Shown in pieces: positions 1 through 64,000 of a stretch of DNA of 64,000 nt. The stretch covers positions 1,615,042-1,679,041 of the forward strand of contig JAPNXP010000010.1 of assembly GCA_028753945.1 (NCBI GenBank), read 5' to 3'. Below the pieces are notes generated by a model that saw nothing but the letters and a program-made list of their open reading frames with translations, had not been told where the DNA came from and searched no databases. Both the position numbers and the translations under genes were made by a program. This DNA comes from Hexactinellida sp. DTS-2022. Lineage: Eukaryota > Porifera > Hexactinellida. Positions within the stretch are counted from its first letter, which is position 1. Every line of letters begins with the position of its first letter.

Positions 1-304
1 GATCCATGGTATTAAGGGTGTTTTCATTCAGTTGGACGTTTGTGATGTAGAAGCACTGTTCCTTAGAACATAAGGCAAAACATGCCCCGGGAGCTTAATC
101 CTAGCCCCGCTCCTGCCCCGGGCTGATCAGATCCTGCGACCGCCACTGCTTGTGCCACAAGTGGAACGTGGTAGAGACACTTAAGCCACTTCATGGATAT
201 TTGCTAAAATTGCAAGAAATCTTAATATTTATAATTTATAATTATAGTATGATATTTAAAGTCATTTCAGAGTAGTTTAACAGCCGTTAATAAGTCACCA
301 GACG
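1..304. other. Unassigned intron/flank sequence of CFAP46
   Basis: No coding exon is recognised. A short GC-rich patch at about 80-165 (rich in CCCCG) stands out against AT-rich surroundings and is probably a MITE scrap. The stretch is probably intronic, because CFAP46 exons begin to its right and must continue to its left. Confidence 0.3.
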
Positions 305-1440
305 AATATTGTTTAGACCTGCATTAATATTCCTGTTGTTCAAATACTTTTCGCTTGTTAGTATACTTACACTCCCTGGCCAAAAGTATTTGAACAAGAG
401 GAATTTTAATGCAGACACATTATTCTTCTAGCAGAATGTTGAATGCTATTTAAAATACCCTAAATAACTTTACATTTAGTGCTATATTTATAAATTAAAA
501 AAAAAATGATTTAGGACATTTTCAAAAAATATCCATCAAGTGGCATAGTGTCGTTGCCACGTGCCACTTGTGGCGCAAGTGGCATCAATGGGAATGCGGC
601 TGTATGTTAGTATAAAATGATCGTAATTATTAATTATTTAGCACCTAGAGTAGTTCGATTGTGGGAATTGAAATCCGAAATCAGAATTTGTATATTATAA
701 TTGCCTCATAATTATCCGAAATTAAATACATTGTACTCCGCTTAATTGGGACACCGGTTAATCGGGACAGCCGCTTAATTGGGACAACTCCCCAAGAACC
801 GAATCCTTTCCATAGAAGCTAATGCTAAAATTTTCGGTTAATTGGGACAAACTTCGCATAATTGGGTACAAAATTGTGCTCGCATAATAGAAAATTAATA
901 TTGATCTGAAAAAGGAATGACAAAATATCCAAATGGGGCCGATTTTGTTATTGAATTCCATAATTCTAAACTCACCAGGAATTATGAACTTTGGTTCTGG
1001 CATAGTTTAAAACGGTCCACAGAATATTAAGGGTAATATTATGAGTTTGAGTCCAATCAAGTGTCCGCGAGCATTGGAGGATTCGTTGTAACATGTTTGA
1101 AACTAAAATTGTTGTAAATCGTAGGTAGATCACTACTTTACAGAATATTTTCGGTTAATTGGGATCTCTGCTTAATTGGGACAAGAAGCCTGGAACAAAA
1201 GTGTCCCAATTAAGCGGAGTAGACTGTATTTAATTAGCTCATTATATAGTTAATGAGTTTATCACCTCTATAGAAATTAAAAATTAAAAAAATTGATATA
1301 TTCTTATACTTAATCATCGTTTCATATAAATAGTTTGTAGAAGCACCCACAAACGTTAGTATGTTGCTACCTGACTTTATAGTAGAGTTTTGGGAATGTG
1401 AGGGGCGGCGGCTCCAGGTTTGATCAATGTATTTTTTCAA
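305..1440 (+). repeat. Dispersed repeat R1, copy 1, split by a MITE
   Basis: The sequence at about 319-728 and 1,229-1,370 matches 28,150-28,660 closely (shared blocks around TTCTTCTAGCAGAATGTTGA and GCTCATTATATAGTTAATGA). A shorter third copy is at 61,714-61,790. The left part carries an imperfect inverted repeat (about 319-356 against 377-413). The pogo-like MITE at 729-1,226 interrupts this copy but not the others. Confidence 0.75.
729..1226. mobile_element. pogo/Tigger-like MITE with TA target duplication
   Basis: The ends are inverted: CTCCGCTTAATTGGGACA on the left and TGTCCCAATTAAGCGGAG on the right, flanked by TA (727-728 and 1,227-1,228). The two other copies of the host repeat (28,500 and 61,780) have the uninterrupted junction, so they show the empty site directly. 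There is no transposase inside, so the element was mobilised in trans. The TIR style (ACTCCGCTTAAT) is typical of pogo/Tigger elements of the Tc1/mariner superfamily. Confidence 0.88.
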
Positions 1441-1976
1441 ATCCAAAGGGTGGGAAATACCACCTCCCCTCCTAAATGAAACCCTGACTGTTGTCTCCGC
1501 TTAATAGGGTTGAACAAAATCATGCCAAGTTTGATTAAATAGGCTAGAATTATCCTTGGGCTGATTTGTGCAATATGGATATTTAAATTGACTCAGTCTA
1601 TTCCTAGTCTTGAATCACAATTCACACCTATCATGGAGTTATGATGTTAATTAATATTCGAAAAGCGTAAATATTCACTAATTTCCCAAATTAACTCCTC
1701 AACAAAATTAAAATAAATTATATTGAACATTGTATAGAGTCTTCAGACTGACATGTATTCACGCTATACAATCATTACTCTTTCCCATTGTTAATTTTGA
1801 CAATTTTAAGCCTATTAGAACGATGATGAACGTTAGCAGTATTTACCCACATTAAAACTATGTGTTCACAATGAGCCCTGGCAAGCTATGCGCTTTATTT
1901 TCTATGTAATATATTAAAATTAAATTTATGTAAATTGACTACTATACGTTTTTTATGAGGAATATTTTTTCTATAG
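1441..1976. other. Intron sequence upstream of the first visible CFAP46 exon
   Basis: AT-rich, with no open reading frame resembling CFAP46. It ends in a pyrimidine-rich acceptor (TTTTTTCTATAG) at 1,965-1,976. Confidence 0.5.
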
Positions 1977-2243
1977 ATTTCTCCTTTTGAACATCAAACG
2001 GAGGTATTATACACCTTTTTAATACTCTCTCTACAAGCTAAGAAAATTTCCGATAAGATTCATTCTAAAAGTGGGATAAAGAGGTATAACGATCTTTTGT
2101 TGGGAATATCCCAACAAGTTCACAATGCTAGCGTTAAAGAAGATATTGAAGCTGTTGAAATTGGATCCAGTATTTTTTGGCATCTATCCTTGGTACTCTG
2201 TCAACCAAAGTTTAGGAAGTATATTAAAAGAAATCTCCTTGAT
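1977..2243 (+). CDS. CFAP46: CFAP46 exon (first one in the window)
   Basis: This 267-bp, phase-0 exon lies between an acceptor (CTATAG) and a donor (GAT|gtaagc). Its 89 codons contain features I recognise from CFAP46 around residues 340-430 of the vertebrate protein: a helical TPR-like stretch with SSIFWHLSLVLCQPKFRKY, corresponding to the conserved 'W..CLPLLQ.NLRHH' segment. CFAP46 is a large TPR protein of the C1 side of the axonemal central pair. Upstream exons (about 340 residues) must lie outside the window. Family assignment rests on my memory of the vertebrate sequence plus the agreement of all four exons. Confidence 0.82.
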
Positions 2244-2318
2244 GTAAGCCAATTATTTACTTAATTAACATAACTAAAGTTTACTTATTGGTTATTATTT
2301 TATATTTTCACTCTCCAG

Positions 2319-2684
2319 ATATCTTGCATTCTTGATCAAATTGGTTCTCAACTTTATAAACTTAGATCATTTATCTATCGAGAACTTGCAAAATGTGAGG
2401 AACAAGATGAAGAGATTGACCATGCTTTGTTACATCTACAACTCTCTTTAAAGTATAATGACAATGAGCAATGGGTAATTATTCAAAATTCAGAAATTTG
2501 TCGACTAAAATTAAAGAATCAAGTATATATTAATCCAGAAGATAAACTTGAAAGAGCTGTTCAATTACTTGATCAAGTAAAGTTTTGTACAGAAAAACAA
2601 AAGTGCCGGGAAATTTTATTGCAAATCGGTGAGAATATAATTGGTCATTCCATTTGTCCAATTCTTGACTCTCAACTCAATTGT
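2319..2684 (+). CDS. CFAP46: CFAP46 exon
   Basis: A phase-0 exon of 122 codons, with acceptor CTCTCCAG and donor TGT|gtaagt. The segment ELAKCEEQDEEIDHALLHLQ followed by a PEDKLERAVQLLDQ motif matches the CFAP46 pattern 'E.AKCEED...A..HL.KAL...PE..ED.A...IEQA'. The preceding intron is only 75 bp, in contrast to the 38 kb intron downstream. Reading frame and phase are continuous with the exons on both sides. Confidence 0.88.
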
Positions 2685-4273
2685 GTAAGTTTGATTTTAT
2701 GTGTTTGCTTTCTAGAATATTATCTATATTGCAAAGTTATATTCAACAGTATGATAGCGAAAATATTTTATAGCTTATAACTAGAACGTTATGTTTTATT
2801 AGGGTTCTGTTTTTAACTATGTCGACATTTAAGTAGTTGGCCACTATTAACATCACTAACTCAGTTAGTATTTATTATTTTTCTTCCGTATCCTTTCCTC
2901 AGAAAAGATTTAAATTTAATGGGTTACAGATATTACTTGAGGTCACAATTTAGTTTATTTTTTGGCACATTTAGACACCTATATAATGTCATAACAGAAA
3001 AATATATAACCCAGAATGTTATATTTATATGCATTCGATAGAGAATTAATTCTACACTTTTAAACTGTGCATTAATTTTTAAATTGGTCTTAGTTTGTGC
3101 CATTATTGAGTTGCTAGTTTCCTGTGATTACTCACACTTCTCTTTGCTTAAACTGTATTATCGAATTATTTTGTTTAATCTTCAAATAATTATATTTTTC
3201 TTACTTTTAAAACCGCGTAGTTTATTTAATTATAGTATCACTGGTGTTCAAAGGTTTCCTGGCCCAACCATGTTATTTTCCATTATACAGAACATCGTGA
3301 TATATTTTACACATTTTCTCGGAAAAATACCCTTACTATTTATGACACGTTTTAGACGAATTAACCATTCGAAAAATACATTTTTGATGCTCATAATTAT
3401 GTCGCAGAAAATACAGAGGTCGAATTTGAAAGAGGTGCGACCTTGTGTTTGATATTTTAAGTGCTAATGATACAGTTGATGCATCACTAACTGAGCAGTA
3501 ATTTCGTTCTTTATTACTCCTGCTAGCTTTAGATATTTTTAGTTATCTTATTTCTTTTAGCTTGTTGTTTTCTTAAGATGTGTACATGTGTTGAACCACG
3601 TTCATATGAGGTTTTTTTTATTAACTAAAGCTGATCAGTTGACAAACCTAATAAAGGAGGCTTAATCCGCTTCGCACTTAATCTATGTTACTGTAGAAGC
3701 AAATTATAATTCTAGATTTTGAAAAAATTAAATAGTGTCGATTTGACCCACAAAAACTTTTTTCGGGAAATATGGTCATCTTCCCAATAGTTCTTCCAAT
3801 TACAGGGGCGGCGTTAGTTACCCAAAATATAGTTAAATGTGAACAACTATTTTTATGGATGCGATCTTTGAAGACAGGGTATTATACAGGACTAGAATTA
3901 AACGCTCCTACTGTCCTATTGTCATTAGGGCTTGAATTTTGTGCGCCTAAAAGGAAAGTTCGTAGACAGTGATATACGGAGGAAGGATGTAGTATTTCAA
4001 TTTTGTAAACCTGATTATTTGTTAGAACCTATTAAAATTTAAAACTTTGGGTTATTGATATCTTGGTGTAGAATTAATTGAAAAATTGACGCCCCTTATG
4101 TGGTTACCATTTGTTCATTAGGGGCGCCCTCAGTCCATGCTCCTGACCATTATCCTCTTAATTATTTCTGTACCAATGATACATTTAACAACATGTGCAC
4201 GTTCATGATTTGATTCCCGGGGCCACATTTGTACTTCCTGGACCAATATTTAATCTGTACTTTGTCTTATTAG
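2685..4273 (+). other. CFAP46: CFAP46 intron, 1.6 kb
   Basis: GT-AG intron. I see no gene inside it. Short open frames at 3,084-3,452 and 3,772-3,972 have no recognisable domain and probably occur by chance. A GGCGCC-type scrap at 4,090-4,135 (GACGCCCC, GGGGCGCCC) resembles the ends of the MITE at 62,791-63,152. Confidence 0.7.
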
Positions 4274-4570
4274 AAAATAACATTTCTTGATGAAGATGCA
4301 GAAACTATCTTGGATTACCTTGAGCAATGTGTAAAATTGTTTATTGGATCATGCAAAGGAACACAACTTCATCAATATTCACCTTTAGGAGATAAACTGC
4401 ATTGCAATTTACTGTTTGAGTTATCAAAAATATCAAGAAAAATGGAATTGTGGGATATTTGCAGATGTGCCTGTCGATTATGCCTCTCTTACAATGATGG
4501 GCGTTGGGGCACATTACCAACAGTGGAAATTATTTCTATACAAGCCGATAAATCTCTCACTACTAGCAAG
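4274..4570 (+). CDS. CFAP46: CFAP46 exon
   Basis: A 99-codon phase-0 exon. The acceptor is CTTATTAG; the donor is most simply AGCAAG|gttatt. The segment LLFELSKISRKMELWDICR, then CACRLCLSY, matches the strongly conserved CFAP46 block 'W.ELAK.ARK...WDVCR.A.RFCL.YD'. The last 20 or so codons before the donor are less conserved, so the exact 3' end is less certain. The next exon that fits is 38 kb away at 42,555 and joins in phase 0. Confidence 0.86.
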
Positions 4571-4869
4571 GTTATTGTCTAGTAAATATTTAATTTTATG
4601 TAATTTGTTTCTACCATTATATTATATTACTATAGAATTTGGTATTTGGTGAACAGTCAATAGTTTGTATGTCATTGTGAAGTCATATTGTATATTATTT
4701 TCTTCACCATCTTCCATATCAAGTACTTATTATGTCGATTTCGGTTTTTTATTCATTTTGCCCGTGATAGGCGTCATTATTCAACCGGGTAACCGCACAA
4801 GTCAGGGTAAAGGCCCCTCTTCGTTGGTCAGCGAAATTGAGATAAGTGAGTTTTCTATCAGTATAAGGG

Positions 4870-5700
4870 AAAGTTTCAGTGAAAATTCAAGTCCTTCCAG
4901 GGTTCTGGTTATAGAATTTTAATAACCATGACCAAAACCGGATGATCACCTTGTGTATAAAATATAGTTAGTTCCGGACTAAACCGGGAATGACCATGTG
5001 TGTAACGTGTTAGAACCGTAGTTATATCCAAGTTACAATCTTTATAACTGGACCTACCCATTGTTATGTACATAGCAAGGTTGAAACCGGCTCAACCTGA
5101 TATCAGTATTCGTGAATATCCGTCTTACCTGATATCAGTATTCGTGAATATCTGTCTAACCTGATATCAGTATTCGTGAATAGTTCCCTCATCGAATACT
5201 GTTATTTGGTCAACCGAATAAAATTGATAATTAGTGAAGAGATCAAGAAATTCAAATAATAATTACGAATTTTCTCCGGTTAATCAGGCCAACACCTTTA
5301 TTCCACTTAATCGGCTCAAAATTACCTTTTTCCCGACGTGACCCAATTAAGCGGAGTCAACTGGTGCATAAATATGTATTACTCCGTTGACCAAATATAT
5401 TCGGTTGACGAAATATATTCGTTTTCTAACCGAATATCAAATACTGATATTCGGAATATAACCAAATATTGAACTATTTGGCGAATATATTTGATCAAAC
5501 CGAATATTGAACTATTCGGTTGCAACCCTGGTACATAGTTAATTCGGGTTTTAACCATTGTTATAGCCAGAACTAACTATCCAAATATCAATGTTTAGAT
5601 GCTGTTCTAACCATGACCACTGGGGTAAGATTTCGGAAATAACCGATTATACTTAACCGGTTATTATTTTTATGGTTAGATCCCTACAAAGGGCGATGAC
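4870..5700. mobile_element. Probable MITE rich in AACC/GGTT motifs, hosting another MITE
   Basis: The left side begins CAGGGTTCTGGTTATAG (about 4,899) and the right side ends around TTATGGTTAGATCCCT (5,672-5,688). These look like degenerate inverted ends, with repeated GGTT/AACC words between them. The element at 5,076-5,530 has been inserted into it. Boundaries are approximate and no target duplication was found. Confidence 0.4.
5076..5530. mobile_element. hAT-type MITE built from CCGAATA-like repeats
   Basis: The 8-bp duplication GTACATAG lies at 5,068-5,075 and 5,531-5,538. The ends are CAAGGTTGAAACCGG and CGGTTGCAACCCTG. The interior holds a roughly 33-bp tandem repeat (three copies around ACCTGATATCAGTATTCGTG, 5,097-5,183) and many CCGAATA words. 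A pogo-like scrap (AATTAAGCGGAGTCAACTGG, about 5,343-5,363) is nested inside. There is no coding capacity. Confidence 0.82.
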
Positions 5701-6520
5701 CTTTATCAACCATATGGCTATTAAAATTATGTATCCTGTATCCGGAACCCCGACTGTCCATCGCACTTTTAGTTTAGTTGCAACATCCCTTTAAATTGCA
5801 TTTCCTATGGTGAATCCAGTAGAAGTCAATTTTCCAAGTACCCTTAGCTATTTTGAAATATCTAGGTTTATATAGAAGCCCTGTAGCAGGTCTTCGATCC
5901 AAACAATTCTGCCATATTTAGATAATATTGATCAATAAGTATGTTTAGGCACTATAGAGGGGACAATTTTACAATAGGCGGGCACTCAGCCTACAAAAAG
6001 AGGCTTAGCGAGAACACAGCTCTAACTGATGCAACGGCGCTGATTCATATTAAAAACATTCGCCGTCGATATATATTGTAGTCAAACTATTTACCCTAGC
6101 TATTGGGAAATTTAATAGGACATGGAGTGAACCTAATATAATTTATTTGGGTAACTTAGTTTGTTCTGACGATTCAATCATACCGTCATCACAGTGGTAT
6201 TTGGAATACTTAGAGTCCAATAATTTGAAGTCCTCTCGAGGAGGAAAACTCAGAATTACCCTAAACTTGAAATACGTAGAGCTAGTATATATATAGCAAC
6301 TCTGGGAGTAACCAAAATACAGTAGTCTAAATGATCTATAGACCTCCCAGGGGGTGATGAAGCTATTTATATCATGAAAAAGAGGATGATTTCGTCACTT
6401 TTTTGCTTTCTTGGACTTCAAGGGATTTATTTTTAATGTACTGATAAATTTAGGTTCGCTCACTGTAATAATATGTATACATACTAAACAACATTGACAC
6501 GATACTACGTAATTTATAGT
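5700..6520. other. Intronic stretch without recognised features
   Basis: AT-rich sequence with no credible open frame, TIR pair or RNA gene that I can see. Confidence 0.4.
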
Positions 6521-6860
6521 TAATTATTCCTTAATCTCGTATAATAATCTAGCTCGGAATTCGCTGTTCAAATATCTGCACAAAAACGGACTTCCGTCTT
6601 CCTTATTCCTTAATACTGTAAATATTTTTGTATCCACATTGTGCGTACCCCCTATTATATAATCCTGGCGAGAATCCTGGTAACGCTGCTTGGTGTGGGT
6701 TCGGATCGGGTTATTGTGAGTTAGTTGCGGGTTCGTTTGGGTGTAACACTGTGTCTTTCGGGGCGGATGCGGGACCCGCATACGACTCGCTCTGCTGTGG
6801 TCTGATACCTGCAACATGTATTTTGATTTTGTCCTCTATATTTCTCTGAATTTATCCTAC
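6520..6860. repeat. GC-rich scrap within intron
   Basis: At 6,690-6,800 there are GGGTTCG/GGGTTATT words and a palindrome TGCGGGACCCGCA. Open frames on both strands here are by-products of this repeated composition. It is probably a decayed MITE, but no clear ends were found. Confidence 0.35.
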
Positions 6861-6933
6861 ATAAATTTTTTTGAATTTGTCCTATAACGATTCAAGTTTG
6901 GCATATGCATATATTTTAAAAAAAATTCCTACA

Positions 6934-6956
6934 TCTATATTATTAAATCTCGATTG

Positions 6957-6989
<33 letters not shown>

Positions 6990-7752
6990 TTTGTTTGTCC
7001 GGATTGTATTAAAGTGTTTGGGGAATAGAAACCGCAATTAATATTGGGATATAAACTAACTTTCAAATGTTATAATAGGTAAACAAATGTTATAATATGT
7101 AAACAAGTATGCTGAACACGAATTTCGCGTTTATAAATTTCTCATATGAATATTTGTTGTTGTTGTCTACACAAAATAGGTAAACAAATTAATGAAAATT
7201 CAAAACCAACCTAGAAGTTAGCTTTCAACGAGTATTATAGGTAAACAAGTATGCTGAACACGATTTTCGCGTTTAAAAATTTCTCATATGAATATTTGTT
7301 GTTGTTGTCTACACAAAATAGGTAAACAAATTAATGAAAATTCAGAACCAACCTAGAAGTTAGCTTTCAACGAGTATTATAGGTAAACAAGTATGCTGAA
7401 CACGATTTTCGCGTTTAAAAATTTATCATATGAATATTTGTTGTTGTTTACACAAAATAGGTAAACAAATTGATGAAAATTCAAAATCAACCTAGAAGTT
7501 AGCTTTCAACGGGTATTATAAGTAAACAAGATGATGAACACGATTTTCGCATTTATAAAATTCTAATATGAGTATTTGTTGTTGTTGTTGTTTACACAAA
7601 TAGGTAAACAAATTAATAAAAAATTCAAAATCATAACGTCCCTTTCTACTATTTCCATGGTAGAAAGTGTGAGGAGTAAGGCCGCACAGCGGCCGTTAAC
7701 TTGAGGTGCGTAGCACCGATCTGTCGCAAAGCGACCGAGACCGAAGGGCTCG
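6934..7752 (+). mobile_element. Non-autonomous Helitron-like element (819 bp)
   Basis: It starts TCTATATTATTAAATCTCG after an A and ends GGGCTCG before a T, matching the Helitron habit of inserting between A and T with a 5' TC. A (TG)n run and TTTGTTTGTTTGTCCGG near the 5' end are typical of Helitron 5' regions in animals. The middle is about 3.8 copies of a 142-bp tandem repeat (about 7,070-7,640, GTAAACAAGTATGCTGAACA). The 3' end is a row of hairpins (7,671-7,752). A second 3' end of the family, inverted, begins at 28,730. The terminal CTCG departs from the usual CTRR. Confidence 0.68.
7070..7640 (+). repeat. 142-bp tandem repeat, about 3.8 copies
   Basis: Unit starts (GTAAACAAG) fall at about 7,099, 7,241, 7,383 and 7,522, giving periods of 142, 142 and 139 bp. 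It lies inside the Helitron-like element, as central tandem repeats do in HINE/DINE-type non-autonomous elements. Confidence 0.85.
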
Positions 7753-8047
7753 TTTAATCTAATTTGGAATTTATTTTAAAAATAATCTGAGTTTGTAAAA
7801 TCTCTAGGACAAAAATTAAAAGGTGGAATTGTACCAGATTAGTTCCACATTTTAATGATAAGATAACAATGAGGTTTATGGTTAATTTCGACAACTAAAA
7901 GTAATTTTTGTTCAAAAAATTCCCATGGAAGCTTATTATGTGTTATTCATTCAGTCAACGTATGATTTCTTGGAATTATCTAGCCCTGAATTCGATTCCG
8001 CAACTGGTTATTTTTTCATTCTCGACCCAAAACATTTATTGAAAATA
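7753..8047. other. Intron between two elements
   Basis: AT-rich. The beginning of an open frame at 7,925 runs into the MITE at 8,048 and is not a gene. Confidence 0.4.
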
Positions 8048-8314
8048 CAGTACACCCTCGCTAATCCGAATAGAGGTGTTCCGATTCAAAAATCTTCTGT
8101 TCCGATTGGTGAATTCGTTCGGATTAGTGAAATAATGCATTTTCTATGGGCATCTATAAATGAGAATCTCGATAATCCGAACCAAACTTGTACAAACCTT
8201 GTTAATCCGCACTACTTCCATTGCAATTTACGATTTTTTCTCACATTTATTGGAAGAATATTTTGGTTTCTCCTCTTCGGATTAGCGAGGGTTCGGATTA
8301 GCGAGGGTGTACGG
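8048..8314. mobile_element. pogo-like MITE, CAGTACACCCTCGC ends
   Basis: TIRs are CAGTACACCCTCGCTAATCC on the left and GGATTAGCGAGGGTGTACGG on the right, flanked by TA (8,046-8,047, 8,315-8,316). The right TIR core (CGGATTAGCGAGGGT) is doubled. A scrap of the same end is at 24,059-24,075. Confidence 0.82.
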
Positions 8315-8468
8315 TAATATAAAATTGATGACCTAAAATTGCCTTCTTCAATGTTCTTAAAAAAGCCACATTCTAAATTATTTGTCGATTGAGCTCTAAA
8401 TCCATTTGCTAATCTTTGGAAGAGTCAAATTGTTTTCAAAATTGACAGGAGAAATATATGTTTGCACC

Positions 8469-8866
8469 AAGGTTGCAACCGAATAGTTGACCGAATAGTT
8501 GCTTGCCAATTAGCTAAGAATCGGTCGCTTACCCAAATTCAGGTTTATTGGTTTTATATGAACCCTGATGTATCTAGCTCATCAAATAAAAGCATTTGGC
8601 TTACCAGATGATAATATTTTGCTGATCTGATATTGGTATTCGGTTGACCAAATAGTATTATTCGTTTGACCGATAGTACAATTTGTCAACCGAATACTTA
8701 CAATATTCAACAAAATATCATTATCAGGTGAAGCAAATACTTGTATTTGTAGACTTGGATATCTGTTCGTTCCAAAATGACAAATAATACTGGGTTTCTG
8801 TAAGCGACAGATTCTCAGCTAATCGGCTAGCAACTATTCGGCCAACTATTCGGTTTGCACTCATTA
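8469..8866. mobile_element. Degenerate MITE of the CCGAATA family
   Basis: The left end AAGGTTGCAACCGAATAG and right end CTATTCGGTTTGCACTC are inverted, with repeated CAACCGAATA and CTATTCGGCC words inside. It is clearly related in motif to the element at 5,076-5,530. No exact target duplication is visible. Confidence 0.6.
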
Positions 8867-8977
8867 AGTGAATTTTCTCGCTTCTCAAAATGTGAGAATT
8901 AAGTCATAACTTGGCCAGGTTTGAGAAATTTGGATTGGAAACCTAAACTTGTTGTCGGGCGCCTCAAGTTAATATTA
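8867..8977 (-). repeat. Fragment of the CTAG-ended Helitron family
   Basis: The sequence TTAAGTGAATTTTCTCGCTT followed by a TGTGAGAAT / GAGAAATTT pattern matches, in reverse complement, 42,010-42,120 and also 27,945-28,010, at perhaps three quarters identity by eye. Confidence 0.5.
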
Positions 8978-8978
8978 C

Positions 8979-9176
8979 AGGTTTTTTTAAGGTCGATCTT
9001 GGTGTAAAATTTGCACCAAGAATTTTGGGATTACACCACGATTCGTGTCGGCAGCGGCCTGCAGTGTTGAGTTTCACCACGATTGAGGGTTGGCCGCAGC
9101 CGCTGCAGTTTTTAGTTACACCAAGGCCGCGCTGAGTTGCACCAAGGTCTGAACATAAAAAAAACACCCTGTACTA
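8979..9176. mobile_element. MITE with CAGGGTTTTTTTAAGG-type ends, copy 1
   Basis: The ends are CAGGTTTTTTTAAGGTCGAT and the inverted CACCCTG, with TA on both sides. The interior has repeated GGTGTAA/TTACACC and GGCCGCGGCC words. Related copies are at 13,735-13,917 and 32,741-32,938. The short open frames across it are spurious. Confidence 0.75.
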
Positions 9177-9360
9177 TTATATTCCAAAAAGCACATTTGG
9201 AAACCTTCCAGTTCTTCAATCAACTCGGAACATGAAAACACATATATACAGTCTTTTATTAGTATAGATTTTGGAAAAATTATAATAGACACTAAATCTA
9301 AACCAGAGGTGTCCAATCCAAAGCCCGCGATTTAACTTTTTTCTGGATGCAACATACTCG

Positions 9361-9687
9361 CAGGCATGGGGCCAAGCCCCAAAGGGCTTAAGCCCTTTGG
9401 ACTTAAGCCTATTTTTGAGAGGGCTTAAACCCGGACTTAAGTCCTCCTTTAATAAAAGGGCTTAAGTCCGGACTTGGACTTAAGCTTCAAGCCCATTTCA
9501 AGCTCTTTTCAAGGCACTTATTCAATAAAATACGGTATGGATTTCTAAATAATTAGAGTAAAAGACTTAAGTCCGGACTTAAGCCCTTTATTAATGGCTT
9601 GAGCTTGGACTTAAGCCCTTTTTCAAAAAGGGCTTAGAAAAAGGGCTTGGACTTAAGCCCTTTTGAAAGGGCTTGACCCCATGTCTT
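9361..9687. mobile_element. MITE made of GGGCTTAAGTCC repeats
   Basis: The ends are CAGGCATGGGGCCAAGCCC and GGGCTTGACCCCATGTCT. Between them GGGCTTAAGTCCGGACTTAA and shorter versions recur many times in both orientations. A scrap of the same family is at 27,596-27,643. I could not find a convincing target duplication. Confidence 0.65.
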
Positions 9688-9899
9688 AATCGATCAATAG
9701 TAGGGCTTTAGGTGATAGGATTGATTTCAACGATTTCAAATTACGAATAGCTACATTCATTCTACATGTTTTCTTATTTTAATTAAAACTTTTATTGACT
9801 CGCATCAATCGCAATTTCCATAATTATCACGAAAGTAACAAAGGTTTTATGATTCCTATAAATTGTGATAGTCATCGTATTTTCTACAGTAACAACTTT

Positions 9900-10172
9900 G
9901 AAAATAACAGTATATTTAACAATACATTGGCTAAAATACTTAATGGAATCCGCTTGCAGCATTAAAAAGAAGATAAAAGACGAATCAATTGTATTTCAGA
10001 CAAAATGGATTGATCTTTATTTCTTGATTGAATTTAACAAGAAGCCAATTTTCTCATATGTAAAGAATCTATATTTGTTCTCAAGGATTATAATATCAAA
10101 CGTCATTATGAAACCAAACATGCAAGTGATTACATCACTTTTAAGGACAAATTTGGAAATATAATATTTTAG
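9900..10172 (+). pseudogene. hAT transposase N-terminal BED-finger remnant (GTF2IRD2/Charlie-like)
   Basis: One frame reads WIDLYFLIEFNKKPI and, after a one-base shift, a second frame reads YNIKRHYETKHASDY before a stop. This is the pattern of the BED-type zinc finger in hAT transposases related to GTF2IRD2/ZMYM-like proteins: an F-x-E-FNNKPICLIC segment, then N-KRHYETKH. Both cysteines are gone (FSYVK in place of C..C), while the H...H pair survives. The frameshift, lost cysteines and absence of the catalytic region make it a short dead fragment. Confidence 0.68.
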
Positions 10173-10292
10173 AAAGAGTCTCACCAGACTGCATCAAGTC
10201 CAAATTAATACGTATACCGATTTATTATTTGGTATATAAATTTTACCCAATATGTATATTCTCTCGGTATACCATAATATAACACAATATAC

Positions 10293-10963
10293 CAGGGTTT
10301 TACACGCCTTAATTTTTTTACTCGCCATAAGCCTTTTTTAATTTTAAGAAAAAATAGTATGGCGAGTATGATAAATGAAAAAATCGAAATATAAAAATTA
10401 AAGCGAGTAAAATTATTCATTGGGTGCCAGAAAAAAAAATTAAGGCTAGTAAATATATTTATTAGATGGAAAAAGTAAGGCGTGTAAAACTTAAGGGAAG
10501 TAAATTAAGGCGTGTAAATATTTGATGAACAATTTATATTCGAAACAAGTGCTTGAAATAAGTGTCTTAATTAATTAACCCAATTAGTGGCAAGGTGTAA
10601 TATTTTATTAAAAATCTCTAATAAGGAAAAAGCTAACAATGGTGTTTACATATAGTAAACAGTAATTGTGCAAAGTATAATTTGAAAAATTGTGGCAAAT
10701 CAACATTTATTCATACTTAAATGGATTAAAGGTTGTTATATGATGAGTAAAGCAATAGGGCTATGACTGAAAAAAAGTAAGGCGAGTAAACCAATAGGGG
10801 TAGGATCGAAAAAATCTGAGGCGAGTAAACCTAGGGAGGTAATTCTGAAAAAGAAATAAGGCTATTAAATCAATTGGAGCTCGGACGAAAACAAAAATTG
10901 CGAGTAGATATGAATAACCAAAATTAAGGCGCCTTAATTTTACACTCATTTTTTAGAACCCTG
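10293..10963. mobile_element. hAT-type MITE built from GGCGAGTAAA repeats
   Basis: Target duplication CAATATAC at 10,285-10,292 and 10,964-10,971. Ends are CAGGGTTTTACACGCC and the inverted GAACCCTG with TTTTACACTC nearby. The words GGCGAGTAAA and GGCGTGTAAA recur inside. No transposase. Confidence 0.85.
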
Positions 10964-11049
10964 CAATATACTTACATTATGCCTTATTTATTCCTCCATT
11001 ATACCTCAACTACACCTCCAATATAGCTACAATATGTTATACTTACATT

Positions 11050-11569
11050 CAGTGGTGTTTTGCCAAAAAAAAGAAGTGGGGGGCGCTCACTTTTCAAATT
11101 TAGCATTTTCTTAGAAAACATAGGTAAAAACGGCCCCCAATAATGAAGTGGGGATCCATGTACATGCCATATGTTCATGCCAAGGGGGGCGGACTTTGTT
11201 CATGATTTGTCTACACTTCTCAAATTTCACAAATATACTATTATAGGATCAGGGCTGCATTTAGGGGGGGGCGGGGGGGGGATTTCGTCCCCCCTGGGTT
11301 TCCTTTTGCCCCCCCCTGGGCTGCCCCCGGACCCCCTTAGTTGGATGGGCTTCGCCCCCTTATTTCTTTAACCAACCTCATTTGCCCCCCCTGACCTAAA
11401 AACCTGTATGCAACCCTGAGGATGATAGGAAATTTAGAAATTTTAACTTGAATATTACATTATATAGATAACTGATAGGAAGGAGCGCCCCCCCCCCCTG
11501 GGATTTAAGCTTCACCCTAGCGAAATAAGTGGGGGGGGCGCCCCCCCGAGCTCCCCCCCAAAACATCAC
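11050..11569. mobile_element. hAT-type MITE rich in G/C tracts
   Basis: Target duplication CTTACATT at 11,042-11,049 and 11,570-11,577. The left end CAGTGGTGTTTTG is mirrored by CAAAACATCAC. Long G and C runs lie just inside both ends. A second hAT-like MITE (11,250-11,418) is nested inside. Confidence 0.83.
11250..11418. mobile_element. Nested hAT-like MITE with G and C homopolymer arms
   Basis: Ends CAGGGCTGCATTTAGGG and CCTGTATGCAACCCTG are inverted repeats. Inside are G8-C-G9 and several C6-C8 runs, able to form a G/C stem or G-quadruplex. An open frame on the + strand here (11,171-11,371) reads only through low-complexity sequence. Confidence 0.72.
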
Positions 11570-11939
11570 CTTACATTATACCTCCGTTATCATTACAATT
11601 TACTTAGTTATTCATATGTACTCTAACTGGCTTCATTTAAGTCACTTCTTATGCGTTACTTTCTGTAATGTGTCTTGTTTTTAGTTAACACCAAATACAG
11701 TTAAAATTACCCATTATGTTTAACTTCGATCATTTATTAGCCCTAAGTATATTTACCATGCAGCAATATTGTTTATCCTTACACAATTTAATTTAACTTT
11801 TTCTGCTGAATTCAATTGATTCCAGCCAGGGTTTGCGAATATATAATCCCTAATTAGTCTAATAAAAATTAACCCCAGACTATTCGAGATTTACTTACCG
11901 TATACAATTACGAGATTTGTATATTTAGCTATTTGTATT

Positions 11940-12839
11940 TGTGCAGCCTGACTTTGAGATAAGTTATGAATTGTATACTAGTTCTGATAATTTTTCACCT
12001 AATTATAAGGGAAGGGCCTTCAATAACTTGATTCTTCGTATTGGCCAACAAAACGGTCCCATGTGGCCATTACTCCACCACGATTTGAAAAAGGCATTCA
12101 AAATTTGTGGCCAAATGTCACACATGGTAATCAGTTTAGGTTACGTCTGTACTCTCAGGATTATCTCTATGATAATTATATTTCGCTTGTATACATTACG
12201 GATTCTATTGTGAGAAGTAACGAATCTTATAATCCACAAATTCATGACCCTATGTTGTATGAATTAAAAGATGATTGGGGGTCTCTCAAACTAAAGCAAC
12301 AAACAAATCTAAACAGTGTGGTAAAGATTTGTTTGGTTCTCGTGGTCTTTCTTAGTCATCGGGACATGTACTCTTGTGAATATCATTTCAGCGCACACAA
12401 GATAATCGATCATCTTCTTAATCAATTTTTTCAAAGCAAAATTCCCCGTCCAAGTTTCTAGATTATTAATAATTTATTGATTGCCTCCCTCCCAGAAAAC
12501 AACGATTTTTCTCCAAATAATTCATATAATCAAGATTATCGAGTCATCTCTACGTCTGAATTAGATCAGCATGGTGCAACCAAAATAGTAGCACTACGAT
12601 CTCTCACTACAATAATCACTACAATCTCTCCACATTTACCTTTGTCTTCAGCTCATAGACCTGGTAGTATTATTATTCCTCTCTTATACCAAATGGCTAA
12701 ACTCGAAATGCAAAACTCAGTCAAAAACTGGAAGTCAGCAAAAGAGCAGTGGGTTGATCCATCACGCAGGAGTGTTACATATGCTTCATTGCTCCGTTCT
12801 TTTTCTCATTCTGCATTACACTTCAAGATGGAGGACTAG
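11940..12839 (+). pseudogene. Unrecognised broken coding block
   Basis: After a good acceptor-like site (TTTGTATTTGTGCAG, ending about 11,945), three open stretches follow closely: about 11,946-12,066 in one frame, then 12,063-12,461 and 12,477-12,839, which share a second frame and are separated by a single TAG. Their composition looks protein-like (for example FEKGIQNLWPNVTHGNQFRL and QDYLYDNYISLVYITDS) rather than intronic. I do not recognise the family. One frameshift and one stop imply a decayed gene fragment, retrocopy or transposon ORF. Confidence 0.45.
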
Positions 12840-12960
12840 TAATTTGTAATACACCTTACGATCATATTTAAACCCCTGGTGAATCTCGAGATCACGAATA
12901 TTACGTATTCAATGTTGCAGTGGGTTCAGACCGTGTCGAAAAGACTTAATACACCTGTAA

Positions 12961-13104
12961 CAGGCCGGCGCCACCGGGGGTATCCTGGGTGTCCGGACAC
13001 CCACTGCCTCAAGCAAATGAAGCGGTGCTTGGACAGTGACACCCACTAGACTATACAGTGACACCCACTACACCTACACCTCATAATACGTTGCGCCGGA
13101 AATG
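12961..13104. mobile_element. Short MITE with CAGGCCGGCGCC end, copy 1
   Basis: It shares nearly its whole length with 57,925-58,046: CCGGCGCCACCGGGGGT, TGTCCGGACACCCACTGCC, ACACCTCATAATACGTTGCG. Compared with that copy it has an extra 21-bp internal duplication of ACAGTGACACCCACTA. The ends CAGGCCGGCGCC and GCGCCGG are inverted. hAT-like on the basis of the CAGGSCCGG end. Confidence 0.72.
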
Positions 13105-13290
13105 TGTTACAAGTTTTATCTGTGATGGAGGTGCTACTATTTGAAAAGTGCCAGGTATGCGCGTTCACTCTCCATTTCAAAATTTGATAAATTCCCCATT
13201 TATCACTCGATGTTCAGCGCATCTCCTAAACTTATTGTTCCACGATGTAATTACTGTTCTTGGAGCAAAGAAATGTAAATTTTTCACATA

Positions 13291-13549
13291 CCGTATTTCC
13301 CCGAATAAGCGCCGGGGGCTTGAATAAGCGCCGGGTCAATAAAAATGACATTGATATGATTAAAATTTTACACATTGGTTGATCACTGTAGTGTAATTCC
13401 ATTTATTTTGGGAACTTCGGTAGGTATACTCTTGGTGGAAACCATTGAACCGACCTATACCTTATATTCTGGATTTTTCACAAAAATTTCATGATAATTT
13501 TGGCCCACGAAAACAATAAGCGCCGGGGCGCTTATTCGGGGAAATACGG
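13291..13549. mobile_element. TA-flanked MITE, CCGTATTTCCCCGAATAAGC ends, copy 1
   Basis: Left TIR CCGTATTTCCCCGAATAAGC and right TIR GCTTATTCGGGGAAATACGG (complementary apart from the internal GCGCCGGGG repeats), flanked by TA (13,289-13,290, 13,550-13,551). The second copy is at 57,774-58,161. No ORF. Confidence 0.87.
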
Positions 13550-13734
13550 TATATGAATCTTTGAATTGAATTAATAAACCAACTAGTGGAAAGAAGCCTG
13601 GGCTCGGGGTGGAGCCAGGATGTGTTACAAGGAAGTGGTGGGGTTATAAGACATTCGCATCAGCAGATGGGAGTCTGGTTGACTCTGTAAGCTCCCTTTT
13701 GCGTCCAGAGGCGAAGCTCCTGAAAGCCATATAC

Positions 13735-13917
13735 CAGGTATTTTTTAAGGCCGATCTTGGTGTAATTTTTGCGCCAAGATTTTTGGGAGTTACACCACGA
13801 TTCGGGTTGGCCGCGGCCGCTTCAGTATGGGGAAAGTAATTTCGGGTTAATTAATCCATACACCGCGGTTAAGCTGAGTTACACCAAGGTTTCAACCTTA
13901 AAAAAACCCTGCCATAT
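13735..13917. mobile_element. MITE with CAGGGTTTTTTTAAGG-type ends, copy 2
   Basis: Left CCAGGTATTTTTTAAGGCCG, right CCTTAAAAAAACCCTG. The interior GATCTTGGTGTAA and TTACACCACGATTCG match copies at 8,979 and 32,741. The short ORFs spanning it (13,609-14,083) are spurious. Confidence 0.72.
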
Positions 13918-14779
13918 ATGTACAATGAATGGAGTTCTTTTAGCCGATTATCCAATACCTAACAAGTACTGTATTACCAACTTTTTCAAATATTTACTAA
14001 AATTTTATTGTTTACTTTTTCTTGCGGTTCCTAATGGGAACCCAGTTTTCGGGATGACTGACCTATTCGATTCTATAATCTGATGATACTAGTACGACAC
14101 AAACGAGAGGTCCCTAACTTTGGAGATACGCGCTCTGTGCCTAAATATTTGCCAAATTGCCCATCATATTTGTCGATACAGATCTAATTTGCCGTCTCGC
14201 TTTAACTGAAATACGATATTTGCAAGTTGAAGAATCTCCTGATTCAAAGTAACAGCGCACACAAATTATTGACCTTGGAACACTTAAATGGCTTTCAAAC
14301 GATTTTATTGATGCCATCTTGATTCTATGGTCAACCTTCTGGAAGATAGAAAAAAGTCATTAATTATGGGAAGAGTTTCTCATTGGACAATCTCAGCCTA
14401 TAGTACTTGAAAGGCTATGATGAATTTCAATTAAAAGTTTTATTCCATTTAGTTGAAATTCATCAGAGCGAAAGATGGATATACACGTAGGTTCCCAGGT
14501 TGTGAAATTGTTGGATTGAAAATATTTCGGAAACTAGTCTGTTTTCGTATTCAGAACCTCTTTTATCGAATTTCTCTACCTATTTATCAAAAATTATACA
14601 AATCTTCAACATTTTAAGCTTCAATATCGCCTATAATTGTTGTCGCTCATTTATTTATCCCTTATTTTCCACGTGACTAAGACTCTCTTCAACTGAATGA
14701 ACTGATTCTGGTAGAATCACTAGCTGTACCATGTTATTCAAGTAGATGAACCAGATCTATATTTATTTTTAGTTTCACT
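13918..14779. other. Intronic stretch without recognised genes
   Basis: AT-rich. I see no supported gene, TIR pair or RNA. Parts around 14,150-14,450 may be decayed coding sequence but no domain is recognisable. Confidence 0.35.
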
Positions 14780-17027
14780 GTGCCGACTATACTATAGTAT
14801 AGTGGCCCAGTATTGAAATCACTGCCTTTATTATTATTATTATTTCTTTCCTCCGTAGACGGTGCCCTGGCCAGAGCTTTATAGTTGATGGGCTGAAACT
14901 TGGCATGTAGGTGCGGTTGGGCACATCTTTAACACCTTTCAAAATTTGTCTGGTCCATAACTCAAAAAATGTTTTACTAAACCCCCAATTTGTATTTTAC
15001 CATTTGATTCTTAATAAAATTCTACGTCTGATGGGATAATACATTTTTAATAATGTGTTTATTTTTCTGCCATTAATGGGGATTGAAATTTCTTTGTTAC
15101 TCACACTTCAATTTCAATAAAACTATTAAATCTAATTCCATTGTTTCAACTTCCAATAATTATATTGATTTAACTTGTTAAATCTTACTCTATTGTTTCA
15201 ACTTGCGATAATTATATTGATTTACCTTATAAATTCCAGCTGGCTTCTATTTAATTGTAGTATTACTATACAATGGATTAATTAAAGTAATTTAATATTA
15301 GGATTTTTTTTATCTTAACTCACTCACCGTGGATAACATTGCTAAAATAAATAACTAATAATATAATTTATTATCAATACATAATGAATGAATGGCGTTA
15401 AACTCAAGATGGTTTATGACAGAAACATACTTCAAATTTATCTACCGCTCCTTGTGACTCGTATCAATTAACAAATGGTTCTTGACACCTTGAGGCGTTG
15501 ATAACATGGCGAAAAAAGATCCTTTGGAGGCACTATCAATAAACCACCATCAAAATATAGTGCCACCAAAGGAACATGCTGTCGGCACAGGCTGCAATTT
15601 TGGATTTTATTTTATTTCTCCGTAGCAGGTGCCCTGCCCACACTTGTATACATTGAGGGCTGAAACTTGGCATGCAGGTGCGGAGTTACCGTCTAATTTG
15701 CACCTGGGGTTACGAATTTGGATCAAATATTTTAGCACCTATTTAATCTAATTATGGGTCATAACATGAAATAAAAAAAGTGCGTGTTGGGTGACACCAA
15801 CCAACACCAACCAACCCATTCAAATTATATACTTCACAAAATTGTAAAAACTTATGTTTTAGCGAAGTTATCATCACCTCAAGGTGCAATGACACATTTG
15901 TAGAGGTGTTACGTGGTATAAGGATCAATTGATAATTTGGAAGTTTGTTTCTATCTTCTATGATTTCTGAGATTATTGAAATTTAGGTAATTAGTGTAAA
16001 TATTTTATTCATTTATTAATAATTTAACACCATAATTAATTAATTATGTACAGCAAAATAAATTAAGTTAAACTATTTGCAATTATTATTAATTTAAATT
16101 TAATTTCACTATCATATTTGAATTCACCGCACTAGATAACCCCAATAATATAATTGGAACCGTAAGTTAAACACAGAGCGAATTAATTGGAATTAAATAT
16201 GTGATGTATCCATTGTGCAAGAATATTCTAAGCAGAAATAAATATAATCACATAATATGTCGTTGTTATGGAATGTAAAATCTTCATTTTCAATTGGAAA
16301 ATAGAAGCTTAACCGATCTCACAGGTTGAATCAATATAATAATAACGCATTGAATCAGTAGGATTAGATTTAACACTTAAATTGAACTGAAGTGTTAGTA
16401 AACAAAGGAAATTTGAAACTCAATTGTGGAACAAACTAAGTTCAATTTGAAAATTCTTGCACTGTGAAAAGGTGTAGAAATTAATTCTCTATCGAATGTA
16501 TATAAATTTAATTTTCGGGTACCATTTATTGTTCCTTTTCAAACATAAAAATGAGTCCAAAAGATTTTAATCAAAAATCCTGACCCCAGGTGCACATCTG
16601 TAACCTTTGAGAGACATATCCTGAATATTTGGGCTTCTAGCTGATTAAACTCTATTCTGTGTAGAGCAGTAGTTCTTAACCTGGGGGAAATTTCCCCCTG
16701 GGGGGAAATTTTCGGGAATATAAGGGGGAAATCAATTTAGACAAAATTAATATAATAATAAAACCTAAATATAATAATACCTCCTAACATTGATCCACTG
16801 GTTGCCAAGAAGCAGTTATCGCCAGACAGCTAATAATTTGTAATTTCAAGGCTACTTTATTCCTTATACTACAAATGAAGGGGGAAATCGGGTAGAGTGA
16901 ACAGGCCCTAAAGGGGAAATGACAAAAAAGGTTAAGAACCACTGGTGTTGAGGATACGGACTAATAATAATAATAACCAAGGCAGTAAGATTAGAACTGG
17001 GCCACTATACTATAGTATATTCGGCAT
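14780..17027. mobile_element. 2.25-kb TIR element with TATACTATAGTATA palindromic ends
   Basis: Left end GTGCCGACTATACTATAGTA then TAGTGGCCCAGT. The right end is its inverse, ACTGGGCCACTATACTATAG then ...TTCGGCAT. Inside are two diverged copies of a promoter-like block (TGAAACTTGGCATG.AGGTGCGG at about 14,893 and 15,660). There is no transposase, so it is non-autonomous. The MITE at 16,667 has inserted near its right end. A portion (15,090-15,360) is repeated at 17,150-17,460. Confidence 0.65.
16667..16944. mobile_element. hAT (Charlie-like) MITE, CAGTAGTTCTTAACC ends
   Basis: Ends CAGTAGTTCTTAACCTGGGG and GGTTAAGAACCACTG are the common hAT/Charlie TIR type. Flanking 8-mers GTGTAGAG (16,659-16,666) and GTGTTGAG (16,945-16,952) differ at one base. 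The interior is rich in GGGGGAAAT. A scrap with the related end CAGGGGTTCTTAAACTGGGG is at 63,302. Confidence 0.83.
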
Positions 17028-17149
17028 AGTAATAAATAGTGAGCTTGATTAAATTTACATATTTGGATAGTGAATCAAATTCTACACATTTTGGCAAATC
17101 GAAAATGTTCAATTTGGCCTAGGTTTGTGCAATAATTTGGTACCAATCT

Positions 17150-17465
17150 CCTGTGTTTCCCCACACTTCAGATTCAGTAGACTGTTTAATCAAGTTCCAT
17201 TGTTTCAATAATTATATTGAATCTTATTTTATTGTTTCAACTTGTAATAACTACGTAGTATATTGATTTAACTTGTTAATATTACTCTCTTGTTCAACTT
17301 TCGGTAATTAAATTGATTTAACTTGTGAATTCGAGCTGGCTTCTATTTAATTGTACTAATCATGTACAAGTGATTAAACAAATCAAATAAAATAAGGAAT
17401 TTTCGGACTTTACTCAACTCACCGTGGATAACATTGCTAAAATAATTAATAAATAGCTTTAAATT
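17150..17465. repeat. Diverged duplicate of 15,090-15,360
   Basis: Shared blocks include GAGCTGGCTTCTATTTAATT and CTCACCGTGGATAACATTGC. It is interrupted on the right by the MITE at 17,466. It is probably a second, partial copy of the 14,780-17,027 element. Confidence 0.65.
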
Positions 17466-17861
17466 TAGGGCTGAAACGAATGTACCGAATATTCGAATAT
17501 TCGTTCGAAATGATTGAACGAATATTCGTTCGTTTGCAAACGAATATTCGTTTGGACGAATACTAGATTGAAACGGATATTCGTTGACTAATTTTGGACA
17601 ACAACAAGACTTTTGTATAGCTTAGAGATATCGTAAATATAAATTCCCACTTAAACTAGCTGATCATTAGTTAACTTGAGTATAATACACTTCGTAACTA
17701 TTATTATACCATTGTAACATGATCAAAAACCTATTTTCCAATGTATTTTTTTCTCTAGAAATTGATTTAATGCTTAGTCATCCAAACGAACGAATATTCG
17801 AATATTCGTTCGCTTAGAAAAAGGTTCGTTCGTTACATTTCGAATATTCGTTTCAGCCCTA
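17466..17861. mobile_element. MITE built from CGAATATTCGTTCG repeats
   Basis: Ends TAGGGCTGAAACGAATGT and TTCGTTTCAGCCCTA. Interior arrays of CGAATATTCGTTCG lie close to both ends. The architecture is like that of the other hAT-type simple-motif MITEs, but I could not confirm a target duplication. Confidence 0.72.
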
Positions 17862-18023
17862 ACTTTTATTGATAGTGCCTCCAAAGGAACATGCTGTCGG
17901 CACTGCTGCAATTTGGGATTTTTTTCGCCAAGTCATGAACGCCTCATGGTGTTTAGACTCATTTAACAAGTTGTTACTGATCAAAGGAACGATTGTTGAA
18001 TTTGAAGTTTAATTCTATCTTAA

Positions 18024-18278
18024 ACCATCATGAATTTAATTTATATTCATGATGGAATGTATCAACAGACATAAAAACAATCACGAGAGACCACTACTAA
18101 TAACACAAATCCCAAATTGCAGCAGTGCCGACAGCATGTTCCTTTGGAGGCACTATCAATAAAACACCACCAAATTATAGTCCCATCAAAGGAACATGTG
18201 TCGGCACAGCTGCAATTTTGGATTTGTGTTATTAGTAGTGGTCTCTCGTGATTGTTTTTATGTCTGTTGATACATTTC
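18024..18278. mobile_element. Foldback (snapback) hairpin element
   Basis: Arms 18,055-18,155 and 18,183-18,278 are near-identical inverted repeats. They share GTATCAACAGACATAAAAAC and ACTACTAATAACACAAATCC, then GTGCCGACA.CATGT.CCTTTG. A further perfect 11-bp hairpin (CCATCATGAAT / ATTCATGATGG) sits at 18,027-18,054. The inner part (GGAACATGCTGTCGGCAC) recurs at 15,560 and 17,890. A transcript through here would form a stem of about 90 bp. The ORF across it is a by-product. Confidence 0.8.
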
Positions 18279-19649
18279 AACCCAAGGTCCGACTGTAAAC
18301 AAAGCCCTGTTTAGATTGTCTACCCTGGTTAATTAAAGGCATAATATAATATTAATTAAAAATATTAATTGTCAAACGCACGAATGGGTATATCCATGCA
18401 CCTAACGTGCAGGAAGCACGGCTATTATGCTACCCAAGCTGGACAGTTTAAAACGGACAATACAGCGTCAGTAGACTCTTTAGGATAGAAAGGGCATATC
18501 TAAATATGAATAAACTCTCGTATCCTGATATTTTATGCGAACAGGCTTCCTTTTGTTTACGAAATAAAAATTAACAAATGTGCTGAAACGGTAAGATAAT
18601 ATCCACTATTTCACCATTCACGGTTAAACACTCACCCAAACTCCATACCTGGGTTGCTTTCTCATCGATGGGCACCTTTCCTTTGTGGGTATTTACACAA
18701 AACTTGGATGGAAAATTATTTGTTGAAATTCTCAAGTTGCAGTATCAATTATATAACAATAAAATATTGGTAATTAAATTGACACATCATTACTCTCATA
18801 TACTATATTAACTTTAAATTTGGCAGATTTAATTAATTGACGTCTGTACTTTAACAATAATTATGGGACAACCTGTTTACGAACATAAACTAAACAACTT
18901 GACCAATGAGTCGAATATTGTAAAGTAGAAAAGGAATTGATGAATTTACATGATGACGTTTATATTTCTAGTAACGAAAGTAGACTAGACATTATTATTG
19001 GACAAATTACAATCAATTAATCTGAAGAACTTAACAATTTCAGCATCAATAAATGAGGCTTCAGCTAAATATGCTGTAGTTTAAGGGCTCTAAAGTTTAG
19101 GGATCTCAAAGTTCTGTTTAAACCTTATAATAGGCAGTGTATTTTAATGGGAATCATATAAAGGTCAGCTTTTACTATAACTATCAATGTATAATTTACA
19201 AAAGTGTGGAACCGAAGTTGATTTTGCTTAGGGGCTTTAGCATGACTTAGTGCATCCCTGAATTAGTGGTAATATAAATGTTATTGTTATACTCAAGACT
19301 CTTCAAAAAACATTTGACGCGAATGCAAGTGCAGAAACGTTTGTATTCTCAATAGTATAATATGTGCAGAAGTATAATTTTGAACGATAACTATTTATTT
19401 ACAAGGATCAGGACTTTGATCAGTGAGACCTTGAAACTATGTACGTGTAGAACAAAACTCTCTAAATGATCATATTTTAACTCAGAACCTGAATCTAATC
19501 TGGCGGTTTTGGTATTATAACAAGATTTATCTAGCTTACTCAATATACATATATAGAGAACAGTTAAATAACAATATACAAGACAGGGGAGTGTATGAGC
19601 AAAGTCAACAGCTGATTATAGTTTTCTATTGCAATCAATATCTTCCATA
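18279..19649. other. Intronic stretch without recognised features
   Basis: AT-rich. No open frame, TIR pair or RNA gene that I can support. Confidence 0.4.
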
Positions 19650-20785
19650 AAGTTATAACTGAAGTAAGAACCGGCTCGAACGGATACTTAAGTCCGATAC
19701 GATCTGTTAATTGTAAGAGCTTAAACTCAGTATGTGATTCAACATAAAAAAATTATTCATCATAAGTCAAAGTTTAAGTGCACACATGACATTCCTGAGA
19801 TCTTTTTAAGAACTTATGGACCGTATAACCTGCGATAAAAGGTAACGACTGAAGGATTTGTTGAGAGCATTCAATGGATTATTTGGACCTTTAAAGTTCA
19901 AACCACAATGCTCAATATCGAATTTAACATATTTGATAGTGGAAAGATTTTTTAGCCATGATAGATGCACATTATAACAAACGGGTAATACAATACCATT
20001 TTCTATGCAAACTAAACACCATAATCGCGAATACTGTTCTCGTCGGATCCTCAGGGTTCAAATTTGGTGCAAATGCAACTTATCTTATGTATGGACATGT
20101 GGTAGAGTAATACATTCTAAACCCTAAAGATAAATATAACAAGCTAGAGAAATGAGATGTGTCTTAATGGACATAATTTGTGTAATTATATTGTATCTTC
20201 GCTTGTTTTTAGGAATAAATGTATTATCTAATTGACGGAAGATAAATTGAAGCTTAGCAAAAATCTGAAGAATTGTATGTAGGTCGGTCGTTACGCGCTA
20301 AATCATCAACAACATTCTTTATATGTTTTTTGGCAAGAGGAATATGGTATGAATGTGAGTTACAACTTGAATCAGAGACATATTTTAAGGAGATTTCATG
20401 CAGTATACTAGATTCAATTTGTCGAATATCATTAATTGAATTTTACCGAAAGGGGATTACTTTGTCCATGGAACCATGCGGATACATATACTAAATTATT
20501 TACTTCTAGATATAAATTGACAGAACAGTCCTATCAAACATGTTGTGTTGAATGAACCTAGTATTATGGTAAGTTCCGTCTCCATTGGGAACCTTGTGAG
20601 AAACTTCGACATTTTCGAGAAGAAAATGCTTCACGCATACGTTAACTACCTTGAGGTTATCAATGTTCTCTCGGTATCCAAGCTTGTCTGAATTCTGGTG
20701 GATGTTCAGGCATCCTGAATATAGGAACTCTATCATCTGGGCTGTAGTTACTTGTGCATCCGGGGGCTGAGCAACTGCTGGGCAT
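19650..20785 (-). pseudogene. P-element/THAP transposase remnant, copy 1
   Basis: Read on the minus strand from an ATG at 20,785, the protein opens with a THAP zinc finger: SSCSAPGCTSNY, VPIFRMPEHPPEFRQAW, then after a frameshift NLKVVNVCVKHF. This preserves the C2CH pattern (C-x4-C ... C-x2-H). The transposase tail survives weakly at 19,680-19,870, matching the equivalent region of copies 2 and 3. THAP fingers plus this tail are characteristic of P-element/THAP9 transposases, which bind terminal DNA with the finger. The frameshift and stops in the body mean it is dead. Confidence 0.72.
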
Positions 20786-21649
20786 AATGTAAACGAATCT
20801 AATATTTAGAAGTTAATAGGAACAGTAAGTGGACAAGAAAATGACAAAATAAATAAGAAGAAAGCCTAATAATCAGTAAAATAATAAATTAGTATTTAGT
20901 GGGGTAATTGTAACAAAAAATGTGGTTCATTATAAATAGAAATATGGGTTAAAATATTGTGGTTGGTTATATATTACCATCTGTTAGTGCACCCCTAGTC
21001 CATAATTTCAAGGTACTGTTTGGCCTTATATAGAGTAGGTAATGGCCAGAAATTAAAGTACCAGGGGTGAAGTAGTAAGTGGACTTTTCTATATTACAAT
21101 ATAATCAATATTGTATTTAAAGTTGTGTTCCCTTGGTTTGCCCAGTGCATCACCCTATTGATATAACTGATAAATTTACCCTTCAGCCATGAGAAACTAT
21201 ATCCGCGTGATCATAGTACAAATTCTAATACAAAATGAACATTTACAGTTGTCCAATATTACTCCTTACATCCTCCCATCTTCTCTCTGACACTTGGCTT
21301 CGAGACATTTGGACTTTACTTTAAATTACCTAGCTTCGCTTCTGAGCGGACAATATCTAAAATAAACATGAACGAACAATAGTCTGAAATAATCAGTGAA
21401 ACTTCTCTAATTTGCAATTTTTTGTTTATCTTGAATTTAATGAGCTAAATACAAGTTGGCGCACGATCTTCCACCTACAAGTATCGAAATTAACACAATT
21501 GCATCTCCAAACTTCATATTGACCAATTTATCCTATGAAGATTAATGTGAGTTGTACAAGAATTTCTCTTGATCAACATTTTACAAGTTTAGTCAAGAGG
21601 TGGTCACCACTTTCAAAATTAGAACGAATATTTTCCGCATAATAATTAC
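20786..21649. other. Spacer between two P-like remnants
   Basis: It holds a tiny possible MITE at about 20,990-21,069 (CACCCCTAGT / ACCAGGGGTG inverted ends). Otherwise nothing recognised. The P-like terminal repeats were not found. Confidence 0.35.
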
Positions 21650-23176
21650 AATAGAAAGAAGCTTTTCGGATTGATACTTCAGCCGACCACGATCTATTAA
21701 CTGGTGGAGCTTAAACTCCACTGGAAAGTCAAGATCGAATAGAAACAGTTTATCAAATGTCATGGTATCAAGGCAGACATGACAAGGTTGTTGATGTTTA
21801 AGGTAATTGTGAACAGCATAACCTGCGATAAAGTCTAAAGATGAAGAATTTCTGTACTACATTCTATGGATGATATATCGCTTTTATCTTCAAGGATAAT
21901 AAAACCTGTTTCGAAATTGTTTGGACGAATGTCTGAATGGATAAGGAATATTCCGATTGCTGAGAAAAATATTAAAGACATTGGATAGCTTCATACGACG
22001 TTTTGTTTCTAGAATTTTTTGATAAGGTATATGGTAATTCGACCCCGACATCATACGATATTATCCAAAATTATGTTCAAGCGGATCTGTTTGCAAAAAG
22101 TATAATAGAACGTATGAAAATCCTTTAATTTTGAATTAAATGGTTAGTTATTTCTTGTAGTCAATGATGGCTTGCTTAACACTAGAAAATGTTTGTTTAC
22201 TCAAATTTTCCTAGTTTCACACGTAATGCTTCCCAAGCATCTAACCAAAATGCTATACGAGTCTTGTAGAATAATCTTTCATCATTAAGGGTCAAAGGCT
22301 ATCGTTTGAACGGATACCCATAAATGGTATATGAATGTTGTATATTTCCATAATAAAAGCAGGATACAAATGAAATCATATGTATTCTTACGATATTCTG
22401 TTAATCGAGATTCATTTATAATTCTTAGAGCATCATATCTAAGATCTTAGAGATCTTAGATATGATATTCAAAACAATTGTTAATACACTTAGAGGATAT
22501 TTCGAATATAATTGATTCAATCTCTTGGATACCATTTATTGAGTTAGCAGTAATTGATAATTTTGTCCATTGCAAAGCAATTGCGGATAGAAAACAATTT
22601 ATTTCAAGATAGAGGTCAACTGATATATTCCGTTCTATCAGACTGGGGATAATATATGTGGTAAGATTATCACGATACAATGGTATCCAATTTTTTGGTA
22701 AAGAAATGAGAGTCAACTAATCTTTTAGATCCTATAGAGTATTGATCTTGTACTTAAATCTTTCCTCTGTCACAGTAATCAAATTCATCAGTATGGTTAT
22801 TCAGCAATTTCACTTCTTTTGAGTCATATTACAAGCGAGTCCGCTTCGTTTTAGATGTTGTTGAATAATAAGATGGACATCCAGGCAGTAAACATGTAAC
22901 ACGCCTTCTTTCAACTTAGGCTTGGCACTGTTACTTCTGTGAACATTCTGTCTACTTTGGGTACTTTATGTGTCGGTTCTATGTTTATCTTCTTCCCTAA
23001 AATGTTTAATACACACTCGCACTACCTTCATGTCATCAATATCATCATGACGTAGAGCCCGGATCCAAGCTTGTTTTAGTTCAGGTGGATTTGTTGGCAT
23101 TTTGTATACGGGAACTCGGTCTTCTGACTCGTAGTAGTTACTCTTGCAGCCTGGAGCCGAACAACTGTTCGGCATC
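21650..23176 (-). pseudogene. P-element/THAP transposase remnant, copy 2
   Basis: From an ATG at 23,176 on the minus strand the THAP finger is nearly intact (NSCSAPGCKSNYYESEDRV, YKMPTNPPELKQAWIRALR, KVVRVCIKHFREED), with all four C2CH ligands and the conserved P and W. A short open stretch follows at 22,456-22,716. The insertion-domain region at 22,200-22,300 matches 61,150-61,250 of copy 3, and the C-terminal region is at 21,660-21,850. So the order of parts is that of a full-length P-like transposase, but stops and frameshifts break it throughout. A perfect palindrome at 22,432-22,466 lies inside. Confidence 0.75.
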
Positions 23177-23720
23177 TTGAACGTAAGAATTAGTTTCTTA
23201 TAGTTAGGAACCCAAAAGACTAATAATAGTGGATTTCGAACACATCCATTGTCGAAGATTATTAAGTTGAGATTAGGCGTTTTAAAACGCAGGTCGAACT
23301 TCAGCATAGATTCGAACACACATACTTGATCACAGCAGATGCTTGACCTGAAACTTCTCATATTTCTTCCCACGAAGATGATTTTTCAATGGCAGCTGTT
23401 TCTGGGCTTATATGGGGACGTGCGCTTTCGTTATCATGCTGTGTCTAAATTCCCCGTGATAGCTTCCTTCGCCTCTATTTCTTTATTACATCTCTCAAAT
23501 TTTCTTTCGTGACTCAAACTTGTCCGAGCCAGGCCCAAAATTTGCCTGCATACCAAAATAAGACCTGTCGGTATTTTAGTTTCTTCAATAAATTCTTTAG
23601 ATAAAATTTGTTCCACAAGTGGCACATTGCAGGAATATGCTGACCACTTTGGAAATGTAGACAAAGATGGCCCAAACATTTAGTATAACAACATATTGAC
23701 AAGCTATTATCAAAAACTTG
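23177..23720. other. Flank of the THAP remnant
   Basis: Open minus-strand frames at 23,177-23,373 and 23,434-23,735 show no recognised domain. They may be 5' sequence of the P-like element or chance. Confidence 0.3.
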
Positions 23721-23901
23721 AAAAGTCGACTCCACTTAATAGAGTCACCTAACAGGTTGTTTTGACCAGATTAAACGGGGAATTCTATTAACCGAAATAT
23801 TTTAAGCAAAATGTATTTCCGTCCCATAAATCCTTTGAAATTTTAACCCGATTAAGCGGACTAATCTATTAACATGTGGCTCTATAAAGCGGAGTCGACT
23901 G
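23721..23901. mobile_element. pogo-like MITE (GTCGACTCC...), degraded
   Basis: Left GTCGACTCCACTTAATAGAG, right GCGGAGTCGACTG followed by TA. It aligns along its length with the element at 25,680-25,864 (shared TAACCGAAATATT, CCATAAATCCT, GATTAAGCGGA). Confidence 0.75.
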
Positions 23902-24029
23902 TATTTGAGAAAACTTTGATAAGTTATCTAAAAATATTTCTGTCGTGTACAATTTATGGAAACAAAATTGTTTATTTGGTATGAATACTTTTGGTAGTTG
24001 AGTGTATGTCTTTAAAAATTGGTAATAAC

Positions 24030-24600
24030 ATGCTCGCCTTTTAAAGAAATTAGTACTTCAGTACACCCTCGCGTGTGTGGAACTATGTGGTAATAGGAAC
24101 TTTTTGACATAGCCGATTACTAATTTAAACAAGTACATTCGATTCTATAATGTTGAACGAATCGAAAATGTTGTTATAATTTGCATTGGTTAAATATATC
24201 ATGCCTACACAAAGTCTCAAAGTTACGCATAAAATTTGAAAATTCAATTTCTGCAAAACCACAAATATCTATTGTTAGCCAACGTTGTTATATTTTATTA
24301 TGTGCCCAAATATATTTTCGAGGTAAAGTAAGAAGTGGGTCAAAATATCGGACGATTTTAATATTTTCCCCATTTAAAACATTCATCTGAATTTACTAAT
24401 TTCCCTTCAGTTGTTAACGAATATATATTTAAAATATTATTAATTGATTTTGCTTGAATAATAACTATTATAATCTGTACAAGCTCTTCAAATTTCACAG
24501 TATGAGTCAATTTGTTCTAATAAAGAATCGTATTATACTTATGTAGCTAACGACAAAGGGATCACTCAATCTGTCAAACTCTAATTGAAAAGCGCCATCT
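24030..24600. repeat. Partial copy of the ACCGGTCGGG-ended 2.15-kb element
   Basis: It matches 40,600-41,290 in long blocks (CATGCCTACACAAAGTCTCA; CCACAAATATCTATTGTTAG; TAATTGATTTTGCTTGAATA). The GC-rich ends are missing. The ORF at 24,181-24,390 falls inside and is not a gene. Confidence 0.72.
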
Positions 24601-24835
24601 TTTGGACAAGGATAACGTTACAAGTTCTACTCACTCCAAAAATCTAGGGAATCCTCCCGCAATAGAGATTATTTAGAAACTTGGGAGAATATGGTATTTC
24701 ATTCTATTCCTTACCAGTAAACATCCTCGAAAGAAGCGAATATCAGCTCATTCTGGATCAGATTCAGATGGCTTTTCAGTAGTTACACTTCCTGGTCTTA
24801 AAGTTTTTCCCGAACACATTGCAACCAAGGAATTA

Positions 24836-24950
24836 TCCAGGAGCGCGAAACGGCTCCTTATGGAGCGCGAGACGCTCCTCATGGAGCTTGATTTTTGGAA
24901 AATTTCAAATTAGGAGAGCGAAAATTTGAAATCCTCTCCTATACCGTAAC
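24836..24950. repeat. Cluster of GGAGCG/CGCTCC hairpins
   Basis: AGGAGCGCGAAACGGCTCCT and GGAGCGCGAGACGCTCC are two short hairpins in series, followed by GGAGAGCG...CTCTCC. Probably a small MITE. Confidence 0.5.
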
Positions 24951-25679
24951 ATTAATTTGTGATATAGGCGTATGAAAATTGGATCAGACCAGGATTAGGA
25001 GCGCATTTACAAATGGCTGTATAATACACTGATTGCAACGGATTCTAAAAACATATTTTAGATTGCAACCTAAAAACTTCACGTATCGACTTAAGGTACT
25101 CTTGGAACAAATTAACTTTATAGCCGAACGAGAACTAATTGATCCAAGAATCTAGTTGCACTAATTTTAGAATTGGTTTCCAATGAGACATATGATCGAG
25201 ATACCTCAAGAGTACGTAAAGAAATAATTGAAAAGGGCTCATTCAATAAAGTTGTCACTAAAATCTCCATTCTGAAATCAGCGCATTTGTTAGACATCTT
25301 AGAAATAGGTTCAACTAATATTCAGAGCTAAAGTGAATCTTAAAAGGGGAAAATTTAAAATTACCACCTTACAAATTAGTCTCGCTATTTCGTTGAGAAA
25401 TCTCCTCAGCAGATTAGATGAGGTTAGTTCAAAACTCTGAAGGCTTCTCAGTTTGAATAGCTATATCTTATCATTCAATTCTTTCTCTCACAATTCAACG
25501 TATCCTTGAAATTTTAGACACAACCATTTCACACACACAATATCCTCTTGATGTCAATACATCAGATGGACTGGATGGTTCAGGTACTCACCGCATCTAG
25601 AATCAAATCAATTCAAATCCAGATTTATCCACTAAAAGTTTTATCTTGTTTGGATTCAAAGTCCTAACCATCACAGATA

Positions 25680-25864
25680 CAGTCAACTCCGCTTAATAGA
25701 GCCACCTCGGGACCAGGTTGTTTTGACCCGATTAAGCGGAGAAACCGATTAACCGAAAATATTGTAAGCCAAACTGTAATTCTGTCCTATAAATCCTGTG
25801 AAGTTTTGACCCGATTAAGCGGAGAAACCGATTAACCGGTGGCTCTATTAAGCGGAGTTTACTG
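25680..25864. mobile_element. pogo-like MITE inserted in the RAG1/Transib-like pseudogene
   Basis: TIRs CAGTCAACTCCGCTTAATAG and CTATTAAGCGGAGTTTACTG with TA on each side (25,678-25,679, 25,865-25,866). The coding similarity of the host pseudogene resumes on the other side, so the element arrived after it. GATTAAGCGGAGAAACCGAT occurs twice inside. Confidence 0.88.
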
Positions 25865-26026
25865 TACCAATCATAACCAATTATTCTCCAATAAGTTTCC
25901 TAATTCGCCTTAGCTCTGAAAGAAGATTATGGCAATGGATGCTCTGATTAGTCCGCAAACTGACCATATCATGGAGGATGGGTTTAATCTAGGTGGTGGA
26001 AAGGTTAATGTTGAAATAATTCGTTT

Positions 26027-26154
26027 CCTATTTGACACTAAGATGGCTGGTCTATTGGATGGCGCAAGAGCTCCTTCATGCCATCTATGCCCTATTTGAC
26101 ACTAAGATGGCTGGTCTGTTGGATGGTGCAAGAACTCCTTCATGCCATCTATGT
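26027..26154 (+). repeat. 64-bp tandem duplication in the transposase pseudogene
   Basis: CCTATTTGACACTAAGATGG starts at 26,027 and again at 26,091. The copies differ at a few bases. 64 is not a multiple of three, so the duplication also shifts the frame across the region of the second catalytic Asp and the zinc-binding cysteines. Confidence 0.9.
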
Positions 26155-26899
26155 ACTGCGACTGAGTCTCAAATTAAAAGCAGTTAGAATGGGTTGAATC
26201 TGGATTCCCCATTAATAGATTCATCAAAGATGCACATAAAATTTTCAGTGAGGTTAATGAGGAAATTTATTTGGAATTACCACCTCATCAACGTGTTGGT
26301 ATAACTCACCGACCAACTTCCAACATCAACATCAACATCATAGCAGCTTCTCCCTTACATGCATATCTTTGTGTTTTTCAAGTGGTTTATGCTCCTAATA
26401 TACCATCTGGATGCAGGTCGCACACAATGGTCGCCATCAAACTCTAAAGTTCAAGCATCAATGAAACGCATTAGATCAATCATTGAAGAAAGATGTAGTT
26501 ACAGCGTTGACATTCCTTCTAGCCATGGAGGTACTTCGACTACAGGGAATGTTGCTCGTGACTGTTTTATTAACAAGAGAGAGTTTCTGAAATGAACTAT
26601 GTACTTATTCAATTGATCCACTTCATAAACCAACACTAGAAAGAATTCAAACCAATCTATCAGTAATCTTGAGATTGGTAAACAGCGGCGAAAGATCAAC
26701 TGTGTTAAGTTAGAGGAATTGTGCAAAGGAACATATCAATTCATCATTAGTGAGTTTGCATTGGAAAGCATGACACCTTCATTGGTTAAACTACTTTCCC
26801 ATTCTTTCAAAATAATTCATTCTTATAATAGTGGCTACGGTTCAAAAGAGTGTTTAGAAGCCTGTAACAAGTATGTAAGGCGAAATCGGGACCGACAAA

Positions 26900-27600
26900 T
26901 TACAATGTACGTGATATAAAGTCCGTATATTGTGTAATAGCGACCCTGTACTGGTAGAAAATCGTATCAGACCAACAAAAGTATCTAAAGACCCTACAAT
27001 GCGAACAAGACACATTATACAATAATACATTAATAGAAAGTTATCAATAGTCAATTTGCACTATTTAGTTGCTTTGTATTAGCCTCCTAGGCATATTAAT
27101 TTTGTTAATATTCCATATAAATGTTAACCTATGGTAACGCAGCTATTACAATGTCATATACATGGACGTAGCCACGAGATAGAGATTGGGTAGGGTATAT
27201 GGTTATCAGTAATCAAAGGTAGGGCCTTTTGGGAGGATTTTCAATGTTTGATAGAAAATACTAATTCTCGAGATATTATTGGTAGAGCCATGGTTCTACC
27301 AAGCCTACCGAAGCATAGGCACATTATACATGATGTATTTACTAACTAGCATAAAATATAGAGTGATCAATATTAAATTAATAATGATCAATAATAAACA
27401 TATTAAAATTAATAAATTATGATTTCATTTTCACACCTTTCTAATTGAGTTAGGAAAAAATAGCAAATTTTTCTACATATCAACGTAGTCGATTTACTTT
27501 CTGTACTAATGCAACATTTATGCGTATCATTAACATGAATACCTATTACCCCATAATCGCCATTTTGCCACACTATGTAAGCCCTTCTGATAAGGGATGG
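26900..27600 (-). repeat. Partial inverted copy of the ACCGGTCGGG-ended element
   Basis: The reverse complement matches 39,600-40,570: GGTAGAGCCATGGTTCTACC, CCTATTACCCCATAATCGCC, GACACATTATACAATAAT. Together with 24,030-24,600 it shows the 39.4-41.6 kb element is a repeated family. Open frames here (26,719-27,054) overlap the end of the RAG1-like remnant or this repeat. Confidence 0.7.
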
Positions 27601-27660
27601 GCTTGGAATTAAGCCCTATTGAAAGGGCTTGACCCCATGTCTGGTATAAATTATATACTA

Positions 27661-28140
27661 CTAGCCCGCTTCGCTTGCTAGGTCGCTTCGCGGCAAACAC
27701 AACCACACCACGAACCGCTTCGCGGTTGGTATGTGTGGTTTATACACATTTAACATTAATTATAAAGCGTAAATAGGCCTAAATAGTCAATTTAACAATG
27801 TGAAATTTTAGTGATTAAGTCATCATGATATAATGAGTTAGCATATTGGCAATCTGGTGTCGCCAACGTGTTCGCATCATAATGTGCATATTCTATTAAA
27901 TTTTCAGATTTTTATCTCTTAGAGGGCGCGAATTATGTACGATTAAGTAAATTTCCATGCTTCTCGAATGTGACAATGACGTCATAACTTGTCGAGGTGT
28001 GAGAAATTTCGAGTGGCTTTGCCCCTTACACGGATTGAGCAATTTGTTTGCCCATAGTATGAAATGGCAATTTCACGATTTGTCCAAGTCAACATCCATG
28101 TTGAAGCAACTACAAATGCTATTATGCTGCTAGAAGCTTA
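27661..28140 (-). mobile_element. CTAG-ended non-autonomous Helitron, copy A
   Basis: Read on the minus strand it ends GCGAAGCGGGCTAG just before a T (CTAG at 27,661-27,664), with a hairpin upstream (AACCGCTTCGCGGTT and flanking ACCACAC / GTGTGGT). The body to about 28,020 matches 42,010-42,453 in the opposite orientation. The CTAG terminus and hairpin are those of a Helitron 3' end. The 5' end was not located; R1 copy 2 begins nearby. Confidence 0.65.
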
Positions 28141-28149
28141 AATGTATGG

Positions 28150-28715
28150 ATACAAATTACATACCTGTATTGTTTTTCAAATACTTTTGGCTGGTTAGTC
28201 TCCCTGGCAAAAAGTTTTTGAACAAGAGGTATTTTAATGCAGACACATTATTCTTCTAGCAGAATGTTGAAGGCTATTTAAGATACCCTATATAACTTTA
28301 CATTTAGTGCTATATTTATAAATTAAAAAAAAATGATTTTTGGACATTTTCTAAAAATATCCATCAAGTGGGATAATGTCGTTGCCACGTGCCACTGGGA
28401 ATGAGGCTGTTTCTCAGTATAAATGATCGTAATGATTAGATATTTTTCATCTAGAGTAGTTTGATTTTGAGGAATTATAATTGACTCATAATTATCCGAA
28501 ATTAAATATTTAATTAGCTCATTATATAGTTAATGAGTTTATCACCTCTATAGAAATTAAAATTTATAATAATTGCTATATTCTATTATTCTTATACTTA
28601 ACATATCGTTTCATATAAATAGTATTGTAAAAGCACCCAAAACTTTAGTATGTTGCTAGGAACCCTGACTTTATGAAATAATTATTGTTGTAGAATATTT
28701 TTGGCCAAGCACTGT
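28150..28715 (+). repeat. Dispersed repeat R1, copy 2
   Basis: It matches 340-728 and 1,229-1,370. At 28,500-28,515 it shows the uninterrupted junction into which the MITE at 729-1,226 inserted in copy 1. Confidence 0.8.
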
Positions 28716-28729
28716 ATACATATATATTA

Positions 28730-28822
28730 CGAGCCCTTCGGTATCGGTCGCATTGCGACAGATCGGTGCTACGCACCTCAAGTTTGCAGGCGCTATGCTG
28801 CCTGGCCTTACTCCTCACTAAC
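28730..28822 (-). mobile_element. Helitron-like 3' end with hairpin array, second copy
   Basis: The reverse complement reads GTGAGGAGTAAGGCC, a hairpin, CTTGAGGTGCGTAGCACCGA, GTCGCAATGCGAC, and ends CCGAAGGGCTCG before T. It matches 7,671-7,752. The first hairpin differs in sequence between copies but still pairs. The body beyond it was not matched. Confidence 0.6.
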
Positions 28823-29130
28823 CTAGTAAGTGATAATTATATTTTTTATTGGTTTGGTATTTTAACTGTTCTGGCACCATTGATTAGTTACTTCAGCTTA
28901 AGTTAAACACTCTAAAGTCTAGAAATGTTTCAGTGAAAGTCTCTTTATACCTGCCCAGGTCAAACCTAACCAGAGTAAGTATCATTGCTACCCATTGAAA
29001 AAAATATTATATTATTAACTTCTTAAACAGTTAATATCTTGGTTCCTTTATTTGAGTTTTCGCTAGAAATTATACTAGTTTATATTTAAATATTATCTTA
29101 TAATTTGTTTTGAAACTCATCAAGTTAGTG

Positions 29131-30209
29131 CATGGCCTACTTAATATACGGCTATATATGTCGCCGAGAAGGCCATAAAACAAAGAGGCCAGTTTCTAAT
29201 TTTCAAAATGGAGAATTGATCTTTATTCGAATAATTAGCAATGATAGAGCTGAAAAGTGTATTATAACTATACAGGAATATGGTATCCAGGTATACATAG
29301 CACCCTCCAGAATTGTGATATGTCATCATCTGATGACGTTATGATTATTTTGGTTGCGAATTAATTTGTTTTTCTAGCATACTTTTAACATAGTTAAACG
29401 CGTTATAAATGTTCAAAATGGGAACATGGTTATACCCAGAAGTAGTAGAATAAAATATATCGAAATTATAAATGGAATGTTGACACATTCCTCGGTTGCC
29501 ATGGAAAATGTATATTTCCTAAAATGTGCCATAACTCAAAAACTATGAATGTTATGTAAACTAGACTGGTACTGATCTGTCCGAATAGGTAACTTCCTAT
29601 TCATCGATAATACATTTTATATGCCTAACTTCAATAATCTTTGAGATAGTGAGTCATTACCTAATAATGAATTAAGTGTTAATTATCTCATTATCTCAAA
29701 TATTATTGAAGTTAGGCATATAAAATGTATTATCGATAAATAGGAAGTTACCTATTCCGGACAGATCTGTACCAGTATAGTTTACATAACATTCATAGTT
29801 TTTGAGTTATGGCACATTTTAGGAAATATACATTTTCCATGGCAACCGAGGAATGTGTCAACATTCCATTTATAATTTCGATATATTTTATTCTACTACT
29901 TCTGGGTATAACCATGTTCCCATTTTGAACATTTATAACGCGTTTAACTATGTTAAAAATATGCTAGAAAAACAAGATAATTCGCGACCAAAATAACCAT
30001 AGCGTCACAAATGATGACATATCACAATTCTGGAGGGTGCTATGTATACCTGGATACCATATTCCTATATAGTTATAATACACTTTTCAGCTCTATCATT
30101 GCTAATAATTCGAATAAAGATCAATTCTCCATTTTGAAAATTAGAAACTGGCCTCTTTGTTTTATGGCCTTCTCGGCGACATATATAGCCGTATATTAAG
30201 TAGGCCATG
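29131..30209. mobile_element. 1.08-kb foldback element
   Basis: Two arms of about 525 bp are almost perfect inverted repeats around a short centre (about 29,656-29,685). Ends are CATGGCCTACTTAATATACG and its complement. The flank GTTAGTG is repeated on both sides (29,124-29,130, 30,210-30,216), suggesting a 7-bp target duplication. CATG termini and 7-8 bp duplications would suit a non-autonomous P-type element, which is inference. The mirrored 62-codon open frames in the arms are a result of the symmetry. Confidence 0.85.
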
Positions 30210-30216
30210 GTTAGTG

Positions 30217-30703
30217 AGAACCTGGTCAGAACCTGGTCTGGAAAAATTTTGCCCAGGTTTGCCCTGGTTAGTTTGTGTTAATGGCACGGCCCTGTACCTT
30301 TAACCCCATGTCACGTAGGAGTTTTAGGTAATATATTTAGTAAGATAAATTTGTACTGTAACTTTAGTATTTTAAATTGGGAATGTTCTAGAACTTTTAT
30401 GGTAAAGTAATTAGTTAGTTAATTGATTCATTCATACATTAGACATTATTTCTTAAGATTAAATAGTTCGGGTAACTTTGTTATGTTACGATTATTGGAT
30501 GGAGAATTTCTGGAATTATTAGTGAGTTAATTTATATAAATTTGACAGTATTTCTTAAGATTAATTAGTTTGGATAATTTTGGTATTTTTGCTATTTTAG
30601 AATAGATAATTTTTGGAACTAGTACTAATCAGTTATTAATATAATATTTCTAAAGATCGATTGTATCTGTTAGCTTTGGAATTTAGAATCCAGACTGTCA
30701 TGG
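30217..30703. other. Intronic stretch without recognised features
   Basis: AT-rich with TTCTTAAGATTAA.TAGTT repeated loosely at 30,450 and 30,553. No gene seen. Confidence 0.35.
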
Positions 30704-30853
30704 TACACACTGTTCTATCTAATAGTCCACCAGTGGCAATTGGCCCAAAGTGGACTATTAGAAAATATGGACTAATCCATATATATAATTAGTTGATTTA
30801 GACAAGTAATTAATTGGACTATTAGAGAAGTGTACAATTAGAGAGAACAGACT
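30704..30853. mobile_element. pogo-like MITE with TCTAATAGTCCACC
   Basis: Left CACACTGTTCTATCTAATAG, right inverse ...TTAGAGAGAACAGACTG, then TA. A half copy (CAGTACATTCTCTCTAATAG) is at 59,953. Confidence 0.65.
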
Positions 30854-31319
30854 GTAGCTCCTTTTCTCAATAGCAACTATAATATACATGGACTCAAGGT
30901 TCTATTGATCCCTTATTAATAATTTACAAAACAAAATGACGATTATAACTGAACGCTAGTTAGTTAGTAAATATATGCGTTAAGTTCTACCTGTATGACC
31001 TTCTGAAATGATTGAGTTTGCTCAACCAAAATGGTGTTTAGCTTACGACGATATTTATCCCGAGGTTTATAGTTTGTAAGGCACTGGAGATTCAATTGCT
31101 ATCAATGGTATATGATATAATTTGAAACATATATAATACCTGGATACCAATTGACTCAAAACTATAATTGTTCACACAATTGTACTTCCAATCCCCTGGA
31201 GGGTTCACATAGGAAAACTACTAAGAGTATACTGCGAGCCACTCGTGTTACCTGGCCCTTTCTCCCTTCGAGTGACACCTATATATGTGGAAGTTGTTGT
31301 AGCTTGTGTTTATGTTTGT

Positions 31320-31605
31320 TGATAGGAGTTCCTTAGAGAGTGCTGTTGATTATGTATTCGTTGACTCGATGCCCGTAGATAGGAACTTAGTAGAGAGTGC
31401 TATTGATTGTGTATTCGTTGACTCGATACCCCGTAGATAGGAACTCCTTAGAGAGTGCTGTTGATTGTGTATCCGTTGACTCGATACCCCATAGATAGGA
31501 ACTTAGTGGAGAGTGCTGTTGATTGTGTATCGTTGATTTGATACCTCGTAGATTGGAACTTAGTAGAAAGTGCTGTTAATTGTGTAATCGTTGACTCGAT
31601 ACCCC
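31320..31605 (+). repeat. 58-60 bp tandem repeat, five copies
   Basis: The unit contains GATAGGAACTTAGTAGAGAG, TGCTGTTGATTGTGTATTCG and TTGACTCGATACCCC. A lone diverged unit is at about 32,425-32,490. Units alternate between ACTTAGTAGAG and ACTCCTTAGAG forms. This is a minisatellite. The period and lack of spacer diversity exclude CRISPR. Confidence 0.88.
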
Positions 31606-32740
31606 GATGATTGTGTATTTGCTAATTTTCTACGCAATAGGTTAGTTCTTTAGGAGATTTTGGCTGAATAAAGATAGAAGTTGGTTAGTAATATATGTAA
31701 ACAAATTATGTACCTGTTGAAGCCTTATTATGCTCCATTACTATTCCCTATAATCTTATAATTATGCAAATTACATTATACTGATTTCATTATTATAATG
31801 GTTAATTATTACTATTTACACTATTTACTCTATTCTCTTCTTCTTCTTCTACTTATTTTTTTTTTTGAACTGTTTTGGCTAAAATAGGGGAAGAGCAATA
31901 TGAAGTACCATAGTAGTTACAATGACATATTGAAAATTCCCCTGAGCACCTTGTCCAAGACGTCCATCATCCTAAATGCCAGCTGTTGGTTAATAGAAGC
32001 CCTCCCTTCTCCTGCCTCAATTCTGGTTATTTTTTTTTTGGACTGAGCTGGTTTCAGGGGGGACTGAGTTGGTGGAATTCGTAGTTTCTATTATTACGTC
32101 AATTAATATTTTTCGATATTATTACATTGTTTCAGATGAATTCTATTTATATGTTTTAGATCCTTACACATAGATTAATTTAAACGTTAAATTTATTTAG
32201 CTATCTAGCTCTAACAGTTGTAATTAAGTAGGGCTACGTATATCTTCTATCTAGAAATTACACAATTAATTTCAAGCAAATTACTCATCTATTGTGAAAT
32301 AGTCTTAAGATTGAAATATTGAAAAATAACTTGTTGATTTCAAATACAGTTGTCGGATTGAAAAGTTGTTTAAAATATTTAAAGGATTGAAAAAATAGGA
32401 ATATCGCTTACGATTGTTGCTGCTTGTACTTTTTGACTCTATACCCAGTAGATAGTAGTTATTGGGACAGAGTGATTATTGCTTGGTATTACCTTTTCCA
32501 GCTTATTCAATTTAAGTAAAACTGGGTCAAATATTCAATGAATAGACAATAATTACGGACCTAGTTGTGAAATGATCCTGAATGTTGATAGACCTGCTTA
32601 TAGTTCTATTGAGGTACACTATTAGGATTGATTGATTTTGTATAAATTTGTTGACTGGAAGTTATCGAATAATCAATGAATTAACAATAATTGCTAACTT
32701 TATTGTGAAATGATCCTGAATGTTTATAGACATACTTATA
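31606..32740. other. Intronic stretch with microsatellite runs
   Basis: It contains a CTT/TTC run at 31,833-31,850 and T-runs at 31,856 and 32,030. No coding exon recognised. Confidence 0.4.
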
Positions 32741-32938
32741 CAGGGTTTTTTTTAAGGTTGAGACCTTGGTGCAACTCAGCGCGGCCTTGGTGTAACTCAA
32801 CACTGTATCGGCCGCGGCCGACCCTTAATCGTGGTGTAACTCAACACTGCAGAGGCCGCTGCCGACCCGAATCGTGGTATAATTCCAAAAGATTTTGGTG
32901 CAAATTTTACACCAAGATCGGCCTTAGAAAAACCCTGT
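32741..32938. mobile_element. MITE with CAGGGTTTTTTTTAAGG ends, copy 3
   Basis: Left CAGGGTTTTTTTTAAGGTTG, right CCTTAGAAAAACCCTG, TA on both sides. The interior holds two tandem GTGGTGTAACTCAACACTG-like units and CGGCCGCGGCCG. The best preserved of three copies (8,979; 13,735). The + strand ORF across it is spurious. Confidence 0.83.
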
Positions 32939-33672
32939 ACTTTCTACTGGGTTACACTATTAGGATTTATTTATTTGTTTAATGAATTTGGTGACTGGAA
33001 AGTATCGAATGTGGGTAACGAGTGTAATGAAATATATGTGAAATGTAATAATACAAAATTGCACAGATTTAATGGCGCTAAGTGGGTCTCGTGTAGATAC
33101 CAAATATAATCAAGTATAACAGAGCCCACAGCAGCCTGAGACATAAACTGATCAGATTAATGATTATAAGGAGTAATTATAAAAGCTTAATTTTTCCATC
33201 CATTGAGTCAATGTCTAAATGAAAGCTTGGATGGGCTAATAGTATTGTCACTAAACTCATGAAGTTTATTGATTTTACCTTTGCCATCAGAATCAGATAT
33301 ATTTTGGACATACTCTCTCTTTGCAGGGGAGCAATTGCCTCAGGCGAATGTGTCATTGTCAATTGAGAACTTTGAAATGTTTCATTCGTTAGAGAACATA
33401 TTTCATCTATGTCATCTATGGGTTCAATATGAGAATAAGATTTAAAAACTTCCCTATAGACTACATTTATATTCCAAACTTCCCCAGATTTTGATTTGTC
33501 AGTTCCACATACCATGATTTTTAGCCCTAATGGATTTTTGACTCTACTCAATGCAACATAGAGTTGGCCATGGCTAAAAATGGCTTCGGGGGATGGCAGA
33601 TATAGATCAACGGTATCCAACTCTGACCTTGCCCTTTGTTAATTGTGATACAATATATAGGCGGATTGGAAA

Positions 33673-34126
33673 TAGAGCCGAGCGATAAGACACGAACACG
33701 AATTCGTGTTCGTGTCGTGTTCGTGTTCAAAGTTCATGTCTCGTGTCGTGTTCATGTCGTGGTGGGCAAAGATTTTCGTGTTCGTGTTGTTGTCGTTTTC
33801 AAGGTTCATGTATCGTGTCGTGGTGGGCAAATATTTTCGTGTTCGTGTTGTTTTCGTGTTCAAGGTTTATGTATCGTGTCGTGTTCGTATCGTGTTCGGT
33901 TAAAGTTTCATGGGGATTTATTATTAATATTATACAATACTTGTGGTGAACAAGTTATTGTATAATATTCTTATGCTATGATCTTAATTAATTATATTTA
34001 TTCATTAAATTTTTCCAATTTGTATTTCGTGTTTATGTTTGTGTTTCGTGTTCGTGTCGTGTTCGTGTCACATGTTTCGTGTTCGTGTTGGTCTTAAAGA
34101 AAAATTGTACACGACGCTCACCTCTA
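33673..34126. mobile_element. hAT-type MITE built from CACGAA/TTCGTG repeats
   Basis: Perfect 8-bp duplication ATTGGAAA (33,665-33,672, 34,127-34,134). Ends TAGAGCCGAGCG and CGCTCACCTCTA. The inside is mostly TTCGTGTTCGTGTCGTGTTC-like repeats. It splits the Helitron helicase gene at the codons for QFP. Reading frames overlapping it are artefacts of the repeat. Confidence 0.93.
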
Positions 34127-36867
34127 ATTGGAAACTGCCTCCTGCTGAGAATAAAGGGAAGTTCAGACTCAGACGAAGTAAAGATAATTCGTGGTATAAA
34201 CACTCGCTTATGTTTGTTTGTACCAGTTGCGATCTCCGCTTCATTTACTCTTTTTGAGAATGCACTAATAATAAACCGAGTACCATTACCATACCCTCAT
34301 CTGGATCAAGGTTACACAATAGAATTACGGTCGCAAACAATTTCAAGAATAGCCGATAAGGAGGCATACGGTTAAGGAGTGATGGAATTGAAAGACTCAT
34401 TTGGAAAATTAATTGCATCAGAACATTCTACAGAATCTGCGCTCAACAGAGTTATACCGTCACCAGGAAGCTGATGAATTACTTATCGTCTATTATACGT
34501 ATCAGCTGTATTATTTTTGGAACACAGAATAATTTTTTGCCTTACATAATCACGATCAATATAATTTACATTTATATCACCATAGACTGAAGTAACCAAG
34601 TCTGCAATGGAATCACCTTATAGTACTACAAATTTGTTATCTATGTGAATCATTTGATTGACATCCTCAGGTTCAGTGCCTTTTCCTACTTTTAATAAAA
34701 AGTTGGAAAAGTTACTCACCTCGAGGGCATCTTGTGACAATAATGTTTGGAGTCGCATATTTTTAGTTAACTTCGTTACTTTAACATAATGCCAGAGATC
34801 TGACCTGTTCAGACAGGAAGAGACCACTTCAGCTGTCGACCCATACTTAACTACATGGGTATTTGACGGAAGTCGCCTCCAAAAACCATTACTTTGCCAC
34901 CAAAGGGGAGATCACAGGAATATATATGATATGCCTAAACTGCGATCAACACACTCAGCTACATGCTTATTTGACATGCACGCTTCATCTCATACCAAAG
35001 GTTTTATACGCTTAATTAGCTGTGCTAAAGCACTCTGTTTCGAAATGTTAGATAAAGATAAATCATTGATTTCAATGGGAACTTTCAACCTAGAGTGGAC
35101 AGTACGCCCCTGAGAGGAGGAGAGCTGCTATGCTACTAGCGAACTTGAGCCAAAAGTGTATTATAAAAGAATGTATTCCCTGTGCCCCCAGGACCAATGG
35201 TGCGGTTGGTTAACCGATCTGAGGCTACGCTTACAATTCGATTTCTTGTCACGGTTAACCAGTTAACCTCCCATCCTACTCAATACAATAAATCCTTTAT
35301 TAAAATGTCATTATACTACAGAATAAGGCTCAACTGTATAAAGTATAACCGCATAAGTATATCTACTGATATTTTTCGTGCTTTTGGCAAATTTAAACCA
35401 ATGTTGTCTATGAAAATGTATTAGGTGGTGATGAGAAATGGATTTAGGACTACCTATTCTGATAAAATTCCAAAAGGTTTAATACTTTATACATTAATTT
35501 CCCAATAACTCTGCTGATAATCAACAGACTGGCTAACTGGTTAATAAAATCTCTAACCGTTTACAGAATCCAGCCTTGCCGGGACCATCTACAAATAATA
35601 TTTTGGGATACTTATCAAAATCATTTACCGCTGCTATTATAGAGGTAAACACACTAAGCTGATCAAGGTTAAGAGAAGGAACATCATGAGCAACTATTGA
35701 TAGCTGCTCATCAACGTTATAATCTAGTTCTCTCTGAATAATAAGAGCCTCCTCGTATGGACTTCTGGTGTGAATGGGTATTGGCATCCCAGAGAAATCG
35801 GCTAGAGATTTACCCTGGTTTTGCAAACGCTTATCAATATCCACTAATACAGTATTAAGTATGTGCTCATCAACCTCAATATCGGGCACAGATTTTCTAG
35901 CAAATGCAGAAAGTCATCAGAAAAAGCAAATTTATACTTTTCCCAAAGTGCCGCAGGATTACATGGTTCGTTATAGAGTAGAATGATAACGAATACGTAT
36001 ATGACTTAATTGTGGAGGCATATGCCACGAAGCAGCCATAGCCAAACACAGATCATAATCGCTATCATCTTCCAGCAATCCGCGGTGGCATGCGGCCTCC
36101 TTAAAGTTACCACAGACAGTTTCGTAAGGTAGAGTACGAATAGCCTCAAAACTGGTACAGCCAGTGACGTGATTCAAAATAATTTTCAAGTAGAACCGCT
36201 CTCCCTAAGTTGGATGAACAGAAAACACTCGACCAACCATCGTACCGTGCCCCTTGACTCGCGGCTTCCATTCTCGCTTAGTTTTATCCCATACAAAATA
36301 TTCAGGAAATCTAACTAAGTGATTTCCCGAGCAGAATGAATTTTTTGCTTAGCTAGAAACCATCCTGTTAAAGTGGAATGATTTTTACACTTAACACACC
36401 CTCAATATCAGCGTCATCTCGAAAAACGACAGATTGCTGATTTTCGAGACGAAGAGCTAACCTCATCACACGTGGCAAATTAGCATGGAGATCGCAAGCA
36501 AATATTCTATAGCAAGCCTCACATGCAGATATACACCGAGCTTCTACATAATTGATACTTCGTCTACCTGCCGAGGTTTATCAATGTGATCACCCGATTG
36601 AAACTCGATAATGGCTCGATCATGGCCTATATTGACGTACTTATAGAGGTACTTTACTGCTCTAACTGTGCTGCAAATTTCAACGTTAATGTGAGCATTA
36701 TACTTTAACAAAAGGTATGGGTATATGGTAACGCAACGATTGCAAGATTCATGCCTGCAACCTCTACAGTACGGGAGTTATCTCTGCGCCGATACAATGG
36801 GTGACCATCCTTAATGGTTGTAGTACGTCATAAATTTATTTGGATATTGTTTAGAACATGAACCATT

Positions 36868-36938
36868 CAGTGGCGTAGCCAGGCCCGGGAAACTTCTCTC
36901 TGTGCCCGGGAAATCACTCGGGGCTGGATACGCCACTG
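36868..36938. mobile_element. 71-bp hAT-type MITE
   Basis: Ends CAGTGGCGTAGCCAGG and GGCTGGATACGCCACTG with the perfect 8-bp duplication GAACCATT (36,860-36,867, 36,939-36,946). It contains CCCGGGAAA twice. It is inserted in the Rep region of the Helitron. Confidence 0.92.
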
Positions 36939-38954
36939 GAACCATTGCGCATACAAAGAGCAGCCTTCTTTGTAGTACCACATGGACCATATAACATACA
37001 GCGCTTCACAATCTGATGCAATTTCGTGTTGAGATCAGGATCTGGAAGTTCAGCGCACACAATCTTATCGTAATCAGAATGGTCACGTGGTTTGCAATCA
37101 TCAGCTAAGATAACCAATATATGAGCATGCGGAAGACCACGCTTCTGAAATTCAATTGTGTAGACGTGTGCAACGGGTATACCAAGAACATTTTTCTTAG
37201 AAAGGTCATTTAGTAATTCCCTTAACTTTTGTTTAAAAATACTAACAATTAAATCGGGACGATCAGTAACCTTCTGGTTAGGCAAAAGACTTCACATTAT
37301 TTCGTCCCAAAGCGGATAACATGTAAATGTAATTAATAAATCCGGCTTAACAAATTTCCTCGCGTTGTCATTGCGCCCTGATAAAGTTCAGGGTAGAATA
37401 ATATTCCGTCCCAACTCAGTCGCATTAATGTGTCCTTTCTCAGCAGCATCAGCCAATCCACTATACAGATCAACTCGGATCTTCTGCGGATAAGTCTTAA
37501 TGTAGTTGAGCTTCTGCTGCTCAATTTTGGCGAACATGTCAACGATATCCTGGTGAATTAGCCTTCCTGAGAGGTGCAGGTGTTAGGCCCGCTACTGAGG
37601 ATCAGGCGATAGCTTTAGACCTCCAGTGCAGTAACATCGCCTCTACCTCGCTATGAGGGATATTAAGTTGCCAGCCATCATTTCCTATGGGAAACAGTAA
37701 GACATAATGCAGCGAGTCATACGCACAGTGGTTTCTGTGATCCTTCTGAGACCACCACTGATGGCATGCAGCACAATATCCCTCTTTGCCATTCCCCCAG
37801 AGTCACTCCACCAGGAAGCAGCACTGCAATTCAGGAGCAGAAGGAGCATTGTATCGGCGTGGGTCTGGGCAACCTCCAGCTCTGATGGTCAGCCTGATGT
37901 CCACTTCTCCTTGTGCTCTCATTTGATCAACTGCGTGTTTGAAGTGTGTGACATAGGGGTTAATCCCATTAGCATTTGCTGCAAGGCCTTTAACACAGGA
38001 AGTTTGGCCTCGCCTAGATGTCTCTGACAGTTTTCCACTTCAGCCTCTGCAGTACCGTCTTGGATGTAAATCTGGGAAAAGACTGGTGCCTCATCACTAT
38101 TTGTGACCCAACTTTCAATGTAATGGTGCACAACGTCCTGAATACGGAAGGTATATACACCACGTCTACCATTAGCAAGCTCTTTGTCGATATTTGCTCC
38201 GAGGGAACAAAATGCAATGCTTGAGTTATATGCTCTTATGTGGTTCCTGAAGTTTTTTTCTCTGCTATCAGCAGCTGTGAGCAGATGGCCTAACAACTCA
38301 GGAAGTTTATCTAAAGAGAGAAGAACAACCTTGCTCTCTCCGAAACATAGGGGAAACATTGACATGCTTTCGTACTGATGGAAAGCTTTCACTCTCCCAA
38401 AGTTGTTCACACATTGAACAACTATAGGACATACTACCTATTGAATGTTCATCAACCTAACCATCACTAACCTCAGAAGAGATTTGAGATCTATCAAAAT
38501 TCAGGACCTCTTAGATTGCAGGGTCTTATTCGTTGCATACAACAGAGTCCGGGACTTCAAACGAACAATTTACTTATTTTCAGACTCACTTTTTCTGAGG
38601 ACCCCCTGGTGTTTGCGCTTGTACTCCAAGCGATCAGATGATTGATCCTCAGACTCACTTTTTCTGAGGACCCATTGGCGTTCGCGCTGTCACTCCAATC
38701 GCATATCAGTCTCTGCGTCAGACTGCGCTTGTCTCCGAGAGGTTTGCCTCTCTCTTTGTTTCTCAAGACGACGAGCCCTTTCTCCAGGAATCTCATTATC
38801 ACGCAATGAGCGCTTTCGCCCAGCTTCCGATTTAAAAAGTTTACTATTTGGTTATTTTGTCCTAAAATCTGGACCACAGACCAACTTTTTTCCTAAAATC
38901 TGGACCAATTATTTGCCGGTATAATTTAAACTTCATCTAATATATTCTGTTATG

Positions 38955-38987
38955 CCCCGAAGCGACCTAGCAAGCGAACCGCACTAG
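38955..38987 (+). mobile_element. Isolated Helitron 3' end (CTAG type)
   Basis: CGAAGCGACCTAGCAAGCGA, then ACCGCACTAG before T, equivalent to the ends at 42,453 and 58,831. It points rightwards, opposite to the Helitron gene that begins at 38,880. It belongs either to a different copy or to an element rearranged with that Helitron. No upstream hairpin is obvious. Confidence 0.5.
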
Positions 38988-39424
38988 TTATAGTAAAATA
39001 TATTTGAGGATTTTTTTAATTTGTAATGGTCGTGTATTTTCATATATTCACACATTTCATATTCGTTAATTATTTTGAATATATAGGTAAACCTCCGAAA
39101 TGCGATACTTCGGAGGTTGTCGCATTTCGGAGGTTGCCCCCACATGCATTATTTATATTGGAAAGTCAATCGGGAGAATGGTTTTGTGCAGTATCTCGGA
39201 GGTTGTCGTATTTAAGAGTTGCCGCTTTTAGAGGTTTACCTGTAGTTCAATACATTTAAGAGTGAAATAATTTTATTTCTTTCATGAAATCACATTTTTG
39301 TGTACATGTTCAATGCCACAAACATTTTGTTCCATTTATGTTTAAGTGTTATAGGTACTTTGGTAAATGCCTGAATTTCTATTTTTGTTTGTATGATTAA
39401 TTAATTTATTTCATATACGTATTG

Positions 39425-41578
39425 TTATATATCAGAGACGGAACCGGTCGGGTCTGATCGGCACCGGTCGACCGGTCGGGTCGGGTCGGGTACCGGTCGG
39501 AACTTTGACCGGCCGGTCGAGATCTCTATATGATCTATTCGATAACATAATATCATAATTAGTTTTGATTGAATCTGGTTCCAATAGCCCTTGAGAGCTT
39601 AGTAATAACAAAGGAGGCAAAATGGCGATAATGGGGTAATAGGTATTTACGTTAATGGTACGCATAAAAGTTGCATTAGTACCAGTGCTCGTCAAATTTG
39701 GTGGTTTGGTGGCGCTAGCCACCAAAAATCTTATTTAAGTCACCAAATTTTGCCTTTGGTGGCTTAACTAATATACCATATATTGTGGATTATTTGACTT
39801 TATGTAGATTATATGTTTCGTTGCATCATTTGTGATTAACATTAGTGTTGGTTTACGGCATCATAACTTTGTTAAGTCATCAGTGGTTTGTTAACAGGCC
39901 GTTGATTATTCTTTAGCAACCAGAAAAGTGAGGTGGTGGCTTAATTAGCCACCATCAAAATTTCATTTTGTCGAGCACTGATTAGTACAGGTAGGAAATC
40001 GACTCCGTAGAATCCAAAAATTTAATTTTTTAATTCCTAACTCAATTAGAAATATGTGAAAATGACATCATCATTCATTTATTTCGAATATGGGTCAATA
40101 ATAATCAAATATTTATCACTCTATATTTTATGCTAATTAATAAAATTGAACGTGTATCATGTGCGTAGCCTTCGGTAGGTTTAATAGAGCCATGGTTCTA
40201 CCAATAATTTACACCTAATCAGTATTTGCTATTAAACATGATCAAAATTGTCCCAAATGCCCTACCTATGATGACTCATAATACATAATACCAATCATTA
40301 ACTCGAGGCTACGCCCTATGTATGACACTGCAATAGCTGCTCTTATGTTAACATTTTTTATGGAAACATGACCAAAGTTAATATACCTAGGAGGCTAATA
40401 CAAATAATTCAGTAACTATATAATGTGAATTGACATTTATTGATCGCTTTTCATAAGTGAATTATTGTATAATGTGTCTTGTACACAGTTTGTTGGGTAT
40501 TTATATACCTTTATAGTTTTGAAACGATTTTTACCAGTACAGGGTTTCTATTACACAATATACCGACTAATTTCAATAAAAGTTTGTACAGATATAATGA
40601 TATTTTATATCATGCCTACACAAAGTCTCAAAGTTATGCATAAAATTTGAAAATTCAATTTCTGAAAAACCACAAATATCTATTGTTAGCCAACGTTGCT
40701 ATATTTAAATATGCTTGATTCTTTGGTAATTCAAAACATATATGTGTATTCTTATACATCATTTGATAGATTTTAACTAGTTTTCAAACTCAACTAACAA
40801 TGTGATTATTTTTTATGAATTTTCTTTTCGGGCTATTTTATTAATAACTTCCTGCATTGTGGCAAATATTCCAACTGTCCGATCTTAGAATGCAAACAAT
40901 TGCGAGCTGAATTGTTTGCGTTTTTATATAGTCTATTTATCTAAGCTTCGATTTGAAACATTTCTACGCCAGCCCAAAGGCGCCCAAATATATTTTCGAG
41001 CTAAAGTAAAAAGTTGGTCAAGATATCGGACAGTTTTTCAATATTTCCAATTTTGAACATTCATCTTAATGGAGTAATTTCCTTTCTAGTTGTTAACGAA
41101 TAATGGTTTAAAATAATATTAATTGATTTTGCTTGAATAATAATTATTGTAATCTGTACTAGCGCATCAAATTTGACAATATGAGTGAATTTGTTTCTAC
41201 AAAAGACACATGTGATACTTAAGTAGCTAACGACGGAAGTATCAATATTTAACCAGGTAAATGATAATGGCATTTTTCTATTCGTTCAACATTATAGAAT
41301 CGAATGTACGCATTTAAATTAGCATTTGGATATGTCAAATTTTACCTATTACCCCATGTTTCCACACTGTGGGATGCTTCCTTAAATGGTCTATGGCCAT
41401 AATATTTATTCCTAAATTATATGATATGACACTATAGTAGATTCTTATTCTATTATATATAAATTATTGCTAGCTATGATTGACCGGTCGACCGGCCGGT
41501 CGAGTCGGGTCAAATTTCCAACTGCACCGGTTCGGGTCGGGTCATGAAAGTCCCGACCGGTTCTATCTCTGATATATA
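39425..41578. mobile_element. 2.15-kb element with ACCGGTCGGG arrays at both ends
   Basis: The left end TATATATCAGAGACGGAACC, followed by repeated ACCGGTCGGGTCGG, is mirrored by CCCGACCGGTTCTATCTCTG then ATATATA at the right. Partial copies lacking the arrays lie at 24,030-24,600 and 26,900-27,600. No transposase frame was found. Contains the nested MITE at 39,683-39,980. The function of the arrays is unknown; they may be transposase-binding subterminal repeats. Confidence 0.68.
39683..39980. mobile_element. hAT-type MITE with GGTGGC motifs
   Basis: Perfect duplication ATTAGTAC (39,675-39,682, 39,981-39,988). Ends CAGTGCTCGTCAAATTTGG and TTTTGTCGAGCACTG. GGTGGCGCTAGCCACC and similar words lie inside near both ends. 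Confidence 0.92.
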
Positions 41579-41612
41579 TACAGTATTACTAGTATATATA
41601 ATTATCTATATA

Positions 41613-41697
41613 CAGTCAACATTCGGTGACTCGAATGCCCGTTAACTCGAACGGATTTTTCATTCCCCTGAGGGTTCGAGTTACCGGATGTTGACCT
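41613..41697. mobile_element. 85-bp TA-flanked MITE
   Basis: Left CAGTCAACATTCGGTGACTC, right GAGTTACCGGATGTTGACCT. TA on both sides. CTCGAA/TTCGAG repeated inside. Confidence 0.8.
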
Positions 41698-41703
41698 TAT
41701 ATA

Positions 41704-41860
41704 TAAAAATGTCCCTAGATCTCACTAAGTGTTTTAAAGTGTGTTGTATGGTTATTATCCAGCAAAAGTGTCTTTAATCGGCAAAATGAACCTTAGGACA
41801 CGCTTTAGTTTTGCCTAGGCAAAACTGATGATCTAGGGACATTTTTTAGATCTAGGGACA
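41704..41860. repeat. Inverted-repeat element, ATGTCCCTAGATCT arms
   Basis: ATGTCCCTAGATCT at about 41,708 is mirrored by GATCTAGGGACAT at about 41,830, and repeated again as AGATCTAGGGACA. A palindrome GTTTTGCCTAGGCAAAAC is at about 41,809-41,826. Small MITE or decay product. Confidence 0.5.
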
Positions 41861-41884
41861 AAAACCATGCTCTGGGTACAGTTT

Positions 41885-42453
41885 TTATATACGTACTATT
41901 AAAACATAAACCTGTATTTATATGTGTATATGTGTATATATTTGTTTGTATGTTCCGAGTTGATTGAAGAAAGTGGACGGTTTCCAAATGTGATTTTTGG
42001 CATATAGTGGTAACTTTTGGCACCCGCCAACATCTTGAGGTTTACACTCGAAATTTCTCACACCTCGACTAGTTATTACGTCATTGTCACATTTCGAGAA
42101 GCATGAAAATTCACTTAGCCGCACATAATTCGCGCCCTTTATGAGATAAAAATTTCAAAATTTAATAGAACATTGACATTAATGATGCGGACACGTTGGT
42201 CACACCAGATTGCCAATATGCTTACTCATTATCGCATGATGACGTAATCATTAAAATTTCACATTGTTAAATTTACAATTTAGGTTTTTTTACTATATTA
42301 CTAATTTTTTACTATGTTACTTTTTTAAAAACTATATTACTATTTACGCTTTATGCTCAATGTTAGAAGTGTATAAACCACACACCAACTCCGAAGCGGT
42401 TGGTGTGTGTTTGTGTTCTGTCGCGAAGCTACCTAGCAAGCGAAGCGCGCTAG
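41885..42453 (+). mobile_element. CTAG-ended non-autonomous Helitron, copy B
   Basis: The 3' end is well defined: hairpin AACCACACACCAAC / GTTGGTGTGTG with loop TCCGAAGCG at about 42,377-42,411, then CGAAGCTACCTAGCAAGCGA and GCGCGCTAG at 42,445-42,453 before T. TATATATTTGTTTGTATGTT near 41,936-41,955 is typical of sequence just inside a Helitron 5' end, but the exact 5' TC is uncertain. It matches copy A (27,661-28,020) inverted. It lies only 100 bp from the large CFAP46 exon. Confidence 0.68.
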
Positions 42454-42554
42454 TTCCTATTAAGACTATGATCAGCTTACATTAGATTAATTGACTTATT
42501 CTCTTTTATATTTGTTTACTGATGTTCGAATTGTTTATATTACGTTTATTGTAG

Positions 42555-45500
42555 GCTAGCATAGTCAGTGAGCAAACCTCAGATCCCCAGCCTAACTTGA
42601 TAGAATCTGATAATACAATTCTTCTTATCTTTGCCGAGGCTCAGTATATACTAGCTGAAGGCTGTGTCCAGCTGGTATTGAAAAATCAATTAATGCTATA
42701 TGAAATCCCCAATCTCCTGAACTTTAATCTTAGCGCTATGCACAAAGATGATCAAAGATGGATCAAATTCTGTTTTTGGATCAACAACCTAAGCGTTAGT
42801 GCATTTGCTGGATTTATTTCTTCTGGAAAATGGGCAACGGATTTAAATCAAAATTGGTTGGTTTGTAATTGTATTGCTTGTATTTGGAATTATATAAAAC
42901 ATTTAATTTTATTGAAAAAGGAATATAGTATCCTTCAACCTCTTCGTGATATTTATTTGATAGCTAACTCTAAGGCTCAGATTAAACCTCACCTAATGGT
43001 TTTCAAACTATCAATGGCTTTAGTGAATGCTTTAATCTACGAATCTCTCCATCGGTTAACTATTGTAGCAACACCTCCAGTAACTCCATTTAAAAAGCAA
43101 TCTTCAAGGAATGAACGTGATAGAAAGAAAGTTTGTGTCGGTACTCCGTCAATTACACCGGAAACAAATTTGAATCCGGACAGTATCCAGCTTTTGGAAG
43201 AAGCTAATATGATATGTAATAAAAACTTCTCACTACTGAGTCACTCTGTTTCAGACATTAATAGCTTTCAATTTTTAGTACCTATCTGGGTTAAAATTCA
43301 ACAGCGACTTAATCAACCAATTTACTTGGATAAATTCTGTGAACGTTTCATCAATTGTAAGGAAATTAATCTTTTGAGAGCAACTGTAATAATTGAAGTA
43401 TTATTAGCAACCAATTCAAATCTCAGCGATTCTGAGATAACGCTATTTTCTGCATTCGAAAACCTTACTAATTCTGTTAATGAATTTGGCATGATCACAC
43501 TTGAATTATGGTCTAAATTAGCCCAATTATCTCTCAATGCTGAACAACATGACAAGGTGACTTCCTGTGTGGAAAATGGGCGTATAAATGGTAAAGAAAT
43601 CCTCAAACAAAATCTTAATTTTTACTCAAAGAATAAAGTTTATATACTTCTTTCAAAATTCGAATCAATTTTGGCCTTAAGTTGGTATAAATCCTGCTTA
43701 CATACTACTTCTAATGTGTTATTAGATCAAATCATCACTGCTTGTGGATATGCAGACAAAGCAAAAAATATAAAATTTGTCTTATATAATCTAAAACTTT
43801 TCTGGAATTTTTGCAAACCAATGCCAAACAAATCAAATTTAAATTGTTTTCTAATTGAAAAGGCACACATTATATTTTCAATAGTATCCAATTATCCCAA
43901 GGTAGATCGCACTCTCGTTCATGCTAACAATGATATAGACATTAAGACTCAAATATTAACTCTCTTTTTAGATGCTTTTTCTGCACAGCATAGTTGGGAT
44001 AGAGGTCTACACTTTTTAGAATTGGCATTAACACAAGTTCCCAGAGACAAATATTCCTATTTTGTTAAATATATAATCTTATTTAAATCCAAACAGGACA
44101 TTAATGTAATATTAGATATTGTTAAATTTAGCGAGGAAATAGGACAACTTGAACAGTCTAACCTTTATTTGTTGGCAGCTAACGCTTCAACTGATCGCCA
44201 GAATAAATTTGATTGTTACCAAGGAGCAATTAATTCTTTAAATGATAAAGAAAATGTTCTCCAGAAAATTAGTATCAAGGTTGAATTCTTTCGGTGGTTG
44301 GTGATGATCAAGTTTTCTTATAAATTGTTAGTTACTTTATTGGAAGAAGTATTGGGTGAACTTGTCGAATATATTGTAGAGAGGTTGGCTTGTCAGAGAA
44401 GTGGATGTGCGATTATGGAGAATAAGGAACAGTCTGTGCTTACAGAATCATATGATTCAGGAATTGGTAATACTTTTTCCTTAGATCTTTTAGATCATTT
44501 TGAAGAATGGTCATTGAATGAAATTGACTTCTTTTTTCAAATTTTGATGTTGATATTTATTTCATATGGGAAGTCATTTTATCAGAAATATGAGTTATAC
44601 TTGAAATTATTGATTTTTTGTACTTATAGTATGTTAAAATTGGCACTTAAGAATACCGAAGTTAAGATTACTATACATGATCAGGGTAAAAAAGGAAAAC
44701 ATTTAACTAAACCAAAAATTGATGAAAATACTCTTAATATCACTTCTTTACCAAATGATTATTTTGGGTGGTCAAAATATTTTCCATCCCATAATAATTT
44801 ATCACTCTCTACTAACGATCAGTCTACTTTACTTGAATATTCTTTAAAATTTCCTAATTTGACACTATATTATCTTAACCATCTTAGTAAAGTATTGAAA
44901 TTTTCTACATTTTCACACTTCCAATTGTTTCCCCTCGTACTTATGAATGCTATATCACTAGCTTGTGATAATTGTCCCAGCGGATGGTCAAAATTATCTT
45001 TTATAGGTTTACTTGATTGTGCCAAACGTTTCAACTTTGAGTCATTTGAATTTTGGAAAAGTAAATTGGATGGTAATTATTTTGCACAGGAAGATCTGAG
45101 TTTTTTATTGGAAACTACATTAACTGATTTAGAACAATGTATAAGTCCCTCGACGTCAATTAGATCAAATACTTCCTCTTTATTTATTCAAAATGATGGA
45201 CACTTGATTACTTTTCATAAGAGACATTTCATTATATTTATCGCTTTAGAAATTTCAAGCTTATTGCTAGAATTAAAAGATCTGCAACCTACTATTGATG
45301 TTGTTAATGAATGTGAGATTTTTTTGAATGTTTTTCCTAGTATTATCTTTGATTTTCAAATATATGACTTGAAGGCCCGAATCAATGCCGTCTATTTTGG
45401 ATCAATTGTCTATAAAGAAAATCTTGTTATAGTGCAAAATTCATTATTTTCAATTAGTGAATTTCTTGGATATAATTTGTCATTGAGTAAACTCTTGGAC

Positions 45501-47936
45501 TATACTTCAGCGATACAATATTTAGAGAATGCTATACATTTAATACGAAAGTTTCAAGAAGAAAATGCTTCATGTTATTATAATCATATTCAAGTATGTT
45601 TCGAAATTGAGTTGGCAACCCGTCAGCTTAACTATTATTTATCTCATTCATCCCAAGATTCAAATGTAAAGCGACAGATTATTGATGTTGATATTTCGAT
45701 GGAATTGCTCTATAGTTGTTATTGTTTACAAAATGCTTCGCATAATTATATCGATTCAAATTATGCCCTGAAGAAATACGTTTATTTTCTAGATCAATTC
45801 GCAATAAGTAACGGTTGTTTGTTTTTTCATACATCCCATTTTACATCTGTGAATAAAATTTTAAGTTGCTACAAAAGAATAATTGACATCAACAAAGAGA
45901 TTATTGTATATATTGTTTCGTTATCTTTAGAATTTGGTATTAAATTGGATAAAGATACTTCCATTCATTCAGAGCTAGTTGACTCTCACCTATCCTTAGC
46001 AACCTTTTGTATATCTGTATTTCAATTCTGTTCTGAATTAATTAATTCCGAGAAGTTTCAAGTTCATATGTATTCACAGTCTGAAAAATATGTGAAAACA
46101 GAACCCCTCTCCTCTAATATATTTGAACGATTTAATTTCAGTCTAATTATTTGTTCAATTACGACTTTAGTTTATTTGCAAAGTATATCTTCTTGCCATT
46201 TAATTGAATATGAACTTGGTAGGGCTATGATATCACTTTATTATTATTATTATTATGACCAAGATATGTTTGAACACGGGCCTTATACTATTATTGATAC
46301 TAATCAGTTATTGTTAAAATCGCATATTACAAAGTTGCAATACGACGATATTCAATATTCTCATTCTAGATCACTCCTTTACTTCGCATCAGGTATTACA
46401 TATTTTCAAAAATATTTACTTAAATACATGAAAAGTACTATCTCTTATCTGCTGACATTGAAAGAAATTAGCTATCGCTTTTTAACACTTATTGGATATT
46501 ATGATCGGAAACAGAGTGCCCTTTACTTAGCTCTCTATCAGAGTTTTTCATGTTCTTCATACTTTGAGTCAATTATTTCGAAATTATTAGATAATCATTC
46601 TGTTTCAAAGTTGGCAGCTTTTAATTCAATTGGCAACAATATTTCCTTACAATCAGTTTATCCTAGGTTAAATGTTCTACCTAATTTTTTCGAATTTACA
46701 AAAGAGATGCCATTAAACTTCCGATACCTTATATTACAACATTCTATAGATATGTCGACGTTATACTTCGCATATACTCAACAATCATCTTCCCAAAAGG
46801 CAAATAAAGGTGCAATTCCTCCTATTGATTGGCTACCAATTTATGGGCATTGTAGAGTAAATCCAAATACTATACAAGAAATAATTCTAATGCTGAACGA
46901 TACCACTGAACTAACTAGGATGTATGATTCTAAGAAAATTTTATATAGTGTCAAAAATGAACAAATTTCTTCTCATGCCGAAAACATATTTCAAGACATA
47001 ACGGCTGCAATTCATGCATATTTCAATTGTATAATTCCTTTGATTGAACCTATCATTTATAGTGAAACTAATCCACAAAACTTAATACTTTTCATTCTTT
47101 GTGATGAAAATATTCTTTCTCTGCCAATTGAAGTTCTATTTAATCTTCCACCTTTAAATATATTTGGCCAGATTTCAAGAGATTTTTCACTCCAGATTTT
47201 AAACCATCGTTTTAAGAGTATACAATATCAAAATAAAGAAACTCTTAAAGATAAATCAAAAGAATCTGTTCCTCCAGTCAATAGTGAACTTGATCATGAT
47301 GTTTTTGATATCACAAACACTCGTTATTATATAGATCCTTATGATTCCTTTCTTTCACCCTCAAATGTAAATGAAGAATGTCAAACAATGCTGAGGAAAT
47401 CATTTGCTCTTCATCAAAAATTAACTAATAAATGGAACGGTATTTTGGGAACGACTAACTTTCAAAGTCTTTATGAAAAATGGAATGTATTTAAAGCAGA
47501 TAATATATTCTTCTTCTTACCTGGATTATTTAATTTTCACTACCCCCTTGATTTACTTATTTCCACATCTTATTCCAAACGATACAACCTCGTACTACTT
47601 TTTGATAAAATATTTGATGAATATACAAATTATGGCATATTCAATGATTATTTGCCCACAAAAATACAATCTGATACAGTTATTGCAGGATTACTTAGCA
47701 TTATTGGTTGTAATGTTGTTGTTATGAATATGAGGCCTGTGAATAGTTATTTGCTTACCAACATCTTGACTTGTTTCTTCAATTGCTTGTTAAAAGAAGG
47801 CTATCCTGTTTCGAGAGCTATCCAATATGTAAACAATCGACAATTCTCAACTGAAGAACAAGCTGATGCAGGAAATTCGACTCACATGGCCTCTAGTTTC
47901 ATAGCATATGGATTAAGCTATTCACATACACTGTAA
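42555..47936 (+). CDS. CFAP46: CFAP46 terminal exon, 1,793 codons
   Basis: CFAP46 is a C1-side component of the ciliary central pair that scaffolds its partners and contributes to beat regulation. This exon opens after acceptor TTTATTGTAG in phase 0 and runs 5.38 kb to TAA with no stop or intron. Landmarks: LIFAEAQYILAEG near its start matches the conserved 'EARFI.AEA' block, and a largely helical TPR-like solenoid fills most of the length. The C-terminal module has LSLPIEVLFNLPPLN (about residue 1,520 of the exon), QISRDFSLQIL, YYIDPYDSF, KWNGILGT and a final SSFIAYGLSYSH, matching the vertebrate C terminus ('LPLEAL', 'ISRDFSLQ', 'F.VDPYEEA', 'RW.G.LG', 'F.Y..YGL'). With the upstream exons about 2,100 residues are visible, so the full protein would be roughly 2,400-2,500, somewhat shorter than the roughly 2,700 of vertebrates. 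Vertebrate CFAP46 has dozens of exons; here two thirds of the protein is in one. Confidence 0.93.
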   Translation, partial: ASIVSEQTSDPQPNLIESDNTILLIFAEAQYILAEGCVQLVLKNQLMLYEIPNLLNFNLSAMHKDDQRWIKFCFWINNLSVSAFAGFISSGKWATDLNQNWLVCNCIACIWNYIKHLILLKKEYSILQPLRDIYLIANSKAQIKPHLMVFKLSMALVNALIYESLHRLTIVATPPVTPFKKQSSRNERDRKKVCVGTPSITPETNLNPDSIQLLEEANMICNKNFSLLSHSVSDINSFQFLVPIWVKIQQRLNQPIYLDKFCERFINCKEINLLRATVIIEVLLATNSNLSDSEITLFSAFENLTNSVNEFGMITLELWSKLAQLSLNAEQHDKVTSCVENGRINGKEILKQNLNFYSKNKVYILLSKFESILALSWYKSCLHTTSNVLLDQIITACGYADKAKNIKFVLYNLKLFWNFCKPMPNKSNLNCFLIEKAHIIFSIVSNYPKVDRTLVHANNDIDIKTQILTLFLDAFSAQHSWDRGLHFLELALTQVPRDKYSYFVKYIILFKSKQDINVILDIVKFSEEIGQLEQSNLYLLAANASTDRQNKFDCYQGAINSLNDKENVLQKISIKVEFFRWLVMIKFSYKLLVTLLEEVLGELVEYIVERLACQRSGCAIMENKEQSVLTESYDSGIGNTFSLDLLDHFEEWSLNEIDFFFQILMLIFISYGKSFYQKYELYLKLLIFCTYSMLKLALKNTEVKITIHDQGKKGKHLTKPKIDENTLNITSLPNDYFGWSKYFPSHNNLSLSTNDQSTLLEYSLKFPNLTLYYLNHLSKVLKFSTFSHFQLFPLVLMNAISLACDNCPSGWSKLSFIGLLDCAKRFNFESFEFWKSKLDGNYFAQEDLSFLLETTLTDLEQCISPSTSIRSNTSSLFIQNDGHLITFHKRHFIIFIALEISSLLLELKDLQPTIDVVNECEIFLNVFPSIIFDFQIYDLKARINAVYFGSIVYKENLVIVQNSLFSISEFLGYNLSLSKLLDYTSAIQYLENAIHLIRKFQEENASCYYNHIQVCFEIELATRQLNYYLSHSSQDSNVKRQIIDVDISMELLYSCYCLQNASHNYIDSNYALKKYVYFLDQFAISNGCLFFHTSHFTSVNKILSCYKRIIDINKEIIVYIVSLSLEFGIKLDKDTSIHSELVDSHLSLATFCISVFQFCSELINSEKFQVHMYSQSEKYVKTEPLSSNIFERFNFSLIICSITTLVYLQSISSCHLIEYELGRAMISLYYYYYYDQDMFEHGPYTIIDTNQLLLKSHITKLQYDDIQYSHSRSLLYFASGITYFQKYLLKYMKSTISYLLTLKEISYRFLTLIGYYDRKQSALYLALYQSFSCSSYFESIISKLLDNHSVSKLAAFNSIGNNISLQSVYPRLNVLPNFFEFTKEMPLNFRYLILQHSIDMSTLYFAYTQQSSSQKANKGAIPPIDWLPIYGHCRVNPNTIQEIILMLNDTTELTRMYDSKKILYSVKNEQISSHAENIFQDITAAIHAYFNCIIPLIEPIIYSETNPQNLILFILCDENILSLPIEVLFNLPPLNIFGQISRDFSLQILNHRFKSIQYQNKETLKDKSKESVPPVNSELDHDVFDITNTRYYIDPYDSFLSPSNVNEECQTMLRKSFALHQKLTNKWNGILGTTNFQSLYEKWNVFKADNIFFFLPGLFNFHYPLDLLISTSYSKRYNLVLLFDKIFDEYTNYGIFNDYLPTKIQSDTVIAGLLSIIGCNVVVMNMRPVNSYLLTNILTCFFNCLLKEGYPVSRAIQYVNNRQFSTEEQADAGNSTHMASSFIAYGLSYSHTL

Positions 47937-47941
47937 ATAAA
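47936..47941 (+). promoter_or_regulatory. CFAP46: Poly(A) signal AATAAA overlapping the CFAP46 stop
   Basis: The stop TAA occupies 47,934-47,936 and its last A begins AATAAA. Cleavage 10-30 nt downstream would give a 3' UTR of only a few tens of bases. Confidence 0.7.
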
Positions 47942-48722
47942 AGTATTATAATTCGTTATCTTGCTCTTTCATTCAATATTATTCAGTGATTGTTAGTTTT
48001 TGGCAATTAATAAAATGTAATGGAGTTATTTTTGATAAATCGTTGAATTTCCTCAATGAAATATGGCTACATTTTCTATTATTTAGAATTTCCAGTAGTT
48101 AAGTTGGTATTATATCGGAACAGTATGCAAGTAGTCCTGGGTTCGAACCCCTAAACTGGCATATCTTTTTGTCAATGAACTATAATATGACAAATTCATA
48201 AGCTTTATACTTATAATCTTATACACTATGGACTAAGTACATATAACCAAAGCTAGAATGACATGTATAATGACAAAAATAACAATTTCAGATAGTTATT
48301 GAAATACATTTTGTTTTAAAGGTGTCCCAAAGAACGTGGAATGCTTTTGACAATTCCAATTCATTCCCAAAACTACACATTATTCAAAATACAATGTTTA
48401 AGTGAATGGGAGCTTAACTGATGAATACATCCCGGGATGAAATACCTTGTAATAGATTAGTTCTAATTGAATTTGCAGGGAAATACTTTGAGCGTCGATT
48501 GCTCAATTCCGGATTTTTGGAGCTTTCAACCAAGATTTTAGAAAAAGTATTGAATTTTACTCTATGAAATATTTATGTATATTAGTACACACTGTAACCA
48601 ACATATTTGACCTTTATTGAACATAACTAAGATTTGGTTCCTGTTCAGTGACAGAGAAAAAGGCATAAAATAGGAAATTTTAACGAATTTCAAGCATTTA
48701 CGGGAGTTTGTAATTCTAGAAT
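47942..48722. other. Intergenic stretch after CFAP46
   Basis: AT-rich sequence with the tRNA-like segment at 48,091-48,160 and no coding exon. Confidence 0.5.
48091..48160 (+). tRNA. tRNA-like sequence (pseudogene or tRNA-derived)
   Basis: An A-box-like TAGTTAAGTTGG and a perfect B-box core GGTTCGAACCC, about 45 bp apart, are framed by CCAGT and ACTGG that could pair as an acceptor stem ending in GCA. The T stem has mismatches at its base and the D and anticodon arms fold poorly, so I do not assign an amino acid. It is more likely a tRNA relic or a SINE head than a working tRNA. Confidence 0.4.
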
Positions 48723-49243
48723 CAGGCTTGTCAAAAGGTCAGGTCATGACCTGACCTGACCTGACCTTTGAGTGACCTGAACCTATTTTCTGAATGCCTT
48801 GACCTGACCTGACCTGACTTGAACCTAATCTTGCATGATTTTGACCTGACCTGACCTGACCTGAACTGAACTTTTTTGACCTAAATTGACCTGAAATTCA
48901 GGGATTTTCATTTGATTGACTCGATGACTCGCGAGTTACCACGAGTCATCGAGTCAGACTCGAATCACTGAATTTTGTCACGAGTCAGATTTCTCGGTGA
49001 CGCGAGTCAGTTGACTCGGTGACTCATGAAAGCCCTGCTGAATTGACCTGAAATTGACCTGATATTACCTGAAATTGACCTGAAATGACCTGAATTGACC
49101 TGAGAATGTGAAAGACCTGACCTGACCTGACCTGTATGAATATTTTTCCACCAAGAACTGACCTGACCTGACCTGACCGTAAATATTGTATATAAGACCT
49201 GACCTGACCTGACCTGACAATGCGGGACCTTTTGACAAGCCTG
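48723..49243. mobile_element. hAT-type MITE built from GACCT repeats
   Basis: Perfect duplication TCTAGAAT (48,715-48,722, 49,244-49,251). Ends CAGGCTTGTCAAAAGGTC and GACCTTTTGACAAGCCTG are exact inverses. The interior is dominated by GACCTGACCTGACCTGACC runs. Another MITE (48,899-49,037) is nested in it. Confidence 0.94.
48899..49037. mobile_element. Nested MITE built from GACTCG repeats
   Basis: Ends CAGGGATTTTCATTTGA and GACTCATGAAAGCCCTG. The interior is GACTCGATGACTCGCGAG, CGAGTCATCGAGTC and similar. Flanks CTGAAATT and CTGAATTG are close but not identical, partly because the host is itself repetitive. Confidence 0.78.
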
Positions 49244-49505
49244 TCTAGAATACTTTACTTTGATCTAATCAGTCTGAAAATGGTCAAATTTGTAGATCTA
49301 ATACTGTTGATTATAGACATTAATTTATAGAACTATTGCTTTCATAGTTCCCTAGAAATCTTGGTCACGCTTTGATATCGATAGTATTACCGAGATAGGA
49401 AGCCTTAAACGATGTTATTCAAAATTATTCCGAAAATAGAACAAAGGAAGTTATGCAGTGGTGATTACATGCTCAGTTATGTAATTACAGTCTAGTATAG
49501 AGAGC

Positions 49506-49643
49506 TGTTGTGTGGTATTTTGAGACGCCTATATGATACACTCTATACACCATGGATGTGCTATTACAAAATTTTAGACTGTGGTATTTTGAGACGCTGT
49601 CGTATTCTGAGTCGCAACTATATAAGGTAAATTATATTAGTCT
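49506..49643 (+). repeat. Left terminal inverted repeat of the Ginger element
   Basis: It contains the word GTGGTATTTTGAGACG twice (outermost, and again at about 49,580) plus CATGGATGTGCTATTACAAA. It is close to identical to the inverse of the right end. Confidence 0.93.
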
Positions 49644-49750
49644 CCTTGTCTACAACTATCACAACACAATCAATCAATCAATCAATCAAACAAACAAACA
49701 AACTAATCAAACCAAACCAAATAATCAATCATTTCTATTCTGATTTTCAA

Positions 49751-52700
49751 ATGAATTCAGAAGAGTATCAAGAAATTATTCAGTTTCTTCGCGAACAAAA
49801 ATATCCGGAGACAGTACAAGTCTCACGGCAAACAAATGGAATTACAAAAGAAAACTGTACTCCTATTTCATTGCAGAATCCGACACACTATTCAAGGTGA
49901 GATTTTTTTTTTAACCCCAAAAATGACTCGCTATACTAATAGATAATCCCATTATTTATATATTAATTAAAAATACAGTAGATCCTCTTTAACAGCCACT
50001 GTATAACGGTTACTTGTCTATAACGGCCATTTTTCCGTTCTTTCCTGGTCCTTATTACTTAGCAGGTTCTACTATATTTGATTTAATAGTTTTAATAAAT
50101 CTTGTCCTTAGAGAGTTAAACTGGGAGGTACAGAAACAGATTTGGAAGTTCCATTGAAGTCTCTGCTGGATGATATTTATCAAAGGTTCCATGACCAAGT
50201 TGGTCATCCAGGGATTCACGCCACTCTTCATTCAGTTCAGCAAAGATACACATGGACAGGCATGCACATTGACGTTCGAGATTATGTTAGTTAATATGAT
50301 AATGAAATTTATTTGAACAATTTCTATTTGATGTCTTTCGAATAAAATTGCTTAATTAATAAGGGTAACTTATCTACTCAAAATAGGAAAAAGTAGTTAC
50401 TTTTCAAATTATAGCCAACTGGATCATCCTTGTCCTCATTTTGCAACTTCAACCAATCTAATCTTTGACTTCTGCACGAAAGATTTGCCTATTTCCTAAC
50501 GATTATCCCTTAACCTACTATTAGTTCGATTTATTTTCAATTAAAATCAATTTGCAATGTTATGTAGATATATTCATTTGATTTATTTTACAATTATTGG
50601 GTAAATTGCATTGCAATTATCAATTCAGTACTTTACATACTAGAATCACGGAATCAGACATACCAATTTCTATTCCCAACTAAATTCTGCTAGTACGTAC
50701 TCTAGAAAATTGTCAGCAGAACTCCGTTAGTGTTTTGATTGTCTTAGTACGTGACAACCAAAATACTTTTATATTATCGTTGAGTATGTTTGAAGACTTG
50801 TATACCCTTTATATCTTGTTTACACAATTCAACAAGTCAGCATTTCGACCTGTGGATTATGCATACGGATAAGACATGCCTTCGGTTAGTACGTACTTTG
50901 TCTTGTTTCCCAAGGCTGGTACGCCTTAATCGAGTTCTATTATATTTCTATTCTAATTGATGTACGTACATCCCAAAATAGCATTAGAATGCAGTGTTAG
51001 TGGAACATTTGAGTTGAATCATCCATGTGCTGTAATCGTAATTATTAAGTTTAGATTGTCTAATTAATAAAGCATTTTATTTTGACGACTAATAGCAACT
51101 AACATGATTTCGCAAGATCCCAAATTGTTTTTATATTTTATTTTTATAATGTTCAGTTAACTTTAATCAACCATTTACGAATTTTATATAATGGTGTAAT
51201 TAGATATCGATGCTGTAACTAATACAAAAATTATTAAAAAATGCCATATTATAATGACTTTCTTGTATACTAAAGGTAAGGACTTGCCATACATGTCAGA
51301 TGACAGCGGCCTTGCCACCACAACCGCAAAAGAAGCTCCAACCAATCCCACCTCCGTCTAAAACGTGGAAACATATAGGGATGGACCTTATATGTGATTT
51401 CTCTGAGAGCAAAGATGGATATAAACACATTTTAGTCACTGTTTGCTATCTGAGCAAATACGTTGCAGTGCGCGCTCTCAAGTCGAAGACATCAGAAGAA
51501 GTAATCCAGAATCTTAAGGATATCTACCTCGATATGGGATTACACGATATTATTCAACACGACCAAGGAAGGGAGTTTACAAGTAATGTGAGTTGCATAA
51601 TAATTTTTCTACATTCTAATCAAATATTTTCAGTGACATATTGCTAAATATTTCCTTTTAATAATATTAGTACGTATTCGATAGTAATTTTGCTTGTATT
51701 ATTCATAGATATTTCAGGAATTTCACCGGAAATTAGGAGTTGAAAATCGTAGCACTCGTGCATACCACCCGATGGCTAACGGTTTAGTCGAAGCACACAA
51801 TAAGATTCTCAAAAGGTATTGTTATTAGTTAACTAGTAAATGATAACAACATTTCGAATGCATGATTTAGGATAATATACTAACTATGAAAGTTCTTTTT
51901 TAGTAAACTGAACAAAATGGAGATCCAGACTGGGGATCATTGGACAAATCTTCTAAAAGCTGCTGCAATAACAATGAATTCTACCTTTAAAAGGTCCCAT
52001 GGACAAACTCCATTCAAGGTTATGTGGGGAAGAGAGTCCAGGCATCAAGATCTTCTATCGACCATTAACAACCTGCAGTGCAACACTGAAGAAGATTTTG
52101 CAATAGATGATGCTATTATGAGCGAATTCATTCCTCAACTCGATGATATTGAAGAAATATCAGACATCTTTTCTCCACCACTTGACATTCCCCAAGAAGA
52201 AGTTACTAGTATTGATGAATCTCGTACTTCTACACAGCAATCAGCAATGGATAGTATCAACTTTGAGCAAATAAAACAGAAGATGCAGTATGATAAGAAG
52301 GTCAACGAAGGACGGTTAGTTGAGCTTTATATATTCAACAATGTTTTCTTACTCACATTTTATTATCATTATGACATCTGTAGTGCCTCTCTGAAGATGG
52401 ATGATAAGGTCATATACATTAACATGCCAAAGATAAAACACTTACCCAAAACGAAGAAGCAATCGAAATATATTGGGCCTTACACGATGTCGAAAGTGAC
52501 AGATAGTCATGTTACTATTTCTCAGACAGAATTAGGAGCCAAAAAAGACAAGAAAATTCCAATCCATATCACACGTCCTTATTTTGTAAGAAACACTAAG
52601 AAGAAAGTAAACCTCGATTCGAGCATAGGTGTCGACACATCACAGGTACTATTGATCAATTCATACATAATTAGAAATTAGTGTCAATTTCATTGAAAAC

Positions 52701-54035
52701 ATTCAATTTTAGACTTGCCTGAATCTCTATGGATTTACAGCAGTATCTATATTTACACATCTAACTACTTTCAAAGTAAGGATTCCATTCTCTTTACATT
52801 CCTGAATTATTGTTGAGAAGTCATTGTTTTATTTTATAATTCACTTCTCCAATTGATGTCAATTTCAGTTATCTCATAAACTTCCAGGCAATAATGATTA
52901 CTTCATCATTTTTTGAATTTCTAGGAAATTCTAAAACAGAATATTCTCCAAGGAACATTCGCGACTCCTTTACATGAGAAATTGTACAGAAGCTTAAACA
53001 AACAACACATCTATACTCCCAACACCTATTTATTTCAGTTTTTGAATGGTGAAAAAGAAGATAAAATTGTAAGTCTAGCCGAGTATAAATTAGTAAATTT
53101 TTGATTAGTAAAACACAACTTATATCCATTGAATCTATATATCTGTAGAAGAGAGACATAATTGAGACTGTAATGGAATGGACACCAGATCTTTATCCTA
53201 GTTTTACAGATAATGAGCGTGCTAGACATACACACAAAATACTGTATTTCGTGGTGAGTATTCTACACAATATTAATTGAGATACCTTATATGGATGCTC
53301 TAATTAATTGTGTAATTTTATTATACTTAATGATTCCTATATACCTTTATTAGGAGATGGAGTATCTCAATACTATGCTATGGGACACGTTCGACGAAAA
53401 AGATCAAACCGTTATTACAGATGCCTATCCGGATGACCCAAAAATTAACGTTATAGATGAGAATTGGCAGCGTAGTAAATGTGTTCTCTTGGGGATAACA
53501 TTTGATTCAGTTAGCAAGCAACCATCGGATCTCGTTCGACAGCCACTAAGCAAATACGAACCTTGAGCTGACAGAGAAAATCAAAGGAGATTGTAATTGT
53601 CTCTTCAGATGTCTCTCCAAAATAATTACTGGGAGTGAAAACAGCCACCTACAGCTTCGTTCCATTATATGCCGATTTATAGCCAGTGAAGGGACAACAA
53701 AACTTGGATGGTATTCTAAATCAAAGCAAACAACACCGTGTCATTACCTCACACACGAAAACGCTATCTATCGTGAATCCATTTGGGGAAGTGATGTTGA
53801 AATTATTGCTGCTTCTGCTATTCTGAATGCTGATATCTACGTTGCTAACAACGATTATAGAATGCCAGAGTCTGTAATTCGTCATGTGCGTTGGAGCTTG
53901 CTCAGATCTACTAACAGCCCAACTGCCAATCTTTACATCAAAAATTTCGTCCTACATTATGAACCTGTTGTATCAATGCTGAAATCTCCTATCCCGACGT
54001 ATGGAACTACAACAGATGAAGTCCTAACAGTGTAA
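49751..54035 (+). CDS. Ginger transposase: HHCC zinc finger, DD35E integrase core, GPY/F-like, OTU protease
   Basis: Predicted exons: 49,751-49,896; 50,112-50,285; 51,276-51,587; 51,719-51,815; 51,904-52,314; 52,384-52,645; 52,713-52,775 (less sure); 52,925-53,068; 53,149-53,253; 53,354-54,035. All junctions are GT-AG and mostly in phase. Exon 2 plus 3 give the zinc finger (FHDQVGHPGIHATLH, then VRTCHTCQ). The catalytic acids are D in HIGMDLICDF, D in HDQGREF and E in NGLVEAHNK, with 35 residues between the last two (split by an intron). A GPY/F-like module follows (KYIGPYTMSKV). The last exon encodes an OTU cysteine protease (GDCNCLFRCLS, WGSDVEIIAASA, VLHYEPV) with Cys and His in place. Oddities: one frame slip in exon 1 (after VQVS) and one before the OTU domain (about 53,560) suggest a recently inactivated copy or sequence errors, and GDCNC replaces the usual GDGNC. 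Confidence 0.82.
49976..50074. mobile_element. 99-bp TA-flanked MITE inside intron 1
   Basis: Left CAGTAGATCCTCTTTAACAG, right GCAGGTTCTACTA. TA on both sides. TATAACGG occurs twice inside. pogo-like. Confidence 0.7.
50632..50943 (-). mobile_element. MITE of the GTACGTACTAACCGA family, copy inside intron 2
   Basis: In reverse complement it aligns with 63,517-63,917: TAGAACTCGATTAAG, AGTACGTACTAACCGAAGG, CTTATCCGTATGCATAATCC. Its left boundary is degenerate. It explains most of the 990-bp intron. Confidence 0.78.
53560..54035 (+). CDS. OTU cysteine protease domain of the Ginger transposase
   Basis: This is the C-terminal part of the gene above, in a frame shifted relative to 53,354-53,566. 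The order GD-x-NCLF, then H..LR..I, then WG...E...A......I.V, then HY..V is the OTU deubiquitinase fold. OTU domains have been reported in Ginger1 transposases. Its role in transposition is not known; protecting the transposase from ubiquitin-dependent turnover is a guess. Confidence 0.78.
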
Positions 54036-54740
54036 TAACAACTCACAACACTCTTTCGAAAGCGCTCAAAGACAAGGTAAATCGAACTTTGTGGGGACCT
54101 CTGCTCGAGGTTATTCAGGCAACGCAATCCCTATCATGGTGAGCCCAGATAATGGAAACGTGACCTGCAACGGCACATCCCCAGTGGCGAGAGACGAGCT
54201 GTTATCTACGAGGTAAATAATTTATGACAACAACTAGGTAAGTGATATCATATCACCTATGGAATCAAGTGAGTTTTAAACTTATTTTTTTAGTTGAAGT
54301 TAATATTGTTTGCGTTTTTTTCTTTTAAGTTTTAGTTACATTGGAAACCGCCTCGCATTCTTAGGGTTCTTCATAATACTTGGAACTAGATCAACAAAAA
54401 TTTCCAAAGCCAATTCTTCCGTTTATCCAGTTTCATAAACATATAGCGAACTCTCGATTAAATTATAATAGGAAATTAGAACAATTTACAAACAAACTGG
54501 TTTTTAATTAAAAAGAAATAGAATAATTAATTTACTAATACTACACTAGGTACAGCAGCTAGAAACGATATTAATTAATATTTGTTATATAGCGCTGTCG
54601 TATGCCATAAGAAAGAGTATCTAATTCAGTACATATGTCTGACTATAATTTGGTTGTTGTTGTGGAATACTGAGATAATAACTAGCCAAAATTTCCATTT
54701 CTTTCAGTTAGCTAAGTTAAAACTTTCGTTGTGTTATCAT
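54036..54740. other. Ginger interior between transposase and hairpin cluster
   Basis: AT-rich, no coding exon seen beyond a few short open stretches. It may contain the 3' UTR of the transposase, but no AATAAA stands out close to the stop. Confidence 0.4.
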
Positions 54741-54970
54741 AGTTTTTATTAAACCTTCTGTTTAATAAAAACCCTCAGTCTCATGTAATGGGTAAATTGT
54801 CCTGAGCCTAGGTCCCGCTAATGGTGTCAAGAGATAAGTTCGGTGTTCTCAGGTAAGCTCTTGACATCCCTCAACCGTTAGGCTCGCGGTTGGGGAAAGG
54901 TACAGAGTGTGTTCCAAGTACACTCACAGCGAAACTACTCTTTAGTAGCTAGCTGCAGCCCTGAGGGACC
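54741..54970. other. Multi-hairpin segment, possible structured RNA
   Basis: GTTTTTATTAAAC / GTTTAATAAAAAC is a perfect 13-bp hairpin at 54,741-54,771. Then GGTCCC (54,811-54,816) pairs with GGGACC (54,965-54,970), enclosing four hairpins in a row. These are GGTGTCAAGAG/CTCTTGACATC (54,823-54,868, 11 bp with one wobble), CCTCAACCG/CGGTTGGGG (54,869-54,895), GAGTGT/ACACTC (54,905-54,925) and CTACT/AGTAG (54,935-54,948). The segment is visibly richer in G+C than its surroundings. It could be a nested SINE-like element, a structured RNA or cis element of Ginger, or chance. It does not match tRNA, 5S, U1-U6, 7SL, hammerhead or HDV motifs that I can recall. Confidence 0.55.
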
Positions 54971-55461
54971 AACCTACTATTTATTAATTAATTAACACTA
55001 CTTCACAGCATAATCAATTATCTTTCCATATAGCTTACTAACAGGCAGTTATCAAGACATTTTATCTTATTACTCTGCGAGAAGAATCGAGCCTGAACAT
55101 TGTACAAGCCAGAACAAGTAGTTCCCGTCCTGAATTTGTGTATTTTGATGGATTAGTTTATATCCTTTACACGTTAGTTATGTGGTATATTTATTACATC
55201 TTTCTGAAACTGTTACTCTGATATTTCCCATTAAATTTATTAATAAAAGATAACAATGCATAATAGTGGCTAATATTAATAACAGGGTGATAAAAGTAAA
55301 TTTTTAATATAAATTGCTTTTAGTTAGACAGAATTTTTATAATCAAAAATATAATCAGGGAGTAATAAGGTATGTATTGTAGCCAAACAAAGTGGAGAAA
55401 TAAGATAATAAACTAGTAGTTAGATAAATTAGATACCGTGTTACTTAGGAAGCATTTTAAG

Positions 55462-55632
55462 CTTCCACAATGTGTGCACTTGGCCCAAATTACACAAGTT
55501 TCATAAACTTCCAGAATGTGTGCACATGGCCCAAATTACACAAGTTTCATAAACTTCCAGAATGTGTGCACATGGCCAAAATTACACAAGTTTTATAAGC
55601 TTTCACAATGTGTGCACTTGGCCCAAATTACG
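55462..55632 (+). repeat. 46-bp tandem repeat, 3.7 copies
   Basis: Units begin at 55,462, 55,508, 55,554 and 55,600 and contain AATGTGTGCAC.TGGCCCAAA and TTACACAAGTTT. It lies immediately upstream of the TATA box of the coiled-coil cassette, so an enhancer or binding-site array is plausible. Confidence 0.9.
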
Positions 55633-55685
55633 TTTTTAAATGTTTCATGACTCAGTTTTGTGCTACAATGATTTACAACTTACAA

Positions 55686-55693
55686 CTATAAAT
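55686..55693 (+). promoter_or_regulatory. TATA box of the coiled-coil cassette
   Basis: TATAAATA, about 40 bp upstream of the ATG at 55,729. It suggests transcription starts near 55,715, so the earlier ATG at 55,699 is probably not used. Confidence 0.55.
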
Positions 55694-55728
55694 ACCACAT
55701 GAAATATGCAAAAGTAATTACAGCTATA

Positions 55729-55956
55729 ATGGATTCTTCAGAAAGATACTATATTGAATTCATTGAACAGATGCAAAAAGAAGACGAAGAAAAAAAAATG
55801 AGCATGATGGAAGAGACATGCAAAATGATTGATGCGCATAAAGCGTATCTAGATATGAAAAGGGCGGAATGGGAAATCGAAAAAAAGCATTTGAAAAAAA
55901 AAATCAGAAAATTAAAACAAACGATAATACGCATGGGGGATATAGATTCAGATTAA
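55729..55956 (+). CDS. Small coiled-coil protein of the Ginger element
   Basis: 75 codons from the ATG at 55,729 (85 if the ATG at 55,699 were used). The protein is highly charged and almost wholly helical: EEKKMSMMEETCKMIDAHKA, then a Lys/Arg-rich EKKHLKKKIRKLKQTI, and a short acidic tail GDIDSD. A poly(A) signal AATAAA lies at 56,032-56,037, so it looks like a separate transcription unit on the same strand as the transposase. I do not recognise a family. A basic coiled coil could be a DNA-binding or transposase partner, which is inference. A diverged related unit follows at 56,440-56,820. Confidence 0.6.
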   Translation: MDSSERYYIEFIEQMQKEDEEKKMSMMEETCKMIDAHKAYLDMKRAEWEIEKKHLKKKIRKLKQTIIRMGDIDSD

Positions 55957-56031
55957 GTGTAGAATTATTTAATTAGAAGCAGAGTATTAGATTTTAGTTT
56001 GTAATGTGTTTTTTGTTAATTCATAAGATTA

Positions 56032-56037
56032 AATAAA
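56032..56037 (+). promoter_or_regulatory. Poly(A) signal of the coiled-coil cassette
   Basis: AATAAA about 75 bp after the stop codon of the small gene. Confidence 0.55.
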
Positions 56038-56439
56038 GTTGTGCTTTACTAGTATTTTAATTAATGGTATTTTTTAATTAATTAATCTATAAGGGAAAAT
56101 GCATATAGGTTGACTAGATCCTGTCTTTTTTAAGGCAAGTGGATTAGAGAGTTAAATCTTTCAATTATAAGAATTATAAATATGATATTTAGCCATAAAA
56201 TGCTTTAGATAGAAAAAAATTAAGATTTGCAAGATATCGAATTTAGTAATCGTTTGGGAACCAGTTCCTCATTCTTGTAATCGGAAGTGATAAATAACTA
56301 ACGCATATTCCATTTAAATACGGAATTTGATTCAAGAATATAAGCTATTAGTTCGAATTACATCAAATTTAATGATCAATGCACATGATATTCGTGATTA
56401 CTTCGTGAGTCTTTCTATTTGATCAAAGATGTATAAACT

Positions 56440-56820
56440 TAGAAACTATAAATAGGTTACAGTTTAGGAATTATTGAATTAGGATGGTTTCAATGATTTA
56501 TGTGCACGAGACGTTGACAAGAAATTCAGAATCAGCCGAAGAGCAGATCGAGCTGCCAAGATGCAGTCGAACAATTTTAACTAATTGATTCTTTTAATTA
56601 AGAGCAGAGGATCTCTGGAGAATGAGAGAAGAGTATGGCAGGATGAGAGAAATGCTTTGAAAATAAAAATTAGGGAGAAAAGTAGAAAACTGCGAAACAT
56701 GGAGACTTAGCTGGAGCCTGGAGGGTTCCGAGAAGTGTAGGGATATCATTGGAAACTAGAATAACTTGTATACTTTATTATTTAGATGTTTGTTGTGTCA
56801 ATTAATGAAATAAAGTTTAG
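56440..56820 (+). pseudogene. Second, diverged coiled-coil cassette
   Basis: It repeats the layout of the first cassette: TATAAATA at about 56,447, then broken frames ending in VWQDERNALKIKIREKSRKL and RNMET before a stop (about 56,629-56,710). This aligns with EWEIEKKHLKKKIRKLKQTI of the first gene. An AATAAA-like GAAATAAAG lies near 56,808. Stops upstream suggest it is dead or has an intron I cannot place. Confidence 0.45.
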
Positions 56821-57051
56821 TTGCTACTACGTATTAATTAATAAACACCTTCTTTAAATAAAGCAAGTGGATTACAATTAATCTGTAAAGTGGAAAATTC
56901 TTTTCACTACCAGCGCCTCGAAATACCACAGTAGATTGGAAAAGCAAATCCAGAATTCACTAGTTATACTAAGTCTCAAATTCACAATTTAATTAATAAA
57001 TAAATAATTAAGTATAACATTAAATGTTCAGTAAACTTATAGTTAGAGTGG

Positions 57052-57196
57052 ATAAAATTTGCCTTGTATAGTTGCGACTCAGAATACGACAGCGTCTCAA
57101 AATACCAGTCTAATTTGTAATAGCACATCCATGGTGTATAGAGTGTATCATATAGGCGTCTCAAAATACCACAGCGTCTCAAAATACCACACAACA
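57052..57196 (-). repeat. Right terminal inverted repeat of the Ginger element
   Basis: Inverse of the left end, plus a tandem duplication of about 17 bp of the outermost CGTCTCAAAATACCAC word. A stray CGCCTCGAAATACCACAG at about 56,915 lies inside the element. Confidence 0.92.
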
Positions 57197-57296
57197 GAGC
57201 TTCAATGCAATATTCAAAATATTGTGGAAACCACCCATATCGATAATACATTCTTGTCGGCAAGCATCCTTAAGCCATATTCACCCACCATACACG

Positions 57297-57440
57297 ATGC
57301 AACAAAGTTGCATACAACTTAGTTCTATGGTGTATGTTGATTGTTGCAACGCAATATTGTTGCATGCAACATGTTGCATGCAACATGTTGCATCTTGCAT
57401 GTAATTGAACATGTTCAATTCTCTTGCAACATTGTTGCAC
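57297..57440. mobile_element. Short MITE rich in GTTGCATGCAACAT palindromes
   Basis: GATGCAACAAAGTTGCATAC at the left and TTGCAACATTGTTGCAC at the right are roughly inverted, with GCATGCAACATGTTGCATGC-like palindromes between. No target duplication found. Confidence 0.5.
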
Positions 57441-57773
57441 AAAAATATGGAAAATCAGTTACTATTTTTCAGATTATTTTCGTTTGCATTATTTCACCTT
57501 CTCAAAACATTTGAATAATTCACCGTAGATCACGAATTCGCATATTCATGATTTTCTAGTGTACCTATTTAATTTACTACTTACTTTCACAGTACCCTAA
57601 ATCAAGCCACCTATGATGCGATCATAAATTTATATATTATAATTTTGAGTACGAATGAAAAACACATCGTATTTCTGCATATTATTTTCCTAGAAATACT
57701 ACACATCCTAAAGATACCAACCGTTTTTTATATTCTTTGAATGAATCTAGAAAATATGGATTACCTTATTTCT

Positions 57774-58161
57774 CCGAATAAGCGCCGGGGGCTTGAATAA
57801 GCGCCGGGTCAATAAAAATGACATTGGTATCAATGGTATGATAAAAATTTATACACGTTAGTTGATCACTGTAATGTAATTCCGTTGATTTTGGTAACTT
57901 CGGTAGGTATACTGTTGGTGGAAGCAGGGCCGGCGCCACCGGGGGTGTCCTGGGTGTCCGGACACCCACTGCCCAAGGAAATGAAGCGGTGCTTGTACAG
58001 TGACACCCACTACACCCACACCTCATAATACGTTGCGCCGGCAATGGGAAGCCATTAGAACCGACCTAAATATTATATTCTGGATTTTTGACAAAAATTT
58101 CAGAATAATTTTGGCCCACGAAAACAATAAGCGCCTGGGGCGCTTATTCGGGGAAATACGG
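57774..58161. mobile_element. TA-flanked MITE, CCTTATTTCTCCGAATAAGC ends, copy 2
   Basis: Same family as 13,291-13,549, with TA at 57,772-57,773 and 58,162-58,163. It is longer only because the element at 57,925-58,046 has inserted into it. The minus-strand ORF here is spurious. Confidence 0.87.
57925..58046. mobile_element. Short MITE with CAGGGCCGGCGCC end, copy 2 (nested)
   Basis: It is inserted in the MITE above. The flanks repeat GGAAG, and the uninterrupted site is visible in copy 1 of the host at about 13,437-13,447. Same family as 12,961-13,104. Confidence 0.85.
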
Positions 58162-58548
58162 TATTCACTTTGCGATTGCACATTACTAACCATTATAATT
58201 CTAAGATTCGGATAAATTCTAGTTATGGGCAGCCTCCGGATGACAGTGCCCGAATAAGGGAGTACGAAAGTATGAACCCGAATCGAATCGCAACCGTAAT
58301 CTCAGAACGGTTAACTAATCTCCTTACTTTGCTACTAGAACTGCTCTCAAAAATGAGCTACTACAGTTCACCAAATTTATTCCTCTTGTGCGTAATTCGT
58401 CTTAACCGTTGCTAGTTAAATACAACCTTGTGCGCTTTAACCGATATTTCGCTTTACCTTTCTTCGTATTAACCTGATTCTACAGTACTTACTGACCCAG
58501 TTCAAATCCCTTTTGTAGAACAGAGGATAATAATTAATCCATGTCGGC
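58162..58548. other. Intergenic stretch, possibly Helitron body
   Basis: The composition changes to less AT-rich and no repeat ends are seen. It may be the body of the Helitron whose 3' end is at 58,831. No gene recognised. Confidence 0.35.
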
Positions 58549-58551
58549 TTA

Positions 58552-58790
58552 TCCTTTAGTTATTATAATGGTACGCCCGATGTAGGTCCCCTCGAAGTAC
58601 AGGACCAGCTTGGCGGCCTCTGGCATCGGGAGCAGCGCCGATACAGCTGCAAACAGGCTGGGCACATCCGTGAGCGGGGCGAATGCGAGAGCTGGGAGGT
58701 GTCGGATGCGCATGGCCAGCTCCTCGTCCTGGCTGTAGGCAGCCTGCAAGCCAGCAGCCACAAAAACCGCGGAGCGGATTGTGTGTGGAC
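58552..58790 (-). pseudogene. GC-rich MULE/FLYWCH-type transposase fragment, probably Helitron-captured
   Basis: The minus strand reads AAGLQAAYSQDEELAMRIRH, then LPALAFAPLTDVPSLF, then LVLYFEGTYIGR. This matches the C-terminal segment that follows the MULE domain in animal FLYWCH-type transposon proteins ('LQ.AY..D......LPALAFVP..DV...F........YFE.TYIG'). G+C looks well above 60%, sharply different from the AT-rich neighbours. It has no start of its own and lies directly upstream of a Helitron 3' end. Confidence 0.6.
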
Positions 58791-58831
58791 GTGTTCTGCC
58801 GCGAAGCGACCTAGCAAGCGAAGCGCGCTAG
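58791..58831 (+). mobile_element. Helitron 3' end (CTAG type)
   Basis: GCCGCGAAGCGACCTAGCAA, then GCGAAGCGCGCTAG before T. It is almost identical to the end at 42,420-42,453 and the inverse of 27,661-27,690. CCGCGGAGCGGATTGTGTG just upstream is a degenerate version of the hairpin. Confidence 0.7.
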
Positions 58832-59192
58832 TATACATCAAAACACATTACCTACTAAATTTTGATTATATTAACTGAATTTTTAATAATACCGGCGATT
58901 ATTTGATCCATATTTCGGACACAAGTTGATCTCTACACTTAATGTTTTCTTAAATATATTTGAAATCATTTACTCAAGATTCTTCTTAAAAGAATTATGG
59001 AAAAACTAATTATTAAAAATTGAAAGCCAACTTTTCATAATTCAGCTAATCATCCACAATCCTTACATAAACATTTGGAAATTGTAGAATATTTCAAGTA
59101 ACCCAGTAAGTTCGAGGTAACTAACGAAGTTATTCGGGAAATTTCGGGGATTTAGAATTGGGTTTATTGAATAGAAAATTTAAAATGCCATC
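58832..59192. other. Intergenic stretch without recognised features
   Basis: AT-rich; nothing seen. Confidence 0.4.
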
Positions 59193-59507
59193 ATGAAACA
59201 TTGCGAAATAAAAAATATAAAGTACGTTCCTGTCCTAATAAGACTAGGCCACAAACCCATCGAAATCATCGAAAAACTGACAACAATAGCCTATTTCCCC
59301 AAACGTTCAACGAAACAACCATGCGAATTCAAACCAATAATATATTACACATTCTCCGACACACGACCAACTAAAAACCAGCTACAACCACTAACCAAAA
59401 GGATTACCACCTCATCCCTAATGTATCCACTGGCACCGCTAAAAGGAATGCTGAGCTATCAAAAACCCACCGACTACAGCATACACCATTGTAGTCAGGT
59501 CGCTTAA
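59193..59507 (+). CDS. Unrecognised 104-codon ORF with strong C/A strand skew
   Basis: It opens MKHCEIKNIKYVPVLIRLGH and closes YSIHHCSQVA before TAA. The + strand is markedly poor in G and rich in C and A in this block, unlike its neighbours, and the codons look selected or of foreign origin. I do not recognise a domain, and it does not read as any standard mitochondrial protein I can recall. It may be part of a decayed transposon ORF, an insertion of organellar non-coding DNA, or chance. Confidence 0.25.
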   Translation: MKHCEIKNIKYVPVLIRLGHKPIEIIEKLTTIAYFPKRSTKQPCEFKPIIYYTFSDTRPTKNQLQPLTKRITTSSLMYPLAPLKGMLSYQKPTDYSIHHCSQVA

Positions 59508-60249
59508 CATCGATATTGGGAGACACTGGACAAAAGCACCAAATTTTTATACGTAATCTTTATGAGCCAGGCATCACTTTTTCCGCGGCCCCACGACGAA
59601 CCGATACATTTTCGATGTCATCTTTGATTTTTAAATTGCGGCTCTCCACTAAATCGCCGATATTACCCCGAACGCGAACTTATTTAAAATCTATTCTGGT
59701 CAACTTTTAACGACCAGATTCGTTGTCCACATGAAATTTCCCGTCGTTTAAGGGGTCAGTTGCCCATAGTTTATCCCTAGCAACGCAAGATTGTCTTAAG
59801 AATGTTACAACATTCCTTTCTCAAATTTTGTCCTAGACCTATCGGATGACCCCTTGTTCGACTCCCATCAGCTATCTGAGTCTAGTTATAAACATAGTGA
59901 CACTCTAAATCGTCATTTGATGCTATTTATGACCATTTCCTTAGTTATCATTACAGTACATTCTCTCTAATAGTCCACCAGTGGGTAAAAGCACCCAGGC
60001 GAAATATTTCCCTATTATATCAGTTAACATTTACTGTACTTGTATATGATTTGAATAAGTGCTACATACATAAACACAAAATAAATTAAGTGATTACAGT
60101 ATCTACTAAATTTAATTATACAAATCCAAATAAGATACTACAATACAATACGTATAAAGAAAAAAATTAGAAATTATGCCGTTAAGTGAAGAATTAAGTA
60201 TTGAACTTTTTCAATTTCCGCTTTTCTAGTCCTTTTATAGCAACGCTGG
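59508..60249. other. Intergenic stretch
   Basis: Mixed composition. GGTCAACTTTTAACGACC at 59,698-59,715 is a short palindromic segment. Half of a pogo-like MITE (CAGTACATTCTCTCTAATAG) is at about 59,953. No gene seen. Confidence 0.4.
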
Positions 60250-61440
60250 AATTATAGTTTTTCAACTTTATTTGCGATTAAACAATTTCCTTCAATCCAA
60301 ATAAGCCTAGATAGGATTAAACAGCCGTTTACATTACAAGAAGGACAAGTTGTTCTCCAGCCGTCATGACCAGCCTTCATGACATGACCACTATCAACAT
60401 CAATTAAGTAGCTTGAGGCAAGATCCATTAAAATCTTTCTAGATGATCCTTCTACGAATAAACCCATCAGTTCACTATTGCTTTCGATAATAGTGAGTAC
60501 CGTCCAGACAATAATCACAGATTCCAATACAAGCTCAGAAGGATACTTCAAACCACCGCGATCTGTAAGCTGTAATAGTTTATACTGGGGTCCGAATGAT
60601 TCATCTAATAGAAAATCTTTGTCAAAGATTAACTTATTTCGACATATATGGCAAGGTGGAGGACAAAGATTAACTTATTTCGACATATATGGCAAGGTGG
60701 GGGACGCTTCAGGTATTGGTGTGCAGCATACCCAGCAATAAAAGTTAATGACTGGAGTGTTTGGGGTTTACACTCAATGACTGATAGATCTGATAATTCT
60801 TCAAGGAAAGGATCAAGGTCGATCTCTGTATCGGAAGGTGGACAATCAACTGGTGAGAAAGAATTAATGAATTCCTGCATAGTAAAATTAGCGGATTTAG
60901 CCTGGGAAGTTGAAAATTGATTCAATATATTAGAAATCTTCAGACGACGTTCAGCTTCTAAGATTTGAAAATATGAAACATGGTACTAATTTGCTCCAGA
61001 CATCATACGATTAAGTCCAAAGTGATGCTCTAACGAATCTGTCTGTAAGAAGGATGTTAAAAGATAAGAATATCCACATTTCTAGGTCAGATAATTAGTA
61101 ATTTGAGGTAACACAATGCAAGCATGTCTAAAGCTTGTAAACGTTTGTTTGCTTAATTTTCCATCTTTCGCAGGAAGTGATTCCCAAGCATCTAACCAAT
61201 GGACTATCGTGGATAAAAAAGTAAAGCGTTCGTCATTAACTGTGAATGGGCGACAGGAAGAATCATTTAATCGAAAATGCTTATATGGCACATTAACATT
61301 GAACATATTCCATAAAGAGAGTAGAATTTTGACAAACCTGGAGGTATTTGTTTTAAATGCATCACAACGTTGGTCGTTTTGATTGGCTAAAGCAGCAATC
61401 GTGGAATCATGGATTACTTTCAACACCAATTTAACATTTT
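60250..61440 (-). pseudogene. P-element/THAP transposase remnant, copy 3 (C-terminal two thirds)
   Basis: Minus-strand frames give, in order, an insertion-domain segment (61,082-61,429: FVKILLSLWNMFNVN, HFRLNDSSCRPFTVND, TIVHWLDAWES), the tail LTFIAGYAAHQYLKR with CHICRNKL (60,629-60,925), and a C-terminal stretch with a TCPSCN pair (60,252-60,551). The FIAGYAA..L and C..C pattern is the P-element/THAP9 transposase C terminus ('YIAGYIARKL...C..C'). No THAP finger was found to the right. A 40-bp tandem duplication at 60,624-60,700 disrupts the CHIC region. Copies 1 and 2 at 19.65-23.2 kb align with it. Confidence 0.7.
60624..60700. repeat. 40-bp tandem duplication in P-like remnant
   Basis: AAAGATTAACTTATTTCGAC followed by ATATATGGCAAGGTGG appears twice in succession with a 4-bp difference at the junction. 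Confidence 0.88.
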
Positions 61441-62790
61441 TACGTTCTAATACTGAAGGATAACATATATCAATGTTAGACGCGGGGCTAATTTCGCCAG
61501 ACTTTTGCTTCTCAGAGTTATAGAGGAGTTATAACTGCCACTTAAGGGCGTCTGTAGTTACTTACTGCTAGAAAGCCTGACGCCTAGCAAATGCGTTCTA
61601 TATATATATATATAGTATCATTAAATACCCGAGGAATTCTCAATCCTCCTATTTCGTAAGCGTATCGAACCCTTCCTTATTGAGAAAAGATTTGGATGCA
61701 CGGCCCCCGTGCTATTCAAATCTGAATCTGGAATCAAAATTTGTATATTATAATTGCCTCGTAAGTATCCAAAATTAAATATTTAATTAGCATACCTAAC
61801 ACAGGGCCGTCGAGATGGGGGTTAGGCGGAGTAATTATCCCGGGGCCCCAGAAATTATGTCTGTGAATGTATGCAAGGGCTTCATTGGCTGTATTAAGTA
61901 GACAAGTCCATAGGAAATAAAGACATCGCTGGGCAGATAATACCTTGGATATTTAATCCTTCCTAGAAACCCGGTCCTGACTTACTTTGTATCAGTTCAG
62001 GGGAATAGACTTTCGAGTTAGGTCATGGGGTGCCAACATGGCACAAACCCAACTTCCAACTGGAGACATTTTGTAGTGGATAGAACCAATGTATTATAAC
62101 TATTTTTCGTGAATACCTGTCAAATGAGTCATGAACTTTTACTCAGGAAACTTAACATATAAATTGGGTCCGAACGCAGATATGATCGACATTTGAAAAC
62201 AAATCAATCGCATTAATTGACCTTTTGCTTATATAAGTAGATTTTTTTACTAATGTCAACCCCTTCTTCGCCTACTGGGTCAGACAGGTACGTTTCGGTG
62301 CTTGAACTCCTCCTGGAGCTCTGATATCCAGCCCTTGTACCCTTTGAACGGGATCAAATTTATTATTATTATAATGTACGTACCTTAGTATATGAAACCA
62401 ACGCTTCTTTAAATTAATGTGAATTTCTTTACGCTAATTTCCTGGGGCGTTAATTTCCATGATCAAAATTTCATACTACGTAGTTAGAAAATTATACGAT
62501 GAATGGAAAAATTTCCATTGGGCAACTGGGTTGAGAGGATGCCATGTCTCTCAAGTAGTTTGGAAGCCTTTTTGGGACTATAAATAGTATTTAATCAGGA
62601 GGTTAATAACCTTTAATATTTGTAATATATATATTCGCGTTAATTTCATGTATAAAAAAATGGTTTACTCCAAATAGCGTTAATTTCCATCGGGTTGATA
62701 TTCTATATTAAGGCATGCTACATCTTAGCACCAACAGTACTACCAAGTATTACGTCTTGGTAAGGCAACAGGAAATCATAGGGGTGCCAG
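61441..62790. other. Intergenic stretch with repeat scraps
   Basis: It contains a (TA)n run at 61,601-61,614, the third copy of R1 (61,714-61,790), and a hAT-like end CAGGGCCGTCGAGATGGGG at 61,803. No gene recognised. Confidence 0.45.
61714..61790 (+). repeat. Dispersed repeat R1, copy 3 (short)
   Basis: TTGTATATTATAATTGCCTC and AAATTAAATATTTAATTAGC match 690-735 plus 1,229-1,238, again without the MITE. Confidence 0.7.
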
Positions 62791-63152
62791 CAGGGGCAGC
62801 GCCAGCCTTGGCGACTTGGGGGCGCCAAGGGGGCTCCACATTTTATCTATGATTTGTGACATTATTTAAAATTATGTCAGTGAACTAAATACATTATACA
62901 TTGGTAGAGGTTGGTTGATAAAGTTATATATATTATATTGTTCATGGTTGTTATTATTGTTCAAACACCCAGGGCCGTGACTTATTTTAGTCAATTGTTA
63001 GCTGCCCTAAATATATAAATCTGTTTGTTATCTTAATCAAAATTGATGTTTATATATTTTGATGTTGAATTAATTGAAAGATGGCGCCCCCTAAGGGGGC
63101 TTCAATATATTCACAAGGGGCGCCCCTTGGAGCCCCCCTGGAGCCGCCCATG
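62791..63152. mobile_element. hAT-type MITE with GGCGCC/GGGGGC motifs
   Basis: Perfect duplication GGTGCCAG (62,783-62,790, 63,153-63,160). Ends CAGGGGCAGCGCCAGCC and inverse-like GGAGCCGCCCATG. Inside, GGGGGCGCCAAGGGGGCTCC and GGGCGCCCCTTGGAGCCCCC lie at the two ends of an AT-rich centre. Confidence 0.88.
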
Positions 63153-63160
63153 GGTGCCAG

Positions 63161-63516
63161 GCAGGCCTGGCACCACCATGATTTTCCGCCACTGTATCAG
63201 TTATATATTTTTCCATAACTAACTCAGTTTATGGGATCTGATCCAAACGGAGGCCACGAGTAATAGGCTAACAACCTTTTTGTTTCTTTGACTGTTTAGA
63301 ACAGGGGTTCTTAAACTGGGGGCGTAAAGGTATTGTAGGGGGGGCGTAATACCCTCAGAAAATTCAAACTCATCAATTATAGAATAGTATTAGCTTTAGC
63401 TAAATTATGTCTTCTTCAGAGCGTATTGTTTTAGATGACTAATGACGGAATCAAAAAGTGAAATTTTGATGACACACGATAATATGTTTAATTATAACAA
63501 CTTTAAGATCAATATA
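63161..63516. other. Intergenic stretch with hAT scrap
   Basis: CAGGGGTTCTTAAACTGGGG at 63,304 is a hAT/Charlie-type end without a partner, followed by GGGGCGTAA words. Otherwise nothing recognised. Confidence 0.4.
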
Positions 63517-63917
63517 CAGTAGAACTCGGTTAAGACGTACCACCTTGGGAGACAAGAAAAAGTACGTACTAACCGAGGTACGTCTTATCCGTATGCATAA
63601 TCCACAAGTCGAAATGATGACTTGTTCAATGATGTGAATCGATGTATGGTATACAAGTATATAACATATTTAACGATATGATTAAAGTATTTTAGTTGTC
63701 ATCTACTCACTTAAACCAAATAATATCTGAGTTCTGCAGATAGTTTTCTAGAGTACGTACTAACCGAATTAAAATAAATACATTTTATTTAATTGGGAAT
63801 ATAAATTGGTAGGTCTTATCCGAGTACGTATTAACTGAATCATTTATAATGGATCAGATAGGAAGAAAAATCGGTTATTACGTCTTATGCCAGGTACGTA
63901 CTAAGCGAGTTCCACTG
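63517..63917. mobile_element. TA-flanked MITE of the GTACGTACTAACCGA family
   Basis: Left CAGTAGAACTCGGTTAAGAC, right TAAGCGAGTTCCACTG, with TA at 63,515-63,516 and 63,918-63,919. GTACGTACTAACCGA recurs along it. The related copy is inverted at 50,632-50,943. Confidence 0.87.
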
Positions 63918-64000
63918 TAAATAGAATACCAAAGTTTTAGATTCAGTACTTGTTTTCCAGTCTCGATATTATACCCTCCTAAACCTAATGGCTAGCTGTG

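Follow-up and report, generated by a model that had tools for sequence, protein, structure and literature searches.

The element, its ends and its target site

Within the window, as we call the whole 64,000-nucleotide stretch of DNA analysed here, a transposable element of 7,691 bp occupies positions 49506-57196. Its ends are inverted, GAGC stands on both sides (49502-49505 and 57197-57200) and its first bases, TGTTG, fit the TGTNR consensus; the limits, duplication and terminus proposed in a sequence-only reading of this DNA are thus borne out. The terminal inverted repeats, put at about 140 bp in that reading, align over about 132 bp on the left (49506-49637, forward strand) and 145 bp on the right (57052-57196, reverse strand). 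Over their full length they differ by one additional 18-bp unit on the right and by a few short gaps and changes; a 60-bp arm, at 49511-49570 on the left and 57114-57173 on the right, is the same at both ends. TGTGGTATTTTGAGACGC or close copies of it recur inside each end, on the left at 49511 and about 49580, which suggests several putative binding sites.

When the genome was searched with the outermost 23 bp on the left, allowing at most one mismatch, 84 ends were returned, against 0 for the reversed control; the same 84 ends were recovered when GNNC was also required. The terminus reads TGTTG in 83 of them and TATTG in one. As counted in this 23-bp search, without the best-100 pattern-ranked lists, C occupies position -1 in 84/84 ends and G position -4 in 81/84, while A is found at -5 in 77/84 (hand count, among the matches listed). 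The duplication takes the form GNNC in 81/84 ends and CCGG, CCGT or ACGG in none.

The combination of inverted repeat and duplication is not private to the window, since GNNC duplications match in 30 of the 31 elements whose ends pair within 20 kb. The single mismatching pair is GTCC and GCCC; by chance, the middle pair of GNNC would agree with a probability of ~0.13. The target is palindromic, AGNNCT, and its two central bases tend to be a purine followed by a pyrimidine. For one of the three ends that lack the G, flanked by AAAC, a partner end was sought and not found. Two deletion derivatives, L048 (1,758 bp) and L049 (381 bp), keep both ends and matching duplications.

A ten-exon gene for an integrase and an OTU protease

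Ten exons, all on the forward strand, were placed by eye from the open frames and checked on the nine best-scoring sibling copies. They are separated by nine GT-AG introns, whose splice dinucleotides are retained in 9/9 siblings, in agreement with the initial estimate of about ten exons. Seven of the nine siblings are open throughout and encode one protein of 801-802 aa; in the remaining two, L030 and L031, the frame is interrupted by the same shift within exon 7 (52713-52775).

Exon 1 (49751-49896) encodes a putative YPYY-like region; the pattern KYP...SYF...LF was read by eye before the zinc finger in the siblings, the window frame being broken there. The two His of the H2C2 finger lie in exon 2 (50112-50285; Pfam Integrase_H2C2, 1.4e-13 on the window frame), and its two Cys in exon 3 (51276-51587), together with the first two Asp of the DDE core (Pfam rve, 8.5e-6, below the curated cut-off). 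Exon 4 (51709-51815) supplies the Glu of DD35E. The three acidic residues, with 35 residues between the last two, are as first described, by a hand count on the translation. Exon 5 (51904-52314) encodes the C-terminal part of the integrase and exon 6 (52384-52645) a GPY motif, KYIGPYT, recognised by eye in the window and in the siblings. After exons 8 (52925-53068) and 9 (53149-53253), exon 10 (53354-54038) encodes an OTU cysteine protease, for which the downstream frame gives 4.5e-7 with Pfam OTU.

Among the window frames compared with Pfam, those of the H2C2 finger and the OTU domain pass their cut-offs and the lone rve exon does not. On the protein of one sibling, the profile check that had been suggested gives Integrase_H2C2 at 5.1e-18, rve at 2.1e-10 and OTU at 4.5e-9, all above the Pfam cut-offs. 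The call of a Ginger-type transposon that combines a DD35E integrase with OTU is upheld. NCBIfam offered a weak IS481 match alone, far under its cut-off. The closest solved structures in the PDB are the integrases of PFV (4.6e-23) and Ty3 (2.6e-19). Across ten copies, 83 of 2409 coding columns are variable, against 147 of 2221 non-coding columns.

We aligned 15 OTU sequences: that of sibling L041, that of the window and 13 relatives from the same genome, with L061 excluded as its frame ends early. Identity to L041 is 98% for the window and 32-65% for the relatives. The N-C and the C-terminal His are invariant in 15/15 rows, so that the Cys and His were rightly described as retained. The Asp of DGNC is present in 14/15 rows, with L062 as the exception; the Gly is likewise present in 14/15, and here the exception is the window, with DCNC. 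An AlphaFold model of the domain (mean pLDDT 74.9) gave 197 Foldseek matches in the PDB at E <= 10, three of them at E <= 0.001. All three of these best matches bear titles that name an OTU domain; their TM-scores, normalised on the query, are modest (0.38-0.41).

Measured against the related family at L047, as one sequence pair with no error bar, dN/dS comes to 0.28 in the OTU exon and is lower, 0.065, in exon 3 of the integrase, at the same dS of 0.84; pN/pS is 0.29 among six open siblings. The dN/dS of 0.28 thus indicates purifying selection on the OTU domain, less strict than on the integrase core. At least 150 OTU stretches were matched in the genome (the best 150 of 737 candidates, including L060-L072), some of them being pieces of one copy and many just 41-69% identical to the window OTU. 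They probably belong to other Ginger-like families; among these OTU relatives, linkage to an integrase was observed in L047 only.

Downstream of the gene lie a tandem repeat with a period of 46 bp (55458-55631) and a second open frame of 75 aa (55729-55956, forward strand), charged and perhaps coiled-coil. Of the 73 stretches that this frame matched in the genome, four run through it stop-free, starting at residue 1 or 2. At about 56540-56710, on the forward strand, lies an apparent second copy of it, decayed, as judged by eye. The 75-aa frame goes without mention for Ginger1 in the available portions of PMC2836005 and of the other Ginger literature examined. Ten other frames in the element (57-107 aa) and the frame at 54028-54216 showed no domain. 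Gag, reverse transcriptase and polymerase domains were detected neither in the sibling protein nor in 17 scanned frames that lie inside or overlap the element, out of 67 listed frames of at least 40 aa.

Insertion and decay of the window copy

The element interrupts a host repeat, whose left part lies at 49402-49501 (it may reach further left) and whose right part lies at 57201-57273. The window flanks were joined and searched against the genome, and the best 40 of 72 candidates were scored. Among these 40 rows, 15 span the junction with 90-96% identity and another 22 span it with 71-74%; the window flanks account for two others, and the last match ends before the junction. Five of the 15 related empty sites were read, and each holds the target once, as GAGC in three and as GAGT in two. 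The insertion was therefore into a pre-existing repeat and duplicated four bases (or two).

A search with the 4.5-kb coding query matched at least 52 stretches in the genome (the best 39 of 914 candidates were scored). Among the matches listed, 15, including the window, extend over the whole query, give or take one base, with 95-100% identity. The copy comparison comprises the window and its nine best siblings, leaving out five other full-span copies that are 95-96% identical to the window.

The window copy had been called complete, a description that does not survive this comparison: relative to 9/9 siblings, exon 1 has a one-base gap and exon 10 one extra base. In the window alone among the 15 aligned OTU rows, DGNC is changed to DCNC. 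The spliced frame is broken in exons 1 and 10, and splicing the ten window exons, as had been advised, does not give one open frame. Similarly, the HHCC residues of the finger are present as claimed, but the word 'intact' fails, with the window frame-shifted twice. We also rejected an intron that would explain the exon 10 shift: a small number of GT-AG pairs, inspected by eye, put the frame in the wrong phase or met a stop, and 9/9 siblings retain that frame without an intron. One sibling carries an additional, in-frame 3-base difference in exon 10.

The likeness of its ends had also been taken to mean that the copy is young. Following the proposal to search the genome with the end, we found 40 other end matches that are 90-98% identical to the window end; alike ends are therefore weak evidence of age. 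A young age is instead ruled out by private substitutions, of which the window has 40 against 5-25 in the nine other copies, and by its terminal branch, the longest of the ten copies (0.0124, the next being 0.0087). The window differs from all nine siblings by 1.7-2.3%. As the five left-out copies may have longer branches still, we limit the claim to the window copy not being among the youngest. Of the coding changes private to it, 5 lie at codon position 1, 7 at position 2 and 9 at position 3; in these small numbers there is no strong third-position excess. The smallest divergence between siblings is 0.38%, so the family itself has moved recently.

Affinity with Ginger1 and proposed mode of transposition

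The sequence-only reading held that few such elements are described, which is only partly true. The pairing of integrase and OTU has been known since 2010, when it was listed for 7/16 Ginger1 families (Table 1 of Bao et al. 2010, PMC2836005: Ginger1-1, -2, -3 and -11_HM; Ginger1-1_AC; Ginger1-1 and -2_AP); a C-terminal OTU or Ulp1 protease is present in 15/16 published Ginger1 families (PMC2836005). As far as the available text of that source goes, the present family shares with OTU-bearing Ginger1 the TGTNR ends, inverted repeats in the range of 40-270 bp, a 4-bp duplication, an integrase with H2C2, DDE and GPY followed by a C-terminal OTU domain, and a single protein of about 500-800 aa.

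The same source marks the differences (PMC2836005). The target is AGNNCT here and CCGG/CCGT in Ginger1, where 112 Hydra elements gave CCGG in 75% and CCGT/ACGG in 24%. The gene has nine introns, in contrast to 0-4 in Ginger1 and 1-4 in its seven OTU families. At 7.7 kb the element is just above the 2.6-7.1 kb of Ginger1, and it has the extra 75-aa frame. A GNNC target for Ginger1 is not described in the available portions of PMC2836005, PMC6431247, PMC10045372, PMC12440569, PMC9004415, PMC12863088 or PMC5753468; Repbase may already hold the family. Since most features of Ginger1 are found here and its stated target is not, we file the family as a Ginger1-like variant rather than a plain member, an assignment made on shared features. 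What sets it apart is the target, the intron number and the length, the integrase-OTU pairing itself being already known. The window very probably holds a Ginger1-like DNA transposon that has been inactivated and belongs to an autonomous family.

Other origins have to be set against this one. The finger and DD35E core can be aligned with the integrases of Gypsy/Ty3 and PFV, those with the nearest solved structures, and at least 150 rve matches occur in the genome (the best 150 of 706 candidates), as one would expect of a Gypsy LTR retrotransposon, or a remnant of one, in which the integrase alone had been recognised. Yet the ends are inverted, not direct, repeats with matching duplications in 30/31 pairs, which refutes such an origin; the 801-802 aa protein is the sole long product found. 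LTRs, gag and reverse transcriptase, named in the sequence-only reading as signs against a transposon, were not found, the sibling protein and the 17 of 67 frames scanned being clear of the latter two, and we consider a Gypsy element scarcely tenable. Related integrases are also carried by Polinton/Maverick and Ginger2/TDD elements (PMC2836005), and Ginger2/TDD further shares a Gypsy-like integrase, TGTNR ends and 4-bp duplications in animals. Its target in print is RTATAY (PMC2836005), however, against GNNC in the present family, while Polintons are credited with a 6-bp duplication (PMC10045372), not seen here, and a polymerase domain is absent from the scanned frames. The GPY motif and the OTU domain, both present here, are reported for Ginger1 (PMC2836005), and an assignment to Polinton or Ginger2 is very improbable.

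The many introns would suit a host gene exapted from Ginger1, as domesticated genes have them: Gin-1/Gin-2 and Imagin are also Ginger1-derived and multi-exon (PMC2836005, PMC12863088). Those are host genes, whereas the present family is a multi-copy mobile element; Imagin, for instance, is single-copy, without inverted repeats and with its DDE residues lost (PMC12863088). Here the catalytic residues are kept, and 15 full-span places occur among the matches listed, with ends, duplications and empty sites. Copy number, paired duplications and empty sites refute a host gene, which we regard as next to impossible. A narrower alternative concerns the duplication, which could be of 2 bp (NN) in an element ending in CTGTTG...CAACAG, given the C that adjoins the end in 84/84 cases and the G four bases out in 81/84. 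The palindromic GNNC target accounts for the same letters, though; 3 versus 0 exceptions is a small difference, and Ginger1 makes 4-bp duplications (PMC2836005, PMC10045372). We therefore think a 2-bp duplication unlikely.

For the Ginger1-like transposon, we propose that the integrase would bind the end motifs and free the element. Retroviral integrases join ends to target strands with a spacing of 4-6 bases; in the present family, the 3' ends would be joined to the two target strands four bases apart, and host repair would then produce the duplication. By analogy with the published family, this would be cut-and-paste rather than copy-out. The OTU part may act by stripping ubiquitin or a comparable tag off the transposase or a host factor, and could in this way protect the transposase or ease silencing. 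As the window copy has lost the full protein but kept both ends, it could in principle move in trans via an open sibling.

More tentatively, a distinct Ginger1 branch with an AGNNCT target and a ten-exon gene may have radiated in this one genome into many OTU-bearing families, with the OTU domain retained through selection as a working part of transposition; we find this possible, though less likely than not. If it is true, several open and very similar copies would offer a natural system for testing the role of a deubiquitinase in a transposon. The family extends the Ginger1 target range from the published CG-rich sites to AGNNCT. An OTU domain under purifying selection, with many relatives in the same genome, also provides material for asking why integrase-type transposases carry ubiquitin proteases. 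As the pairing is known, the window copy itself is no surprise.

Elsewhere in the window, an uninterrupted open frame (42555-47933, forward strand), situated upstream of the element, runs for 1793 codons and has no Pfam match at E 0.01. A Helitron-like N-terminal domain (Pfam, 1.7e-18) is encoded at 36917-37291 on the reverse strand and probably marks a Helitron remnant, judging by this match; three frames near it (33180-38437) gave no match above the cut-off. A THAP domain (Pfam, 4.1e-10) lies at 22969-23385, also on the reverse strand; the known distribution of this domain hints that the host is an animal. Near the left flank of the element, short direct repeats of the CTGACCTGA type occupy 49038-49216. 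The genome as a whole comprises 112.4 Mb in 18 contigs, of which C1 and C11 measure 17.6 and 15.6 Mb, against 2.6-6.6 Mb in 13 others.
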